A stretch of 64,000 bases of DNA from Acidobacteriota bacterium (GTDB lineage Bacteria > Acidobacteriota > Vicinamibacteria > Vicinamibacterales > UBA2999), in the NCBI GenBank assembly GCA_016184455.1, contig JACPCS010000136.1, positions 29,065 through 93,064 of the forward strand. The letters are read 5' to 3'. Shown here in pieces: positions 1 through 64,000 of the stretch. Position numbers and translations under genes: made by a program. The number at the start of each line of letters is the position of its first letter. The stretch's first letter is position 1. Under the pieces are notes generated by a model. That model ran no database searches. It saw only the letters and a program-made list of their open reading frames with translations, and was not told where the DNA came from.

Positions 1-1327
1 TGTTCGTCGTCAGGTGGTCGCGTACGAACGCATGCACCGATGCGGGCGTCGCCGAGCGGTAGCGCTGGATGTCCTTGGCCAGGAAGTCGGGCGTGCCAAG
101 GTAGTGGTTGTACATGTTCAGCCGGTCCGCCACGCCGCCGAACCCGCCGAGCCGCTCGAGGCCGCCGACGATCGCCGTCTCGATCGTGTTGCGCGCCTGC
201 TCGAGCTCCGCGGCCGACGGCGGCGCGGCGCCGAGCGCCGCCAGCTCCTCGTCGATCGCGCGCTCCAGCTCCTCGACCGTGTGCCCGGGCCGGGCGGTCG
301 CCTGGACGCGGAACATCGAGCCGAGCGTCAGCGACTCCTGAAACGCGACGACGTTCTGCGCGATCTGCTTTTCGTAGACCAGCTTCTTGTACAGGCGGCT
401 GGCGCGGCCGCCGCCGAGCACGTGTGCCGCGAGCTCGGCGTCCGCGTCGCCGGGCGCGAAGATCCGCGGGGTGAGCCACGTCATGTAGACACGCGGCAGC
501 TCGACGCGCGACGGCACGACCTTCTGCCGCTCGGCCGTGATTGGCGGCGTCTTCGCCGTAATCGGCGGCACCGCCGGTCCGCGCCGCAGCGTCCCGAAGT
601 ACTGCTCCACGAGCGTCTTCGTCTGGGCCACCTCGATGTCGCCCACGATCGCGAGGCTCGCGTTGTTCGGCGCGTAGTACTGCCGGAAGAACCGGTTCAC
701 GTCGTCGAGCCGCACGGCCTGGATGTCCTCGTGCGTGCCGATCACGTTGCCGTAGTACGGATGCCCGGGAGGAAACAGCGTCTGGATGAGCGCTTCCTCG
801 GCAAGGCCGTAGGGCTGGTTCTCGACGCTCTGCCGGCGTTCGTTGCGGACGACGTCCTGCTGGTTCGAGAGCGCCGCCTGGTCGACCTTCTCGAGGAGAT
901 ACCCCATGCGATCCGACTCGAGCCACAGCGCGAGCGCGAGCTGATTCGCGGGGACCGTCTCGAAGTAGTTGGTGCGGTCGTAGTCGGTGGTGCCGTTCAG
1001 GCCGGTGGCGCCGGCCGCCTCGAGCAGTTGAAAGTGGCCGTCCGGCGGCACGTGCTTCGAGCCCTGGAACATCATGTGCTCGAACAGGTGCGCGAAGCCG
1101 GTGCGCCCCGGCTCCTCGTTGGCCGGACCGACGTGGTACCACAGGTTCACCGCGACGACCGGAAGCCGCCGATCCTGGCGGACGATCACCTCCAGCCCGT
1201 TCGGAAGCGTGAACTTCTCGAAGTCGAGCCGCGGGATGTCGCTCTGGCCACGTACGGAGCGCCCGGCTTCAGCCGGACCGAGCAGGATGAATGCGACGAC
1301 AAGGCCAACGAACGCGCGCGTACGCAT
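1..1327 (-). CDS. M16 family zinc metallopeptidase (insulinase/pitrilysin type), C-terminus cut by window edge
   Basis: The ORF track shows only antisense shadows here. Reading the minus strand from ATG 1327 gives about 442 residues that run off the window. A signal peptide (MRTRAFVGLVVAFILLGPAEA) is followed by the inverted zinc motif HLFEH (HxxEH) inside FAHLFEHMMFQG and typical M16 text such as LNGTTDYDRTNYFETVP. This indicates a secreted or periplasmic peptidase, usually about 450-950 aa and often working as a pair of M16 domains. A GGAGT Shine-Dalgarno overlaps the upstream alkA stop, so SIMPL-alkA-M16 look like one operon. The end of the signal peptide lies in a palindrome (core CCGGCTTCAGCCGGA, 1263-1277) that recurs elsewhere in the window. 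Confidence 0.9.
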   Translation of the reverse strand, partial: MRTRAFVGLVVAFILLGPAEAGRSVRGQSDIPRLDFEKFTLPNGLEVIVRQDRRLPVVAVNLWYHVGPANEEPGRTGFAHLFEHMMFQGSKHVPPDGHFQLLEAAGATGLNGTTDYDRTNYFETVPANQLALALWLESDRMGYLLEKVDQAALSNQQDVVRNERRQSVENQPYGLAEEALIQTLFPPGHPYYGNVIGTHEDIQAVRLDDVNRFFRQYYAPNNASLAIVGDIEVAQTKTLVEQYFGTLRRGPAVPPITAKTPPITAERQKVVPSRVELPRVYMTWLTPRIFAPGDADAELAAHVLGGGRASRLYKKLVYEKQIAQNVVAFQESLTLGSMFRVQATARPGHTVEELERAIDEELAALGAAPPSAAELEQARNTIETAIVGGLERLGGFGGVADRLNMYNHYLGTPDFLAKDIQRYRSATPASVHAFVRDHLTTN

Positions 1328-1331
1328 CGAC

Positions 1332-2000
1332 TTACTCCTTCAGCGGGACATTACGACCACCCCAACGCGCAAAATCCGCGCGTTGGGGGCCCCGGTTGTC
1401 CAGGCTCGCCCACAGATACCAGCAGGCGACCGATCGGTACGGACGCCAGGCCTCGCCGAGCCGCAGGAGGCGCGTGGGCGAGGGCGCAGTGCGCAGACGA
1501 TACGCCCGCTGCACGGCTTTGACAATGCCCAGATCGCCGACCGGCAGCACGTCAGGACGATGCAGGCGAAACATCAGGAACATCTCGGCCGTCCACCGGC
1601 CGATCCCCTTGACCTCCGTCAATGCGGCGATCACCTCGTCGTCCGGCAGACGGTCCAGGGCGGCGAGCGGCAGTGAGCCCTGCTCCACCCGGCGGCACAG
1701 GTCGCGCACGTAGGCGAGCTTCTGCGCGCTGAGACCGACGGCGCGGAGACGCGCGTCGGGCGTGGCCGCGACGGCCCCCGGCGTCGGAGTGCCATCGTAG
1801 AGCGCTGCGAATCGGCCCTCGATGGTGGCCGACGCCCTGGTCGACAGCTGCTGCGAAATGATGGCGTGGACGAGCGCCCGGAACGGATCGGTGTGCTGCG
1901 CATCGGCGAGGCCGCACGGTCCGTAGCGGCGAATCAAATCGCGTAACACCGGATCGCGGCGGGCGAGCAGGCGTCTGGCCCTCGTGTAATCGATCGACAC
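1332..2000 (-). CDS. DNA-3-methyladenine glycosylase II-like HhH-GPD base-excision enzyme
   Basis: A 222-aa protein that excises alkylated bases from DNA by cleaving the N-glycosidic bond. The helix-hairpin-helix VKGIGRWTAEMFLMF is followed by the catalytic-Asp region LPVGDLGIVKAVQ, the standard HhH-GPD arrangement of AlkA-like proteins. It starts at GTG 2000, two bases after the SIMPL gene stop. The last ~20 residues (after YLWASLDN) lie in a palindromic repeat at 1359-1389 and do not look like family sequence, so the tail was probably acquired from the repeat. The M16 peptidase follows 4 bp downstream. Confidence 0.9.
   Translation of the reverse strand: MSIDYTRARRLLARRDPVLRDLIRRYGPCGLADAQHTDPFRALVHAIISQQLSTRASATIEGRFAALYDGTPTPGAVAATPDARLRAVGLSAQKLAYVRDLCRRVEQGSLPLAALDRLPDDEVIAALTEVKGIGRWTAEMFLMFRLHRPDVLPVGDLGIVKAVQRAYRLRTAPSPTRLLRLGEAWRPYRSVACWYLWASLDNRGPQRADFARWGGRNVPLKE
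1359..1389. repeat. Palindromic repeat, CCCCAACGCG family, copy 1 (inside alkA tail)
   Basis: CCCCAACGCG pairs with CGCGTTGGGG around a short AT-rich loop. The left half, ACCCCAACGCGCAAAATCCG and onward, matches 23 of 24 bases of the reverse complement of 4053-4076 beside the cupredoxin gene. It encodes part of the C-terminal tail of the glycosylase. Confidence 0.7.
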
Positions 2001-2002
2001 GC

Positions 2003-2710
2003 CTAGGGGAGCTCCGCCGTCAGGGTCACCTGCGCGCGGAACTCGATCTGCCCCACGGCGATTGGCGGCGCGTCCGACGCCTGGAATGCCTCACGCGCCG
2101 CGATCACGGGGGGCGGCGGGCGTGACACGACCCCGTGTTCTTCGATGCGAACCACGCGTCCAATAGTATCGCCACGCAGGCCGCGCACGACGGCGTTCGC
2201 TCTGTCGAAGGCATCCTCGACGGCACGCCGCAGCGCCTCGCGCTCGAGCGTGGCGCTGTCCTTGACATCGAACCGGATGCCGGCGACGGCGGTCGCGCCC
2301 GATTCGACGCCGTTCTCCAGCAGCTCGCCGACGCGCTCGACCTCATCCACACGGATCTCGATGGTGTTGCGTGCCACGTAACCGCGCGGCACGCGGCGAT
2401 TGTTCACGAAGTCCCACTCCTGCTGCAGGTCGTACGCGATCGTGCGAATCGCGTCCGCCGGCACACCGGCCGCGCGCAGTGTGTCCTGGACGGGCTTCAT
2501 GATCTCCGCGTTGCGCCGCTGCGCCTCCCGCGGGTTGCCGGCGCGCGACTCCGCCGTCAGCGTGATCCACGCACGATCGGGCGGGGCCTGCACGAGCCCC
2601 TCGCCGGTCACGACGACGACGGAGGCGTTGGGCGTCTGCTGGGCCGCCGCGGCGGCCGGCAGGGCGAGCACGAGGATGAGGACGGCGGCGCGAATCTGCG
2701 GCTGACTCAC
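2003..2710 (-). CDS. Secreted SIMPL-domain (DUF541) protein
   Basis: 235 aa from GTG 2710, with a good GGAGA Shine-Dalgarno just upstream. An N-terminal signal peptide (AAVLILVLALPAAAAAQ) is followed by one SIMPL/DUF541 domain with the usual VVVTGEGLVQAPPDRAWI opening and an ending FRAQVTLTAEL. These periplasmic or surface oligomeric proteins have no settled biochemical role; family links to envelope stress and signalling are only suggestive. First gene of the SIMPL-alkA-M16 operon. No missing motif is evident. Confidence 0.88.
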   Translation of the reverse strand: MSQPQIRAAVLILVLALPAAAAAQQTPNASVVVVTGEGLVQAPPDRAWITLTAESRAGNPREAQRRNAEIMKPVQDTLRAAGVPADAIRTIAYDLQQEWDFVNNRRVPRGYVARNTIEIRVDEVERVGELLENGVESGATAVAGIRFDVKDSATLEREALRRAVEDAFDRANAVVRGLRGDTIGRVVRIEEHGVVSRPPPPVIAAREAFQASDAPPIAVGQIEFRAQVTLTAELP

Positions 2711-2802
2711 GATGTCTCCTTTCAGCGGCAGGGCCCTCTCTATTGTGACGCGCGGCGGCCTGCTCAGGTTTGGAGGCGCGGCGCGCGTGCCACAATGTCG
2801 CC

Positions 2803-3231
2803 GTGGAGATCTCGCAGGTCCGGAAACGGCTCACGCAGGCCATCACCGCCGCGCGCGAACGGGCGCGCCGCCGGCGCGAGCAGACGGCCGAGGCCGAGAC
2901 GGCCTACACGGCCTTCCTCCAGCAGGTCGCGACGCCCGTCACCAAGCAGCTCGCAAACGCGCTCAAGGCCGAGGGCTATCTCTTTACCGTCTTCACGCCG
3001 GGCGATGGGCTTCGCCTCGCTTCCGACCGCGGCCGCGACGACTACGTCGAGTTCGCGCTCGACACGGCCGCCGAGCCGCCGCAGGTCATCGGCCGTATCA
3101 GCCTGACACGCGGCTCGCGCACGCTCACCGACGAGCGACCCATCAGGCCCGGCGCGGCGCCGAGCGCGATTGCAGAAGAGGACGTCCTGAGCTTTCTGCT
3201 CGACGCGCTGGGGCCGTGGTTGGACCGGTGA
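2803..3231 (+). CDS. Hypothetical protein, about 142 aa
   Basis: I do not recognise a family. The ORF track opens at TTG 2770, but GTG 2803 (VEISQVRKRLTQAITAARE) is the more natural start; neither has a clear Shine-Dalgarno. The first ~50 residues are a charged, probably coiled helix rich in Arg, Glu and Ala (ARERARRRREQTAEAETAY). The rest is a compact alpha/beta-like segment ending in a hydrophobic helix (EEDVLSFLLDALGPWL). No signal peptide or membrane segment. It is divergent from the SIMPL operon, and GC-rich third positions across the frame support real coding. Confidence 0.6.
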   Translation: MEISQVRKRLTQAITAARERARRRREQTAEAETAYTAFLQQVATPVTKQLANALKAEGYLFTVFTPGDGLRLASDRGRDDYVEFALDTAAEPPQVIGRISLTRGSRTLTDERPIRPGAAPSAIAEEDVLSFLLDALGPWLDR

Positions 3232-3249
3232 TCCCTGATCTCACCTAGA

Positions 3250-3292
3250 TTAAGGACTAAAGACGAGAGACTAGCTAAAGACCAAAGACGAA
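3250..3292. repeat. Microrepeat spacer (word like GACTAAAGAC)
   Basis: Short imperfect direct repeats (GGACTAAAGAC, GAGAC, GACCAAAGAC) fill the gap between the convergent hypothetical gene and the ubiE-like gene. One of at least fourteen spacers of this style in the window. AT-richer than its surroundings. Confidence 0.55.
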
Positions 3293-3295
3293 CGG

Positions 3296-4000
3296 CTACG
3301 CCTTCCGCGCCGTGTGGATCGCCATCAGGCCGCCCAGCACCGGCACGACACGGACGTCCGTGAATCCCACCTGATCCATCAGCCGCGCCACCCCGTTCGC
3401 ACCGGGATACAGCCGGATCGACTCGGGAATGTAGCGATATGTGTCCGGGTCTCGGTGCAACGCCAGGCCCAGCGTCGAGCCGACGACAGTCAGGTACGCG
3501 AGATAGACGGCGCGCACGATCGGGTTCTCCGGCCGATTGAAGTCGAGCGACAGCAGCCGCCCGCCTGGCGCGAGCACACGGTGAATCTCGACGAGCGCGG
3601 CGCGGAGATCGGGCACGTTGCGCAGTCCATAGCCGGTGGTCACGACGTCGAACCGCGCAGCACCGAACGGGAGCGCCAGCATGTCGGCGGTGACGAGATG
3701 CGTCTTCGTCCCACGATCGCGTGCCAGCTCCAGCATCCGGTGCGTGATGTCGACGCCCACGGCAAGGCGCGCCCGCTCGGCCGCCGCGAACAGCAGATCG
3801 CCGGTGCCGCAGGCCAGGTCGAGCACCCGGTCGCGGGCGCCGAGGCCGGCCAGCTCGATGAGCCGGCGCTTCCAACGCCGATCGCGGCCGTACGAGAGCA
3901 CGACCGTGATGAAGTCGTAGCGGTCGGCAATCGCCGCAAACAGCCGCCGCACGTAGCGGCGCTTGCCTTCAGGAGTGGAGATGGTGGAACGGAGTCTCAA
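3296..4000 (-). CDS. Ubiquinone/menaquinone C-methyltransferase (UbiE/MenG type)
   Basis: SAM-dependent C-methylation of the quinone ring, probably demethylmenaquinone to menaquinone. Class I motifs are clear: VLDLACGTGDLL (motif I), VTADMLALPF, and the family signature TTGYGLRNVPDLRAAL, with YDFITVVLSYGRDRRWKRRL near the N-terminus. The ORF track opens at 4189, but that extension is repeat sequence. TTG 4000 has GGAGG seven bases upstream and gives 234 aa, the usual family length. Lies downstream of the cupredoxin gene, separated by a palindromic repeat. Confidence 0.88.
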   Translation of the reverse strand: MRLRSTISTPEGKRRYVRRLFAAIADRYDFITVVLSYGRDRRWKRRLIELAGLGARDRVLDLACGTGDLLFAAAERARLAVGVDITHRMLELARDRGTKTHLVTADMLALPFGAARFDVVTTGYGLRNVPDLRAALVEIHRVLAPGGRLLSLDFNRPENPIVRAVYLAYLTVVGSTLGLALHRDPDTYRYIPESIRLYPGANGVARLMDQVGFTDVRVVPVLGGLMAIHTARKA

Positions 4001-4010
4001 AGCGGGGCCT

Positions 4011-4080
4011 CCGGCCGGGGGCCCCCATCGCGCCTGCGCGATGGGGTGGCGTCGCGCGGACTTTGCGCGTTGGGGTGCTA
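4011..4080. repeat. Palindromic repeat, CCCCAACGCG family, copy 2
   Basis: On the minus strand it reads TAGCACCCCAACGCGCAAAG and continues into a second perfect hairpin, CCCCATCGCG-loop-CGCGATGGGG (4023-4046). The first part matches the alkA-tail copy at 1359. Its leading TAG (4078-4080) is the stop codon of the cupredoxin gene, and its other end forms the ubiE leader up to the Shine-Dalgarno. Confidence 0.7.
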
Positions 4081-4473
4081 GTTGACGCGGATCGTACCCC
4101 GCATCATCAGCCGGTGAGGACGGCAGACGTACTCGTAGGTGCCCGGCGTCTTCGGCATGTCGATGACGATGGTCTCGGTCTCGTTCCACGTAATCGGATC
4201 GAGCGCGGCGTCGAGCACCGGGACGGCAAAGTCGTGCGTCATCCCGCGATCCCGATTCTCGAGCACGACGCGCACCCGCTCGCCCGCCCGGACCTCCAGC
4301 GTCGGGTTCGGCGTGTGCAGATCGTCTTCGAAGTAAAAGGCCATGTCGTGCACGACGAGCGTGATCTCGCGCGACGGCGTGCTGCTCACCGCGGGCAGCA
4401 GCGCCACGAGCACCATGAGCAGCGCGAGCGCCGCCACAGCGCGTCCCGAAATCGTGCGACCACAGATACTCAT
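4078..4473 (-). CDS. Plastocyanin-like type 1 copper protein (cupredoxin), membrane-anchored or secreted
   Basis: 131 aa from ATG 4473, which overlaps the ZIP gene stop as ATGA. An N-terminal hydrophobic segment (GRAVAALALLMVLVALLPAVSS) is a signal peptide or anchor. The type 1 copper ligands are visible as His in GMTHDF and as Cys, His and Met in YEYVCRPHRLMM. Likely a periplasmic electron carrier or copper-binding partner of the multicopper oxidase in the same operon (MCO-ZIP-cupredoxin). The TAG stop belongs to the adjoining palindromic repeat. Confidence 0.88.
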   Translation of the reverse strand: MSICGRTISGRAVAALALLMVLVALLPAVSSTPSREITLVVHDMAFYFEDDLHTPNPTLEVRAGERVRVVLENRDRGMTHDFAVPVLDAALDPITWNETETIVIDMPKTPGTYEYVCRPHRLMMRGTIRVN

Positions 4474-5645
4474 CCGACCAGCATCCCTGTGACGTACATC
4501 ACCGCGAAACCGGCACACAGCCCCGCGAGCACCGGCCCCGTGGCCAGCACCCGGGCGATCGACCCTTCGCGCGTCATTTGTCGCACGATCTGGCCGACGA
4601 CCTGCGCGATCGCGCCGACGCCGATCGCGAGGAAGACCACCGACCAGACCGGCGAGTAGACGAACCCGCCCAGCCACGCGCCAGCAATCGTCGGCACGCC
4701 GCCGATGAGGCCGAGCGTGACCAGCCTGGCGAGCGCCACCGGCCGCCGCTCCCGCGCGAGCGGCGCGACGATGGCCAGCCCCTCGGTCGTGTTGTGCAGC
4801 GTGAACCCCACGATGAGGAGCGTGCCGAGCGCCGCCTCGCCCAACGCAAACGCAGAGCCGATCGCAAGGCCTTCACCAAAGTTATGAAGGCCGATGCCGA
4901 CGGCGATGAGCATCGCCAGCACCCAGCCGAGCCCCGCATCCGCACTCCGACCGCGCCCTTTGAGCCAGCCACCGACCCCTTCGAGGAGCAAGTACGCGCC
5001 GACGGCCGCCAGCGCGAAGAGGACGACTCCCTGGAACGACTCGGGCAGCAGCCCCGCAGCCTCGAACCCTTCGCTGGTGCCGTCGACGAGCAGAAAGACG
5101 AGCAGTCCGACGGTGAGCGCCAGCAGGAAGTCCATGCCGCGCGCGGAAAGGCGCGTCATGAAGGGAAACCAGAGGAGGCCGATGACAACTGGAATCACGC
5201 CGACGTAGAGACCGATGAGCGTGAACACGCCAAAGAACCGCGCGCTCGGCCGCGGGGTCTCGACCGCGACGGGAATCTCGTGCTCGAAGGCCGTGCCGGT
5301 GGACGTGAGCAGGCGCACCACGTGCGCTTCGCCTTCGACCCACGGATACGGAATGCGCAGCGTCGTCCGTCCCAGATGCCGCAGCGCGACCCCGTTGTCC
5401 GCCGTAAACGTCCAGAACGCGTCGTCGACCTGCACCTGCGCGATCGTGACCCGGTCAGGGCCGTCGTTCATGACGCTGGCGACGATCGTGCCCCGCTCGA
5501 GCGTCACGCGCTGAAAGGTGACCCGCTCGACCGGCGGAAAGTTCTCGCCCCTCACCGCATCAGCGGGCCCCGACCGGACGATCACGGCGAGGAGCGCGCC
5601 AAGGAGCAGAAGCGGCACGAGCGCGAGCAGCAGGCGGCGCGTCAC
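4470..5645 (-). CDS. ZIP-family divalent metal transporter with extra N-terminal extracytoplasmic domain
   Basis: 391 aa from GTG 5645, overlapping the multicopper oxidase stop (GTGA). After a first membrane helix there is a ~110-residue beta-rich soluble segment, then the ZIP core with both metal-binding signatures, GLHNFGEGLAIG and FTLHNTTEGLAI, in adjacent helices. ZIP proteins move Zn, Fe or Mn toward the cytoplasm. The long N-terminal domain is unusual compared with compact ~250-300 aa bacterial ZIPs. Its place between an MCO and a cupredoxin suggests a coupled metal redox/uptake function; the metal itself is not deducible. Confidence 0.88.
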   Translation of the reverse strand: MTRRLLLALVPLLLLGALLAVIVRSGPADAVRGENFPPVERVTFQRVTLERGTIVASVMNDGPDRVTIAQVQVDDAFWTFTADNGVALRHLGRTTLRIPYPWVEGEAHVVRLLTSTGTAFEHEIPVAVETPRPSARFFGVFTLIGLYVGVIPVVIGLLWFPFMTRLSARGMDFLLALTVGLLVFLLVDGTSEGFEAAGLLPESFQGVVLFALAAVGAYLLLEGVGGWLKGRGRSADAGLGWVLAMLIAVGIGLHNFGEGLAIGSAFALGEAALGTLLIVGFTLHNTTEGLAIVAPLARERRPVALARLVTLGLIGGVPTIAGAWLGGFVYSPVWSVVFLAIGVGAIAQVVGQIVRQMTREGSIARVLATGPVLAGLCAGFAVMYVTGMLVG

Positions 5646-6637
5646 GTGGTGCGCACCTCCTCCGCGCGGAACAGCCCCATCCAGCCGAGCTCTGCGAACT
5701 CGGTCTGATGCGCGTGAAACATGAAGTCGCCCGGGTACCGGAACGTCGTCTCGAGGATCGCGCGCTCGGCCTGGCAGAGCATCAGCGTGTCGGTCTTCTC
5801 CAACGGTGTGAGCGAGGTGCCGGTGCGATAGACGTCGAAGAACATCGCGTGCAGGTGAAAGCTGTTGACGGGATCGAACTCGGTGAAGTTGACGAGGTAG
5901 ATCCGGACCAGACGCCCGACCTGCACGCGAATCGGCTCGTGGACGTACGCGTTGGCAACCGTGTTCACGGCGTACACGTCGTTCTCGACGTCGAAGTTCG
6001 TCTTCGGGTCGACAATGAAGGCCCCGTAGAGTCCTTTGTGGATGTGGCGCTTCAGCGGAACCGTATGACAGTGGTAGTGGTGGAGCCCGAACGGGTCCGC
6101 ATCGAACTCATAGACGAACGTCTCGCCCGGGTGCACCTCCTGCCCCGCGAGCGCGCCGTCCATCTCGGTCGGGTGCCAGCCGTGGAAGTGAATCGAGTGC
6201 GGATGCGTCCCGAGGTTCCGGAAGGTGATCCGGATCCGGTCCCCTTCGGTCGCGCGGATGGTGGGGCCCGGCACCTGCCCGTTGTAGGTCCAGGCGGGGA
6301 AGAACAGGCCGGGGGCGATTTCGATCTCGCGATCGACGGCGAAGACGTCGTACTCACGCAGGAGCGTGCCGTCGCCGCGCGGGGTCTCGCGATAGAACCG
6401 CGAGCGCTCGCTGGGCGGCAGGTCCGAGAAGTTCCAGCTCCGCAGGTACGCCGAGGGGTTGAAGCCGCCGGCTGAGGTGCGGCCGACGGTTCCCATCACG
6501 TGCGCATCGTGTCGGGGGTGGTATGCGAGCGTCGAGCCGGGCGCCTGTCCGCTCAGCCGAGCTCCGCCGATGACGCTGCCGGCCAGCGATGCGAGTCCCG
6601 AGGCCCGCAGCCACGCCCGCCTGCTGAGGCTCCACAT
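5642..6637 (-). CDS. Tat-exported multicopper oxidase
   Basis: 331 aa with a twin-arginine signal (SRRAWLRASGLASLAG). All four copper-binding clusters are present: HSIHFHGW, HHYHCHTVP, NSFHLHAMF and FMFHAHQTEFAELGWMGLF. The length fits a small two-domain MCO/nitrite-reductase-like fold rather than three-domain laccases. The C-terminal HAHQTE lacks the canonical HCH arrangement, so whether a full trinuclear centre forms needs a model. First gene of the MCO-ZIP-cupredoxin operon. No Shine-Dalgarno is visible and the start codon lies in an inverted repeat, so translation may be leaderless. Confidence 0.9.
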   Translation of the reverse strand: MWSLSRRAWLRASGLASLAGSVIGGARLSGQAPGSTLAYHPRHDAHVMGTVGRTSAGGFNPSAYLRSWNFSDLPPSERSRFYRETPRGDGTLLREYDVFAVDREIEIAPGLFFPAWTYNGQVPGPTIRATEGDRIRITFRNLGTHPHSIHFHGWHPTEMDGALAGQEVHPGETFVYEFDADPFGLHHYHCHTVPLKRHIHKGLYGAFIVDPKTNFDVENDVYAVNTVANAYVHEPIRVQVGRLVRIYLVNFTEFDPVNSFHLHAMFFDVYRTGTSLTPLEKTDTLMLCQAERAILETTFRYPGDFMFHAHQTEFAELGWMGLFRAEEVRTT

Positions 6638-6652
6638 TTTGAATGATCAAAA
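6637..6652. promoter_or_regulatory. Perfect inverted repeat TTTTGA-N4-TCAAAA, candidate metalloregulator operator
   Basis: TTTTGAATGATCAAAA lies at the very start of the multicopper oxidase gene and 68 bp before the DtxR-type regulator ATG, in the only AT-rich part of this divergent gap. Its symmetry and position fit an operator for the adjacent regulator. The assignment is inference. Confidence 0.45.
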
Positions 6653-6719
6653 TTACTTCACCCATCCGTGGAAGTCAAATCGTCGGCCCATCAAAGTCCG
6701 GGTTACACTAGCTGAGAAC

Positions 6720-8153
6720 ATGCTCCCGTCGAGCACGGTCGAGAACTACCTGAAGGCCATCTACCTGGGCTCCAGCGCCACGGGGCAACCCGACCACCTG
6801 CTGGCGATGGGACAGCTCGCCTCGGCGCTCGGCGTCGCGCCGGGAACGGCGACGACGATGGTGAAGACGCTGGCGGAATCGGGGCTGGTCCGGTACGAGC
6901 CGTACGCCGGCGTGACGCTCACGTCGGCCGGCCAGAAGCTCGCCGCAATGGTCGTGCGGCGGCACCGAGTCATCGAGCTCTTCCTCGTCCGCATGATGGG
7001 CTACGGGTGGGACGAGGTGCACGACGAGGCGGAGCAGCTCGAACACGTGGTGTCGGAGCGGCTCATCGACCGCATGGACGAGATGCTCGGCCGGCCTGAG
7101 GTCGACCCGCACGGCGATCCGATTCCGGACGCCGAGGGGGTCGTCAAGCCGCAGCTCGCGCAGAGCCTGCTCACGTGTCCGCTGAACACGCGCGTGACCA
7201 TCACGCGCGTCCTCGATCAGGACAAGAGCTTCCTCCGGTTCATCGAGCGCCACCAGCTCAAGCCCGGCGAGGCCATCGAGGTCGAGGACCGCGACGAGGC
7301 CTCCGACAGCGTGCGTGTGCGCGGGAAGGACGATCAGCGCATCACGATCGGGACGCGTGCGGCGTCGAAGCTCCTCGTCCACGTCTCTGCCGCGCTGCTG
7401 CTGGTGCTGGGACTCTCGGTACCGGCGTCCGCGCAGCCGCAGATGCCGTTCGGCATCCTCGACAACTCGTTCTTCGTCGAAGAGGCATTCAACCAGGACG
7501 CCGGCATTTTCCAGAACATCTTCGGCGTCCACCTGGTCGGCGGTGGCGACTGGGAGGCGGGCTTCACGCAGGAGTGGCCGCTCGCCAGCCACACGCATCA
7601 GCTCTCCTTCACCCTGTCGTCACTCGCGGTGAACGGCGCGACCGGCATCGGCGATGTCGCGATCCATTACCGCCGACAGGTCGCGGACGAGACGGAGCGG
7701 ACGCCCGCGTTCTCTCCGCGGCTCTCGCTCATCCTTCCGACGGGCGACCCGGCGCGGGGCCTCGGCAACGGCGGCGCCGGCTGGCAGGTCAATCTCCCCT
7801 TCAGCAAGCAGTTCGGCGATACGTATCTCCACTGGAACGCCGGCTTCACGCACACGCCGAACGCCGACATCGACGGCCGCAAGCACAATCTCTTCACCCC
7901 ACACGCGGCGGTGAGCGGGATCTGGCAGGTCCGGACGATGGTGAATCTGATGCTGGAGTCGGTCGTCGAATGGGCGGACAGCCCCGGCGGACGCGAGACG
8001 GTCTATACCGTGGCGCCCGGCGTCCGCACGGGGTGGAACGTGAGGGACGCACAGGCAATCGTCGGCGTCGGGTTCCCGGTTTCGTTCGCCGACGATGCGA
8101 CGGATGTCGGCGTCTTCGGCTATTTCTCCTACGAGCTGCCGTTTACCCGCTGA
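6720..8153 (+). CDS. DtxR/MntR-family metalloregulator fused in frame to a signal peptide and outer-membrane barrel-like protein
   Basis: 477 aa if translated as one chain. Residues ~1-65 are the winged helix (TVENYLKAIYLGS; ALGVAPGTATTMVKTLAESG). Residues ~65-140 are the metal-binding/dimerisation domain (RRHRVIELFLVRMMGYGWDEVHDEAEQLEH, split here for length as RRHRVIEL and EVHDEAEQLEH). Residues ~150-218 are a FeoA/SH3-like domain ending ITIGTRAASKLLV. Exactly there a signal peptide begins (AALLLVLGLSVPASAQ), followed by ~235 residues with alternating beta-strand patterns resembling phenol-MetA/transporter-type barrels. No stop codon separates the halves. In-frame GTG codons at 7311 and 7317 could start the exported half separately. 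Its 3' end overlaps the convergent HAD gene by 11 bp. Confidence 0.75.
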   Translation: MLPSSTVENYLKAIYLGSSATGQPDHLLAMGQLASALGVAPGTATTMVKTLAESGLVRYEPYAGVTLTSAGQKLAAMVVRRHRVIELFLVRMMGYGWDEVHDEAEQLEHVVSERLIDRMDEMLGRPEVDPHGDPIPDAEGVVKPQLAQSLLTCPLNTRVTITRVLDQDKSFLRFIERHQLKPGEAIEVEDRDEASDSVRVRGKDDQRITIGTRAASKLLVHVSAALLLVLGLSVPASAQPQMPFGILDNSFFVEEAFNQDAGIFQNIFGVHLVGGGDWEAGFTQEWPLASHTHQLSFTLSSLAVNGATGIGDVAIHYRRQVADETERTPAFSPRLSLILPTGDPARGLGNGGAGWQVNLPFSKQFGDTYLHWNAGFTHTPNADIDGRKHNLFTPHAAVSGIWQVRTMVNLMLESVVEWADSPGGRETVYTVAPGVRTGWNVRDAQAIVGVGFPVSFADDATDVGVFGYFSYELPFTR

Positions 8154-8805
8154 GCGCAAAACGCTCGATCACCGCGGCCAGCTGCCACGGATCGCGCGCG
8201 ATCCACTCCTCTCCCGTGAGCCGCTCGGGCGGAAACGCCGCGTAGCCGAACCCCCAGGTCGCCAGGCAGAGACGCACAGCCGCACGCCGGGCCGTCTCGT
8301 GATCGATCGCCGAGTCACCCACGAGCAGCGTGCGGTCGCCGGTTGCGCCGGCGCGTTCCATCATCGCGACGAGCGCGGCGGGATCCGGCTTCCGCGGCAG
8401 CGGGCCGTCGCCGACGACGATCTCGTCAAAGAGCTCGCGGATCCCGAGGCCTGCCAGAATGCGCTCGGACGCACGCCCGGGCTTGTTCGTCAGCACCGCC
8501 ACGCGCGCGTGGCGCCGGGCGATGCGCACCACCTCGGGGATGCCGTCGTAGACGCGCGTGTGGTCGAGCAGCCGCTCGTCGTAGATCTTCAGGAAGCGCG
8601 GAAGGGCGTCGGCGCGCGGCTCGAGCCCGGACGCGGCGAGCGCGCGCTGGACGAGGAGTGCCGCGCCTTCCCCGACCATCGCGCCGATGGCCTCCTCCGC
8701 AAGCGGACGTCCGCCGAGCTCCACGATCAGCTGGTTGGCGGCGTCGGCGAGGTCGCGCCGGGAATCGACGAGCGTGCCGTCGAGATCGAAAACGATAAGC
8801 CGCAT
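8143..8805 (-). CDS. HAD-superfamily phosphatase, phosphoglycolate phosphatase-like
   Basis: 220 aa. Motif I is VFDLDGTLVDS at residues 4-14, with a helical cap domain after it, motif II VAVLTNKPGRAS, and motif III/IV RKPDPAAL...LLVGDSAIDHETARRAA. This matches Gph-type subclass I HAD enzymes of about 220 aa, which hydrolyse 2-phosphoglycolate or similar small phosphoesters. Substrate specificity cannot be read from sequence. It is tail-to-tail with the regulator-barrel gene. Confidence 0.85.
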   Translation of the reverse strand: MRLIVFDLDGTLVDSRRDLADAANQLIVELGGRPLAEEAIGAMVGEGAALLVQRALAASGLEPRADALPRFLKIYDERLLDHTRVYDGIPEVVRIARRHARVAVLTNKPGRASERILAGLGIRELFDEIVVGDGPLPRKPDPAALVAMMERAGATGDRTLLVGDSAIDHETARRAAVRLCLATWGFGYAAFPPERLTGEEWIARDPWQLAAVIERFALSG

Positions 8806-8894
8806 TTACGAATTGACGGATTTACGAATTGACGAATTGATATGGCGCGTCCGTATCAAATCCGTCAATTCGAAAATTCGTAAATCCGTCAATG
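8805..8894. repeat. Microrepeat spacer with inverted arms (word TACGAATTGACG)
   Basis: TTTACGAATTGACG is repeated imperfectly three times, then the complement (AAATCCGTCAATTCG, AAATTCGTAAATCCGTCAA) follows. The transcript could fold into a long imperfect hairpin around GGCGCGTCC. Fills the gap between the HAD gene and queD and is strikingly AT-rich. Confidence 0.65.
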
Positions 8895-9299
8895 TCATCT
8901 GCCGGCGTAGGTCGCCCACGACGTGGGTGTCTCCCAGACGGTGACGCGGACGACGGGAAGCCCCTGCCCGCGGGAGACGTCGAAGAGGAGCTGCGCGATG
9001 CGCTCGACGGTGGGATTGCTGTCGAGCAGGTAGACCGGCTCGCCGAGCGCCTGAAGCGGCTTCACGAGCGGATCGTCGTGGCGCAGAATCATGCGGTGAT
9101 CGATCTCGCGATCGACCCAGCCTTTCACGACGCGTTTGATGTCGCCGAAATCGGCCACCATGTTGCGCGCATCGAGTGCATCGGCCTCGATCTCGATTTC
9201 GGCCACGGCGTTGTGGCCGTGCGGGTGCCTGCACATTCCGTCGTAGTCGAGCAGCCGGTGCCCGTAGCAGAACTCGATGCGCTTGGTGACGGAGTACAT
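8895..9299 (-). CDS. queD: 6-carboxy-5,6,7,8-tetrahydropterin synthase (QueD / PTPS family)
   Basis: 134 aa. The zinc-binding histidines are in FCYGHRLLDYDG and CRHPHGHN, the catalytic Cys precedes HPHGHN, and ADFGDIK is the family core. Catalyses conversion of dihydroneopterin triphosphate to 6-carboxytetrahydropterin in queuosine/preQ0 synthesis. Divergent from queC across a microrepeat spacer, so the two halves of a preQ0 pathway sit together. folE and queE are not in the window. Confidence 0.88.
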   Translation of the reverse strand: MYSVTKRIEFCYGHRLLDYDGMCRHPHGHNAVAEIEIEADALDARNMVADFGDIKRVVKGWVDREIDHRMILRHDDPLVKPLQALGEPVYLLDSNPTVERIAQLLFDVSRGQGLPVVRVTVWETPTSWATYAGR

Positions 9300-9320
9300 C
9301 GCCCTGTAATCTTAACGGTG

Positions 9321-9395
9321 CAAACTCCCAATTCCCAATTCCCAACTCCCAAGAATCCGAGGTGTTGGGCGTTGGGAGTTGGAGGTTGGGAGTTG
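9321..9395. repeat. Microrepeat spacer with inverted arms (word AACTCCCAATTCCC)
   Basis: CAAACTCCCAATTCCCAATT and related words are followed by the complementary GTTGGGAGTTGGAGGTTGGG, forming a potential hairpin between divergent queD and queC. The right arm supplies the GGGAG just upstream of the queC GTG, so it may also be the ribosome-binding site. Confidence 0.65.
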
Positions 9396-9397
9396 AC

Positions 9398-9991
9398 GTG
9401 GAACATCCCTCAACGGCCGTCCTTCTATCGGCCGGCCTCGACAGCGCCGTCCTCGCGGCCGCGGAGGCCAGGCGGGGTCGCGTGCAGCCGATCTACGTCA
9501 GCGCCGGTCTCGCGTGGGAAGCCGGGGAGCTGGCCGCGCTCGAGCGCCTGCTCGCTCAGGCGCCGTTTGCGGGCGTGCTGGCGCCGCTCGCGCATCTGAC
9601 GTTCACCGTCGCCGATCTCTACCCGGCGACGCACTGGGCGCTCCGCGGCGAGCCGCCTGCCTTCGATACACCCGACGAGGACGTCTATCTGACCGGACGC
9701 AACGTGGCGCTGCTCAGCAAGGCGGCGATCTACTGCGCGCGGCACGGCATCAGCCGGCTCGCGCTCGCGCCGCTGGCGGGCAACCCGTTTCCCGACGCGA
9801 CGGCCGAGTTCTTCGAGACGATGGCGCGCGCGCTCTCGCTCGGCCTCCAGCATCCGCTCGTCGTGGAGGCCCCGTTTGCGTCGAGGGAGAAGAGCGAGGT
9901 GATCCGCCTCGGCCTCGAACTGGGCGTCCCGCTCGCGCTGACCCTGTCGTGCATGAACCCGCACGACGGCGCCGTCGCGCCAATCCGCTAG
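9398..9991 (+). CDS. queC: 7-cyano-7-deazaguanine synthase-like protein, C-terminal zinc motif missing
   Basis: 197 aa from GTG 9398 (VEHPSTAVLLSAGLDSAVLA); the earlier ORF-track start lies in the microrepeat. PP-loop SAGLDS, then VYLTGRNVALLSKAAIYCA and LAGNPFPDATAEFFETMARA are classic QueC. The family normally continues after TLSCMNP with a four-cysteine zinc knot (CGxCxxC). Here the frame stops at HDGAVAPIR, with the TAG belonging to repeat element A. Downstream of the element, in another frame, ETRQAPCRSEGLPT resembles the lost QueC tail. Probably a damaged enzyme; activity is doubtful. Confidence 0.8.
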   Translation: MEHPSTAVLLSAGLDSAVLAAAEARRGRVQPIYVSAGLAWEAGELAALERLLAQAPFAGVLAPLAHLTFTVADLYPATHWALRGEPPAFDTPDEDVYLTGRNVALLSKAAIYCARHGISRLALAPLAGNPFPDATAEFFETMARALSLGLQHPLVVEAPFASREKSEVIRLGLELGVPLALTLSCMNPHDGAVAPIR

Positions 9992-10094
9992 CGCATTTTT
10001 CAAATGCGTCTAGCGCGGATTTGTGGGGCGAGCCTTTCAGGCTCGCCTCGCGAACCCGAAGGGTTCGCGCCACAGAAACGACATCCGCGCTAGA
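9989..10094. repeat. Cloverleaf-type palindromic repeat, copy A
   Basis: Four nested palindromes: GCATTT-ttc-AAATGC; GGCGAGCCT-ttc-AGGCTCGCC (10027-10047); CGCGAACCC-gaa-GGGTTCGCG (10049-10069); and an outer perfect 12-bp stem TCTAGCGCGGAT / ATCCGCGCTAGA (10009-10020 / 10083-10094). Nearly identical over ~99 bp to 23767-23865. It starts at the TAG that ends queC. No transposase is encoded, so it is a MITE/REP-like element. Confidence 0.85.
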
Positions 10095-10170
10095 GCGGCC
10101 GCCGGAGACCCGCCAGGCACCGTGCAGATCCGAGGGTCTGCCAACGGCCAATGGCGGTAGGATCGGGCCC

Positions 10171-11031
10171 GTGAATCGGGTGCTGCGGTCCTGTGGCGCC
10201 TGTGCCGCCGCGACGCTCGTCGTCGTCGGTGCGGCCGCGTGTTCGGTGCGATCGGCGCAGCCGACCGCGGGAGCCCCGTCGCCCCCTGAAGAGCTCGTCA
10301 GCGCCCTGCCGCCCCCTGCGCCACCTGCACCGCCCGGTCCACCTGCGGCGCGAAACGGTGGTGGTCTGGCCACATCGCCGCCCGCAGCCCCGGCGGCGCG
10401 AAACGGGGGGCCGCCGTCGCCCGCGCCTCCGCCAGGGCCAACCACCAGCACTGCGCCGCCGCCGCAGGTCGAGATCGTGCCGCCGCCGACGCCTGCGACG
10501 GCCGCGCCGCCGAAGCGGGCAGCGCCGCCCGTGTCGCCGCCCGCTCCGCTGCCGCCGGACAAGGCCATCGCTCCGCCTGCGTCGCCGCCGACTGGAACCG
10601 CGCCTCAGCCACCGTCGACGCCCGACCGCGCACCGGCATCGCTCGACGCTCCTCGCGACGGCGCACCCGCCGCAGCCCCAGCGGCCTTAGCGCCGCTCTT
10701 CCCCCTGTGGGCCTACATCGGCACCGCGATCTTTGGCGCGCTGCTCGTTCTGATTGTGCTGATTGCGACGCTGGTGCGGACGACCCCGTACGACGAGACG
10801 CAGCAGCCGGTCATCAGGACGGCGCTCGCGCTGGGCTGCGCGTGCGTGGCGGTGCTGCTGCCTGGCGCCGCCCACATCAAGGTTACCGAAGCGGAAACGG
10901 AAATCGGAAAGGCGGCGTCCGAATTCTCCGGCCCTCTGGCGCTATTCTTCTTGGTCTTCTGGTTCTACAAGCCGCCCTTCCAGGCACGCGACAAGAACGC
11001 GAAGAAGAACGCCGCCGCGCCGCAGGTCTGA
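10171..11031 (+). CDS. Proline-rich membrane protein with possible lipoprotein signal, unknown function
   Basis: 286 aa from GTG 10171; the ORF-track start at 9514 is an antiframe artefact through queC. The N-terminus (TLVVVGAAACS) could be a lipobox. Residues ~25-170 are almost entirely Pro/Ala/Gly/Ser with a repeated PAARNGG motif, and are likely disordered or periplasm-spanning. Two membrane segments follow (YIGTAIFGALLVLIVLIATL and PLALFFLVFWFY), then a Lys-rich tail. TonB-like proline spacers look similar, but no TonB C-terminal domain is present. I do not recognise the family. Confidence 0.6.
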   Translation: MNRVLRSCGACAAATLVVVGAAACSVRSAQPTAGAPSPPEELVSALPPPAPPAPPGPPAARNGGGLATSPPAAPAARNGGPPSPAPPPGPTTSTAPPPQVEIVPPPTPATAAPPKRAAPPVSPPAPLPPDKAIAPPASPPTGTAPQPPSTPDRAPASLDAPRDGAPAAAPAALAPLFPLWAYIGTAIFGALLVLIVLIATLVRTTPYDETQQPVIRTALALGCACVAVLLPGAAHIKVTEAETEIGKAASEFSGPLALFFLVFWFYKPPFQARDKNAKKNAAAPQV

Positions 11032-11049
11032 GCCCGCCGCGCAGACGCT

Positions 11050-11223
11050 CAAGCGCCTGCCTTCGACCAGGCGGGACGCGCGACGCCTGCGGGACCGGAG
11101 CGCCACGCGTATTCCTGGATCAGCCTGGCTCCCGAGGGTCGCAGGGCAGCGGTCGTCTACGACGGAGGCATCTGGATTCACGACCTCGAGCGCGGCATGA
11201 GCGTCCCGCTCGCGCCGGAATAT
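11050..11223 (+). pseudogene. Fragment of a TolB/WD40 beta-propeller, as in Ser/Thr kinase-propeller proteins
   Basis: The frame reads FDQAGRATPAGPERHAYSWI, then APEGRRAAVVYDGGIWIHDL, like one propeller blade of acidobacterial kinase-TolB fusions (usual form SPDGRRVAV...DIWIYDL). No start codon or complete domain. It lies upstream of the kinase fragment, the reverse of the normal domain order, so this locus is rearranged. Confidence 0.5.
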
Positions 11224-11291
11224 CGCAGCGGTGCGAGAGGCTTTCCTCTCTGCGCCCTGAGATGGGCGCTGGCCGGCACCGCACGCCGCGC

Positions 11292-12178
<887 letters not shown>

Positions 12179-12185
12179 ACGCGTT

Positions 12186-14342
12186 CTACTGAGTGTTCGT
12201 CGTGTTCCCGCCGCGGAACACGAGCCACGTTCCCGCGAGCGGCTGCTGTTCCACGCCTGGCTTCGACCAGTCGCATACGCCCGCCGGGAAGATCCGCCGC
12301 AGGCGCGCCAGCTCGTCGGCCGTGAAGCCCGCGTAGTCGGCCGCGGCAATCGGCTTCAACTGGCACTTGACCACGTCGTTCGAGATCGGCACGCCCGCGA
12401 CGCCGCGCGGGAACGAGTACGCCGGATAGATCTCATGGCAGCGGCCCGCCCGGTACTGCAGCGGCTCGACGACCTTCTGCGGCGTGGCGTCCTGCGTCCA
12501 GCACGCATCTACCAGGTCCACCGGCTTGGCGCGGCGAAGCTTCGCGATGGGCGAATCGGACGAGGTGTCGCGCGAGACGTTCGTCAGCCACTCGTCCATC
12601 TGCGCGAGCGCCTGCACGAGCACCGGGCTGGTCGTGTCGAAATCGCCGTGCCGGCGGTCCTCGACGAGCATCACCATGTTGTCGGAGTAGCCGTTTGCCT
12701 TCTCGAGCCGCGCGCGCGTCGAGAACGAGTGGAAGCGCAGGTGCACGTCGCCGCCGGGCAGATCGTCGTAATACGTGCGGTAGTCGATGATCGGCGTGGC
12801 CTTCAGACCGCCGCCGCCATTGCCCATGCGGCCGGTCCGGTACGCGGCGCGCGTCGCTTCCAGGTCGGCCGCCATCCGCTGCGGCACCACGCTGCCGTCG
12901 AGGTCGAAGCCCCCGATCTTTTCGTTCAGATCGAGGAACTGCTCGCTCGTGATGACGCCCGCGTTGAGCGCCTCGAAGCCGTACTGGATGCCCACGTTGT
13001 CGAGCGGCCGGCGGGCGAAGCCGGTCTTCGGATCGCGGCCGTAGACGACCGCGCCATGGTCCCAGATGGTGCAGCGCGCGCCCTTGGGATTACTGGCCGG
13101 GTGGTACCGGTGCTCCGGCGTGAGCCCTTCAGGACACCGTTCCGTCGCACTGAACCGTCCCGCGCGCACGCGCGACAGGTTCTCGATCGTCGCCACCGTC
13201 CCAAACCCCGCCACCGCGCGCTTCTGCTCGTCGGTGAAGGGCACGCCGGCATTCTTCTGGAAGTACGTCAGCAGCAGACGGCTGTCGCCGCTGCTCGTCG
13301 CGCTCGCAAACGGCGTGTCCATGAAGCTGCGCCCCGTGATCAGCCCGTCGAGCAGGCCCGGATAGTTGTCGGCGATCTGGTACTGCTGGATTGCGCCGCC
13401 GGAGGAGCCCCAGCCGATCGTGAAGAGCGGCACCCCGTACGCCTCGATGAACCGCTCCTTCACCATCATCATCGTCTCGGCGGAGATCAGATCGTTGCAG
13501 TTGTTCCCCGCCACGGTCAGCGACGCCGACGCGACCGCGTATCCCTGGCGCAGGTGATGGTCGTCCATGACGCCGCCGGTGGAGGCGCCCTGCTGATACC
13601 AGCCCGGCTCGCAGCCGCCGCCAAATGTGAAGATCAGCTTGCCGTTCCATGCGGGAGACCGCACGGCAAAGGTGGGCGCCGGATCGGCGGCCGGATTGTG
13701 CAGCATGGCGATCTGATAGATCGCGCGATTGATGGTGCCGGTCTCGATCCGCACGATGTACGGCACCTGCCGCCCGTTGACCGCCACCATCGCGACGTCG
13801 GGCGGGGCCGCTTGTGGATCCGCGAGCGTCTTCAGGTCGCGGCCGCTGCCGGTCCGGTAGACGTAGTCGACGCGCGTGGCAATCGAGCAGCTCGCATCGA
13901 GCGGCCGGCTCAGCGTACCGCCCGACTGCAGCTTGAACCGCTCGGTCATGCAGACGAACGGCTGTTCCTGGGGCGAGGAGAGCACGGGGCCCGTGATCGG
14001 ATGGTTCACGAGCGTCAACCGCGCCGACGCGCTGATGGAGGTCGCCATCACCTGACTGCTACCGGGCGCCAGGCCGGAAATCACGCCGGTGAGCGATCGG
14101 CCGCTCGCATCCGCCCGCAATTGCGCGGTGACGTCGGCGCCGTTGAGCGAGACGCGGACATCGCCGGCGTTCAGACCCGCCGGGACGTCGACTCGCACCA
14201 GCGCGTCCCCGCCGGTCACGAAGTCGGGCCGCGACGAGAGGGCCCGCAGTTGGAGCCCGTTCCCCTGTGCACGAATGGCGGTTCCGGCCGCGAGAAGGAT
14301 GGCAGCCGCGGAGAGGACCACAGACGACGACAGCCGGGACAT
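12186..14342 (-). CDS. Secreted DUF6351-type hydrolase-like protein (alpha/beta-hydrolase signature)
   Basis: 718 aa from ATG 14342, which has a perfect AAAGGAGG nine bases upstream; the ORF-track extension is microrepeat. Signal peptide SVVLSAAAILLAAGTAIRAQ. An N-terminal Ig-like stretch is followed by an alpha/beta-hydrolase-like core with TIGWGSSGGAIQQYQIADNY, a GxSxGG nucleophile elbow, and GKLIFTFGGGCEPGW as a likely oxyanion region. Resembles DUF6351 proteins, which are annotated without a proven substrate. Distant likeness to tannase/feruloyl esterases and polyhydroxybutyrate depolymerases is possible. Lone gene. Confidence 0.75.
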   Translation of the reverse strand: MSRLSSSVVLSAAAILLAAGTAIRAQGNGLQLRALSSRPDFVTGGDALVRVDVPAGLNAGDVRVSLNGADVTAQLRADASGRSLTGVISGLAPGSSQVMATSISASARLTLVNHPITGPVLSSPQEQPFVCMTERFKLQSGGTLSRPLDASCSIATRVDYVYRTGSGRDLKTLADPQAAPPDVAMVAVNGRQVPYIVRIETGTINRAIYQIAMLHNPAADPAPTFAVRSPAWNGKLIFTFGGGCEPGWYQQGASTGGVMDDHHLRQGYAVASASLTVAGNNCNDLISAETMMMVKERFIEAYGVPLFTIGWGSSGGAIQQYQIADNYPGLLDGLITGRSFMDTPFASATSSGDSRLLLTYFQKNAGVPFTDEQKRAVAGFGTVATIENLSRVRAGRFSATERCPEGLTPEHRYHPASNPKGARCTIWDHGAVVYGRDPKTGFARRPLDNVGIQYGFEALNAGVITSEQFLDLNEKIGGFDLDGSVVPQRMAADLEATRAAYRTGRMGNGGGGLKATPIIDYRTYYDDLPGGDVHLRFHSFSTRARLEKANGYSDNMVMLVEDRRHGDFDTTSPVLVQALAQMDEWLTNVSRDTSSDSPIAKLRRAKPVDLVDACWTQDATPQKVVEPLQYRAGRCHEIYPAYSFPRGVAGVPISNDVVKCQLKPIAAADYAGFTADELARLRRIFPAGVCDWSKPGVEQQPLAGTWLVFRGGNTTNTQ

Positions 14343-14359
14343 CAGGCCTCCTTTTCGAC

Positions 14360-14433
14360 ATTTGTGATGTGTGATTGTTGATTTGTGATTCCCTGCCTTG
14401 AAATCACGAATCGCCAATCGCACATCACGAATG
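14360..14433. repeat. Microrepeat spacer with inverted arms (word GATTTGTGATT)
   Basis: TTTGTGATGTGTGATTGTTG and related words are followed by complementary AAATCACGAATCGCCAATCG, upstream of the DUF6351 gene. The same word family recurs at 55350-55413. Confidence 0.65.
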
Positions 14434-14473
14434 GCCGGGCCTGATTATAGTCTTCGTCCGGGTGCTCTAGGCC

Positions 14474-14611
14474 TCAGAAGCCCTCAACGTAAGGTGCCGA
14501 CGCATCGCCGAAGAACCAGAGCGCCGCCAGCGTGAGAATCGCCAGCAGAATCACGACCAGCAGCGCAGGAAGGAGGCGGGAGCGTCGCTTGACGATGGAG
14601 ATCTCCTGCAT
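14474..14611 (-). CDS. 45-aa single-pass membrane protein
   Basis: Too short for the ORF track. ATG 14611 begins three bases after the PRC-barrel gene stop, with AGAGGTG as Shine-Dalgarno, so it is translationally coupled. The sequence begins MQEISIVKRRSRLLPALLVV; a cationic stretch precedes one clear transmembrane helix (LLPALLVVILLAILTLAALW), with a short outer tail ending YVEGF. Topology would be N-in by the positive-inside rule. Function unknown; its coupling to a PRC-barrel stress-type protein suggests a membrane partner. Confidence 0.7.
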   Translation of the reverse strand: MQEISIVKRRSRLLPALLVVILLAILTLAALWFFGDASAPYVEGF

Positions 14612-14614
14612 GCG

Positions 14615-15202
14615 TCACCTCTGTCCAAGCGGCGGCTCGTCGGTCGCGCGGTTCACGACGACCTCGTCGTGCATCCGCTCCTCACGGCCGATCGGCCGAC
14701 GTTCGACCACGATTTCTTCTTCCGCCACCGGAATCCGCACTGACTCGCCAGGACGAAGGTCGTCGATGGCGTGAGCGATCTCCTCGCCGCGCACGTGCCG
14801 CGTGATCGGCGTTCCTCGGCCAGGCTCGCCGCGGCGCCACCAGCGATCCCAGAACTCGCGCTGGTGCCGTTCGCGCGCGGTGCGAAGCTCGTTCACCCAC
14901 CCGGGCGCGATGTCGTCGACGACGACCTGGCGCCCCTGCCGGTGGGCGCGCTCGACGGGCACCATGACGTGCGGATCCTCGCCGCGAAAGTCGAACAGCT
15001 TGTGGTCGAGCTCGACGTCGAGATAGGTGGCGGACATGCGGTCGGTGTCGACGATGAGGTCCTTGACCTCGCCCACGGCACGTCCGTCGCGGTTGACGAC
15101 GGTCCAGCCGCGCGGATCCGGCTCGTTCCGGGCCACGTCGTACTCCCGCATCCGTGACAGGCGTTCCATCCGGCGGACCGACGCGTCGCGATCGGCTCTC
15201 AT
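14615..15202 (-). CDS. PRC-barrel plus DUF2382-like domain protein
   Basis: 195 aa from ATG 15202, with GGAGGG eight bases upstream. Residues ~25-110 form a PRC-barrel (RGWTVVNRDGRAVGEVKDLI, TYLDVELDHKL), the fold of photosynthetic reaction-centre H subunit and RimM. Residues ~155-195 carry the YsnF/DUF2382-like motif ESVRIPVAEEEIVVERRPI. Such proteins are associated with general stress in many bacteria, though the mechanism is unknown. Cytoplasmic by sequence. Followed at once by the 45-aa membrane protein. Confidence 0.8.
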   Translation of the reverse strand: MRADRDASVRRMERLSRMREYDVARNEPDPRGWTVVNRDGRAVGEVKDLIVDTDRMSATYLDVELDHKLFDFRGEDPHVMVPVERAHRQGRQVVVDDIAPGWVNELRTARERHQREFWDRWWRRGEPGRGTPITRHVRGEEIAHAIDDLRPGESVRIPVAEEEIVVERRPIGREERMHDEVVVNRATDEPPLGQR

Positions 15203-15269
15203 GGTGTGAGCCCTCCCCTCGAGGTGTGCGACGCGATGAGTGGGTGCAAGCCGGGTACCCGGCCGCTGT

Positions 15270-16469
15270 TCAGGTGCGTGCGGGACTGAAGACGTCCTGT
15301 CCGTCGATGAAGGTGCGAACCACACGGAACCCGCGGTCGAGCACGACGAGATCGGCGACGGCGCCCTCCGCGATGAATCCGAATCCGGTCAGTCCCAGCT
15401 CGCGCGCCGGTGTGGTGGCGCAGAGCACGGCCGCGTCCACGACCGACAGGCCGAAGCTGGTCACGATCGTGCGGAACGCCCGCTCCATCGTGAGTGTGCT
15501 GCCCGCGAGCGTACCTTCGTCGAGCACGGCGGCCTGATCGGTGACGCGGATCCGCCGCCCACCGAGACGCGCGGTCGATCCGACGGGCAGGCCGGCGCCC
15601 GCGGTGGCGTCGGTGATCGCCATCGTGCGCGCCGTACCTTTCGCGGCGATCGCCATCCGGCTCATGACCGGGTGCACGTGGTACCCGTCGCAGATCAGCT
15701 CAGCGGCGATGTCGTCGCTCGCCAGGACGGCGCCGGCGAGCCCGGGCGCCCGATGCGTCATCGGGGTCATCCGGTTGAACAGGTGCGTGGCATGTCGGGC
15801 GCCCGCGTCCATCGCCGCCACCGCCTGATCGAGGTCGGCACCGGAATGGCCGAGCGACACGCGGTGGCCGCCCGCCACGAGCGTGCGCACCAGATCGAGC
15901 GCGCCCGGCAGCTCGGGCGCCAGCGTGACAATGCCGACATCGGGCCGCGCTGCCGCGATCACGTCGAGGATGTCGCGCGCCGAAAAATCACCCTCGTCGA
16001 GGGCCCCCGGACCTTGGGGCGGCAACCGGAGGCACTCGGCCGGCTGCGCGCCGCGGTACTCCGGGTTGATGAAGTTGCTCTCCAGATGCGCCGGCAGCAC
16101 ACGCGCGCTCGCCGGCGCACGCGCGGCGCGCGCCCGTGCCACCTGCGCGAGCACCGCCCGCAGCGCTGCCGGCGGGCACGCCGTCGTCGTGGGACAGAAC
16201 GCCGTGACGCCGTGTCGCGGCAGCCGCGCGGCGATCGCCGCGATCGGATCGCCCTCGTCCAGCGTGTCGAACCCGCCGATGCCGTGGACGTGCACGTCGA
16301 CGAAGCCGGGCACGACGTAGCAGTCGCGCGCGTCGACAACGGTCGCGCCCGCCACGTCGGCGCGGTCGCGCGGCTCGACGGCCGCCAGGCGCGCGCCGTC
16401 GATGATGAGCGATCCACCGGCGAGCAGGCGATCCGGCAGAACGAGATCGCCGCCCGACAGGACGATCAT
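15270..16469 (-). CDS. nagA: N-acetylglucosamine-6-phosphate deacetylase
   Basis: 399 aa amidohydrolase-fold enzyme that deacetylates GlcNAc-6-P to GlcN-6-P in cell-wall recycling and amino-sugar use. Metal motif VVPGFVDVHVHGIGGFDT near residue 50, then AHLESNFINPEYRGAQ, the Glu metal ligand region, SLGHSGADLDQAV, ATHLFNRMTPMTHRAPG and the catalytic Asp region MAITDATAGAG. Overlaps the PIN-like gene by ATGA. No sugar-kinase, PTS or nagB neighbour, so it may act on imported or recycled substrate alone. Confidence 0.92.
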   Translation of the reverse strand: MIVLSGGDLVLPDRLLAGGSLIIDGARLAAVEPRDRADVAGATVVDARDCYVVPGFVDVHVHGIGGFDTLDEGDPIAAIAARLPRHGVTAFCPTTTACPPAALRAVLAQVARARAARAPASARVLPAHLESNFINPEYRGAQPAECLRLPPQGPGALDEGDFSARDILDVIAAARPDVGIVTLAPELPGALDLVRTLVAGGHRVSLGHSGADLDQAVAAMDAGARHATHLFNRMTPMTHRAPGLAGAVLASDDIAAELICDGYHVHPVMSRMAIAAKGTARTMAITDATAGAGLPVGSTARLGGRRIRVTDQAAVLDEGTLAGSTLTMERAFRTIVTSFGLSVVDAAVLCATTPARELGLTGFGFIAEGAVADLVVLDRGFRVVRTFIDGQDVFSPART

Positions 16470-16879
16470 TCAGCCAGGTGTCCCGGCCAGTCGACGTTCA
16501 GGTGCAGCTTCTGGCCGTCGAGGGCGACGGGCGTGCGAAACATGTCGTCGAGCCGCTTCAGCAGGCCGATGAAGCCGGGCTCGGTCGGGGCCGTCAGGAC
16601 GATGACGCCGCCGCTCTCCGCGGGCGGGAACTTCTGGTCGTCCAGGTAATCGCGATCGAGCGTCAGGAGCGTGCGGCCGAGCTGACGCGCGAGCCGGTAG
16701 TGTTCGCCGTCACGCGCGCGGCGGAGATCTTCGTGCTCGAGCACGAAGAGGACGTCCCAGTGCAGGCGGACGCGCATGAACGAGACGAGCCCGGCGGGCA
16801 CGTTGGCGTCGACATAGAGCCGCGGCTGGCCTGCGATGCGCCCCGCGTGTGGCCCGAGCTCCGACGCCAGTGTCCCCAT
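16466..16879 (-). CDS. PIN-like (DUF5615-type) small protein
   Basis: 137 aa. The pattern RLYVDANVPAGLVSFMRVRL, then LRRARDGEHYRLARQLGRTL and LTLDRDYLDD, gives spaced acidic residues as in DUF5615/Mut7-C PIN-like nucleases, a group that includes putative toxins. No antitoxin-like partner is adjacent; instead it is sandwiched without gaps between the deoxyhypusine-synthase-like gene and nagA (4-bp overlap). Could be an RNase or an inactive homologue. Confidence 0.7.
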   Translation of the reverse strand: MGTLASELGPHAGRIAGQPRLYVDANVPAGLVSFMRVRLHWDVLFVLEHEDLRRARDGEHYRLARQLGRTLLTLDRDYLDDQKFPPAESGGVIVLTAPTEPGFIGLLKRLDDMFRTPVALDGQKLHLNVDWPGHLAE

Positions 16880-18049
16880 CTACCGGTGTCTCTCCAGATC
16901 GGACATCGTCTCGACCGGATCGCCGACCGCGGGATGCTCCCGCCTGGCGATCGCCGCCTCCCGCTTGAGCGCGGCGACCAGCTCGTCGCGCGTGTGCACC
17001 AGCTCCTTGCGCGGGCGGCGTCCGTGCGAGGAGCCGACGGCGTACTCGCAGAAGAGCGGAAAGGCGATCGTCGAGTCGCAGTAGGCGACGACCGTGTCGG
17101 GCAGGACGCCGGGATTGACCTTGCCCCAACTCACGGCTTCCGACGGCGTCGCGCCCGAGAGGCCGCCCCACACGACCTGATCGGTCGTGATCTGGATGAA
17201 GTAGTCGTTCCCGCCCTTGGGAATGCCGTAGACCTCCCACAGCGTCGGCTGTCCCTGCAGGTAGAAGTTCTTCGGCGATCCTCCGCCGAGGATCACGCAG
17301 CCGTTCTTCTTGCCCGCGAGGATGAACGCGCACACCTCGTTGACATCCTTGTTCGGATCGATCATCAGCGCACGGCCGTTCATCAGCTCGTGATACGCGA
17401 GGTTCATGCCGATGGAGCTGTCGCCCGGCGACGAGGTGTAGATGGGGACGCCGAACGCCGCGGCCGCCGCCACCATCGAGTGCTGCTGGCATCCGGGCTG
17501 CCGTTCGCGCAGGTCGCACCCGAGCGCGTAGTGCAGCTCCGCCGTCGAGACCGGGCCGTTGACGCCCCACCGCACCAGGAAATCACGGATGTAGGCGTCG
17601 GTTTCGAGCAGCACCGACGCCGGAAACAGCACGTCGTAGATGCGGATGACGCCCTCTTCATAGAGCGCCACGTCGTCGACGAACGGCGATCCGCGGTGCA
17701 GCGTGAAGTTCAGCGCGTAGTGGAGGTCGTGATAGAGGTTCGCGCCGGTGCTGATGACGAAATCGACCAGCCCGCGCTCCATCAGCTCCACGACGCAGCC
17801 GCCGAGGCCCGCCGGCGTCATCGCGCCGGCGATGGTCAGGCCGATCATCGTGTCGTGCTCCGGCAGGAGCATCTTGTCGGTGAAGATGCGGCAGGCCTCG
17901 CCGAGACGCGCGGCGTTGAACGCCTGAAAGCCCTCCTCAATCAGCTGCCGGATGTCGGCGCTCCCGCGCGGCCGGTAGTAGCGGATCGCCTTGCCGGAGA
18001 GGTAATCGACGCGGCCCTGGCGTGGCGCGCCCGGAGCTCGGTGGGGCAC
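16880..18049 (-). CDS. Deoxyhypusine synthase-like protein
   Basis: 389 aa from GTG 18049; the ORF-track extension to 18391 runs into the divergent gene. NAD-binding and spermidine-site motifs of deoxyhypusine synthase are present: LTIAGAMTPAGLGG, FVISTGANLYHDLHYALNF, ILGGGSPKNFYLQ and, importantly, SEAVSWGKVNPG with the lysine that forms the enzyme-imine intermediate in eukaryotic DHS. Bacteria lack eIF5A, so bacterial homologues are thought to act on polyamines (homospermidine synthase-like) or an unknown target. Heads the dhs-PIN-nagA cluster. Confidence 0.88.
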   Translation of the reverse strand: MPHRAPGAPRQGRVDYLSGKAIRYYRPRGSADIRQLIEEGFQAFNAARLGEACRIFTDKMLLPEHDTMIGLTIAGAMTPAGLGGCVVELMERGLVDFVISTGANLYHDLHYALNFTLHRGSPFVDDVALYEEGVIRIYDVLFPASVLLETDAYIRDFLVRWGVNGPVSTAELHYALGCDLRERQPGCQQHSMVAAAAAFGVPIYTSSPGDSSIGMNLAYHELMNGRALMIDPNKDVNEVCAFILAGKKNGCVILGGGSPKNFYLQGQPTLWEVYGIPKGGNDYFIQITTDQVVWGGLSGATPSEAVSWGKVNPGVLPDTVVAYCDSTIAFPLFCEYAVGSSHGRRPRKELVHTRDELVAALKREAAIARREHPAVGDPVETMSDLERHR

Positions 18050-18110
18050 GGTGTCTAGCTTACCCCGACTGTCGCAGCAGCGCCCCGCGACCGATAAGAG
18101 AGGCGGATTC

Positions 18111-19445
18111 GTGGACGAGAGCACTCTGACCGCCCGGCGCCCTGCCGCCGCCATGACACGGTCTGATCCGACCCCGGACGAGGAAGCCCGTTTTCGGACG
18201 CTGGTGCAGTCGCCGCTGCGCGCGGGCCTGCTGCGGTTCCTGCACGCCCGCACCGGGGAGGGCTTCGACGTCGATTCGCTGATGGCCGTGTTCGGCCGGA
18301 TGCGCGGCGACGTCGACAACTGCCTCGCGGAGCTGGTCGACTTCGGCGTGGTCGCGCGCGTGCCCGGCCCGCCGCCGCGGTACGCCGCCAAGCGGCCCGA
18401 TCATCCCGAACGCGGGGAGCTCCTCGATCAGTTCCTCGAGCGGCGGGCCGCGATCAGCGCCGAGGACCAGGCGCCGTCGGTGCAGCGGTTCCGGGAAATG
18501 ATCGGCCGCGACGAGAAGATGCTGATCGTCTTCGAGTGGATCCGCACGGCGGCCAAGTCGGACATCTCGGTCCTGATCCTCGGCCCGACCGGTTCGGGCA
18601 AGGAGGTCGTGGCCCGGATGATCCACGAGCTGAGCCGCCGCGGGAAGGAGCGCTTCCAGGCGGTCAACTGCGCCGCGCTGCCCGACACGCTGTTCGAATC
18701 GGAGCTGTTCGGGTACGAGAAGGGGGCCTTTACCGGCGCGCACGATCGCAAGCCGGGCCGCCTGGAGCTGGCCGACCGCGGGACGCTCTTCCTCGACGAG
18801 ATCGGCGACCTCTCGCTCGTCGCGCAGGCCAAGCTGCTGCGCGCGCTGGAAGATCGCCGCTTCGAACGCCTCGGCGGCCAGAAGTCGGTGCACGTCGACT
18901 TCCGCCTCATCTCCGCCACGAACCGGCCCCTCGACCTGTTCGTCCGCGATGGCCGCTTCCGCGAAGACCTGTATTACCGGATCAATGCGTTTGCGATCCG
19001 GCTGCCGTCGCTGCGCGAGCGCCCGATCGATATTCCCGTCCTCGCGTCGCGCTTTCTGGCGCGCTACTGCACGGCGAACGGCCTGCCGCTCGACGCCAAG
19101 GTGTTCTCCACCGAAGCGATCGCGCAGCTCCAGGCGTATCCATGGCCGGGCAACATCCGCGAGCTCGAGAGCACGGTGTCGCGCGCCGCCCTCTCGGCGC
19201 CCGGACGCATCATCCGCGGCAACGACGTGGAGTTCCTGCACGAGCACGCCGCGCACGAGGCGTTTGCACCGCCGCGCCTGCCGACGCTGCGCGAAGCGGA
19301 GCGGGCCCATGTCGTACGCGTCCTCGAAGCCACCTCCTGGAACAAGAAGGAGGCGGCACGGATCCTCGAGATCAGCCGCGGCACGCTGTACCGCAAGATC
19401 GTCGAGTACGGCCTCGACGACCCGAAGCGGTCGCCCGGGGCGTAA
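18111..19445 (+). CDS. Sigma-54-dependent transcriptional activator without receiver domain
   Basis: 444 aa from GTG 18111, which has AAGAGAGG eight bases upstream; ATG 18153 is an alternative. Residues ~25-95 look like a winged-helix or small sensor segment (SPLRAGLLRFLHARTGEGFD). A full AAA+ core follows with Walker A GPTGSGKE, the sigma-54 loop GAFTGA, Walker B LFLDEIGD and the arginine-finger region FREDLYYRINAF. The C-terminal Fis-type helix-turn-helix is NKKEAARILEISRGTLYRKI. No sigma-54 promoter was found nearby. Divergent from the dhs operon. Confidence 0.9.
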   Translation: MDESTLTARRPAAAMTRSDPTPDEEARFRTLVQSPLRAGLLRFLHARTGEGFDVDSLMAVFGRMRGDVDNCLAELVDFGVVARVPGPPPRYAAKRPDHPERGELLDQFLERRAAISAEDQAPSVQRFREMIGRDEKMLIVFEWIRTAAKSDISVLILGPTGSGKEVVARMIHELSRRGKERFQAVNCAALPDTLFESELFGYEKGAFTGAHDRKPGRLELADRGTLFLDEIGDLSLVAQAKLLRALEDRRFERLGGQKSVHVDFRLISATNRPLDLFVRDGRFREDLYYRINAFAIRLPSLRERPIDIPVLASRFLARYCTANGLPLDAKVFSTEAIAQLQAYPWPGNIRELESTVSRAALSAPGRIIRGNDVEFLHEHAAHEAFAPPRLPTLREAERAHVVRVLEATSWNKKEAARILEISRGTLYRKIVEYGLDDPKRSPGA

Positions 19446-19688
19446 CCCCTTCGCCCATCCTGAGGCGCTCCCCCCGGCGAAACCCATCGGTGTTACATTT
19501 CTGCCTCCCGATCCGTCGATTGGCTGTGCAGTTTCCGCACATTCGCTGCGCACGGCTGCACCGCCCCCGTTACAACCTCCGCGTCGATCGCAGGCTGGAA
19601 GATGCTGACGTTCAACACGTTACGACGGTTGGCGACGGCGGCCGCAAACCTCGGCAATATTCTTGCCCCCGGCCCGACGGCTCTCTCT

Positions 19689-21722
19689 ATGACCAAACAG
19701 ACTTTCGCCTGCCAGGCACGAATCGCGCTGCTCCTCGTGCTCGCGCTCGCCCTTCTAGGGCCGGCGCGCGCGGGGGCGGACCCCACCCCGCAGACCAAGC
19801 TCGATCGCGTGCTCCAGGCGCGCTCGCAGCAGCTGACCGGGAGCTCGCGCGTGATCGTCCAGTTCCACGGGGCTGCCGATGCCCGAGTGGTCACCGGGAG
19901 CGGTGGGCGGCCGGGGCGGCCGCTGCCGTCGGTGGGTGCGCTCGTCGCCGACGTCGACAACCGGACCATCGCCGGCCTGGCGGGCAATCCGCAGGTCGCG
20001 TGGATCCGCACCGACCACCCCGTCTTCCCCACGCTCGAGCGGACCGGCGCCGCAATCGCCGCCACCGTCGCGCGCGAGACCTACAACCTGACGGGCAAGG
20101 GCATCGGCGTCGCGGTGATCGATTCCGGCGTCACGGCCTGGCATGACGACCTGTACATGGCCGACTCGCGGTCCGGGCGTGCCGAGCCACGTGTCGTGCA
20201 CTTCAAAGATTTCACCGCGCAGCCCCATCCAAATGTCTGGGCGTCCGAGCAGCCGATCGACGAGTTCGGCCACGGGACGCACGTCGCGGGCATCATCGCG
20301 GGCAACGGCTACGACTCGGACGGCGCGCGGACCGGCGTCGCCCCAGGCGTGCACCTCGTGGCGCTCAAGGTGCTCGATGCGCAGGGCTTCGGCTACATCA
20401 GCGACGTCATCGCGGCCATCGACTACGCCATCGCGATCAGAGACACCTACAACATCCGCGTCATCAATCTGTCGGTCGCCTCCGGTGTGTTCGAGTCCTA
20501 TGCCACCGATCCGCTCGCGCTCGCGGCGCGCCGCGCCACCGAAGCGGGGATCGTCGTCGTGGCGGCCGCCGGGAACCTCGGCGTGGATGACAACGGCGAG
20601 CCGCTGTACGGCGGCATCACGTGTCCGGGCAACGCACCGTGGGTGCTGACCGTCGGCGCAGCGAGTCACCAGGCAACGGCGGCGCGGAGCAACGACACGT
20701 TCGCCCGCTTCAGCTCGCGAGGTCCGACCTGGATCGATCTTGCCGCCAAGCCGGATCTCATCGCGCCCGGCGTGGGCACCGAATCGCTCTCGGACCCGCA
20801 AAGCACGCTGTATGCGACTTATCCCGACTACCTCCGCGACGGCACCCGCAACACGGCCTACAAGCCGTACCTGAGTCTCAGCGGGACGAGCATGGCGGCG
20901 CCCGTCGTCACCGGCACCGTTGCGCTGATGCTCGAGGCCAATCCCGACCTGACCCCGAACGCGGTCAAAGCCATCCTGCAGTACACGGCGGAAGTGCGCG
21001 AGGGAGAGCCGTTCCTCGCCCAGGGCGGCGGGCTGCTCAACGCGCTCGGTGCCGTGCGGATGGCGCGCTTTTTTGCGAAACCGCAGCGAGGGGTCCCGAC
21101 GCCCGACGACGTCATCGAACAAGAGCCGATCGCCTGGAGCGAGCACATCATCTGGGGGAACTACCGCATCGGCGGCGGCATCCCGCTGCCGGGCAGCAAC
21201 GCATGGGCGCTCGACGTGACGTGGGGCACGGAGGCAACCGCGGCCGGCGATCCGATTGTCTGGGGCGTGGTGATCCCGGGACGACAGCTGTGGACCACGC
21301 AAAACGGCAACGCAGCGGCCGCGAACATTGTGTGGAGCACGAACGCCGATCCTGACGCGGTGCGCGGCACGAACATCGTCTGGAGTACCAGCGCTGACGA
21401 TGCAGGCGTGCGCGGCGCCAACATCGTCTGGAGTACGAATGCGGACGACTCGACGGTCCGCGGCGCGAACATCGTCTGGAGTACGAATATCGTCTGGAGC
21501 ACCAACATCGTCTGGAGCACCAACATCGTCTGGAGCACCAACATCGTTTGGAGCACCAACATCGTTTGGAGCACCAACACCATCTGGGGCACCAACATCG
21601 TCTGGAGCACGCAGACCGACGACGACATCGTGTGGACCGCTGGAGGCGTGGATCAGGTTCTCTGGCCGGCGGTGCAGCCCGTCGATGCTCGGCGCAGGGC
21701 TGCGGCGACCGGAACCCACTGA
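19689..21722 (+). CDS. Secreted subtilisin-like (S8) serine protease with C-terminal NIVW repeats
   Basis: 677 aa from ATG 19689, giving a clean signal peptide (ARIALLLVLALALLGPARAGA); the ORF track starts 29 codons earlier and neither start has a good Shine-Dalgarno. An inhibitor-I9-like propeptide is followed by the triad Asp in GVAVIDSGV, His in HGTHVAGIIAG and Ser in LSGTSMAAPVV. After the catalytic domain (to about residue 470) comes a Trp-rich tail built from NIVWST units: three 16-residue repeats and then eight hexapeptides. The tail could be a beta-solenoid or a surface-attachment module; no known sorting signal is seen. Confidence 0.92.
   Translation: MTKQTFACQARIALLLVLALALLGPARAGADPTPQTKLDRVLQARSQQLTGSSRVIVQFHGAADARVVTGSGGRPGRPLPSVGALVADVDNRTIAGLAGNPQVAWIRTDHPVFPTLERTGAAIAATVARETYNLTGKGIGVAVIDSGVTAWHDDLYMADSRSGRAEPRVVHFKDFTAQPHPNVWASEQPIDEFGHGTHVAGIIAGNGYDSDGARTGVAPGVHLVALKVLDAQGFGYISDVIAAIDYAIAIRDTYNIRVINLSVASGVFESYATDPLALAARRATEAGIVVVAAAGNLGVDDNGEPLYGGITCPGNAPWVLTVGAASHQATAARSNDTFARFSSRGPTWIDLAAKPDLIAPGVGTESLSDPQSTLYATYPDYLRDGTRNTAYKPYLSLSGTSMAAPVVTGTVALMLEANPDLTPNAVKAILQYTAEVREGEPFLAQGGGLLNALGAVRMARFFAKPQRGVPTPDDVIEQEPIAWSEHIIWGNYRIGGGIPLPGSNAWALDVTWGTEATAAGDPIVWGVVIPGRQLWTTQNGNAAAANIVWSTNADPDAVRGTNIVWSTSADDAGVRGANIVWSTNADDSTVRGANIVWSTNIVWSTNIVWSTNIVWSTNIVWSTNIVWSTNTIWGTNIVWSTQTDDDIVWTAGGVDQVLWPAVQPVDARRRAAATGTH
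21324..21611 (+). repeat. Coding tandem repeats: 3 x 48 bp then 8 x 18 bp (NIVWST units)
   Basis: Three 48-bp units (NIVWST-NADPDAVRGT type) span 21324-21467, followed by eight 18-bp units (AACATCGTCTGGAGCACC and close variants) at 21468-21611, all in frame in the S8 protease. The middle 18-bp units are identical or nearly so, consistent with recent expansion by slippage. Confidence 0.9.
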
Positions 21723-21840
21723 AAGGACGAAGGTATGAAAACGCGAGTCACGATCATCTGGCTGCCCTGACAGCACCGGATAGGCAGTTTACGCGAATGA
21801 CCACGCGGCCGCTGGCCGCCCGCCTCTATGCGGGCGGCGC

Positions 21841-21940
21841 GCTCGCCGCCGCCGCCGCCGCGGTGGCGGCGTCCGTCTTTGCCCTCTCCGGCTCGCCGCC
21901 GCCGCCGCCGCGGTGGCGGCGTCCGTCTTTGCCCTCTCCG
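21841..21940 (+). repeat. Perfect 50-bp tandem duplication in the 5' end of the HD-GYP gene
   Basis: 21841-21890 and 21891-21940 are identical (GCTCGCCGCCGCCGCCGCCG through GCCCTCTCCG). Because 50 is not a multiple of three, the natural N-terminus from ATG 21797 (MTTRPLAARLYAGGALAAAA) is thrown out of frame, and translation of the long ORF must begin within the second copy. Confidence 0.9.
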
Positions 21941-23766
21941 TCGTCTGGCTCGCCCTCGCAACGGCGGCGCTGCTCGCCCTGACGTTCTGCGCCTGCCGCG
22001 AGGTGATTGCCGACGAGCGGCGCAACGCGCGCCGGATGGTCGAGCTGCATCTGGCGACGATCGAAGCGCTGGCGCTCGCCATCGACGCCAAGGACCAGAC
22101 GACCCCGAACCACATCGGCCGCGTGCAGAGGTACGCGACAGGCCTCGCGTGCGCGATCGGCATGTCGGACACCGAAGTGCAGGCGGTGAAGACGGCCGCT
22201 CTGCTTCACGACATCGGCAAGCTCGCCATCCCGGATCACATCCTCGCCAAGGCCGGGCCGCTGACGCCGGAGGAATTTCAGAAAGTGCGGGTGCACCCCG
22301 AGGTCGGTGCGGAGATCCTCCGATCCGTGCAGTTTCCCTATCCGGTAGTGCCGCTCGTGCTCTCGCACCATGAGCGCTGGGACGGCCGCGGCTATCCAAC
22401 CGGCCTCAAGGAGCACGACATCCCGATCGGCGCGCGCATCATCTGTATCGCCGACTATTTCGAGGCGCTCACCTCGGATCGCCCGTATCACAAGGCGATC
22501 AGTCCGGATGCAGCCGTCGCGGTCGTGAAACAGGAGGCTGGGAAAGCGCTCGATCCGCGGCTCGTCGACGTCTTCCTCGGCATCCTGCCGACGCTGGTGG
22601 TCGAGGAGGACCCGGCGGACTCTGGGCTGGCGAGGTCGTCCGATCTCCAGGCCGGCCGGGGCGTGCGCGCGTCGCGAACCAGGCCCGCTCGGACGCCGCT
22701 GGCGACCGTGTTCGAGAACATCGCGGTCGCGCACCGCGAGATCCATGCGCTCTACGAAATCGCGCAGACCATGGGCACCAGGCTCACGGTGACCGACACG
22801 ATGGCGCTCGTCTCGTCGAAATTGACGAGTCTGGTCCCGTTCTCCGCATGCGCGCTGTTCCTCTACTCCCCCTCGCGCGAACAGCTGCAGTGCCGGTTCG
22901 CAACCGGCACCGATTCGGAGCTGATCCAGCAGCTCACGCTCCGGAGCGGCCAGGGGTTGACCGGGTGGGTGGCGCGGAACCGGCGCCCGCTCGTGAACGC
23001 GCGACCGAGCACGGATCTCGAGGCCATGGGCTCGAAGGCGCCAACCGTGCTGCAGTCGGCACTCGTCTGTCCTCTGGTGTTCAACGATCGCCTCATCGGT
23101 ACGCTCGGCGTCTATCACACGGAGCCGAGCGTCTACGACGACGACCACGCCCGCCTGCTGGACCGGGTGTGCGAGCAGGCGGCCGCCGTCATCAACAACG
23201 CCATCGTCTTCGAGCAGACGCAGGAAGATTCGCTGACCGATCCGCTGACCGCGCTGCCGAACACGCGATCGCTGTTCCAGCACCTCGCGCGGGAGCTGGC
23301 GCGCGCCGAGCGCCACAAGTCGGAAGTGTCGCTCGTGGTGCTGGACCTCGACGACTTCAAGGAGATCAACGACTCGTTCGGACACCGCGTGGGCGACTGG
23401 GCGCTGCGCGAGGTCGCGCGCGTCCTCCGCGGCGCCATCCGGCCCTACGACATGTGCGTCAGGTACGCCGGCGACGAGTTCATCGTCGTCCTCTCCGGCT
23501 GCGGCGGCGGCGAGGCGGAATCCAAGCGGCTCGAGCTCCAGGTGGCGATCGGCCGAATCGTGCTGGACGTCGAATCCGCCGCCCGCCGGCCTCTCTCGAT
23601 CAGCGCCGGCATCGCCGTGTTTCCACACGACGGCGACAACTACGACGCGCTCGTCGCCAAGGCCGACCGTCAGATGTACGAAGACAAGAGCCGCCGCAAG
23701 GAAGAGACGCGGCGGCGCCGCGTCAACGTCGAGCCGCCCGCCCCGGACAGCGCGCCGCTCGTGTCT

Positions 23767-23769
<3 letters not shown>
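21913..23769 (+). CDS. HD-GYP phosphodiesterase / GAF / GGDEF cyclic-di-GMP signalling protein
   Basis: 618 aa from GTG 21913 as the frame stands. One membrane helix (VVWLALATAALLALTFCA) is followed by HD-GYP with LLHDIGKLAIPDHIL and HHERWDGRGYP (c-di-GMP hydrolysis), a GAF domain around residues 270-420 and a GGDEF domain whose signature is RYAGDEFIVVLSG, a functional-looking AGDEF variant. A protein with both synthesis and breakdown domains is probably biased by its sensor. Removing one copy of the 50-bp duplication would restore an N-terminus starting at ATG 21797. The TAG stop is the first triplet of repeat element B. Confidence 0.88.
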
Positions 23770-25885
<2,116 letters not shown>

Positions 25886-25889
<4 letters not shown>

Positions 25890-26185
25890 TCCGGAATGAC
25901 CTGCAGGGCGTCCTTCACCTCGACGACCCCGTCGATCTGCCGCGCCAGCGCGATCGCCTGATCCCGCTCCCCTTGCGATTTCACGCGGCCCGAAAGGGTC
26001 ACGACGCCCTTGAAGGTGTCGACGTCGATGCGCAGACCGCCGACCGCCGGATCGTTGAGCATCGCCGTCTTCACGCGCGTCGTGATCGTGGTGTCGTCGA
26101 TCGTCTCGCCGACGGTGCGGCCGCAGGCCGCCACTGTCATCGCCAGCACGAGCGCGATCGATGCGATGTAGCTGAGCTTCCGCAT
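25886..26185 (-). CDS. BON-domain lipoprotein
   Basis: 99 aa from ATG 26185, with GGAGGG upstream. Lipoprotein signal ALVLAMTVAACG (lipobox ending in Cys), then one BON domain (TTRVKTAMLNDPAVGGLRID...GVVTLSGRVKSQGERDQAIA). BON proteins such as OsmY bind phospholipid or support envelope integrity under osmotic stress; this one would sit on the periplasmic face of a membrane. The ORF-track N-terminal extension is repeat sequence. Confidence 0.85.
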
Positions 26186-26194
26186 GGACCCTCC

Positions 26195-26272
26195 ATGGTT
26201 GGTGGTTGGTGGTTGGTGGTTGGTGGGAAGAACCCAGAACCTAAACCACCAACGACCAGCCACCAACCGCCG
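26195..26272. repeat. Microrepeat spacer with inverted arms (word GGTTGGTGGTTGGTGG)
   Basis: Four tandem GGTTGGTG units are followed by AACCACCAACGACCAGCCAC, the complement, giving a long imperfect hairpin between the BON gene and fabI, both on the minus strand. Confidence 0.65.
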
Positions 26273-26294
26273 ACTTGGAGGTGCGGATAGCAAC

Positions 26295-27068
<774 letters not shown>

Positions 27069-27092
27069 TGTGCGAGGTGACGTGTCGGGAGG

Positions 27093-27791
27093 TCAGCGGC
27101 CGCGCTTGCGCCCGCCGCGACCGGCGCCGTGCCGCGGGCCGCGCGGCCCGCCCGGATGCCCGGGCCGGTTGCCACTCGGCCGGAAACCGGGCCCGCCGGA
27201 TCCCTGCCCCGAGCCCTGTCGAGGGGCCTGTCCCGAGCCGTGCCGAGGGCCCTGCCCCGAGCCGTGTCGAGAGGGGAAGCGCTGCGGGTGCGACGCGCCG
27301 TGGGCGTGCGCCTGGCGGCGCCCAAGCCGTCCACCATTCTGGTGCTCGAACGGCCGCCCGCGAAAGCTCGGCTGCCGAATCGTGAACTCGGGTTCGCGGC
27401 GTTCCGGGGTCTGGCCGTCGGGACGCGGCAGCGTCGCCCGAATCAAACGACGATGCACGGGACCATCTTCGTCGGGGGCTGCCTCCGGTGGCGCCGCTTC
27501 GTCTTCGGCGGTCGTCACCGCGATCGGCGGCTCGACGGGCGGTAGGTCGGTCAGGCTTTCGGGCTCGGAGCGTTCGACGATCGCCGGCGCCGCGCCGGCC
27601 GTGGCCGCGCGCTTGCGCCGCTGCGGCGGCACTCTCGCGTGCTTGTACTCGTGGTCGGCATCGCACGTCGTGCACCGCGTCTGCTTCACCGCATCGTCGA
27701 CCATCGCGACGACGGCGTGGTTGGTGATGCGGCGCTCGCGCGGACAGTAGTCGTCGAGGATGTCACCGAGCCGAAGCCGGCGTTGCTGCAT
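27093..27791 (-). CDS. Hypothetical protein with CxxC finger and Gly/Arg-rich tail
   Basis: 232 aa. The N-terminal ~60 residues are ordered-looking (LRLGDILDDYCPRERRITNH) with a CTTCDADHEYKHARVP zinc-finger-like piece. The rest is low complexity: an acidic Pro/Ala-rich linker, then an Arg/Gly/His tail (RHGSGQGPRHGSGQAPRQGS) resembling RNA-binding RGG regions. The tail DNA is built from repeats of the type CCCGAGCC-TGTCGAG, so it may have grown from a dispersed intergenic repeat. Possibly nucleic-acid binding; function unknown. Confidence 0.6.
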   Translation of the reverse strand: MQQRRLRLGDILDDYCPRERRITNHAVVAMVDDAVKQTRCTTCDADHEYKHARVPPQRRKRAATAGAAPAIVERSEPESLTDLPPVEPPIAVTTAEDEAAPPEAAPDEDGPVHRRLIRATLPRPDGQTPERREPEFTIRQPSFRGRPFEHQNGGRLGRRQAHAHGASHPQRFPSRHGSGQGPRHGSGQAPRQGSGQGSGGPGFRPSGNRPGHPGGPRGPRHGAGRGGRKRGR

Positions 27792-27928
27792 TCAGACCTT
27801 CTGAATTGGTGTTGCCTAAGTACGCCGTACGCCCTCAGTTGAGACGGTTTCCCCCGGAGCCGGTTCCTATCAGGTGGGATATAAGGGGGCGCAGGTTCTC
27901 AGAGTGTAACAAAACCCCGACCGGCTGC

Positions 27929-29329
27929 CTATCCCGCCGCTACCGACCGGCCGGCCTCCTGGGAGGCCAGCCACTTCCGACACTCGTCCAGCGCCATCCG
28001 CACGGCCTGCGGGCTCGTCGACTGGGGGGTGCGCCGCGCCTCGACCGCCGCGAGCGCTGTGGCCACCTGCGGCACGTCGTCACCGAAGAGCTCGCTCGCC
28101 TCGCGCCATTCCGCCAGCGTCAGCGCGCTGAAGTCGCGCCCCTCGGCGAGCAGCCGCCGGACCAGCGCACCAACCACCTCATGGGCCCGGCGGAACGGCA
28201 TCCCCCGTGCGACGAGGTAATCCGCAACATCCGTGGCAAGAAGCAGGCCGGACGCCGCGCGGCCGCTGCGGTCGGCATCGAGGGAGAGGCGGGAGACGAC
28301 GGCCCGCGACGCGCCGAGCGAGGCACCGAGCGTCGCCTCCGCATCGAAGACGGCCTCCTTGTCCTCCTGCAGGTCCTTGTTGTAACCGGAGGGAAGCGCC
28401 TTCATCGTGGTGAGCCAGCCGGTGAGCCGGCCGATGGCGCGCCCTGTCTTTCCGCGCACCAGCTCGAGCGGGTCGGGGTTTTTCTTCTGCGGCATCATGC
28501 TGCTGCCGGTTGCCGACGCGTCTGCCAGATCGAAGAACCCGTACTCCTCGCCGGTGAAGATGATGAGGTCTTCGGCGAGCCGGCTCAGATGCACCATCGC
28601 GAGCGACGCGGCGTACAGAAACGCCGCAACGAAGTCGCGATCGGACGAGGCGTCGATGCTGTTGGCCACCACCCGCGAGAAGCCGAGGCGCGACGCCAGG
28701 CGCGCGGTATCAATGGCGTAGCTCGTACCGGCAATAGCGCCCGAGCCGAGCGTCAGTGCATCCGCTTCGGCGGCCGCGGCCGCCAGCCGTGCGTGATCGC
28801 GCCGCAGCGCCGCCGCATGCGAGAGGAAGTAGTGCGCCACGAGCACGGGCTGCGCCCGGCGCAGGTGCGTGTACGACGGCATCACCGCCGCGTCCGCGCG
28901 CTCGGCCCGATCCACGCACGCCGCGACGAGTGCCGCCACCTCCGCCTGGAGCACGGGAATGCGGCGGCGCACGTACAGCCGCAGATCGAGCGACACCTGC
29001 TCGTTGCGCGATCGGCCCGTGTGGAGCCGCCGCCCGGCGTCGCCGATGCGCTCGACGAGCTTCCGCTCGACGAAGCTGTGCACGTCTTCGTCCGGCCCGG
29101 ACACCCACGAGGGGTCGCGCCGCCCTTCCGCGAGGATCGCCTGCAGGCCGTCGACGATCGCGCGCGTGTCGTCGGCCGACAGCACGCCGGCGGCGCCGAG
29201 CGCCTCCGCCCAGGCGAGGCTGCCCGTCACGTCGTCTTCGAAGAGCGCGCGGTCGAAGCCAAACGAGACGCCGAAGGCGAAGGCCTCGGGATCGGGGGCG
29301 GTATCGAACCGCCCGGACCAGAGCGTCAT
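27929..29329 (-). CDS. argH: Argininosuccinate lyase
   Basis: 466 aa. Splits argininosuccinate into arginine and fumarate. Fumarase/ASL superfamily motifs: HTGRSRNEQVSLDLRLYV, SYTHLRRAQPVLVAHY and the signature GSSMMPQKKNPDPLE with the mobile loop. Last gene of the leftward argR-argG'-argH operon, overlapping the ArgG-like gene by ATGA. The 137 bp downstream holds no gene. Confidence 0.94.
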   Translation of the reverse strand: MTLWSGRFDTAPDPEAFAFGVSFGFDRALFEDDVTGSLAWAEALGAAGVLSADDTRAIVDGLQAILAEGRRDPSWVSGPDEDVHSFVERKLVERIGDAGRRLHTGRSRNEQVSLDLRLYVRRRIPVLQAEVAALVAACVDRAERADAAVMPSYTHLRRAQPVLVAHYFLSHAAALRRDHARLAAAAAEADALTLGSGAIAGTSYAIDTARLASRLGFSRVVANSIDASSDRDFVAAFLYAASLAMVHLSRLAEDLIIFTGEEYGFFDLADASATGSSMMPQKKNPDPLELVRGKTGRAIGRLTGWLTTMKALPSGYNKDLQEDKEAVFDAEATLGASLGASRAVVSRLSLDADRSGRAASGLLLATDVADYLVARGMPFRRAHEVVGALVRRLLAEGRDFSALTLAEWREASELFGDDVPQVATALAAVEARRTPQSTSPQAVRMALDECRKWLASQEAGRSVAAG

Positions 29330-30093
29330 GAGGGGGCCACCGGGAGACGGGATCCGGGATCCGGGATCCGGGATTCGACATTGACCGCCAGCACGCGATG
29401 GTCTCCTTTGAGCAGGTGAATGCGGACCGTGCCGGTGATCGGTTGTGGCAGGGTCGCCGCCACCAGCGCACGGTATGCAGCGATCAGGACCACGCCGGCG
29501 GGCGCCTCGATCACGCCGGGATCCGGGATCGGGGATCCCGGATCAACGCGGCCGATGCCGTGGTGACCTGCAATGATCGCCAGTATGTCGATCAGCTCCG
29601 TCAGCGGCATCGGGACGCCGTTAATCGCGGTCGGCACGCCGCCGGCCCACGCGATCTCCACGTGCGCCGGCATCGGCGGCGCGTCGGCCGGTGCCGTCGT
29701 CAGCGTGTAAGAGGCGCCACGGCGCCCGAGCAGCGTCTGGTGAATCACGACGCGGTCAGCGGCCGGCGCGGCCCCTTCGATGGCGGCCACTTCCTCGAGC
29801 TTCTTCGCCGCGAGCTGCCGCGCGAGCGCCAGCGCCGCCGGATCGGCCTGCAGGGCGTCGGCGTGAAGCGCCGGCAGCACGTAGTCGCGCGCGAACTCTT
29901 CGCGCACGTCGAGCACGTGGGCCCGTACGGCGCCGGCTGCCAGGGCGCGGTCGCGGATTTCTTCGAGATCGGCGTCCTGGCCGAGGTCGAGCGTCAGCGT
30001 GACGATCTCGGCGTTCTGCGCCGCGGCTGCCGCGGCGATACCGGCCCAGCCGTCCGAGGCGCCCCAGTACGGGAACACGATGCGCGGCGTCAC
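29326..30093 (-). CDS. Degenerate argininosuccinate synthase-like protein
   Basis: 255 aa from GTG 30093 (GTGA overlap with argR). It keeps ArgG-like text (TLTLDLGQDADLEEIRDRAL, LDVREEFARDYVLPAL, HHGIGRVD, LIAAYRALVAATL), but the PP-loop SGGLDTS is replaced by PYWGASDGW, and the central ~130 residues with the GKGNDQVR and TDANL motifs are missing. It cannot be a normal synthase. Its retention with overlapping starts in an argR-argH operon suggests either decay after argG was replaced or a new role. The C-terminus (SRIPDPGSRLP) is encoded by GGGATCC microrepeats. Confidence 0.8.
   Translation of the reverse strand: MTPRIVFPYWGASDGWAGIAAAAAAQNAEIVTLTLDLGQDADLEEIRDRALAAGAVRAHVLDVREEFARDYVLPALHADALQADPAALALARQLAAKKLEEVAAIEGAAPAADRVVIHQTLLGRRGASYTLTTAPADAPPMPAHVEIAWAGGVPTAINGVPMPLTELIDILAIIAGHHGIGRVDPGSPIPDPGVIEAPAGVVLIAAYRALVAATLPQPITGTVRIHLLKGDHRVLAVNVESRIPDPGSRLPVAPS
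29349..29375. repeat. GGGATCC microrepeat (and second copy near 29518-29544)
   Basis: Tandem GGGATCCGGGATCCGGGAT inside the 3' end of the ArgG-like gene, with a related GGGATCCGGGATCGGGGATCC at about 29519. Codes for repeated RIPDPGS-like residues. Confidence 0.6.
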
Positions 30094-30539
30094 GGGCGTG
30101 AGAGCCTTTCGAGGCGCCGGACGAGCACCCGCGCGCGGCGGGCGTCGGGGGCGATTGCGAGGATCGTGTCGTCGCCCGCAATCGTGCCGACCAGTTCCGG
30201 CAGGCGCGCGCCGTCGAGCGCGACCCCGAGGAGCGGCGCCTGGCCGGGGCCCGTCCGCAGGATGACGAGCTGCTGCACGCGGTCGACGCGCGTGAGGTAT
30301 TCGCCGACGGCGCGGTTCAGGAGCGCCGAGGGGTTGCCGTTGGTGGCGGCCGCGGCCGGCGGCTGATAGGCGCGGTCCGCGCCGCCCTTGACCAGGCCCA
30401 GCTCGCGAATGTCGCGGGAGAGCGTCGCCTGCGTGACGTCGAAGCCGGCGGCGCGCAGCAGCCGGCGGAGCTGCTCCTGGCTGCCCACGCGCTGCCGCTG
30501 GATCGTCTCGAGAATGACCGACTGTCGGCGTGCTTTCAT
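30090..30539 (-). CDS. argR: Arginine repressor
   Basis: 149 aa from ATG 30539. The N-terminal winged helix (QEQLRRLLRAAGFDVTQATL, SRDIRELGLVKG) and the C-terminal hexamerisation/arginine-binding domain (ILAIAPDARRARVLVRRLE, with GTIAGDDTI) are both complete. Represses arginine biosynthesis with arginine as corepressor. It is divergent from argC and the likely ARG box lies between them, so it may control both directions, including itself. Confidence 0.92.
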   Translation of the reverse strand: MKARRQSVILETIQRQRVGSQEQLRRLLRAAGFDVTQATLSRDIRELGLVKGGADRAYQPPAAAATNGNPSALLNRAVGEYLTRVDRVQQLVILRTGPGQAPLLGVALDGARLPELVGTIAGDDTILAIAPDARRARVLVRRLERLSRP

Positions 30540-30636
30540 GGGTAGCTGGGTCGCTCGGTCGCCGGGTGGCTCGGGTAGCTGGAGAGCACACCCACCCAGC
30601 GACCGAGCGACCTGGCCACCTAGCATAACCCAGGTC
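30540..30636. repeat. Microrepeat spacer with inverted arms (word GGGTAGCTGGGTCGC)
   Basis: GGGTAGCTGGGTCGCTCGGT is followed by complementary CACCCACCCAGCGACCGAGC and GCCACCTAGC, forming a large imperfect palindrome immediately upstream of argR and adjacent to the argC promoter. The same word family occurs at 57762-57807. Confidence 0.65.
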
Positions 30637-30638
30637 GC

Positions 30639-30673
30639 TTGACTGATTATGCACGCGACTGTATAAATATTCT
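30639..30673 (+). promoter_or_regulatory. Sigma-70-type promoter of argC with overlapping ARG-box-like site
   Basis: TTGACT (30639-30644), 17-bp spacer, TATAAA (30662-30667), an excellent consensus in an otherwise GC-rich genome. The -10 lies inside TGTATAAATATTCT (30660-30673), similar to the ArgR operator pattern TGAATAAAAATTCA. ArgR binding here would block RNA polymerase. Confidence 0.7.
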
Positions 30674-30692
30674 TTTTCGACGATCGGTGAGA

Positions 30693-31730
30693 ATGGCTCC
30701 CACTGCCCCTCAGGTCAGCGAAGACCCCGCCGCGGCGCCGCCGCGGCTCACGCGCGTCGCCGTCGCCGGCGCGACCGGCTATGCGGGCCAGGAGCTCGTT
30801 CGCCTTCTGGCGCGCCACCCGGCGGTGACGCTGACCGCCGCCATGTCGTCTGGCTCGACCAGCGCGCCGCGTCCGCTGCCGGCGCTCAAGCGCGTCTGGG
30901 ACGGCGCGGTCGCGCCGCTCGACGTCGAGCGGCTCGCGGCGAACGCGGAGATCGTGTTTCTCGCGCTGCCCGAGACGGCGTCGGCCGAAGTCGGCACGGC
31001 CCTCCTCGCGCGCGGCGTCCGGGTGATCGACCTGTCGGGCGCGTTCCGGATCCGCCGCGACGCCGACCGGCAGCGCTGGTATCCGGCCACAACCGCGCTC
31101 CCCGACGGCGTCGTGTATGCGCTTCCGGAGCGGCATGCGGCAGCGATTCGGAACGCGCGGCTCGCGTCCTGTCCCGGCTGCTACCCGACGGCGGCACTCC
31201 TCGCCCTCGAGCCGCTTGCGGCGGCCGGGCTCCTGGAGGGCGCGATCGTGGTCGACGCGAAGTCGGGCATTTCCGGCGCCGGCAAGACGCCGAGCGAGCG
31301 CACCCACTTCTCCGAGAACCACGGGAGCGTCGCCGCCTACGCCGTCTTCTCGCACCGTCACACGGCCGAAATCGAGCAGGAGCTCGGCACGCGCGTGACG
31401 TTCGTGCCGCATCTCGTGCCGCTCGACCGCGGCATTCTCGAAACGATCTACGCGCCACTCCCGCGCGGCACAACCGCGACGCAGATCGCCGCGGCGCTGG
31501 AGGCGGCGTACGCGTCGGCCCCCTTCGTCCGGCTGACCGGGACGGACCTGCCGGAGATCAAGCACGTCGCGCACACGAACTTCTGCGACATCGGCTGGCG
31601 CGTGGATGAAGCCGGCGGACGGCTGGTGCTCGTGGCGGTGCTCGACAATCTGCTCAAGGGCGCCGCCGGGCAGGCGGTGCAGAACCTGAATCTGATGCTC
31701 GGCCTCGACGAGCGCACGGGGCTGTTGTGA
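30693..31730 (+). CDS. argC: N-acetyl-gamma-glutamyl-phosphate reductase
   Basis: 345 aa from ATG 30693. NADP-dependent reduction of N-acetylglutamyl phosphate to the semialdehyde. Rossmann opening RVAVAGATGYAGQELVRLL, catalytic Cys in SCPGCYPTAALL, and HRHTAEIEQEL with a conserved His. First gene of the rightward arg operon argC-B-D-A-J-F, in which every junction overlaps. Downstream argB starts at GTG overlapping its TGA. Confidence 0.94.
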   Translation: MAPTAPQVSEDPAAAPPRLTRVAVAGATGYAGQELVRLLARHPAVTLTAAMSSGSTSAPRPLPALKRVWDGAVAPLDVERLAANAEIVFLALPETASAEVGTALLARGVRVIDLSGAFRIRRDADRQRWYPATTALPDGVVYALPERHAAAIRNARLASCPGCYPTAALLALEPLAAAGLLEGAIVVDAKSGISGAGKTPSERTHFSENHGSVAAYAVFSHRHTAEIEQELGTRVTFVPHLVPLDRGILETIYAPLPRGTTATQIAAALEAAYASAPFVRLTGTDLPEIKHVAHTNFCDIGWRVDEAGGRLVLVAVLDNLLKGAAGQAVQNLNLMLGLDERTGLL

Positions 31731-32548
31731 GACGGGGGCCCGGATCCCGGATCGTGATCAAGCTGGGCGGCGAGCTGCTCGAGCAGCCGGACGATCTTCG
31801 CCGCGTCGCCAACGGCATCGCCCGGCTGGCGCGCCGGACGCCGGTCGTCGTCGTGCACGGCGGCGGGCGCGAGATCGACGTGGCACTGGCCGCGGCCGGT
31901 ATTCCGAAGCAGCAGGTGGACGGCCTGCGCGTCACCGACGCCCGGACGCTCGCCGTCGTCGTCTCCGTGCTCGCGGGTGGGATCAACACGCGGCTCGTCG
32001 CCGCGCTGCGGGGCGCCGGCGCCCGCGCCGTCGGTCTGACCGGCGCCGATGCGTCGGTCGCCACCATGCGCCGGGCAGCACCGATCACCACGGTTTCGGG
32101 TGAGAGGGTCGATCTCGGGCTCGTCGGTGCGCCCGTCAGCAACGGCACCCCCGAGCTCCTGACCACGCTCGTGGCGCGCGGCTATGTGCCGGTCGTCGCT
32201 TGCATCGGCGCGACGCGCGGCGGCGAGCTGTTGAACGTGAACGCCGACACGCTCGCGTCGCATCTGGCCGCGGCGCTCCACGCCTCGCGGCTCGTGATTG
32301 CCGGCGGCACCGCCGGCGTGCTCGACGCGGAGGGGCGGACGATCGCGCGGCTGACCACGCGCGAGGCCGCGCGTCTCGTTCGGAGCGGCGCCGCCAACAA
32401 GGGCATGGTGGCGAAGCTCGAGGCGTGCCGCGCCGCGCTGCGGCGGGGCGTCGGTGACGTCGTGATTGCCGACGGGAGAACGATCCGGTTCGATGCGCTG
32501 GCCGCGGCCCGCGGTCCGCTGCCCGGCTGCACACAGGTGGTGCGATGA
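31727..32548 (+). CDS. argB: Acetylglutamate kinase
   Basis: 273 aa from GTG 31727. Phosphorylates N-acetylglutamate. Amino acid kinase fold with IVIKLGGELL, VVVVHGGGREID and LNVNADTLASHLAAAL. The N-terminal extension that confers arginine feedback inhibition in some ArgBs is absent, so flux control may rest on ArgR or on the acetyltransferase step. GTGA overlap with argC, ATGA overlap with argD. Confidence 0.93.
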   Translation: MRRGPGSRIVIKLGGELLEQPDDLRRVANGIARLARRTPVVVVHGGGREIDVALAAAGIPKQQVDGLRVTDARTLAVVVSVLAGGINTRLVAALRGAGARAVGLTGADASVATMRRAAPITTVSGERVDLGLVGAPVSNGTPELLTTLVARGYVPVVACIGATRGGELLNVNADTLASHLAAALHASRLVIAGGTAGVLDAEGRTIARLTTREAARLVRSGAANKGMVAKLEACRAALRRGVGDVVIADGRTIRFDALAAARGPLPGCTQVVR

Positions 32549-33759
32549 ACCTCACACTCGAGGACATTCAGGCGCGCGAGGCGCGCCACATCCTGCAGAC
32601 CTACCGCCGGCAGCCCGTGGCGTTCATCCGCGGCAGCGGCGCGCGCCTGTACGACACGGCCGGTCGCGAGTACCTCGATTTCATTTCCGGCATCGGCGTG
32701 ACGTCGCTCGGCCACGCACACCCGACGCTGGCGGCCGCGATCGCGGAGCAGGCGGCCACCCTCCTGCACACCTCGAATCTCTACTACCACCCGTACCAGG
32801 CCGAAGCGGCCTCGCGGCTGGCGCAGCTCTCGGGCCTGCCGCGCGCGTTCTTCTGCAACAGCGGCACCGAAGCGGTGGAGGCCTGTCTGAAGTTTGCCCG
32901 CCGCTACTGGTACACGCAGGGCGCGAAAGAGCGGACGCGCTTCGTCGCGCTGGCCGGCGGATTTTCCGGCCGGACCTTCGGCTCGCTCTCGGTGACGCAC
33001 GACGAGCACTATCGCGCGCCGTTTGCGCCGCTGCTCGAGGGCGTCACCTTCGTCGATCCCGACGATCCGGCGGCGCTCGAGGCGGCGGTCACGGATCGGA
33101 CCGCCGCGATCATCGCCGAGCCGATTCAGGGTGAAGGGGGCATCCGGCCGCTGTCGGCCCGGTTCGCGGCCGCCCTCACCGAGGCCTGCACGCGCACCGG
33201 CACGCTGCTCATCGCCGACGAGGTGCAGAGCGGCCTGGGCCGGACCGGTCATCCGTTCTACGCGCCGGTGCTCGGCCTCCGGCCGGACCTGATCTCGGTC
33301 GGCAAGGCGCTCGGCGGCGGCGTCCCGGTCGGCGCGGCGCTCGTATCCGAACGCGTCGCCCAGGCGATTTCTGCCGGCGATCACGGCAGCACGTATGGCG
33401 GGAACCTGCTCGGCACGCGTGCCGCGGTGGTGTTCCTGACCGAGCTCATGGATCGCGGCCTGCTCGATCACGTCAAGACCGTCGGCGTCCACTGCGAGCG
33501 CCGGGTGCGGGCGCTCGCGCTCAAGCACCCCGTCATCGTCGAAGTGCGCGGTGTCGGATTGATGCGCGGCCTGCAGCTGAGCCTCGACGCGACGCCGTTC
33601 GTGGACGAGGCGCGCACGCGCGGCCTGCTGGTCAACCGGACCGACGAGAAGGTCGTCCGCCTGCTGCCGCCGCTGACGATCGAACAGGCCGACATCGACC
33701 GCGCCGTCGACCTGCTCGATGCGGTGTTCGCGGCCGTTGCCGCGGAGGTGAGAGCGTGA
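32545..33759 (+). CDS. argD: Acetylornithine aminotransferase
   Basis: 404 aa class III PLP aminotransferase. FCNSGTEAVEACLKFARRYW, LIADEVQSGLGRTG and the PLP lysine in LISVGKALGGGVPVGA are intact, as is HGSTYGGNLLGTRAA. Converts N-acetylglutamate semialdehyde to N-acetylornithine; members often also serve in lysine synthesis. Overlaps argB and the following GNAT gene by 4 bp each. Confidence 0.93.
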   Translation: MNLTLEDIQAREARHILQTYRRQPVAFIRGSGARLYDTAGREYLDFISGIGVTSLGHAHPTLAAAIAEQAATLLHTSNLYYHPYQAEAASRLAQLSGLPRAFFCNSGTEAVEACLKFARRYWYTQGAKERTRFVALAGGFSGRTFGSLSVTHDEHYRAPFAPLLEGVTFVDPDDPAALEAAVTDRTAAIIAEPIQGEGGIRPLSARFAAALTEACTRTGTLLIADEVQSGLGRTGHPFYAPVLGLRPDLISVGKALGGGVPVGAALVSERVAQAISAGDHGSTYGGNLLGTRAAVVFLTELMDRGLLDHVKTVGVHCERRVRALALKHPVIVEVRGVGLMRGLQLSLDATPFVDEARTRGLLVNRTDEKVVRLLPPLTIEQADIDRAVDLLDAVFAAVAAEVRA

Positions 33760-34283
33760 GCCCGGCGACCCAGACGGCCACCACCGCGCTCTTACGACCG
33801 GCGACGCCGGCGGATGCGCCCGCCATTCATACGCTGATCGTCGAGCACCTTGACGAGGGCCATCTCCTCCCGCGAACGCTCGAGGAGGTGACCACCCACG
33901 CGCACCGGTTCATCGTGGCGGCCAACGGCGGCCGTCTCGTCGCCTGCGGCGAGCTCGCGCCGCTCAGCCGCGTGGTCGGCGAAGTGCGATCGCTGGTGGT
34001 CACGCGCGACGCCCGGCGCCTCGGCCTCGGGGCGGACATCATCGGTGAGCTGGTGCAGCAGGCGACCTCCGCAGGATTCGACACGCTGTGCGCGTTCACG
34101 CACGCGCCGGCGTACTTCGTGCAGCTCGGCTTCTCGATCGTGCCCCACGTCTGGCTGCCGGAAAAGATCGTGACCGACTGCCACGCATGCGCGCACTTCC
34201 GGCGCTGCGGGCAGTACCCCCTGGTTCGAGCGCTGCGCCGCGCGCCGCAGCCGTTCGTGCCGCTCGCCTCACTCCATGGCTGA
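33756..34283 (+). CDS. argA: Short GNAT N-acetyltransferase, probable N-acetylglutamate synthase
   Basis: 175 aa. GNAT core with LRPATPADAPAIHTLIVEHL, VRSLVVTRDARRLGLGADII (acetyl-CoA loop), FDTLCAFTHAPAYFVQLGF. This matches the short ArgA type found without an amino acid kinase domain. A Cys pair (CHACAHFRRC) near the end is common in this group. It would prime the pathway while ArgJ recycles the acetyl group. Located within the arg operon, overlapping argJ by 8 bp; assignment leans on context. Confidence 0.82.
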   Translation: MSPATQTATTALLRPATPADAPAIHTLIVEHLDEGHLLPRTLEEVTTHAHRFIVAANGGRLVACGELAPLSRVVGEVRSLVVTRDARRLGLGADIIGELVQQATSAGFDTLCAFTHAPAYFVQLGFSIVPHVWLPEKIVTDCHACAHFRRCGQYPLVRALRRAPQPFVPLASLHG

Positions 34284-35513
34284 CGTCCGGTCGATCGAGA
34301 GTCGCGGGCATATCGCGCCGGCGCACGGCGGCATCACCGCGCCGAGGGGATTCACCGCGGGCGCGGTGCACTGCGGCATCAAGGCGGCCGCCACGGCGCT
34401 CGATCTCGCCGTGCTGGCCGCAGACGCACCCGTTCCCGCGGCGGCGCTGCTGACGACGAACCTGGCGCAGGCCGCGCCGGTCATCCTGTCGCGGCAGCAC
34501 CTCGAGCGCACCCACGGCCGCGCGCGCGCCGTCGTCGTCAACAGCGGCTGCGCGAATGCGTGCACCGGCCGACAGGGCCTGGCAGACGCCGCGCGGATGG
34601 CGCAGGAGACCGCAGAGGCGCTCGGTTGTGCGCCCGACGAGGTGCTCGTGGCGAGCACGGGCGTCATCGGCGTGGCGCTGAAGATGGATCGCATCGTCAG
34701 CGGGATCCGTGCGGCCGTCGGCCGCATGAGCCGTGAGGCCGCCGCTGAGGCGGCACGCGCGATCATGACGACCGACCCGTTCCCCAAGGATCATGCCGTC
34801 GTCGTCGAGACGCCTCGCGGGCGCTTCGCGGTCGGCGGCATGGCGAAGGGCTCCGGCATGATCGAGCCGCACATGGCGACGATGCTCGGGTTCCTGACGA
34901 CCGATGCGGAGGTCCCGCCGGCACTGCTCCGGCGGGCGCTTCAGCTCTCGGCGCGCGACACCTTCAACGCGATTACCGTCGACGGCGAGTGCTCCACCAA
35001 TGACTCGCTCTTCGCGCTCGCGTCGGGCGCCAGCGGCGTCGTCATCGACGAAGAGACCTATCCCGCGCTCGTCGACGGGCTCCTGGCCGTCTCGCGCGAG
35101 TTGGCGGTCGCCATCGTGCGGGGCGGCGAAGGGGCCACCAAGGTGATTGCCGTCACGGTGGCCGATGCCCGGACCGTCGACGAGGCTCGGCAGGTGGCGC
35201 GCACGATCGCGAACTCGCCACTCGTGAAGACCGCCGTGCACGGCGCCGATCCGAACTGGGGCCGCATCGTGGCGGCCGCGGGCCGGTCGGGCGTCGCCTT
35301 CGACATCAACCGTCTGACGGTGCACGTCGGCGGCACGCGGCTCTTCGAGCACGGTCTGCCGCACGACGAGTCGGCGCCGATCGCCGCCGAACACCTGAAA
35401 GGCAAGACGGTGCAGATCGATGTGAATCTCGGATCGGGCGGCGGTGTGTCGGCGACGATCTGGACCTGCGATCTGAGCGCCGAGTACGTGCGCATCAACG
35501 GCGAGTACCGGAC

Positions 35514-35517
<4 letters not shown>
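34276..35517 (+). CDS. argJ: Bifunctional ornithine acetyltransferase / N-acetylglutamate synthase
   Basis: 413 aa. Transfers acetyl from N-acetylornithine to glutamate. Self-processing site in MIEPHMATMLGFLTTDA, where cleavage before Thr yields alpha and beta chains with Thr as nucleophile. Also TNLAQAAPVILSRQHLE, VNSGCANACTGRQG, VASTGVIG and the terminal INGEYRT. Complete. Overlaps the argA-like gene and argF. Confidence 0.94.
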
Positions 35518-36473
<956 letters not shown>

Positions 36474-36495
36474 CAACTGGCAACTGGCAACTTAG
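36474..36495. repeat. Microrepeat after argF (word CAACTGG)
   Basis: ACAACTGGCAACTGGCAACT, three direct units between argF and the acyl-CoA synthetase. A small member of the spacer class. Confidence 0.5.
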
Positions 36496-36496
36496 A

Positions 36497-38200
36497 ATGT
36501 GCGCCGTGCACAAGCCCTGGCTGGCGCACTACGACTCGGACGTCGCCAAGACCCTCGCGCCCTACCCGGATCGGACGCTCGTCGATTACCTCTCCGATCT
36601 CGCACGCGAGCACGGCGACAAACCGGTTCTCCTCTTCAAAGGCGCCTCGGTCTCGTACGCCACGCTCGACCGGCTGAGCAACGTCTTCGCCGCGGCGCTC
36701 GCCGCGCGTGGCGTGCGCCCCGGCGATCGCGTGGCACTGCTGCTCCCCAACTGTCCGCAGTTCCTCATCGCGCAGTTCGGTATCTGGAAAGCGGGAGCCG
36801 TCGTCGTGCCGCTCAATCCGATCTACACCGAGCGGGAGCTGGAGGCCGCCATCGCGTCGGTCGGCGCCACGACAATCGTCGTGCTGACGCCGTTCTACGG
36901 GCGAATCAAGAACATTCAGACGCGGGCCGGGCTTCGGCGCGTGATCGCGACGTCAATCAAGGAGTATCTGCCGCCGCTGCTGCGCGTGCTCTTCACGCTG
37001 TTCAAGGAGAAGAGGACCGGCCATCGGATCGCGCTCGCCGCCGAGGACGTCTGGTTCCAGGCGCTGCTCGAGGCGCATCGCCTGGCGCCGACGCCGGCGG
37101 TCACCGTCGGTCCGGACGACCGCGCGGTCATTCTCTCGAGCGGCGGCACAACGGGGACGCCGAAAGGCGTCGTGGGGCTGCACCGGCACTACGTCGCGGC
37201 CGGACGGCAGCTGCATGAGTGGACGAAGTCGGCCCTGACAGCGTGGACCGACGTCATCATGCTGCCGCTGCCGCTGTTTCACGTCTATGCGAATGCCGGC
37301 GTGCAGCCGCTCGCGTTCGTGGCGCCGGCGCCGCTCTCGATCGTGCCGAACCCGCGCGACATCGGCGATCTGCTCAAGACGATCCGCCAGGTGAAGCCGG
37401 CGTTCTTCAACGGCATTCCGACGCTCTATGCCGCCATCCTCAACCATCCGGACGTGCGCGCCGGCAAGGTGTCGCTCCGCTCGATCAAGCTGTGCTTCTC
37501 CGGCGCCTCGGCGCTGATGGCGGAGACCAAGCGGCAGTTCGAGGAGGCGACCGGCGCGCGGATCGTCGAAGGCTACTCGCTGACGGAAGCGATGATGGCG
37601 TGCTGCGTAAACCCGGTGAAAGGGAAGAACAAGATCGGTTCGATCGGATTGCCGCTGCCCGATGTCGAGGCCCGTATCGTCGACGCCGAGCGCGGCGACC
37701 GCGACCTGCCGTTCGGCGAGGTCGGCGAGCTCATCCTGCGCGCGCCTCAGTACATGGCCGAGTACTGGAGCAATCCCGCCGAGACCGCCGATACGCTGCG
37801 GCGGCATGGCGAGGGCGGGCTGTGGGTGCACACGGGCGACCTCGCCTACATGGACGAGGAGGGCTACATCTTCCTCGTCGATCGCAAGAAGGACATGCTC
37901 AAGACGAGCGGCTTTCAGGTGTGGCCGCGCGAGATCGAGGAAGTGCTGTCGGAGCACCCGGCCGTCATGGAGGCGAGCGTGGCCGGCATTCCCGATCCGC
38001 TCAAAGGCGAGGTGGCGAAGGCATGGGTGGTGCTGAGGGCCGGCCAGAGCGCCACCGAAGAGGAGCTGCGCGCCTTCTGCCGCGAGCGGCTCGCGCCCTA
38101 CAAAGTGCCCGCACACATCGAGTTCCGGAAGGACCTGCCGAAGACGATGGTCGGCAAGGTGCTAAGACGGGTGCTGGTATCGGAACACCCCCGTACGTAG
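36497..38200 (+). CDS. Long-chain acyl-CoA synthetase (AMP-dependent ligase)
   Basis: 567 aa from ATG 36497; GTG 36506 is also possible. ANL-superfamily motifs: P-loop AVILSSGGTTGTPKGVVGLH, YSLTEAMMACCVNP, VHTGDLAYMDEEGYIFLVDR and the C-terminal lysine region PKTMVGKVLRRVL. Activates a fatty acid to acyl-CoA through acyl-AMP. Chain length is not predictable. Its TAG stop (38198-38200) lies in the palindrome ACGTAGCGTCCGGCTTCAGC. Confidence 0.9.
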   Translation: MCAVHKPWLAHYDSDVAKTLAPYPDRTLVDYLSDLAREHGDKPVLLFKGASVSYATLDRLSNVFAAALAARGVRPGDRVALLLPNCPQFLIAQFGIWKAGAVVVPLNPIYTERELEAAIASVGATTIVVLTPFYGRIKNIQTRAGLRRVIATSIKEYLPPLLRVLFTLFKEKRTGHRIALAAEDVWFQALLEAHRLAPTPAVTVGPDDRAVILSSGGTTGTPKGVVGLHRHYVAAGRQLHEWTKSALTAWTDVIMLPLPLFHVYANAGVQPLAFVAPAPLSIVPNPRDIGDLLKTIRQVKPAFFNGIPTLYAAILNHPDVRAGKVSLRSIKLCFSGASALMAETKRQFEEATGARIVEGYSLTEAMMACCVNPVKGKNKIGSIGLPLPDVEARIVDAERGDRDLPFGEVGELILRAPQYMAEYWSNPAETADTLRRHGEGGLWVHTGDLAYMDEEGYIFLVDRKKDMLKTSGFQVWPREIEEVLSEHPAVMEASVAGIPDPLKGEVAKAWVVLRAGQSATEEELRAFCRERLAPYKVPAHIEFRKDLPKTMVGKVLRRVLVSEHPRT

Positions 38201-38222
38201 CGTCCGGCTTCAGCCGGATCCG
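38194..38222. repeat. CCGGCTTCAGCCGGA palindromic repeat, copy 3
   Basis: CGTACGTAGCGTCCGGCTTC, then AGCCGGATCC. The same text, with a few changes, occurs at 1250-1279 (inside the M16 signal peptide) and its core at 11813-11830 (inside the kinase pseudogene). It supplies the stop codon of the acyl-CoA synthetase and lies between convergent genes, so it may also act as a terminator. Confidence 0.75.
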
Positions 38223-38229
38223 TGATGCA

Positions 38230-39009
38230 TCAGCTCGCGCCGACCGCCTTCACTTCGACATCGGCTGCGACCAGGGCCTGGCGAATTCGCGCGGCCAGCT
38301 CCGCGGCGCCCGGCGTATCGCCGTGCACGCACAACGTATCGATCGCCAGACGTACGCGGCTGCCATCGATGGCGTCGACGACCCCGTCGCGCACCATGCG
38401 AACCGCGCGCTCGACGACGATCTCCGGATCGTGGATCACCGCTCCAGGCTCGGATCGCGGTACGAGCGTGCCATCGGCCCGGTACGCGCGGTCCGCGAAT
38501 CCCTCGCGCGCCGTCCGCAGCCCGGCGCGCGCACCCGCCGCCACGATCTCCGATCCAGGCAGGCCAAAAAGGATCAGTTCCCGGTCGATCACTACGGCGG
38601 CGCGCGCGACGGCGTCGGCCAGCGCGCGGTCGCGCACGGCCATGTTGAAGAGCGCCCCGTGCGGCTTGACGTGCTGAAGCCGCACACCCTGTGCGGCGCC
38701 GATTGCGGCAAGCGCTCCGACTTGATAGACGACAAAGTCCTCGACGTCGTGCGGCGCCACGTGCAGCTCGCGGCGGCCGAAGCCTTCGAGGTCCGGAAAG
38801 CCGGGGTGTGCGCCAACGGCAACACCGTGCGCCCGCGCGAGCGCCACCGTCGCACGCATCACACCAGGGTCGCCCGCGTGAAAGCCGCATGCGACGTTCG
38901 CTGAGGTGATCGACGGCATCAGCGCCGCATCCGCGTGGGGCGGCGCGTCGGAGCCGGCTACGGTCGCGCTTCGCCCTTCACCGACGTCGGCGTTCAGGTC
39001 GATGCGCAT
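38230..39009 (-). CDS. pxpA: 5-oxoprolinase subunit A (LamB/YcsF family)
   Basis: 259 aa. Family opening IDLNADVGEG, then SANVACGFHAGDPGVM, GAHPGFPDLEGFGRR, LQHVKPHGALFNMA and DTLCVHGDTPGA are all present. PxpA works with PxpB and PxpC in ATP-dependent 5-oxoproline cleavage to glutamate; pxpB and pxpC are not adjacent. Glutamate supply could feed the nearby arginine pathway, which is inference only. Confidence 0.92.
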   Translation of the reverse strand: MRIDLNADVGEGRSATVAGSDAPPHADAALMPSITSANVACGFHAGDPGVMRATVALARAHGVAVGAHPGFPDLEGFGRRELHVAPHDVEDFVVYQVGALAAIGAAQGVRLQHVKPHGALFNMAVRDRALADAVARAAVVIDRELILFGLPGSEIVAAGARAGLRTAREGFADRAYRADGTLVPRSEPGAVIHDPEIVVERAVRMVRDGVVDAIDGSRVRLAIDTLCVHGDTPGAAELAARIRQALVAADVEVKAVGAS

Positions 39010-39225
39010 GCCTCAGGGCCGGACATAGTTGTAATTCTTGCCACATTCCTGAAAGCGGGGCGAGAGCGAAATTGGCCGTATTGCTCGGAAAACGCGCGGC
39101 ACATCGGTTGCCCTGATGGGGTGTGTCGGTCTGTGGTTTACGGCAGAATGCCGTAAACGCTGGGGGGAGCCAGGCCGGCATATCAGGACGGAACGCTGGC
39201 ATCAGCGTCCCGTCCTGTTTATTTT
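39010..39225 (+). ncRNA. Candidate plus-strand non-coding RNA ending in an intrinsic terminator
   Basis: No ORF fits this 216-bp gap, yet its plus strand holds a perfect 10-bp hairpin GTTTACGGCA-gaa-TGCCGTAAAC (39136-39158) and a strong terminator at the end. Flanking genes are both on the minus strand, so a plus-strand terminator here implies an independent transcript. The 5' end and promoter are not obvious. I could not match it to a known RNA family by eye. Confidence 0.4.
39184..39225 (+). terminator. Rho-independent terminator
   Basis: CAGGACGGAACGCTG-gcat-CAGCGTCCCGTCCTG (15-bp stem with one mismatch) followed by TTTATTTT on the plus strand. On the minus strand there is no U-run after the stem, so orientation is plus. 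Confidence 0.8.
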
Positions 39226-40356
39226 CTAGACGCCCGCGCCTTCGGGATACTCGAGCGCCAGCTTCAGCTCGCGCGCCAGCGTGTCGACCGTGGTGCCCTG
39301 CCGCTTCCATGCGCCCTCCGTCTCGAAGCGCTGGTCGCCAATGCGGCGGCCCCACGGCGCGATCACGCGTCCAATCGCGCGGTAGTCGCTGCGGTCGACG
39401 TGCTCCTGGTCGAGGCGACGCACGACGTCGGGCGAGACACGAATAAAGGCACGGAGCGCAGTGGCCGACTTGATGCTGTACTTGCGGCCGCCCCACGCAG
39501 CGCCGAAGACGAGCGACACCTGCTTGAAGTAGTTCACGAAGAACTTCTTTGCATCCTCGCGGAAGTCGGCCGACTTCCGCGGCCCGCCGAACGCATCGCC
39601 GGCGAAGAGCTTCTTCAGCTCCTGCGCGAGCGGCGCCTGCGCCACGCGCCCCCGCCCGACGCCGAGCAGCTTGATCTCGCCGTGCAGCGGCGAGTCCTCC
39701 CGATCGTTGAGCGCGCGCACCACGTCGTGCGCGGCCGCCAGCGACTCGTCGCGGTAGAGCTGCCGGCCCGACAGGCTCACCAGGTGCGACGGATTGAGCC
39801 GCGTGTGCTTGGCGTTGATCGTGACGAACATCTGCACGATATGGTCCTCGGGCAGCCGGTCGAAGATGATGGCGGGTACCGTGAAGTCGTGGCCCCGCAT
39901 GTTGTCGATATCCGCGTGCAGCGCGAGCAGGCGGTGCTGGCCGTCGATCGCACGGAGGATCCCTTCGCGCTCGGGCACTTTGAGCCGGCCCACCACGGAC
40001 CCTGCCTCGACCGGCTCGAACGTGAGTTTCTCGTCGCAGGAGATGATCACGGCGCCGGGGATCGACGGCAGGTCGCGCGCCTGGCGGCACTGCTCGTAGT
40101 ACTGCATGAGTTCGTCGATCTTTCGCCGGATGATCTGGCGCTGGTAGGCCCTCTCGCTTGCAGCGATCCGCCGTTCGAGCAAATCCCAGTTCACCTTCGA
40201 TGGGACTTTTTTCGCGGCGCCACGGACCGGCTGCGCCGCCTCGCCGTAGCTCAACACCTCGAAGCGAACCAGCTTGTCGATGTCCTCGGCGGTCAGCGAG
40301 GCCTGGTAGAACTGCACGCCGAACTGCTGCATTCGAATGGCAGCAACGTTTATCAT
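39226..40356 (-). CDS. DGQHR-domain protein (DndB/DpdB-like), orphan
   Basis: 376 aa. Contains ILRAIDGQHRLLALHADI, the defining DGQHR motif of the DndB group, followed by VPAIIFDRLPEDHIVQMFVT and INAKHTRLNPSHLV, both typical. DndB regulates phosphorothioation genes and relatives occur in 7-deazaguanine DNA modification and other defence loci. No dnd, dpd or restriction genes are beside it. It may be a stand-alone housekeeping or regulatory member. A divergent DUF5916 gene shares the upstream region. Confidence 0.85.
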   Translation of the reverse strand: MINVAAIRMQQFGVQFYQASLTAEDIDKLVRFEVLSYGEAAQPVRGAAKKVPSKVNWDLLERRIAASERAYQRQIIRRKIDELMQYYEQCRQARDLPSIPGAVIISCDEKLTFEPVEAGSVVGRLKVPEREGILRAIDGQHRLLALHADIDNMRGHDFTVPAIIFDRLPEDHIVQMFVTINAKHTRLNPSHLVSLSGRQLYRDESLAAAHDVVRALNDREDSPLHGEIKLLGVGRGRVAQAPLAQELKKLFAGDAFGGPRKSADFREDAKKFFVNYFKQVSLVFGAAWGGRKYSIKSATALRAFIRVSPDVVRRLDQEHVDRSDYRAIGRVIAPWGRRIGDQRFETEGAWKRQGTTVDTLARELKLALEYPEGAGV

Positions 40357-40516
40357 GTGGGGTCCTCTCCGGCTCCCGCGAAGGGGTGCAAGGAAGACGC
40401 GAATTGTATCGGCCTGTCGTCCCCTTCCTCAACCCGTTTTTTCGGTTTTTGTTCGAAATTCGGGAGGGCGAGTGTGGCCCGGTCAGTATATCTGGCGTCG
40501 GCACAAGGAGTTACGC

Positions 40517-42802
40517 ATGGTCGGTTTCCGTGCCACTTCACGCGCAGTGGCACTCGTCCTCCTCGGCACCCCGCTCGGCTTCGTCTCGGACGCGGCGGCT
40601 CAGCAGAGCAACCCACCGCAGAACTCCGCCCGAACGGCATCGGTCAATGCGGCCGACATCGATTACGACACGGCGCATCTGGAGCGGCGGCTCGAGGCCG
40701 TCCGCGCCAGCGGCCCGATTACGCTCGACGGCACGCTCGATGAACCGTCATGGGCGAGCGCACCACTGGCCGCGCATTTCATCCAGAACGACCCGCGCGA
40801 AGGCGAGCCGGCGACGTATGACACCGAGGTCCGCGTCCTCTACGACGACGAGGCGATCTACTTCGGCGTGTTCGCGCGCGACGAGGAGCCGGGCCGCCTG
40901 ACGGTCACCGACCTGAAGAAGGACTTCAACACCAACAACAGCGACGGCTTCCGCATCGTCCTCGACACGTTCCACGACGCGCGGAACGGCTACACGTTCG
41001 CCACCAATCCCGGCGGCGCCAGGTACGACGCCCAGATGGCGAACGAGGGGCGCGAGCGCAACGCCGACTGGGACGGCATCTGGGACGTCGCGACGCGCGT
41101 GGCGGAGACGGGATGGTACGCCGAGATCCGGATTCCGTTCCGGACGCTGAAGTTCGAGACCCGCGACATGCAGACCTGGGGCGTCAACTTCGAGCGCAAG
41201 CTGCGCCGCGTCAATGAGGACAGCTACTGGTCGCCCGTGCCCCGCATCTACGATCTGGACCGCGTGTCGATGGCCGGCACGATCGAGGGGCTGCGCGGCG
41301 TCCGTCCGGGCATGAACCTCCGCTTCAAGCCGTACGCCGCGACGACCTCCAGCGCGCTCGCCGGCCGCCCGACGACCCGCGAATTCGACGCGGGACTCGA
41401 CGTGAAGTACGGCGTGACGAGCGGGCTCGTGTGGGACTTCACCGCCAACACCGACTTCTCGCAGGTCGAGGCCGACGAGCAGCAGATCAACCTCACGCGC
41501 TTCAGCCTGTTCTTTCCCGAGAAGCGCGATTTCTTCCTGGAGAACTCGGGCATCTTTCAGTTCGGCACCAACGCCGGCCAGTTCGGCGGGGGCGGCCAGG
41601 GCGGCGGGGGCGGCGGCGGCCGTGAGATGCGGCTCTTCTTCAGCCGGCGAATCGGCCTCTCCGATGCCGGCGAGCCGATTCCGATCCTCGGCGGCACCCG
41701 GCTGACCGGCCGGCAGGGCGCCTACTCAATGGGCGTGATCAACATTCAGCAGCGCGAGACCGACACGGTCTCGGCCGCCAACTTCACGGCGCTGCGGCTG
41801 CGGCGCGACATTCTCGCCAACTCCGATATCGGCGCGGTCTTCCTCAACAAGGAACGGAACGGGCCGCTCTTCAACCGCGTTGCCGGTGTCGATGCGAATT
41901 TCCGCTTCGGCGATCTCAGCATCAACGCGTATCTCGCGAAATCGTTCTCTCCGGGAACGGCGGCCCCGCACACGGGCAACGAACTGGCCAGCCGCGCCGG
42001 CTTCAACTACCAGAGCCGGACGTGGCAGGCGCAGGCGGGCCACAGCGGCATCGGCGACCGGTTCAACGACGAGATGGGCTTCGTCCCGCGCTGGGGCATC
42101 CACAACTACGACGGCCGCATCGGCCGGCAGATCCGGCCGCAGGCGGTCTCGAAGTGGCTGCGCCAGATGCAGCCGCATTTCGAGTTCGACATCTTCACGC
42201 GGCAGCACGACGGCATGCTCGACACCTCCTACAACGGGTACCACTGGAACTTCAACTTCCAGGACGGCTCGAACGCGGAGATCGGCTTCAATCCGATGAT
42301 CGAGGACGTGCCCGAGGCGTTCACCATCAACAGCGCCACGCGTACGCAGGTCAACACCGGACGCTACGAGTTCACCGAGTACTTCGCGTTCTGGAGGACG
42401 AACGAGGCGGCGATGCTGTCGTTCAACACGCGCTATGCCGTCGGCGACTTCTACGACGGGTACCGACGTCAGCTGAACTTCGGGCCGTCTGTACGGATGA
42501 CGGAGAAGTTCAACGCGTCGGTCAACCTGCAGCTGAACGACATCTCGCTGTCGACGGGCTCGTTCATTTCCAAGCTCGTGACCACGCGCGTGAACTACAA
42601 CTTCAACACGAAGATGTTCTTCAACGCGCTGGTCCAGTACAACAGCGACAACCGCCAGTGGACGTCGAACCTGCGCTTCAACATCATCCACCGGCCGCTC
42701 AGCGACTTTTACCTGGTCTACAACGAGCGGCGCGACGAGCGGAGCGGCATCCTGCTGAGCCGCGCGGTGATCGCCAAGATGACCTATCTGATGGCGTTTT
42801 GA
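40517..42802 (+). CDS. DUF5916 outer-membrane barrel protein with CBM9-like N-terminal domain
   Basis: 761 aa from ATG 40517 with AAGGAG six bases upstream; the ORF-track start is earlier. Signal peptide ending VSDAAAQQ. Residues ~50-240 resemble family-9 carbohydrate-binding domains (PITLDGTLDEPSWASAPLAA; IYFGVFARDEEPGRL). The remainder is the DUF5916 barrel (TANTDFSQVEADEQQINLTR; FFPEKRDFFLENSGIFQFG), ending in aromatic Phe as expected for BAM-inserted proteins. A Gly-rich loop (GGGGQGGGGGGG) sits in the barrel. Possibly glycan or other large-substrate uptake, unproven. Confidence 0.85.
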   Translation: MVGFRATSRAVALVLLGTPLGFVSDAAAQQSNPPQNSARTASVNAADIDYDTAHLERRLEAVRASGPITLDGTLDEPSWASAPLAAHFIQNDPREGEPATYDTEVRVLYDDEAIYFGVFARDEEPGRLTVTDLKKDFNTNNSDGFRIVLDTFHDARNGYTFATNPGGARYDAQMANEGRERNADWDGIWDVATRVAETGWYAEIRIPFRTLKFETRDMQTWGVNFERKLRRVNEDSYWSPVPRIYDLDRVSMAGTIEGLRGVRPGMNLRFKPYAATTSSALAGRPTTREFDAGLDVKYGVTSGLVWDFTANTDFSQVEADEQQINLTRFSLFFPEKRDFFLENSGIFQFGTNAGQFGGGGQGGGGGGGREMRLFFSRRIGLSDAGEPIPILGGTRLTGRQGAYSMGVINIQQRETDTVSAANFTALRLRRDILANSDIGAVFLNKERNGPLFNRVAGVDANFRFGDLSINAYLAKSFSPGTAAPHTGNELASRAGFNYQSRTWQAQAGHSGIGDRFNDEMGFVPRWGIHNYDGRIGRQIRPQAVSKWLRQMQPHFEFDIFTRQHDGMLDTSYNGYHWNFNFQDGSNAEIGFNPMIEDVPEAFTINSATRTQVNTGRYEFTEYFAFWRTNEAAMLSFNTRYAVGDFYDGYRRQLNFGPSVRMTEKFNASVNLQLNDISLSTGSFISKLVTTRVNYNFNTKMFFNALVQYNSDNRQWTSNLRFNIIHRPLSDFYLVYNERRDERSGILLSRAVIAKMTYLMAF

Positions 42803-42811
42803 ACCACGACG

Positions 42812-42855
42812 GTCCCAGCGCGGCGGAGCCGCAACCACACATGCCGCGCTGGGAC
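42812..42855. terminator. Hairpin after the DUF5916 gene
   Basis: Perfect 12-bp stem GTCCCAGCGCGG / CCGCGCTGGGAC with a 20-nt loop, starting ten bases after the DUF5916 stop. No U-tract, so termination is possible but not certain. Confidence 0.45.
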
Positions 42856-42878
42856 CTCGGACCAGCGCTGGCACGAAC

Positions 42879-42940
42879 GTGACACTAACGCGCTCGCAGC
42901 TGTTTTGCCAAACAAACAAACTTCAGCGCGTTAGTGTCAC
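42879..42940. repeat. Perfect 16-bp inverted repeat around a 30-nt AT-rich spacer
   Basis: GTGACACTAACGCGCT (42879-42894) and AGCGCGTTAGTGTCAC (42925-42940) flank a spacer containing CAAACAAACAAAC. It overlaps the stop codon of the acyltransferase gene on the minus strand. Resembles the ends of a very small MITE or a strong hairpin between convergent genes. Confidence 0.7.
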
Positions 42941-44052
42941 GAAGACCACGAAAGGCTCTTTTCCGTAACGTCTTTCGTGACCTTCGTGAACTTCGTGGTT
43001 CGTACGTGTTCTTTGATCTTCACGAGCCCGAACAGCAACGCGCTGAGCAGGATGAATCCGAGATAGGCCTGCTCGAGCGGCAGCCGCCGGTGCAGCGCCA
43101 TGCTGACCACGCCGTAGGCCATTTCGACGTGGATCCAATAGACGAAGAGCGACGAGCGGCCGTACTCGCACAGCCATGAGCGGCCGCTCATGCCGTTCCA
43201 CGCGTACGCGAGCGGAATGAGCACCATCACGGCGCCGAGGCGCATGAAGAAGAACGTCGGCGAGCTGGTCCAGAAATTCGTCACCGCATAGATCGGCGGC
43301 AGGAGCGAGGCGAGGTAGCCCCCGAGCACCAGTGCGGCGCCTGCGAGGCCAAGACCGGCCGCGATCCGACGTTCCTCGCGAGTATCGCGTGCGCTGTCGA
43401 GCCACAGCCCGGCCGCCGCGCCTGCGAACACGAACCCCGCCCACGGCAGTAGCGTGAACGTGGTCACGTTCGGTGCGGGCCGAAGGTACGCCTCGATCGG
43501 ACCGGGCAGCACGGCGACCCACTCGGCCGCGCGGACGATCGGTGTGACCATGGCCGCCGCCACGGCAGCCGCCGCGAGCGGGATCCCCCGCGACCATCGG
43601 CCGCGGCCGGCGCCCCAGAGCACCGCGGCGAGGATCATCGCCACGCCCATCACGTTGAGGATGTCGACCTTGAGCAGCGTGCGCGCCGGGCCCGCACTGA
43701 TCAGCCAGGACTGCAGGCGGAAGAGGAACGCGAGGCCGAAGATCTGCCAGCCACGCCGACGAGCCAGTGCGGCCACCTCGCGTGGAGATCGGCCGCGTCG
43801 CATGCGCGTCCCGGCCGCAAGCGCGAGCGCCACGCCGGCCAGGAAGAGAAAGATCGGCGTACCCGCGAGCCCGCCGACGAACGAGATCCAGTGGTAGGCG
43901 GTGCGCGTACGGTCGGCCGGCGCGGTCCACGCGTCGATGACGTGCCCCTCGATCATGATGAGCACGCCGACGCCGCGCAGCCAGTCGAGATATCCCTTCC
44001 GCTCGGGCGATGCACCGGCCGCGGCCTGCCCGGAGCGAAGTGGAGACGTCAC
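42937..44052 (-). CDS. Multi-pass membrane acyltransferase (DUF1624/HGSNAT-like)
   Basis: 371 aa from GTG 44052 (GTGA overlap with osmC). Opens ERKGYLDWLRGVGVLIMIEG with a conserved Asp-Arg and a membrane His (GHVIDAW), then about ten hydrophobic helices, as in heparan-alpha-glucosaminide N-acetyltransferase relatives that acylate sugars across the membrane. The last ~22 residues (VRTTKFTKVTKDVTEKSLSW) are encoded by a microrepeat of the word CTTCGTGAACTTCGTGG and do not look like family sequence. Substrate unknown. Confidence 0.75.
   Translation of the reverse strand: MTSPLRSGQAAAGASPERKGYLDWLRGVGVLIMIEGHVIDAWTAPADRTRTAYHWISFVGGLAGTPIFLFLAGVALALAAGTRMRRGRSPREVAALARRRGWQIFGLAFLFRLQSWLISAGPARTLLKVDILNVMGVAMILAAVLWGAGRGRWSRGIPLAAAAVAAAMVTPIVRAAEWVAVLPGPIEAYLRPAPNVTTFTLLPWAGFVFAGAAAGLWLDSARDTREERRIAAGLGLAGAALVLGGYLASLLPPIYAVTNFWTSSPTFFFMRLGAVMVLIPLAYAWNGMSGRSWLCEYGRSSLFVYWIHVEMAYGVVSMALHRRLPLEQAYLGFILLSALLFGLVKIKEHVRTTKFTKVTKDVTEKSLSWSS
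42941..43008. repeat. Microrepeat coding the acyltransferase tail (word TTCGTGACCTTCGTGAAC)
   Basis: AAGACCACGAAAGG, TCTTTCGTGACCTTCGTGAA and CTTCGTGGTTCG form degenerate direct and inverted words. Same style as the intergenic spacers but read as protein (TTKFTKVTKD). Confidence 0.55.
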
Positions 44053-44456
44053 GGGTGCACGTCGAAGGCCGTGGTGAACACGATATCGGGGCGCATCGAA
44101 TGCCACACCGAGCAGTATTTGTCGCGCGAGAGCGCAATCGCACGCTCGACCGCCTCGGGCGGCACCGCCCCTGAGATATGAAAGTGCAGCGTAAGACGGA
44201 CGAAGCGGCGGGGCGGCTCGGGCGCGCGCTCACCCGTGAGGGCGACGCGCAGGCCCGTCAGCGGATGCCGCCCCTTGCGGAGGATGTCGACCACGTCGGC
44301 GGCCATGCAGCCGGCCAGGCCGAACGCCGCCAGCTGCATCGGCGAAGGACCCGCCGCGCCGTCGGCGTCCACCACGAGAGCCGTCGACCCGCTCGTGGCG
44401 CCGAAGCGGAGACCATCGGTCCAGAGCAGCTCGGCGACGAGGGGAGGTTTGGACAA
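44049..44456 (-). CDS. OsmC/Ohr family protein
   Basis: 135 aa from TTG 44456 (LSKPPLVAELLWTDGLRFGA). PSPMQLAAFGLAGCMAADVV holds the first redox Cys, and the second lies in SRDKYCSVWHSM; both peroxidatic cysteines of the OsmC fold are present. It would reduce organic hydroperoxides with thiol reductants, though many OsmC relatives of this YhfA-like type are uncharacterised. Lies in the FTR1-OsmC-acyltransferase operon; pairing with iron uptake fits peroxide protection. Confidence 0.82.
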   Translation of the reverse strand: MSKPPLVAELLWTDGLRFGATSGSTALVVDADGAAGPSPMQLAAFGLAGCMAADVVDILRKGRHPLTGLRVALTGERAPEPPRRFVRLTLHFHISGAVPPEAVERAIALSRDKYCSVWHSMRPDIVFTTAFDVHP

Positions 44457-44458
44457 CG

Positions 44459-45241
44459 TCAGCGCGCGACGGTCTGCATCGGCGGCGCCGCCTTCTTGCC
44501 GCCGCCCCGCAGGCCGGCGACGATGAGCCACACCGTCGGCAGCGCCACGAGCATGTAGGTCAGATACTGCCCGTATCGGCCGTCCGGTCCGTAGGGCTCG
44601 GTCGCCCAGTGCAGCGGCTCGCTGTACGGAAAGATGTTCGCCTCGGTCAGCTCGTGGAAGCCGTAGATGAGCAGCTGCACGACGAAGACGCCAAGGAAGA
44701 CCGCCGTCACCTGGAAGAACAGCGCCAGGTTGATCCGGTGGCCGTAGCGCGACCAGAGCCACGCGACGGCGGCGGCGCACAGCGTGCCGGCGGCCGCACC
44801 GACAATCACATCCGCCGCGCGGATCTGAAAGAGCAGCGTCCCCATCAGCATCGCCGTTTCCATCCCTTCGCGCGTGATCATCAGCAGCGTGAAGACGAAG
44901 ACGCCCAGCAACGCCTGCGCGCCGGTCTGCAGCGCCGACTGCTCGAGGCGCGCCTCGATCTCGCGCTTCATCCGGCGCGCGTGGCGCCACATATGGACGA
45001 TGAGCGACGTGACGAGCACGGCGGCGGCCACAGCCAGCACCCCTTCCCAGAGCGCCTGGTTCGAGGCGCGCTGCAGGAGTATGCCGGCACCGATGCTCAC
45101 GAGGATGGAGACGCCGATGCCCCAGTGGACCGCGGGGACGAGTTGATGCCGGCCGGTCTTGCGCAGATACGCAAGGCTGATGGCGACGATGAGAAAGGCC
45201 TCGAGCCCTTCGCGCAGCGTGATGACGAATGCCTGGAGCAT
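44459..45241 (-). CDS. FTR1-family high-affinity iron permease
   Basis: 260 aa from ATG 45241, preferred because TGAGG lies six bases upstream. Seven hydrophobic helices carry the two REGLE-type iron motifs, ITLREGLEAFLIVAI and LLMITREGMETAMLMG, each with acidic ligands. FTR1/EfeU takes up ferric iron after ferroxidation; no EfeO/EfeB-like partner is adjacent, so the multicopper oxidase 38 kb away is a possible but unproven ferroxidase. A Fur-like site lies upstream. Confidence 0.9.
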   Translation of the reverse strand: MLQAFVITLREGLEAFLIVAISLAYLRKTGRHQLVPAVHWGIGVSILVSIGAGILLQRASNQALWEGVLAVAAAVLVTSLIVHMWRHARRMKREIEARLEQSALQTGAQALLGVFVFTLLMITREGMETAMLMGTLLFQIRAADVIVGAAAGTLCAAAVAWLWSRYGHRINLALFFQVTAVFLGVFVVQLLIYGFHELTEANIFPYSEPLHWATEPYGPDGRYGQYLTYMLVALPTVWLIVAGLRGGGKKAAPPMQTVAR

Positions 45242-45256
45242 ACGGAACCTCAAAAA

Positions 45257-45271
45257 TGAGAATGAGTCGCA
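45257..45271 (-). promoter_or_regulatory. Possible Fur box upstream of FTR1
   Basis: TGAGAATGAGTCGCA matches the left half of the 7-1-7 Fur consensus (TGAtAAT) well and the right half partly. Located 15-30 bp before the FTR1 start, where repression would be effective. Confidence 0.4.
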
Positions 45272-45310
45272 ATACTAACATGGGTATATAACATCGCGCA
45301 GAGGGTTTCC

Positions 45311-46267
45311 ATGCGCAATAAGGCGAAGGCACTTGTCGTCGTGGCCGGCTCTCTCGTGATCGGGGCCGCGGCCGCAGGACAGGCCCCCGGAGGCAGACAG
45401 GGGGGCCCGACCGCCGATCCGAGCCGAGTGCTCACGTCGCCCGATATTCCGGGCGTCGTCAAGGGCGGCACGAAGGTCGAGTTCATTCGGGCCGGCTTCA
45501 ACGGCACCGAAGGGGTCATCGCGATGCCGGACGGCGGTGTCCTGTTCACCGAACAGGACGCGGACAAGGTCATTCGTATCGATCCGGCCGGCAACATTTC
45601 GACGTACCTGGAGAACACGAACCGCACGATCGGGCTCGCCTACGATCCGAAAGGACGGCTGATCGGCACGCAGTCACGGGACCCGAAAGTGGCGGCCCTC
45701 CACCCGACGCGCACGGTCCTGGCCGACGCGTTCGAGGGCCAGCCGCTCGTGCGTCCCAACGACCTGGTCATCGACCGGAAGGGCGGCATCTACTTCACCG
45801 ATCCGATTCCAGGCGCGAACCGGTTCCGCGAGCCGCCGCCCGGGCGCAAGCCGCTGCTCTTTTACATCACGCCGGGAGGACGGCTGACGAAGCTGACCGA
45901 GGCGATCGAGGCGCCCAACGGCGTGCAGCTCAGCCCCGACGAGAAGACGCTCTACGCGACCAACGGCACGCACATCGTCGCCTTCGACGTGCAGCCGGAC
46001 GGCAGCGTGCGGAACCCGCGGAAGTTCGCCGACAGCCGGGGCGACGGCCTCGCGGTCGACACTGCCGGACGGCTCTACGCGGCCGTGGCAGCGGGCATCA
46101 ACGTCATCAGCCCGCAGGGCCAGATTCTCGGGACGATCCCGACGCCGATCGGGATGCAGAGCGCGGGGTTTGCGGGGGGCGACAAGCGGACGCTCTTCGC
46201 CGTGGGCCGCGGCGCGGCCTACAAGGTGGCGATGATCGCGGAAGGGATCAGATCTCGGGCGAAGTAG
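45311..46267 (+). CDS. Secreted SMP-30/gluconolactonase-like beta-propeller protein
   Basis: 318 aa. Signal peptide (KALVVVAGSLVIGAAAAGQ) followed by the SMP-30/LRE propeller: GTEGVIAMPDGGVLFTEQDA, LVRPNDLVIDRKGGIYFTDP, EAPNGVQLSPDEKTLYATNG and RGDGLAVDTAGRLYAA. The metal ligands Glu, Asn and Asp sit in those segments. Family enzymes hydrolyse sugar lactones or related esters. AGAGGG is the ribosome site. Divergent from FTR1. Confidence 0.88.
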   Translation: MRNKAKALVVVAGSLVIGAAAAGQAPGGRQGGPTADPSRVLTSPDIPGVVKGGTKVEFIRAGFNGTEGVIAMPDGGVLFTEQDADKVIRIDPAGNISTYLENTNRTIGLAYDPKGRLIGTQSRDPKVAALHPTRTVLADAFEGQPLVRPNDLVIDRKGGIYFTDPIPGANRFREPPPGRKPLLFYITPGGRLTKLTEAIEAPNGVQLSPDEKTLYATNGTHIVAFDVQPDGSVRNPRKFADSRGDGLAVDTAGRLYAAVAAGINVISPQGQILGTIPTPIGMQSAGFAGGDKRTLFAVGRGAAYKVAMIAEGIRSRAK

Positions 46268-46268
46268 G

Positions 46269-46310
46269 CCGGGTCTCGCGGCGGTCGTGATCGAGCCGCC
46301 GCAGACCCGG
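46269..46310. terminator. Hairpin between convergent genes
   Basis: CCGGGTCT-c-GCGGCGG pairs with CCGCCGC-AGACCCGG around a 10-nt loop, with a single bulge. It lies between the SMP-30 stop and the convergent methyltransferase gene. No U-tract. Confidence 0.5.
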
Positions 46311-46318
46311 CGCGAACG

Positions 46319-46867
46319 TTACTTGATCGGCACCGTCCAGAGATAGATCGTCCGGCCGTTGACGTTCTGCGTCTCCTGCGGCTTGATGTCGCCCATGTCG
46401 AACGCGTGCGAGACGACGCGCGTGCCCGGCTTCAGCTCGGCGTTGAGCTTCGGCAGCGCCTTCAGGTTGAGCGACGGCAGCAGGTACAGCGTCACGACGG
46501 TCGCCTCGCTGATGTTCGTCGTGAACAGGTCCTGATTGAGGAACCGGACGCGGTCGCCGACGCCGGCCGCTTTCAGGTTCTCGGTCGCCTCCTTGATGCG
46601 CTGCGGATCGATGTCGATGCCGACGCCGCGCGCGCCGTAGACCCTGGCGGCCGTGATTGGAATCCGCCCGTCGCCGGAGCCGAGGTCGTAGACCACGTCG
46701 TTCTTGGTGACCTTCGCGAGCTTCAGCATCGCGTCGACCACCTCCTGGGGCGTCGGAACGAAGATGACGTCAGGCGAGCGAAGCGGCGCCGGCGCGGTCT
46801 GCGCCCATGTGGGGGCGGCGACCGCCGCGACGATCGCGAGTGACAGGACACAAGTGCGTAGTCTCAT
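46319..46867 (-). CDS. Class I SAM-methyltransferase-like protein with a signal peptide
   Basis: 182 aa. An N-terminal signal peptide (VLSLAIVAAVAAPTWAQ) precedes a Rossmann methyltransferase core: VVYDLGSGDGRIPITAAR (motif I), GVGIDIDPQRIKEATENLK (motif II), VRFLNQDLF, VVTLYLLPSLNLKALPKL. The segment after the signal (VPTPQEVVDAMLKLAKV) is typical of this group. A secreted enzyme that needs cytoplasmic SAM is puzzling, so it may bind another ligand. Single gene, convergent with the SMP-30 gene. Confidence 0.82.
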   Translation of the reverse strand: MRLRTCVLSLAIVAAVAAPTWAQTAPAPLRSPDVIFVPTPQEVVDAMLKLAKVTKNDVVYDLGSGDGRIPITAARVYGARGVGIDIDPQRIKEATENLKAAGVGDRVRFLNQDLFTTNISEATVVTLYLLPSLNLKALPKLNAELKPGTRVVSHAFDMGDIKPQETQNVNGRTIYLWTVPIK

Positions 46868-46906
46868 GAGCCTCCCTCAAACTTTAAGTAAGTGCGCGAA
46901 TTATAC

Positions 46907-47022
46907 AAGGCCTCAGGCCTCAGGCCTCAGGCCCCAGGGCCCGGCGTCTCAGAGGCCCAAGATTTGCTAAGGCCTGAGACAGCCCTGAGGCCTGGGGCCT
47001 GAGGCCTGAGGCCTGGGGCCTT
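46907..47022. repeat. Microrepeat spacer with inverted arms (word AGGCCTGAGGCC)
   Basis: CAAGGCCTCAGGCCTCAGGC is followed by a long complementary arm, AGGCCTGGGGCCTGAGGCCT, ending four bases before the lysC ATG. The segment CAGACAGCCCTGAGGCCTGG also occurs at 59730, and shorter arrays of the word at 58769. Confidence 0.75.
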
Positions 47023-47026
47023 CACT

Positions 47027-48238
47027 ATGTCGATAGTCGTGCAGAAATACGGCGGAACGAGCGTCGCCGACGTCCAGAAGCTCCGGCAGGTGGCCGAGCG
47101 CGTCATGCACACCCATCGCAAAGGGCACCAGGTCGTCGTGGTCGTATCGGCCATGGGCGACACCACGGACGAGCTGCTGGCCATGGCCAAGCGGGTGTCG
47201 CCCAATCCCGAGCGGCGCGAGCTGGACATGCTGCTGTCGGCCGGCGAGCGCATTTCCATGGCCCTCCTCTCGATGGCGATCCGCGAGCTTGGCGGCGACG
47301 CCATCAGCTTCACGGGCAGCCAGTCCGGAATCATCACGAACGACCGGCACGTCGACGCGCGCATCATCGAGGTGCGGCCGTTCCGCGTGCAGGACGCGCT
47401 CGCGCAGGGCAAGATCGTCGTCATCGCGGGCTTCCAGGGCGTCTCCTACAAGAAGGAAGTGACCACGCTCGGGCGCGGCGGCAGCGACACGACGGCCGTT
47501 GCCATGGCGGCCGCCCTCGACGCGGAGTACTGCGAGATCTGTTCCGACGTCGATGGCGTCTATTCCGCGGATCCACGCGTGGTGGCCGCCGCGCGCCGGA
47601 TCGGCTCGCTGTCCTATGAAGAGACGCAGGAGATGGCAGAGGCCGGCGCGAAGGTCCTCAACGCGCAGGCGGTCGAGTTCGCGAAGGAGAAAGGAATCGC
47701 CCTCTACGCGCGCGCGACGAGCGGCCCGCTGCCCGGTCCCGATCCCTCGAGCGATGGCACCGTCGTCCGCCGCAACCCGCCCCGCATGCCCGGCACCGTC
47801 GTCGGCGTCGCCAGCGAGCGCGACGTGCTGCTGCTCACGAGCGACGCGCCACCGGCCGAGCTCCTCACACTGCTCGATGACTGCGGTGTCGCCGGCAAAC
47901 AGCTGCACGTCGCCTCGGGTCTGACGACGCTGGTGATTTCGCGCGAAAACCTGCACGACGAGCCGCGCGTCCGCGCGACGCTCGAACGGCGGCTGGACGG
48001 ACGGGCGCGGCTCGTCGATGGCCTGGCCGCGGTCAGCGTCATCGGCGCCGGGATCAACGCGACCTACCGCAACATCCGCAGCGGCTCCGAGGCGCTCGCC
48101 GCCGCCGGCATCCAGCCGGACGACTTGGCCACCTCGTCCTTCCGAATCACCTGGATGATTCCGCGCGGGCGGACAGACGAGGCGGTCCGGCTGCTCCACC
48201 GCCACTTCATCGAAGCAGAACAGCCGCTGCTTCCCTGA
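47027..48238 (+). CDS. lysC: Aspartate kinase (monofunctional, two ACT domains)
   Basis: 403 aa. First step of the aspartate family (Lys, Thr, Met). Kinase core: [52 protein letters not shown] and [16 protein letters not shown]-terminal ACT repeats with [22 protein letters not shown]. Closer to the Bacillus/actinobacterial LysC type than to ThrA. A second aspartokinase lies at 53180. The upstream microrepeat forms its leader, leaving no visible Shine-Dalgarno. Confidence 0.92.
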
Positions 48239-48265
48239 GACTGACGGCGGGCCTATGATCCGCCC

Positions 48266-50074
48266 ATGAGCACTTCCCGACTGCTTGCCGTCATCTGCGC
48301 AGGGGCGCTCGGCGCCGCCGGCTGTCGAAGCGGCGCGCCGGCGCCATCGGCCGACCAAGCGCGCGCGTTCCTGCGCGAGGCGAACGACACGATCCTGCGG
48401 CTCAGCAACGAGGCGAACCAGGCCGGCTGGGTGCAGAACACCTACATCACGGTCGACACCGAAGCGATCGCCGCGCGCGCCAACGCGGCGTTCATGACGG
48501 CCGTCACGCGATTCGCGAAAGAGGCCACGCGGTTCGACAACGTGGAGCTGCCCGAGAGCGAGCGGCGGCTGCTGCTGCTGCTGAAGAACGCGCTCACGAT
48601 GGCGGCCCCCGCCGATCCGAAGGAGGCGGAAGAACTGGCGCAGCTCGTCGCGTCGATGGAAGGCACGTACGGACGCGGCAAGTACTGCCAGGACGGCGAG
48701 TCGGGCGACGCCTGCCTCGACATCGAAGAGATCACCGAGATTCTGGCCAAGGACCGCGACCCGGCGCGTCTGCGCGACGTCTGGGAGGGGTGGCACACGA
48801 TCGCGCCGCCGATGAAACAGCGCTACGCGCGCTTCGTGGAGTTGTCGAACAAGGGCGCGCGCGAGCTGGGGTTCGCCGACACGGGCGCGATGTGGCGGTC
48901 GAAGTACGACATGCCTCCCGTTGCGTTTTCGGCGGAGCTCGATCGCCTCTGGAGCCAGCTGCGCCCGCTGTATCTTTCGCTCCACGCGTACGTCCGGACG
49001 AAGCTGCGCGAGCGGTACGGCGATCGGGTGCCGGCGGGCGGCCCGATCCCGGCGCACCTCGTCGGCAACATCTGGGCGCAGGACTGGTCGAACGTGTACG
49101 ACCTCGTCGCGCCGGCGGCTGGCGCCCGCACGGTGGCGCTCACCGACGTCCTCCGCGCGCGCAACGTCAGCCCAACCGACATGACCCGCTTCGGCGAGCG
49201 GTTCTTCACCTCCCTCGGCTTCGAGCCGCTCCCGCCGACGTTCTGGGAACGCTCGCTCTTCGTCAAGCCGCGCGATCGCGAGGTCGTCTGCCATGCGAGC
49301 GCGTGGGACATCAACAACGTCGACGACCTCCGCTTCAAGATGTGCATCGACCAGACCGCGGAGGATTTCACGACAATCCACCACGAGCTCGGCCACAACT
49401 TCTACCAGCGGGCCTATGCGGGCCTGCCGCCGATCTTCCGCGACAGCGCCAACGACGGTTTTCACGAGGCGATCGGCGACACGATCGCGCTCTCGGTCAC
49501 GCCGGAGTACCTGGTGAAAGTGGGACTGATCGATCGCGCGCCCGATGCGTCGGGCGACATCGGCCTGCTGCTGCGCACCGCGCTCGAGCGGCTCGCGTTT
49601 CTCCCCTTCGGCCTGGTGGTCGATGCGTGGCGCTGGCAGGTGTTCAGCGGACAGGTGACGCCGGAGAGCTACAACCGCGCCTGGTGGGAGCTGCGCGAGC
49701 GCTATCAGGGCGTGCGCCCGGTATCGGCGCGCGGCGAGGAGTTCTTCGATCCGGGCGCGAAGTACCACATCCCGGCGAACACGCCCTACGCACGCTACTT
49801 CCTCGCGTCGGTGCTCCAGTTCCAGTTTCATCGCGCGCTGTCGCAGGCCACGGGCTGCACGATGCCGCTCCACCGCTGCTCGATCTACGGCAACGCGGAG
49901 GCGGGCACGCGGTTGCGGGCGACACTTGAACTGGGCGCGTCCCGACCGTGGCCCGACGCGCTCGAAGCGCTGACCGGTCAGCGCCAGCTCGACGCAACGG
50001 CAATGGCCGACTACTACGCGCCGCTCAAAGCCTGGCTCGACGAGCAGAACACGGGCGCGAAGGTGGGGTGGTGA
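48266..50074 (+). CDS. M2 family dipeptidyl carboxypeptidase (angiotensin-converting-enzyme-like), lipoprotein
   Basis: 602 aa. Lipobox AGALGAAGC near residue 20 suggests a membrane-anchored periplasmic protein. Zinc site TTIHHELGHNFYQRAYAGLP (HEXXH) with the downstream Glu in NDGFHEAIGDTIALSVTPEY. The M2 pattern CHASAWDINNVDDLRFKMCI is present. M2 enzymes release C-terminal dipeptides; physiological substrates in bacteria are unknown. Overlaps the MgtC-like gene (GTGA). Confidence 0.92.
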   Translation: MSTSRLLAVICAGALGAAGCRSGAPAPSADQARAFLREANDTILRLSNEANQAGWVQNTYITVDTEAIAARANAAFMTAVTRFAKEATRFDNVELPESERRLLLLLKNALTMAAPADPKEAEELAQLVASMEGTYGRGKYCQDGESGDACLDIEEITEILAKDRDPARLRDVWEGWHTIAPPMKQRYARFVELSNKGARELGFADTGAMWRSKYDMPPVAFSAELDRLWSQLRPLYLSLHAYVRTKLRERYGDRVPAGGPIPAHLVGNIWAQDWSNVYDLVAPAAGARTVALTDVLRARNVSPTDMTRFGERFFTSLGFEPLPPTFWERSLFVKPRDREVVCHASAWDINNVDDLRFKMCIDQTAEDFTTIHHELGHNFYQRAYAGLPPIFRDSANDGFHEAIGDTIALSVTPEYLVKVGLIDRAPDASGDIGLLLRTALERLAFLPFGLVVDAWRWQVFSGQVTPESYNRAWWELRERYQGVRPVSARGEEFFDPGAKYHIPANTPYARYFLASVLQFQFHRALSQATGCTMPLHRCSIYGNAEAGTRLRATLELGASRPWPDALEALTGQRQLDATAMADYYAPLKAWLDEQNTGAKVGW

Positions 50075-50541
50075 ACGATCTCCCTCTCATCGAAACGTGG
50101 GATCAACTGGCTCGCGTGCTGCCGCCGTTCCTGGTGCGCTGCGGCGTGGCCGCCCTGTGCGGCGCCATGATCGGGCTCGAGCGTGAGTTCAAGCGGAAGC
50201 CCGCCGGCTTCAGGACGAACATCCTGATCTGCGTGGGCGCGGCGATCTACATGTCGGTCGGCCTGCTGCTCGTGCACGCCGGCGGCGAGCAGGGCGATCC
50301 GGCCCGCATTGCGGCGCAGGTCGTCACCGGCATCGGTTTTCTCGGCGCGGGATCGATCATGCAGGCAGGCGGCGCCGTCACGGGACTCACGACCGCCGCC
50401 ACGATCTGGGTCGTGGCCAGCATCGGCCTCGTGGCCGGCGCCGGCTTTCCATTGCTGGCCATCTACGCCGCGGTCATGGTGCTGCTGACGCTGGTCGTGC
50501 TGGGAAGATTCGAAAAGCGGGTGCTCGAGTCCGATTCCTAA
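50071..50541 (+). CDS. MgtC/SapB family membrane protein
   Basis: 156 aa from GTG 50071, coupled to the M2 gene. Family opening LVRCGVAALCGAMIGLEREF, KPAGFRTNILICVGAAIYMS, VVTGIGFLGAGSIMQAGG and VTGLTTAATIWVVASIGL are complete, with four to five membrane helices. The C-terminal ACT-like domain of virulence MgtC is absent, as in the SapB-type subgroup. Role in Mg2+ limitation or ATP-synthase modulation is known only for distant relatives. Confidence 0.9.
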   Translation: MNDLPLIETWDQLARVLPPFLVRCGVAALCGAMIGLEREFKRKPAGFRTNILICVGAAIYMSVGLLLVHAGGEQGDPARIAAQVVTGIGFLGAGSIMQAGGAVTGLTTAATIWVVASIGLVAGAGFPLLAIYAAVMVLLTLVVLGRFEKRVLESDS

Positions 50542-50542
50542 T

Positions 50543-51025
50543 TTAGGAGGAGGTCCGCGGGGTCCGCTTGAGCCGTACGGGCGACGGCTTGAGCGTCAGC
50601 CGCATCCAGAGCGCCTGCAGCGGACGCGTCACTGCCGCATGCCAGGCGGGCCGCGGCAGGACGTTCACATGCGGTGTCCGCTGCCGTCTGTCGATCCCGT
50701 GGCTGAACTCGTCCCGGTACTCGGACGGATGCGCGACGATCGCCGCGATCTCCTGCAAGGTGCCGCCCGTCCGGCGATCGCCATGCGGAAACAGGCGGCA
50801 GAACTCGTCCACGGTGTCGACCGGGTCGAGGCCGACGACGCTCGCGTAGGCGCGCACCCATGCACGCGCATACACGCCGCGCGGCCATGCCGTCAGATCA
50901 TTCCGCTCGAACGCCTCGAGCAGCTCGCGTTTGACCCGCGTGGCCGCGGCGATCTCGTCGAGAGAAATTCCGCTGCGCTCGCGGTGCCGGCGTAACCGTG
51001 CGACGAAGGTGCTTTGCGGGGTCAT
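50543..51025 (-). CDS. RodZ-like helix-turn-helix protein (HTH_25)
   Basis: 160 aa from ATG 51025. The N-terminal HTH_25 domain, RHRERSGISLDEIAAATRVK and NDLTAWPRGVYARAWVRAYA, is typical of RodZ and related cytoskeletal or regulatory proteins. Unlike RodZ there is no membrane helix or periplasmic part; the C-terminal half is basic (LTLKPSPVRLKRTPRTSS). Could be a cytoplasmic regulator. Convergent with mgtC across one base. Confidence 0.75.
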   Translation of the reverse strand: MTPQSTFVARLRRHRERSGISLDEIAAATRVKRELLEAFERNDLTAWPRGVYARAWVRAYASVVGLDPVDTVDEFCRLFPHGDRRTGGTLQEIAAIVAHPSEYRDEFSHGIDRRQRTPHVNVLPRPAWHAAVTRPLQALWMRLTLKPSPVRLKRTPRTSS

Positions 51026-51217
51026 CCCTGAGTCTCCAGTCCTCAAGGAGACCCCAGCAATTTCCGCGCCTCAGCTCCGATCGCCCGCGCTGAAGCCTTT
51101 CGCCTTCATCGGACGGCACTTAGCGTCACGCGACGAAATTGTGATCCCGACGCGGTGTCCAATTTCGCTCGCCCGCTCCAAATCCCCGTTGCATTTTCGA
51201 CACCGCGCGTCGCGCGC

Positions 51218-52039
51218 TCAGGCCAGTGGTGCGGGGACGCCGCCGTTCAAAAATGTCGCGAGCTGCGACGGCGCAAACTGCAGACCGGTGTAGAAGGGAC
51301 CGAACTCGGCGAACTTGGCGCTCGCCTCGTCGAAGCGCATCTCGTAAATCAGTTTCTTGAAGACCAGCGGATCGGCCGCGAACAGATCCACGCCCCACTC
51401 CCAGTCGTCGAAGCCGATCGAGCCCGAGATCACCTGCGTGACCTTGCCGGCGTAATGACGGCCGATGACGCCGTGCTCGCGCATCATCTCCGCGCGCCGC
51501 TCGAATGCCTCGGTGTACCAGTTGAGCGCTTCACAGCGCCGCTTGTTCATCGGATAGAAGCAGACGTACCGCGCGCGCGGCATGTCGAGAAACAGCCGGC
51601 TCATGACGCGCTGACGCTGCGTCTCCATCTCGGCGTCGAAGGCGCGATCGAAGTCGTCGCTGCCCGGCTTGAACTTCGCCCCGAGCTGTTCGTGGATCTT
51701 TGCCGTCATCTCGTACATGCCGAGCTCCACCACCGACACGTACGACGAGGTGGGCTCGATGAGGTCGTGCAGCTCCGTCTGCGCCAGCGCCTGCTGCGCG
51801 TGGGCGAGCTCGTCGAACCCGCGGCGGAAGCAGATGACCATCAGATCCGCCTTGTGTCCCAGCACCCGGACGAGCGCCGTCGACCCGGCGTCCGGTACCG
51901 CCAGCGCGCGCGCCGCCTCGACGGCGATCCGCTCGCGATCGGCGGGCGTGTGGGCCTTCAGACGATCCCACCGGACGCGGTACATCAGGTGCAGGACGCT
52001 CCATCCTTCGAGCGTCTCGGGAACGAACGGGTTGTGCAT
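51218..52039 (-). CDS. hemQ: Chlorite-dismutase-family heme protein, probable coproheme decarboxylase (HemQ/ChdC)
   Basis: 273 aa. Opens with EGWSVLHLMYRVRWDRL, contains HKADLMVICFRRGFDELAHA, SYVSVVELGMYEM and RYVCFYPMNKRRCEALNWYT, which are HemQ-type signatures; IGFDDWEWGVDLFAADPLVF and KKLIYEMRFDEAS complete the fold. HemQ decarboxylates coproheme III to heme b in the coproporphyrin-dependent pathway. No other heme genes nearby. The 192 bp upstream of the RodZ-like gene hold no ORF. Confidence 0.88.
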   Translation of the reverse strand: MHNPFVPETLEGWSVLHLMYRVRWDRLKAHTPADRERIAVEAARALAVPDAGSTALVRVLGHKADLMVICFRRGFDELAHAQQALAQTELHDLIEPTSSYVSVVELGMYEMTAKIHEQLGAKFKPGSDDFDRAFDAEMETQRQRVMSRLFLDMPRARYVCFYPMNKRRCEALNWYTEAFERRAEMMREHGVIGRHYAGKVTQVISGSIGFDDWEWGVDLFAADPLVFKKLIYEMRFDEASAKFAEFGPFYTGLQFAPSQLATFLNGGVPAPLA

Positions 52040-52052
52040 GCCGCGATCTTAG

Positions 52053-52104
52053 CGTAGGGCGCGCTTTACGCCGCGCCTGGCGGGCCGTTAAGGCCCGCCC
52101 TACG
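52053..52104. repeat. Cloverleaf-like palindromic repeat (CGTAGGGC family)
   Basis: Outer stem CGTAGGGC (52053-52060) / GCCCTACG (52097-52104) encloses GGCGCG-n8-CGCGCC and GGCGGGCC-gttaa-GGCCCGCC. Same design as copies A and B (outer stem plus two hairpins) but different sequence. The TAG on its right edge ends the minus-strand fragment at 52100. Confidence 0.7.
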
Positions 52105-52297
52105 CCTCGGAGCGCGTGTAGAACGCCATCCCCATCCCGAGCAGCGCGAGCGCGGTCAGCGCGACAAGCGCCTGCGTCGCCGGCGCCCAGTTGCGCTGCA
52201 GGATGTCGAGCGTGGGCCCCGCGACGCGTCCCTCGCCCTGGAGCGACGGAATCCCTTCGGGCGATTCGTGCGGCTCGAGCCAACCAGCAGCCGCCAC
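52100..52297 (-). pseudogene. Probable C-terminal fragment of a membrane protein
   Basis: 65-codon frame with GC-rich third positions, ending in one transmembrane helix (TQALVALTALALLGMGMAFY). Opens at a GTG without a Shine-Dalgarno, directly where the plus-strand fragment at 52261 begins. Probably the tail of a lost gene; the stop is supplied by the adjacent palindrome. Confidence 0.35.
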
Positions 52298-52419
52298 GCG
52301 AGTTCACGGCGCGAGGCGACGTGATCACCGAGCGGGGCAACGCGTACGTGCCGAAGGATCGCGTGCCGTACGAGATGTGGAACCGGCTCATCGGCGAGGA
52401 GAAGCCAGGACAAGAGTAG
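52261..52419 (+). pseudogene. Probable 3' fragment of an unidentified gene
   Basis: Frame reading REFTARGDVITERGNAYVPK, then DRVPYEMWNRLIGEEKPGQE and a stop, convergent with cobB by three bases. Charged and soluble-looking. No start with a ribosome site (GTG 52321 is possible). Together with the neighbouring fragment it makes a 380-bp zone of debris between hemQ and cobB. Confidence 0.3.
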
Positions 52420-52421
52420 CC

Positions 52422-53162
52422 TTACAGCAATTCGTCCAGCCGCGGAAGGATGACCTCCGCGCCACCGTGGATTGCCACGTCCACTGCGCCGGAGGCGGGT
52501 GTCTCTTCGAGGTTGATCTCTGCGGTGAACGCACCCTGCCGTCGCGCGTCGTGGACGAGGCCTGCGGCCGGGTAGACGATCGCCGAGGTGCCGACCGTCA
52601 GAAACACGTCGCACGCGGTCGACTCGAGCGCCGCGCGCAGGTCGTCGCCGCGCAGCGCTTCGCCAAACCAGACGACCGCGGGACGCGCCAGTCCGCCGCA
52701 CTGCGGACAGCGTGCAGGCAGCTCGCCGAGCGGCACCCGCTCGTCGCGCCAGGCGGCTGCGCCCTTCGCGCAGCGGTCCCAGCACGTGAGCTCCCAGATC
52801 GATCCATGCAGGCGCGTCAGGTTTCGCGTACCGGCGCGAACGTGGAGGTCGTCGACATTCTGCGTCACGACGCTGCACTCGGGCCGCGTCTCGGACCACG
52901 CGGCGATGACCTGATGACCCGCATTGGGCCGGCAGCCGGCAATCTTTCCGCGGCGCCAGTCGTACCACTCCCAGACCAGACGCGGGTTCCGTTCGAATGC
53001 CTCGGGTATGGCAAGGTCCTCCGGCCGGTACTGGCGCCAGAGGCCGTCCTGTCCGCGAAAGGTGGGAACGCCGCTCGCCGCGGAGATGCCCGCACCGGTG
53101 AGGATCGTCAGCCTCCGGGCAGCCCGGATCCTGTCGGCGAGAATCGTCAGCGTCTCATCCAT
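52422..53162 (-). CDS. cobB: Sir2-family NAD-dependent protein deacylase
   Basis: 246 aa from ATG 53162; the 765-aa ORF-track entry merges it with an antiframe of the aspartokinase. NAD loop LTGAGISAASGVPTFRG, TQNVDDLHVRAG, catalytic His in RLHGSIWELTC, zinc cysteines in CWDRCAKG and CPQCGG, and VGTSAIVYPAAGL. Removes acetyl or succinyl groups from lysines; targets could include acyl-CoA synthetases such as the one in this window, by analogy only. Same strand as and downstream of the aspartokinase. Confidence 0.92.
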   Translation of the reverse strand: MDETLTILADRIRAARRLTILTGAGISAASGVPTFRGQDGLWRQYRPEDLAIPEAFERNPRLVWEWYDWRRGKIAGCRPNAGHQVIAAWSETRPECSVVTQNVDDLHVRAGTRNLTRLHGSIWELTCWDRCAKGAAAWRDERVPLGELPARCPQCGGLARPAVVWFGEALRGDDLRAALESTACDVFLTVGTSAIVYPAAGLVHDARRQGAFTAEINLEETPASGAVDVAIHGGAEVILPRLDELL

Positions 53163-53179
53163 GGTCGTGGGCCACGGCG

Positions 53180-54589
53180 CTAATGGTTCGTGTCGAGCTG
53201 AAACGCCCGATGAATCGCGCGCACCGCGGCCGCTGCGTCGCGCTCGGTCACGACGAACGAGATGTTCCGCTCCGACGACCCCTGCGAGATCGCGATCACG
53301 TTGATCCCTTCCTTGCCGAGCGCGCCGAACACGGTCGCCGCGATCCCCGGCGTGCCCCGCATCCGGTCGCCGATCGCCGCGACGATGGCGACCTGCTGTT
53401 CCGCGGTGATCTCGTCGATGTGGCCGCGCATCAGCTCGACCTCGAGCGCGCTGCGAAGCGCCGCCAGCACGCGCGGCGCGTCGGCGGCGCTCAGCACGAA
53501 GCATATGTTGTTCTCCGAGGAGGCCTGCGAAATCATCAGCACGTTCGCCTGCTGCTCGGCGACCGCGTCGAACGCCTTCGCGACAATGCCGGGTATGCCC
53601 TGCATGCCGGTGCCGTTGATCGCGACCAGCATCACGCCTCGAATCGACGTCACCGCCTTGACGCCTCTCGCGGAGGCGTCGCCTTCGACGGTGACGCGCG
53701 TTCCCGGGTGTGTCGGATTGAAGCTGTTGAGAATCCGGACCGGGATGCGCTTGCGGAACGCCGGCAGGATCGTCTTGTAGTGCAGCACCTTGGCGCCGTA
53801 GTACGCCAGCTCGGACGCCTCGCTGTAGGAAACGTCCGCGAGCGTCCGCGCCTCCGGCACCTCGGACGGATTCGCCGTCATCACACCGTCGACATCGGTC
53901 CAGATCCACACCTCGTCGGCATCGAGCGCGGCGCCGATGATCGACGCCGAATAATCCGACCCGCCGCGGCCCAGCGTCGTCGCCACGCCGTCGCGCGTGG
54001 CGCCGATGAAGCCGGTCACCACCGGGATCTCGCCGCGCGCAATCGCCGGCTTCAGGCGGGCCGCTGCCTTCGCCCGCGTCTCTTCCATCAGCGGCTCCGC
54101 GCCGCCGAACTGATCGGTCGTCACGACGACGTCGGTGGCATCGACCGGATGTGACGGGCGGCCGCGCGCGGCAATCGCGGCCGCCACGAGCGGCGCGGCC
54201 AGCATTTCGCCGGTGCCGGAAATCGCGTCGAGAAGCCGCGGCGTCAGCTCGTGCACCATCGAGAGGCCGTAGCAGAGCTTCTCGAAGCGATCGAGCCGCT
54301 GTCGAAGGACGTCGAGCACGTCCGTGTGACGTGCCGTGTCGCCGCCGATGAGCGCATCGGCCACCGTCTTGTGGCGGTCGAACAGATCCTGCCGAAGCGC
54401 GGGATTCCACCGCCCGGTCGACGCCTGCCTGGCGGCGGTGATGAGCGCGTCGGTGACCTTGCTCATCGCGGAGGTGACGACGACGACCTGATGACCCTTG
54501 GCGGCGGTCCGAACGGCGAGCTGCGCGGCCTGCGCGACGGCCTCGGCGGACCCGACAGAGGTACCGCCGAATTTCATGACGATCAGCAT
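53180..54589 (-). CDS. Aspartate kinase, ThrA/LysC-III-like
   Basis: 469 aa from ATG 54589. Longer inter-domain region than lysC at 47027: [80 protein letters not shown], then two ACT domains (VMLVAINGTGMQGIPGIVAK; ITAEQQVAIVAAIGDRMRGT). This is the kinase half seen in ThrA, without homoserine dehydrogenase. Two aspartokinases imply separate feedback control of lysine and threonine/methionine branches. Confidence 0.92.
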   Translation of the reverse strand: MLIVMKFGGTSVGSAEAVAQAAQLAVRTAAKGHQVVVVTSAMSKVTDALITAARQASTGRWNPALRQDLFDRHKTVADALIGGDTARHTDVLDVLRQRLDRFEKLCYGLSMVHELTPRLLDAISGTGEMLAAPLVAAAIAARGRPSHPVDATDVVVTTDQFGGAEPLMEETRAKAAARLKPAIARGEIPVVTGFIGATRDGVATTLGRGGSDYSASIIGAALDADEVWIWTDVDGVMTANPSEVPEARTLADVSYSEASELAYYGAKVLHYKTILPAFRKRIPVRILNSFNPTHPGTRVTVEGDASARGVKAVTSIRGVMLVAINGTGMQGIPGIVAKAFDAVAEQQANVLMISQASSENNICFVLSAADAPRVLAALRSALEVELMRGHIDEITAEQQVAIVAAIGDRMRGTPGIAATVFGALGKEGINVIAISQGSSERNISFVVTERDAAAAVRAIHRAFQLDTNH

Positions 54590-54612
54590 GGCCTCGTATC
54601 ATATCGACACGG

Positions 54613-55362
54613 GTGAAAGTCGCCACCTGGAACGTCAACGGCATCCGCGCGCGGCAGTCGGAGCTGCAGCAGCTTCTCGATTGCGAACAGCCCGACGTCC
54701 TCTGCCTGCAGGAGATCAAAGCGTCGGTCGACCAGCTCCCCGTGTGGCTGTGCGATCTCGAGGGGTACTGGTGCTACTGGCACGGCGGCAAAGGCTATTC
54801 GGGCGTGGGGCTGCACGTGCGACGCACGGGCGCCACGGATCGGCCGGCCTTTCATCATCCGGAGTTCGACTACGAGCACCGGATCGTCACCGTGCGGCTT
54901 CCGCAGGCGACGGTCGCGTCGATCTACGTGCCGAACGGCGGGAAGGATTTTCCGGCGAAGATGCGCTTCCTCGAGGCGCTCGACGCGTTCGCGGCCGAGT
55001 ACGCGTCGGCGGGGCTGCCGCTCGTCCTCTGCGGCGACATGAACGTCGCACGGACCGACATGGACGTCCACCCGAAGGAACGGCGGCCGCGCGCCGTCGG
55101 CCAGCTGCCGGAGGAGCGCGCGCTCATCGAACGCATTCTGAGCCGCGGCCTGACCGACGTGCACCGGCAGCTCGAGCCCGACAACGCGGAGCTCTTCACG
55201 TGGTGGGCGCCGTGGCGCAACCTGAAGCAGCGGAATATCGGCTGGCGGCTCGACTACGTGTTCGCGTCGCAGACCCTCGCCGATCGCGTCGTCTCATGCA
55301 CCGTCCAGCGCGAGTTCGGGACGAGCGACCATGGACCGGTCATAGCCATTTTTGATTTGTGA
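54613..55362 (+). CDS. xthA: Exodeoxyribonuclease III / AP endonuclease
   Basis: 249 aa from GTG 54613. KVATWNVNGIRARQSELQQL, LCLQEIKASVDQLP, GDMNVARTDMDVHPKERRP, RNIGWRLDYVFASQTLADRV and the final GTSDHGPVIAIFDL give all metal and catalytic residues of the EEP fold. Cleaves at abasic sites and trims 3' ends in base-excision repair, a step after glycosylases such as the AlkA-like enzyme here. Confidence 0.93.
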   Translation: MKVATWNVNGIRARQSELQQLLDCEQPDVLCLQEIKASVDQLPVWLCDLEGYWCYWHGGKGYSGVGLHVRRTGATDRPAFHHPEFDYEHRIVTVRLPQATVASIYVPNGGKDFPAKMRFLEALDAFAAEYASAGLPLVLCGDMNVARTDMDVHPKERRPRAVGQLPEERALIERILSRGLTDVHRQLEPDNAELFTWWAPWRNLKQRNIGWRLDYVFASQTLADRVVSCTVQREFGTSDHGPVIAIFDL

Positions 55363-55413
55363 TTTGCGATTTGCGATTTGCAATCACAAATCAGGAATCA
55401 CACATCGCACATG
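55350..55413. repeat. Microrepeat spacer with inverted arms (word GATTTGCGATTTG)
   Basis: TTTGATTTGTGATTTGCGAT is followed by complementary CAATCACAAATCAGGAATCA and CACATCGCACATGG between convergent xthA and the Cys-cluster gene. It supplies the end of both genes. Same word family as 14360-14433. Confidence 0.65.
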
Positions 55414-56561
55414 GCTCTTGACCAGACCGCTGCGAGATCCTCGCCCACGGCGAGGTGATTCAGGATGAAATCGGCCTGCCGGAACGCCTCCCGCAGCAGA
55501 TCGGCGTCGAGCGCCCGGCCGGTGTCGCGGCACTGGTGCGCCGCCTCGACGCGCACGAGCGACAGCGCCGCATCAAGGCCGCGGACGATCGCGAGCACGC
55601 CGCGTCCCTGATACGCGGTCCACGACGCAAACGCCTTTGCCGCCAGATAGCGGCACAGCGGCCGGCCCCACGGGTCCCATCTGGGCCGCACTCGCTCGAT
55701 GTACGCCTCGGCGAGGCCGTCCTCGTCGGATTCGGGCCTCAGATCGCCGGGCACCGCGCTCATCACCTCGCGAAATCGATCCAGACTCGAGGCCAGCGTC
55801 GCGGGCGGCGGCTCCGACACGGTTGACGCAGGGAGGCGAGCAACGACGTCTGCCAGCGGTTCTGTGCCGGGCCGGTACTGCCGCAGCAGCCGCGCGTCGC
55901 GGGCGAGCGTGGCGAGAATGCTCTCGGGCGACAACGCCTCTTCGGCGCAGCGCGCCACCATGTGGCGCTCCCAGGCCGCATATCCGTCGACATCCATGAG
56001 CATCCGGGGATGCAGGAGCGGCGGCAGGTCGTCGGCCTCGACGACGAGGCCCTCGTACTCCGCGGGTGGAAACGCCCTGGGCCCTTCGACGATCTCGATC
56101 GGCACATCGTCGCGAAAGAGCATGCCGGCCGCCGTCGGACAGTAGTGCGTCAGCGTGATCGACGTGCCGCGCGCGTCCCGCAGCGCCAGGCGCGGAAAGT
56201 GGCGGCAGGTCGACGGCATCTGCGCTTCGCCCACCTCACGGTGGATGACGCACAAGCCGGAGGGCCGGTGGTAGAAGACGCAATCGCCGCGCGGCGTGCG
56301 CGCCACCATGGCGGCTGCGTCGTCCGGCAGGTCGGGCCCGGTCGCCAGCACGGGATCGCCGTCGGCCGGCGCCGCCGCAGGCGCCAACCGACCGGTGGCA
56401 AGGGCGTCGGCGAGCGTGCGGTACAGCGACACCTCGACCGGCACATCCCAGTCGGACGTGCAGCAGGCGCCCGAATGACGGCACCGATAGTCGGCGTGGA
56501 TGCTCAGCGCGTACACGCGGGCGGACGCGGGAGGTCTGTCGTTTGCAGCCTGGTGGGGCAT
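55398..56561 (-). CDS. YkgJ-type cysteine-cluster protein
   Basis: 387 aa from ATG 56561, with GAGAGGA upstream. Cysteine cluster YRCRHSGACCTSDW, then GDCVFYHRPSGLCVIHREVG and STCRHFPRL, the pattern of CxxCxxxCC (YkgJ/FliB-like) metal-binding proteins. The C-terminal ~200 residues are helical with no recognised domain; ends MCDV encoded by the microrepeat. Divergent from the L,D-transpeptidase gene with overlapping start codons. Confidence 0.75.
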   Translation of the reverse strand: MPHQAANDRPPASARVYALSIHADYRCRHSGACCTSDWDVPVEVSLYRTLADALATGRLAPAAAPADGDPVLATGPDLPDDAAAMVARTPRGDCVFYHRPSGLCVIHREVGEAQMPSTCRHFPRLALRDARGTSITLTHYCPTAAGMLFRDDVPIEIVEGPRAFPPAEYEGLVVEADDLPPLLHPRMLMDVDGYAAWERHMVARCAEEALSPESILATLARDARLLRQYRPGTEPLADVVARLPASTVSEPPPATLASSLDRFREVMSAVPGDLRPESDEDGLAEAYIERVRPRWDPWGRPLCRYLAAKAFASWTAYQGRGVLAIVRGLDAALSLVRVEAAHQCRDTGRALDADLLREAFRQADFILNHLAVGEDLAAVWSRAMCDV

Positions 56562-57366
56562 GCGGTTCCTCTCGATTGTCTGCTGGGCTGTGCTCGTGTC
56601 AACCGCAGCCGCAGCCCGCGCTCCCGTGGACGACACGGTCCTCCCTGCGCAGGTGATGCTCGACCGCGCCGGCTTCTCGCCGGGCGAGATCGACGGCCGC
56701 ATGGGCGAGAACACCGCACGCGCCATCCGCGCCTATCAACAGGCGAATCAGCTGCCGGTCACGGGACAGCTCGATCCGGCCACGTCACACAAGCTGAGCG
56801 AGAGCCTGGGCACCATGCCGGCGCTCGTCGGCTACGCGATCACGCCCGACGATGTGGAGGGCCCGTTCACGCCGCGGATTCCGGCCGACATGATGCAGAA
56901 GGCGACGCTGAAGGCGCTCGGCTATCGCGTGATCTTTCACGCGCCGGTGACGAGCGGCAGCCGGCACGACCCGCTGCCGATCGGCGAGTGGAAGGTGACG
57001 CGCGTCTTCCCGATGCCGACCTTCAACTACAATCCCGCGCTCTTCTGGGACGCGGATCCGACGCATGCGAAAGCGCCCATTGCGCCGGGGCCGAACAATC
57101 CGGTGGGCACCGTCTGGATCGACTTGACGAAGGAGCACTACGGCCTGCACGGCACACCCGAGCCGTCGCGCATCGGCTACCTACACTCGCACGGCTGCGT
57201 GCGGCTGACGAACTGGGACATTCAGCGCGCCGCGCGCAGGTCGCGGTTCTTCCGGCGGAGCCGCCCGAAGAGGTGGAGACCGTCGGTACGAGCGGGGTGC
57301 TGTCGGACACCGCTGCGGTGGCCGCGCTCCGGGCGCGCGATCTGGCGCTGCCGGTCGATCGCGTGA
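56560..57366 (+). CDS. L,D-transpeptidase with peptidoglycan-binding domain, frame-disrupted before an M23 domain
   Basis: 268 aa from ATG 56560 as it stands. Signal peptide (FLSIVCWAVLVSTAAAARA), PG_binding_1 repeat (LDRAGFSPGEIDGRMGENTA), then YkuD catalytic motif IGYLHSHGCVRLTNWDIQRA with the nucleophilic Cys. Just after this the frame departs (RRSRFFRRSRPKRW is not family-like), and the expected continuation AQVAVLPAEPPEEVE sits in another frame from 57234. A small deletion near 57230 therefore splits one gene. The YkuD half may still be active, carrying an abnormal ~45-residue tail. Confidence 0.8.
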   Translation: MRFLSIVCWAVLVSTAAAARAPVDDTVLPAQVMLDRAGFSPGEIDGRMGENTARAIRAYQQANQLPVTGQLDPATSHKLSESLGTMPALVGYAITPDDVEGPFTPRIPADMMQKATLKALGYRVIFHAPVTSGSRHDPLPIGEWKVTRVFPMPTFNYNPALFWDADPTHAKAPIAPGPNNPVGTVWIDLTKEHYGLHGTPEPSRIGYLHSHGCVRLTNWDIQRAARRSRFFRRSRPKRWRPSVRAGCCRTPLRWPRSGRAIWRCRSIA

Positions 57367-57761
57367 GACCAGCCGACCTGCGCGATAACTTCTTCGACGC
57401 GCGTGACGGCCGGAGGCACGGAGCGCTCGACATCATGGCGCCGCGGCAGACGCCCGTCAGCGCCGTTGACGCCGGCACCATCGCCAAGCTGTTCTACAGC
57501 AAGGGCGGCGGCGGCATCACGATCTATCAGTTCGACCCCTCACGCACGTTCTGCTACTACTACGCACATCTGGACAGCTACGCGCCGGGGCTCCAGGAGG
57601 GGCAGCGCGTCCGGCGCGGCGAGCTCATCGGATACGTCGGGAACACCGGCAACGCGTCCGCATCGGCGCCCCACCTGCACTTCGCGATCTTCCGCCTCAC
57701 CCCGGAGCGCGTGTGGTGGAAGGGCGACCCGGTCAACCCGTACTCTGTATTCAAGCAATAG
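57234..57761 (+). pseudogene. M23 (LytM-like) peptidase domain, separated by frameshift from the L,D-transpeptidase
   Basis: Reads AQVAVLPAEPPEEVETVGTS and then an M23 domain: RRHGALDIMAPRQTPVSAVD (metal His and Asp), YYYAHLDSYAPGLQEGQRVR, GYVGNTGNASASAPHLHFAI (HxH). No start or ribosome site of its own. The ancestral protein would be YkuD-M23, combining cross-linking and cleavage of peptidoglycan. Confidence 0.78.
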
Positions 57762-57825
57762 CTAAAACCCAGCTACCCAGCTACTTAGCGACCCAGCCAC
57801 CCAATTACAGAACTATTACAGAACT
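57762..57825. repeat. Microrepeat spacer (word CCCAGCTACCCAGC) and 11-bp direct repeat
   Basis: AAACCCAGCTACCCAGCTAC, then TTAGCGACCCAGCCACCC, related to the right arm at 30590. Followed by ATTACAGAACT twice in tandem (about 57804-57825), upstream of the desaturase. Confidence 0.6.
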
Positions 57826-57900
57826 CGCGCGCCGCGCCTGCTATCGTGCAGAGGCTCGACAGGCACGATCGAACTTCCCATACCGGAGCGCGCGACAGCG

Positions 57901-58770
57901 ATGGTGATGCCTACGCCCATTTTCGGACGCAAGTATCAGCACGGAGTGAACTGGATCACCGCGATTGCCATGGCCGGCTTTCACGTGGGCACGGTGGCCG
58001 CGCTGTTCTACGTGGACGTGGGGGCGATCGTCACCGCGGTCGTCCTGTGGGTCATGGCCGGCATGTTCGGCATCGGCATGGGGTATCACCGCCTGCTGAC
58101 GCACCGCGGCTACAAGACGCCACGCTGGGTCGAGTACTTCCTCACGCTCTGCGGCGCCCTCGCGCTCGAAGGCGGCCCGATGTTCTGGGTCGCGATTCAT
58201 CGCATCCACCATCAGAAATCGGATCAGGAAGGCGACCCGCACACACCGCGCGAGGGAACGTACTGGGCGCACATGGGCTGGATCTTCTTCGGCGAGGGGC
58301 TGCACCAGGATGCGGCGCTGCTCAAGCGGTACGCACCCGACCTCTCGCGCGACCGGTTCCACGTCTGGCTCTCTCGCTGGCACTGGATGACGAACGTCGT
58401 CGTCGGTCTGGCGCTTCTCGCCTTCGGGGGCATCCCGTACGTGCTGTGGGGAATCTTCTTCCGGACGACGTGGGGGCTCCATTCGACCTGGCTCGTGAAC
58501 TCGGCCACGCACCTCTGGGGGTCTCGCCGGTTCAAGACGCGCGATGACTCGACGAACAACTGGTGGGTGGCGCTTCTGACGTTCGGCGAGGGGTGGCACA
58601 ACAACCACCACGCGCATCCGACCTCCGCGCGCCACGGGTTGGCCTGGTACGAGCTCGACCTGAACTGGATCGGCATCAGCGTGCTCCGCGCGCTCGGCCT
58701 GGCCTGGGACATCAAAGTGGCGCAGATTGCGGCCGCCGGCGCATCGCAGACGGACGAAGCCGTCGCCTGA
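57901..58770 (+). CDS. Membrane acyl-CoA / fatty acid desaturase
   Basis: 289 aa, ATG 57901. Three histidine boxes of the di-iron desaturase family: HRLLTH, HRIHHQKSDQEGDPHTPREG (split HxxHH) and HNNHHAHPTSARHG, plus the preceding helices. Introduces a double bond, probably delta-9, into membrane lipids or acyl-CoA. The TGA stop merges with the downstream GGCCTGAGG array. No ferredoxin partner adjacent. Confidence 0.9.
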   Translation: MVMPTPIFGRKYQHGVNWITAIAMAGFHVGTVAALFYVDVGAIVTAVVLWVMAGMFGIGMGYHRLLTHRGYKTPRWVEYFLTLCGALALEGGPMFWVAIHRIHHQKSDQEGDPHTPREGTYWAHMGWIFFGEGLHQDAALLKRYAPDLSRDRFHVWLSRWHWMTNVVVGLALLAFGGIPYVLWGIFFRTTWGLHSTWLVNSATHLWGSRRFKTRDDSTNNWWVALLTFGEGWHNNHHAHPTSARHGLAWYELDLNWIGISVLRALGLAWDIKVAQIAAAGASQTDEAVA

Positions 58771-58805
58771 GGCCTGAGGCCTGAGGCCTGAGGCCTGGGG
58801 CCTTA
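58769..58805. repeat. Microrepeat spacer (word GGCCTGAGGCCTGAGG)
   Basis: Three GGCCTGA units and GGCCTGGGGCCTT between the desaturase stop and the histidine kinase GTG. Same word family as 46907 and 59719. Confidence 0.7.
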
Positions 58806-58815
58806 CAATGCGTAG

Positions 58816-59757
58816 GTGACCCGCCGCCAGCAGGCGATCGCCTTCTTCGTCGCGCTCTGCGTCCTGCTCGTCGGAGCGGCGATCTCGCTCAACATCGGCT
58901 GGATCGTCATCACCGCCAGCCGCGTCACGCCGCTCGTTCTCGGCATCGTGTCCTTCGCGCTCATCATTGCCGGCCTCATCGTCTATACCGTCTTCCTCGT
59001 GCTGGAGATCAAGCGGAACGAGGAGCACGACAGCTTCATCAACGCCGTCACGCACGAGCTGAAGACGCCGATCGCCTCGATCCGGCTCTATCTGCAGACG
59101 CTGCAGTCGCGCGACGTCGACGAGGCGCGCCGGCGGCAGTTCTACGAGGTGATGCTCGCCGACGCCGAGCGGCTGCACCAGACCGTCGACCAGGTGCTCA
59201 AGGCGGGCGCGGCGAGCCAGGCCCGCAGGCGCACCTCGCGAACGCCGGTCGATCTGGCCGCGCTCGCGCGCGAGTGCGTGCAGCTCGCCCTCGTCCGCCA
59301 CCACCTCGACCCCGTGGCGATCGCGTTCGTCGTGCATGACGAGGGGTCGATGATGGTCAGCGGCGACACCGAGGAGCTGCGCACCGTGCTCGCCAACCTG
59401 CTCGACAACGCGGTGAAGTATTCAGGCGAGCGTATCCACGTGACCGTCTCTGTCGCCGCGCCGTCGCCGGGAACGGTCTGGGTGCGGGTGCAGGACCGCG
59501 GCATCGGCATCCCGCGCAAGCAGCTCAAGCGCATCTTCAACCGGTTCTACCGCGTGCAGGCGCGCGGGCTCCGGCACATCAAAGGCACCGGCCTCGGGCT
59601 GTACATCGTGAAGACGATCGCGCGCGCGCACGGCGGGCGCGTCTTCGTCCAGAGCGAGGGCGAAGGGCGCGGCGCCACCTTCACGCTCGAACTGCCGCGG
59701 CTCGTACCAGAACCCGCAGCCTTGAGGCCTCAGACAGCCCTGAGGCCTGGGGCCTGA
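58816..59757 (+). CDS. Sensor histidine kinase
   Basis: 313 aa from GTG 58816. Two membrane helices (AFFVALCVLLVGAAISLNIG; VLGIVSFALIIAGLIVYTVF) with almost no periplasmic loop. HisKA HDSFINAVTHELKTPIASIR with the phospho-His, then HATPase_c (LANLLDNAVKYSGE, DRGIGIPRKQLKRIFNRFYR, GTGLGLYIVKTIARAHGG). The minimal sensor loop suggests intramembrane or accessory-protein sensing. The last ~12 residues (ALRPQTALRPGA) are microrepeat-encoded. Pairs with the response regulator 17 bp downstream. Confidence 0.9.
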   Translation: MTRRQQAIAFFVALCVLLVGAAISLNIGWIVITASRVTPLVLGIVSFALIIAGLIVYTVFLVLEIKRNEEHDSFINAVTHELKTPIASIRLYLQTLQSRDVDEARRRQFYEVMLADAERLHQTVDQVLKAGAASQARRRTSRTPVDLAALARECVQLALVRHHLDPVAIAFVVHDEGSMMVSGDTEELRTVLANLLDNAVKYSGERIHVTVSVAAPSPGTVWVRVQDRGIGIPRKQLKRIFNRFYRVQARGLRHIKGTGLGLYIVKTIARAHGGRVFVQSEGEGRGATFTLELPRLVPEPAALRPQTALRPGA

Positions 59758-59770
59758 GGCCTGGGGCCTT
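59719..59770. repeat. Microrepeat (word GGCCTGAGGCCTGGGGCC) at histidine kinase end
   Basis: TTGAGGCCTCAGACAGCCCT, then GAGGCCTGGGGCCTGAGGCC, shared nearly verbatim with 46975-47020. It codes for the kinase C-terminus and stop and forms the leader of the response regulator. Confidence 0.72.
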
Positions 59771-59774
59771 TCGT

Positions 59775-60494
59775 GTGAGCCGCATCCTGATCGTCGAGGA
59801 CGAGCAGCACATCGCCGACGGGTTGCGCTTCAATCTCGAAGCCGAGGGACACGAGGCGACGGTCGTTGCCGCCGGCGAGCGCGCGCTCGCGCTGCTCGTC
59901 GGCGAGCGTCGGCCTTTCGACGTCGTCATCCTCGACGTCATGCTCCCGGGCACGGACGGCTTTACCGTCGCGTCCGAGCTGCGTGCGGCGGGCAACTTCG
60001 TGCCGATCCTGATGCTGACCGCGCGGGGGAGCGCCGCCGACGTCCTGCGCGGGTTCGAGGCGGGCACCGACGACTACCTGCCAAAGCCGTTCGAGCTCTC
60101 GATCCTGCTGGCGCGCGTGAAGGGCCTGCTGCGGCGCCGGCGCTGGAACGAGCAGGAGCCCGCGCCGACCGAAGCCCCGCCGGGTCCTGACGTCTATACG
60201 TTCGCCGGCCGGACGCTCGACTTCACCGCGATGGAGGTGCGGGTGCGCGACGAGACGCACCGGCTCACGGTGATGGAGTGCGACCTGCTGCGGTACCTCG
60301 TCCGCAAGGCAGGGCAGCCGGTCTCGCGCCGGGCGATTCTCGAAGAGGTCTGGGGACTGCCGCAGGACCTCGATACGCGCGCGATCGACAACTTCATCGT
60401 GCGGCTGCGGCGGTACATCGAGGATCGACCGGCGGCGCCACAGTTCCTTCAGACGGTCCGCGGCGTGGGCTATCGGTTCGTGCCCGAGCCGTAA
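59775..60494 (+). CDS. OmpR/PhoB-family response regulator
   Basis: 239 aa from GTG 59775. Receiver domain with ILIVEDEQHIADGLRFNLEA, phospho-Asp in VVILDVMLPGTDGF, Thr in LMLTARGSAADV and Lys in YLPKPFE; C-terminal winged helix (LTVMECDLLRYLVRKAGQPV; IDNFIVRLRRYIEDRPAAPQ, GVGYRF). Transcription factor partner of the upstream kinase. The two secreted lectin-like genes directly downstream are natural candidate targets. Confidence 0.92.
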   Translation: MSRILIVEDEQHIADGLRFNLEAEGHEATVVAAGERALALLVGERRPFDVVILDVMLPGTDGFTVASELRAAGNFVPILMLTARGSAADVLRGFEAGTDDYLPKPFELSILLARVKGLLRRRRWNEQEPAPTEAPPGPDVYTFAGRTLDFTAMEVRVRDETHRLTVMECDLLRYLVRKAGQPVSRRAILEEVWGLPQDLDTRAIDNFIVRLRRYIEDRPAAPQFLQTVRGVGYRFVPEP

Positions 60495-60543
60495 GATCAA
60501 CCCGCTAGACTTCTGCAAGGACGTTCATGAGACGGAGAGGCGT

Positions 60544-61317
60544 ATGAAAACGACCTTGGCGCTGACCGCAGGCCTGGCCTTGTCGGGCCTGTCATCATCT
60601 CTTGCGCTGGCGCAGCACGGGATGCCGGGCGGCACGCCGATGACCTTCTTTGTCACCAGCGAGCCGATTGGCGACGGCGGCAACCTCGGCGGACTGGCCG
60701 GGGCCGACGCGCATTGTCAGAGGCTGGCGGCCGCCGTCGGCGCAGGCAACCACACCTGGCGGGCCTACCTCAGCGCGCAGGCGCGGCCTGTGCAGGCGGC
60801 CGTCGACGCGCGCGATCGGATTGGCAAGGGGCCCTGGCACAACTTCGACGGCGTGATGATTGCCAGCGACGTGGCTCACCTGCACGGGGACACGATCGAG
60901 CTCGCGCGCCTGGGAAACAACCTGCACAAGCGCACCGGTTTGACGGAGAAAGGGCAGATCGTCCCAGGGCTGAACGACTATCCGCACCCGCGTGACAGCG
61001 ACTGGGAGTACTCGAAGACGACGCCCTACACCAACCGCCACGAGATGCTGACCGGCTCGCGGCTCGACGGCACGGCGTATCCGCCGGATATGGACTACAC
61101 GTGCAACAACTGGACGAGCAATGCGGATCCCGCGCCTGGGCAACCGGGCGCGATGGGCGCGGCGCCCGGCAAGCCGAACGCGCAGATCGGGTTTCCCGAC
61201 CGCAATGGCGGCGGCAACGGCTCCTGGAATTCCTCACACGGAACGACAGGCTGCAGTCAGACGGCGCTGAACAGGACGCACGGCGTCGGCTTGTTCTACT
61301 GCTTCGCGGCAGATTGA
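60544..61317 (+). CDS. Secreted lectin-like protein, paralogue 1
   Basis: 257 aa, ATG 60544 with GGAGAGG upstream. Signal peptide (LALTAGLALSGLSSSLALAQ). Mature part opens MTFFVTSEPIGDGGNLGGLA and GADAHCQRLAAAVGAGNHTW, has Cys in TCNNWTSNA and ends WNSSHGTTGCSQTALNRTHG, GVGLFYCFA. The Cys spacing and WNSSH/GLFYCF end resemble C-type-lectin-like or endostatin-type folds. Contains a Gly/Pro/Ala insert absent from its neighbour. No catalytic motif. About 50 bp after the response regulator. Confidence 0.72.
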   Translation: MKTTLALTAGLALSGLSSSLALAQHGMPGGTPMTFFVTSEPIGDGGNLGGLAGADAHCQRLAAAVGAGNHTWRAYLSAQARPVQAAVDARDRIGKGPWHNFDGVMIASDVAHLHGDTIELARLGNNLHKRTGLTEKGQIVPGLNDYPHPRDSDWEYSKTTPYTNRHEMLTGSRLDGTAYPPDMDYTCNNWTSNADPAPGQPGAMGAAPGKPNAQIGFPDRNGGGNGSWNSSHGTTGCSQTALNRTHGVGLFYCFAAD

Positions 61318-61325
61318 GAGGAATC

Positions 61326-62051
61326 ATGACGCGCGTATTCGTGTGGTTGGCCGTCGGCGTGTGTGCGGTGTCGGGTCGCGCGGCCGCGCAACAGGCGGGA
61401 ACGGCACCGCTTCCGGATCGCATTCCGTCGAGCCTGATGACGTTCTTCGTGACGAGCGAGCCGATCGGCGACGGCGGCAACTTCGGCGGCCTGGCTGGCG
61501 CGGACGCGCACTGCCAGAAGCTGGCCGCCGCCGTCGGCGCCGGCGGCAAGACGTGGCGGGCGTATCTGAGCACGCAGGCCGTCCCCGGCCGGCCGGCCGT
61601 CAACGCGCGCGATCGGATCGGCAACGGACCCTGGTACAGCGCGAAAGAACGCGTGCCGGATTACCTGGGGCGCCGGCTCAGCCGGCCCATTGTCAAGTCG
61701 GAGATCCATGGCGACACCCTGGACGAGGCGCGCCGCGGCAGCAACCTGACGAAGGAATTCGCGCTCACCGAAAAAGGGGAGCTCGTCAACGGTATGGGCG
61801 ACCCGATGCCGACCCGCCACGACATCCTGACCGGCTCGCAGCCGGACGGGCGTGCGTTTACCGACACGGCGGACCACACGTGCAACGACTGGACGAGCAA
61901 CGGGGCCGGGTCCGCGCAGGTCGGCCATTCCGATCGCATCGGCAACGGGAACCAGTCGTGGAACTCGTCGCACGCCACGACCGGCTGCAGCCAGCGGGAT
62001 CTCGTGAGCTGGGGCGGCGTCGGGCTGTTCTACTGCTTCGCGGTGGAGTAG
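61326..62051 (+). CDS. Secreted lectin-like protein, paralogue 2
   Basis: 241 aa, ATG 61326, with GAGAGGA upstream, nine bases after paralogue 1. Signal peptide ending GRAAAQQ. Shares LMTFFVTSEPIGDGGNFGGL, GADAHCQKLAAAVGAG, TWRAYLSTQA, ARDRIGNGPW, TCNDWTSNG and SWNSSHATTGCSQRDLVSWG with its neighbour, so the pair is a tandem duplication that has diverged in the middle. Function unknown; likely surface or periplasmic binding proteins. Confidence 0.72.
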   Translation: MTRVFVWLAVGVCAVSGRAAAQQAGTAPLPDRIPSSLMTFFVTSEPIGDGGNFGGLAGADAHCQKLAAAVGAGGKTWRAYLSTQAVPGRPAVNARDRIGNGPWYSAKERVPDYLGRRLSRPIVKSEIHGDTLDEARRGSNLTKEFALTEKGELVNGMGDPMPTRHDILTGSQPDGRAFTDTADHTCNDWTSNGAGSAQVGHSDRIGNGNQSWNSSHATTGCSQRDLVSWGGVGLFYCFAVE

Positions 62052-62077
62052 CCGGCGGCCCCTGCTCCACTCATAGA

Positions 62078-63310
62078 ATGGCTCCCATGGCTGCCAGCGA
62101 CACGATCGAGGCCGAAGGCCATCTGATCGACTCGGGCCTGCTCACGGCGATCTTCGACAAGATCATCGAGGCCAAGGCGTCGTACGAAATCGTCACGTTC
62201 GACATCGGGCGCACCAACGACGATCCGTCGCGGATCGAGATGCGCATCAACGCGCCCGATCCGATGGTGCTCGACGAGCTGCTGCAGCAGCTCACGACCT
62301 TCGGCTGCCATCCGAAGCGCGATCGCGATGCGACGATCAAACCGGCCGAGAAGGACCGGTGCGTGGCCGACGATTTCTATTCGACGACGAACCACCGGAC
62401 GCACGTCCGACTCGGCGGCCGCTGGGTCGACGTCGACGAGCAGCGCATGGACGCGGTGATCGTTGCCTCCGGCGGCCGGGCCGTCTGCCGCAAGCTGCGC
62501 GACGTGCGGGGCGGCGACCCGATCGTCTGCGGCCACGAGGGGATTCGCGTCACGCCCGAGTTCAAGGAGCGCGACCGGCTCGGCTTCGCGTTCATGAGCA
62601 ACGACGTCTCGTCGGAACGCCGCGTCGAGGGGGTCGTCTCCCGCATCGCGGACATGATGCGACACGTCAAGCAGGGCGGCGGCCGCATTGCCGTCGTGGC
62701 AGGGCCGGTCGTGGTCCACACGGGCGGCGTCGAGCATTTCGCCGAGATCGTCCGGCGCGGCTACGTCGACGTGCTCCTCGCGGGCAATGCCCTGGCGGTC
62801 CACGACATCGAGTACGCGCTCTCCGGCACCTCGCTCGGCATCGACCTGATGGTCGGCGCGGCCGTCGAGCAGGGGCACCGCAATCACATGGCGGCGATCA
62901 ACACGATCAACCGCGCAGGAGGGATCCGACAGGCGGTCGAGTCGGGGGTGCTGAAGTCGGGCGTCATGTACGAGTGCGTGACGCACGGGGTCGAGTACGT
63001 GCTCGCGGGGAGCATCCGCGACGACGGCCCGCTGCCGGAGACGCTGATGGATCTGGTCGAGGCACAGGACCGCTACGCCGAGGCGCTCTCGCGCAACGTG
63101 CAGCTCGTGCTGATGCTCTCGTCCATGCTGCACAGCATCGGCGTCGGCAACATGCTGCCGTCCTGGGTGCGCGTCGTCTGCGTCGATATCAATCCAGCGG
63201 TCGTCACCAAGCTGTCCGACCGCGGATCGGCACAGACCGTCGGGGTCGTCACGGATGTGGGCCTGTTTCTGCACCGACTGGCCGAACGGCTCAGAAATTC
63301 GCTATCCTGA
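62078..63310 (+). CDS. LOR/SDH-family protein (TIGR00300), probable ornithine cyclodeaminase
   Basis: 410 aa from ATG 62078 (ATG 62087 also possible; no clear Shine-Dalgarno). N-terminal domain EAEGHLIDSGLLTAIFDKII and SYEIVTFDIGRTNDDPSRIE, then a Rossmann-like C-terminal region (VVAGPVVVHTGGVEHFAEIV, VLLAGNALAVHDIEYALSGT, VVCVDINPAVVTKLSDRGS). This matches the archaeal-type LOR/SDH family, one archaeal member of which converts ornithine to proline, and the C-terminal half of cyanobacterial arginine dihydrolase. It would connect the arg cluster product to proline. Confidence 0.8.
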   Translation: MAPMAASDTIEAEGHLIDSGLLTAIFDKIIEAKASYEIVTFDIGRTNDDPSRIEMRINAPDPMVLDELLQQLTTFGCHPKRDRDATIKPAEKDRCVADDFYSTTNHRTHVRLGGRWVDVDEQRMDAVIVASGGRAVCRKLRDVRGGDPIVCGHEGIRVTPEFKERDRLGFAFMSNDVSSERRVEGVVSRIADMMRHVKQGGGRIAVVAGPVVVHTGGVEHFAEIVRRGYVDVLLAGNALAVHDIEYALSGTSLGIDLMVGAAVEQGHRNHMAAINTINRAGGIRQAVESGVLKSGVMYECVTHGVEYVLAGSIRDDGPLPETLMDLVEAQDRYAEALSRNVQLVLMLSSMLHSIGVGNMLPSWVRVVCVDINPAVVTKLSDRGSAQTVGVVTDVGLFLHRLAERLRNSLS

Positions 63311-63314
63311 AGAC

Positions 63315-64000
63315 ATGGGTAAGCGCATCTTTCTGTTCCTGCTCACCAACCTGGCGATCGTCGTCATGCTGTCGATCGTCCTCAGCGTGCTGGGCGTCGG
63401 CCGCTACATCGGCCCGTACGGGCTCGACTACCGGGCGCTGGCGATCTTCTGCTTCGTGTGGGGCATGGGCGGGGCGTTCATCTCGCTGCAGATGTCGCGC
63501 TTCATCGCGAAGCAGGCCACCGGCGCGCGCCTCGTCGACGGCCGCACGGGGCGTGAGGAGATCGACTGGGTCTACAACACGGTGGCGCGGCTGACGCAGC
63601 AGGCGAATCTGCCGATGCCGGAGGTGGCCGTCTACGACTCGCCCGAAGTGAACGCGTTTGCAACCGGGCCGAGCCGGAGCCGCAGCCTCGTCGCCGTCTC
63701 CACGGGCCTGCTCCGCTCGATGCGGCGCGAGGAGGTCGAAGGCGTCATCGGCCACGAGATCGCGCACATCGGCAACGGCGACATGGTGACGATGACGCTG
63801 CTGCAGGGCGTGATCAACGCGTTCGTGATGTTCTTCGCGCGCATCATCGCCTATGCGGTCGCCTCGCGCGGGGACTCACGCGACCGCGGCGCTGGCGTCA
63901 ACTTCCTGGTCGTCATTGTGTTGGAGATCGCGCTGGGCATCCTCGGGTCGCTGGTCACGGCGTGGTTCTCGCGCCAGCGCGAGTTCCGGGCCGATCGCGG
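63315..64000 (+). CDS. htpX: M48 family membrane protease HtpX, C-terminus cut by window end
   Basis: ATG 63315, five bases after the previous stop; 228 residues visible. Two N-terminal membrane helices (FLFLLTNLAIVVMLSIVLSV; AIFCFVWGMGGAFISLQM), zinc motif GVIGHEIAHIGNGDMVTMTL, further helices, and QREFRADRG with the third zinc ligand Glu. HtpX degrades misfolded inner-membrane proteins under stress. The protein should end roughly 60 residues beyond the window. Confidence 0.92.
   Translation, partial: MGKRIFLFLLTNLAIVVMLSIVLSVLGVGRYIGPYGLDYRALAIFCFVWGMGGAFISLQMSRFIAKQATGARLVDGRTGREEIDWVYNTVARLTQQANLPMPEVAVYDSPEVNAFATGPSRSRSLVAVSTGLLRSMRREEVEGVIGHEIAHIGNGDMVTMTLLQGVINAFVMFFARIIAYAVASRGDSRDRGAGVNFLVVIVLEIALGILGSLVTAWFSRQREFRADR

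Follow-up and report, generated by a model that had tools for sequence, protein, structure and literature searches.

A tryptophan-rich repeat tail of predicted secreted S8 subtilases in Vicinamibacterales and its candidate sigma54-dependent operon

The closest described relatives of the protease considered here are the S8 subtilases with extra C-terminal domains, for example Tk-SP (PDB: 3afg) and fervidolysin (PDB: 1r6v), which likewise combine the S8 fold with an N-terminal propeptide and a C-terminal extension. Subtilases with Trp repeats may also occur in Actinobacteria. Short β-forming units with Asn/Gly/Asp turns, comparable to those predicted for the tail of this protease, are known from curli CsgA, FapC, the RTX repeats and the left-handed hexapeptide helix, and the known sigma54/EBP operons share with its locus a GG-N10-GC site, an upstream palindrome, an adjacent activator gene and rpoN. 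The order from which it comes, the Vicinamibacterales, consists of abundant uncultured soil bacteria in which few secreted systems have been studied. A further parallel is provided by the leaderless communication peptides (LCPs; PMC10518010), among them SIP and others that act through RopB/Rgg receptors; like the micropeptide described below, these are very short leaderless peptides whose genes adjoin those of a secreted protease and its regulator.

The protease and its repeat tail

The window analysed here is a stretch of 64,000 nucleotides (contig JACPCS010000136.1, positions 29,065 to 93,064) from a 4.7 Mb genome of 162 contigs. The following features of the protease gene, numbered from the first letter of the window, are central to the analysis:

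19602..21722, forward strand: intact reading frame of an S8 subtilase with a Trp-repeat tail (ORF list, orthologue alignment)
20094..21008, forward strand: S8 catalytic domain, residues 165-469 (Pfam PF00082, E 2.4e-53)
21099..21278, forward strand: proximal Trp module, residues 500-559, pattern W..IxWGN...AW...WG, predicted to be folded (homologue alignment, AF2)
21324..21467, forward strand: three NIVWST-x10 units of 16 residues each (translation)
21468..21611, forward strand: eight contiguous NIVWST hexapeptides, the seventh being NTIWGT (translation, Tandem Repeats Finder)
21612..21719, forward strand: C-terminal cap QTDDDIVWTAGGVDQVLWPAVQPVDARRRAAATGTH (C-termini compared among orthologues)

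The description of the product as a secreted subtilisin in the initial annotation is borne out by the Pfam S8 match, which scores 181.7 bits against a cut-off of 21.8, by the catalytic Asp, His and Ser motifs VIDSG, GHGTHVAG and GTSMAAP, which were read in the sequence and are invariant or nearly so in the homologue alignment, and by a classical signal peptide, MTKQTFACQARIALLLVLALALLGPARAGA. The latter is directly preceded by an ATG at 19689 that is conserved across 11 orthologous intergenic regions and is probably the true start, rather than the annotated one at 19602, which lies upstream of the conserved promoter site. The AF2 model of the protease matches pro-subtilisins such as 3afg and 3whi, with Tk-SP and fervidolysin among its best PDB matches.

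Translation of 21324-21611, at the C-terminus of the subtilase, yields precisely what had been counted there: three NIVWST units of 16 residues each, then eight hexapeptides in direct succession, of which hexads 1-6 and 8 read NIVWST. The reported near-identity of the 18-bp DNA units likewise holds, with Tandem Repeats Finder detecting a period of 18 (7.9 copies, 90% match) at 21468-21610, besides a period of 48 (2.7 copies) at 21358-21488. Each of the eight hexads keeps the frame, and most differences between them fall at silent third positions, as expected for recent copying combined with selection on the protein. The Trp repeat exceeds this interval, extending from about residue 510 (IAWSEHIIWGN) to residue 688 (QVLWPA), and the Trp-rich region of about 200 residues is twice as long, with 19 Trp in residues 501-706 as against 5 in residues 1-500. 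The Trp residues of the proximal module are invariant (alignment columns W433, W439 and W462), and the QVLWPA..PVDNRRR part of the cap recurs in most close orthologues.

Homologues were recovered from 48 of 59 related genomes, nearly all with tails of about 10% Trp, and the tail is kept from orthologues of about 76% identity down to paralogues of about 40% identity. Of 396 genomes of the phylum, 18 contain a strict triple-NIVW DNA pattern, all of them belonging to the window's own order, while the reversed pattern used as a control matched none, which excludes chance. In a scan of species-representative genomes, the matches listed came almost only from Acidobacteria, including a few Bryobacter- or Solibacter-labelled records, and among these matches the tail is almost confined to the Vicinamibacterales. 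Besides L124, treated below, four matches listed outside the Acidobacteria were discarded or set aside: two with DNA repeats out of frame or in broken or very short frames (L140, L156), one with an S8 tail under an implausible species label (L167), and one labelled "Cyanobacteria" (L148), the counterpart of which (G025:C28) lies in a genome placed in the window's family.

S8 motifs are present in 102 of the 119 distinct tail-bearing reading frames collected, and another 11 are cut at their 5' side. The remaining six comprise L043 and L047 (frameshifted), one masked record, the protease-like L129, in which the S8 motifs were missed by the search expression, L124 and L195. L043 and L047 (C128 and C8) are S8 paralogues of the window's own genome with NIVWGD arrays out of frame with the protease, and the 8-nt irregularity inside the array of L047 could be a slippage scar or an assembly error. 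L195:3873-4367 (forward strand) encodes a free-standing secreted NIVWGT-repeat protein that has no protease domain, and L124:734-1408 (forward strand), in which a NIVWGD array of an Acidimicrobiia MAG is fused to a frame resembling an integrase, is probably a chimera.

Comparison of the tails shows that the feature common to the whole family is [IVL][IVL]W[GS], separated by linkers rich in Asp and Gly. One orthologue (G014) has LLWG as its core, so that what is conserved is a succession of two aliphatic residues, Trp and Gly or Ser, rather than NIVW itself. Close orthologues have decamers such as DNIVWSTGGG, and others have octamers, hexads or 16-mers. Hence the initially proposed regularity of one Trp every six residues does not extend to the family: counted by proteins, a core spacing of 6 occurs in 66, 7 in 1, 8 in 18, 9 in 22, 10 in 73 and 11 in 66, spacings overall being 6 or 8-17, and 10-11 being found as often as 6. 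Put differently, linkers of zero or at least two residues are common and a one-residue linker was seen once. The near absence of 7 between 6 and 8 suggests a strand register, which a disordered chain would not need, and this gap is the best argument for β structure that the sequences alone offer, with the qualification that units within one protein are not independent.

The survey of related proteases recovered between 0 and 17 NIVW-type units per orthologue, with codon variation in NIVW almost solely silent. Linkers are more alike within proteins (identity 0.74) than between orthologues (0.41), indicating that units are homogenised and exchanged and that the tail turns over in length; these figures, together with the 8-nt shift in the paralogue array, show gain and loss of units and agree with the earlier proposal that the length of the tail can change. 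A disordered tail lacking conservation in orthologues, the outcome regarded at the outset as fatal to the proposal, was not what we observed, because the repeat is strongly conserved. The original observation of the tail is thus confirmed and its interpretation in part supported.

Searches of the tail against Pfam (E<=1), NCBIfam and PHROGs returned no matching model, the PDB sequence search gave only a chance sodium-channel match (E 1.7), and the motif turned up in no relevant paper in a full-text literature search. The S8 enzyme class is known; the tail, here termed the VW-repeat tail, as judged from these comparisons, appears to be a previously undescribed and as yet unnamed C-terminal repeat domain of the secreted S8 subtilases of a single bacterial order, the Vicinamibacterales.

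A candidate sigma54-dependent operon and its micropeptide

The genes and sites surrounding the protease are as follows:

18051..19445, forward strand: sigma54-dependent activator (EBP) with Sigma54_activat, AAA lid and Fis-type HTH (Pfam; conserved neighbour in orthologous operons)
19525..19541, forward strand: palindrome TGTGCAGTTTCCGCACA, candidate activator binding site (UAS) (aligned in 11 intergenic regions)
19652..19667, forward strand: CGGCAATATTCTTGCC, sigma54-type -24/-12 site, GG-N10-GC (11 of 11 orthologous regions)
21735..21770, forward strand: micro-ORF MKTRVTIIWLP, between the S8 and HD-GYP genes (conserved, mostly synonymous changes)
21797..23769, forward strand: HD-GYP/GAF/GGDEF (c-di-GMP) gene (Pfam; same-family orthologues downstream of S8)

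Each of the 11 orthologous intergenic regions has a GG-N10-GC site shortly ahead of the conserved ATG, with CGGCA/AGGCA-N6-TTGC in the same position throughout and CGGCA-N6-TTGCC in most. About 110 bp upstream of it lies the palindrome TGTGCAGTTTCYGCACA, which is found at the operon in eight genomes (G000, G001, G003, G005, G010, G012, G013 and G014), each of which has few further copies of it. The activator contains the GAFTGA motif, as read in its sequence, and Pfam detected no receiver domain in its gene. The genome has one rpoN gene, so that the upstream site, the GAFTGA-bearing EBP and the sigma factor of a sigma54-dependent operon are all present. Order-wide, an exact [CT]GGC-N7-TTGC precedes the signal peptide in 41 of 79 tail-bearing S8 genes, as compared with a mean of 1.4 in shuffled sequences and none on the reverse strand. 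Given this excess and the presence of rpoN, the Trp-tailed subtilases across the order look like a sigma54 regulon. Rfam recognised no RNA family in the window or in seven loci examined with it, which indicates that the conserved elements between the genes do not belong to a known riboswitch class.

The gene order activator, S8, HD-GYP/GAF/GGDEF recurs in orthologues of at least 10 other genera, scored where the extent of the contig lets the neighbours be seen. The last gene is assigned to the HD-GYP group by its HD_5/HD Pfam match and by the HHExxDGxGYP motif, which reads HHERWDGRGYP. In the window, a perfect 50-bp tandem duplication at 21841-21940 breaks the frame from the ATG at 21797 in the N-terminal part of this gene, and the intact listed reading frame begins at a GTG at 21913. 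The frame is unbroken at this point in the close relative L048, and the duplication could be a real mutation, phase variation or an assembly error.

The micro-ORF between the two enzymes is preceded by a Shine-Dalgarno-like sequence, AAGGACGAAGG, of a kind usual in the copies of its relatives. Of 59 relatives, 14 have the micropeptide M[RK]TR[VI]TIIWLP, in a total of 15 copies (two of them in G020), as against none in the control. Pairwise codon comparisons gave 310 synonymous as against 159 nonsynonymous differences, with R4 and TIIWL invariant. In one genome (G015) there is no S8 gene between the activator and the HD-GYP gene and the sigma54 site, palindrome and micropeptide all remain, suggesting that the peptide belongs to the activator/HD-GYP unit. 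In another (G014) the peptide MRTRVTIIWLQ stands alongside a tail with the core LLWG, and hence does not track the tail. Both cases weaken the idea that the micropeptide is a direct partner of the tail, and its most likely role is that of a small regulator acting in the cytoplasm on the activator/HD-GYP unit.

Similar single-copy motifs are seen in more distant loci. Three of four distant S8-HD-GYP pairs have MSIVVWG, MQKIIVWD or MTVRHKAVWGF, each followed by a stop codon, at the equivalent position, and at 13 of a further 48 loci a KAVWG-like element runs up to the start of the HD-GYP gene, as compared with a shuffle mean of 0.015. Four or five of these 13 have no in-frame start codon, so that not all of them are clearly peptides. 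At seven loci (L061, L085, L130, L131, L162, L174 and L175) a GNAT acetyltransferase lies directly downstream of, or overlaps, the tail-bearing S8 gene and ends in [KRQ]AVW[GA] plus a few residues. Separately, many distant Trp-tailed S8 proteins have a KAVWG motif just ahead of the signal-peptide core (L062, L064, L065, L093, L096, L112, L152, L181, L183 and others). A speculative and rather improbable extension is that an [AIV][IV]W[G/L] code links the members of the sigma54 regulon, with many copies in the tails and one copy each in the micropeptide, the KAVWG elements and the GNAT C-termini, and that the tails and the single-copy partners, by recognising each other through β-strand addition or by sharing a receptor, would couple protease export to c-di-GMP control.

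Possible structure and role of the tail

Modelled by AF2 from 39 aligned homologues, the propeptide, protease and proximal Trp module come out folded, the last with four short strands and pLDDT of about 73-91. The mixed 16-mer/6-mer repeats of the window's own protein have pLDDT of about 24-34 and no confident fold. Pure hexad arrays, of which 16 were aligned, are modelled as all-β, with pLDDT values of 87.7, 81.1, 75.7, 45.6 and 29.8 in the five models. Foldseek comparison of the hexad model with the PDB gave no match below E 0.06 and none that was significant, its weak matches being largely β-solenoids, including FapC and ice-binding proteins. Over-prediction of solenoids by AF2 is documented for arrays of this class (PMC11795689), and hence, despite the confident hexad model, a β-solenoid tail, as suggested in the initial annotation, is plausible rather than demonstrated. 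As to particular architectures, the Pfam model of the left-handed β-helix hexapeptide, a three-sided solenoid, has no match in the tail at E<=1; RTX repeats (GGxGxDxUx nonapeptides or Pfam) were likewise not found in the tail, the common spacings of which are 6 and 10-11 rather than 9; and no curli or Fap family profile of Pfam or NCBIfam matches it.

The reading that we favour, with a probability somewhat short of even, is that the tail is a β-forming anchor on the cell surface or in the matrix for a sigma54-driven protease, with a link to c-di-GMP and a micropeptide regulator. Each unit would be a short β-strand of two aliphatic residues, Trp and Gly or Ser, and successive strands would be connected by either no linker residues or two or more, rich in Asp and Gly; slippage or unequal exchange would gain, lose and homogenise units, with selection keeping the strand core. 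Sigma54 and the adjacent activator would switch the protease on, the signal peptide would export it, and the tail would stack into a β-rich strip, either a solenoid or amyloid-like, that keeps the enzyme at the cell surface or within the extracellular matrix. The co-transcribed HD-GYP/GGDEF enzyme would tie the protease to a c-di-GMP lifestyle switch, and the micropeptide, with its single strand-like TIIW motif, might act on the activator/HD-GYP part. Against such an anchor stand the low AF2 confidence for the window's own tail and the over-predicted type of the confident hexad model (PMC11795689). The lack of predicted structure in that tail suits a disordered multivalent ligand, in which VW would be a short linear motif for a receptor, repeated for avidity and carried in single copy by the neighbours. 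Less probable than the anchor, this alternative draws on the micropeptide, the MSIVVWG and MQKIIVWD short ORFs, the KAVWG elements directly before HD-GYP starts and the GNAT C-termini, but no receptor candidate is known, some KAVWG elements have no in-frame start, and the gap in spacing at 7 favours a strand register.

An aromatic ladder keeping the protease on carbohydrate or cell-wall polysaccharide could account for the regular Trp spacing, the secretion and the co-location with a c-di-GMP enzyme; it is nonetheless unlikely, since no carbohydrate-binding family was detected with Pfam and NCBIfam and spacings from 6 to 17 do not form a ladder of fixed sugar length. More doubtful still is a multi-copy precursor, from which short NIVWST-like signal peptides would be cut in the manner of repeated pheromone precursors. 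The near-identical units homogenised in each protein, the attached protease and the presence in the genome of a micropeptide resembling the units in its motif would suit such a precursor, but no conserved cleavage site flanks the hexads, the linkers vary in length and sequence, and the micropeptide lacks a signal peptide and is no exact match to the hexads. Least credible, and already disfavoured, is neutral minisatellite expansion at a dispensable C-terminus: the nearly identical 18-bp units, strong length turnover and a frameshifted array in a paralogue of the same genome are of the kind that it predicts, but the core residues are kept with silent codon changes across an order, and the tail is nearly universal in, and confined to, one protein family.

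Comparison with known systems

A tail common to the whole order, a common gene switch and an adjoining gene for an 11-residue peptide together mark an unstudied secretion and signalling system. Among the new leads, the strongest are the predicted sigma54 regulon and the micropeptide, both of which go beyond the original finding; together with the unnamed repeat domain they offer testable handles on the deployment of surface proteases in Vicinamibacterales. The tails also provide a natural setting in which to see whether short strand repeats of Trp and Asn form β-solenoids, a case in which AF2 alone is untrustworthy. With respect to the described systems, the C-terminal domains of Tk-SP and fervidolysin are ordinary folded ones, whereas the extension seen here is a tandem [IV]VW repeat that has no PDB match by sequence or fold. 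Unlike curli CsgA, FapC, RTX repeats and the hexapeptide helix, the tail has a Trp in every unit, variable linkers and an attached protease. The sigma54/EBP operons in the literature searched do not include a regulon of Trp-tailed subtilases. As in the LCPs, a short leaderless ORF is conserved (in 14 genomes), whereas no Rgg/RopB-type receptor gene adjoins it; its neighbours instead are a sigma54 activator and an HD-GYP/GGDEF gene, its phylum is Gram-negative, its sequence is unrelated, and its export and signalling role are putative.
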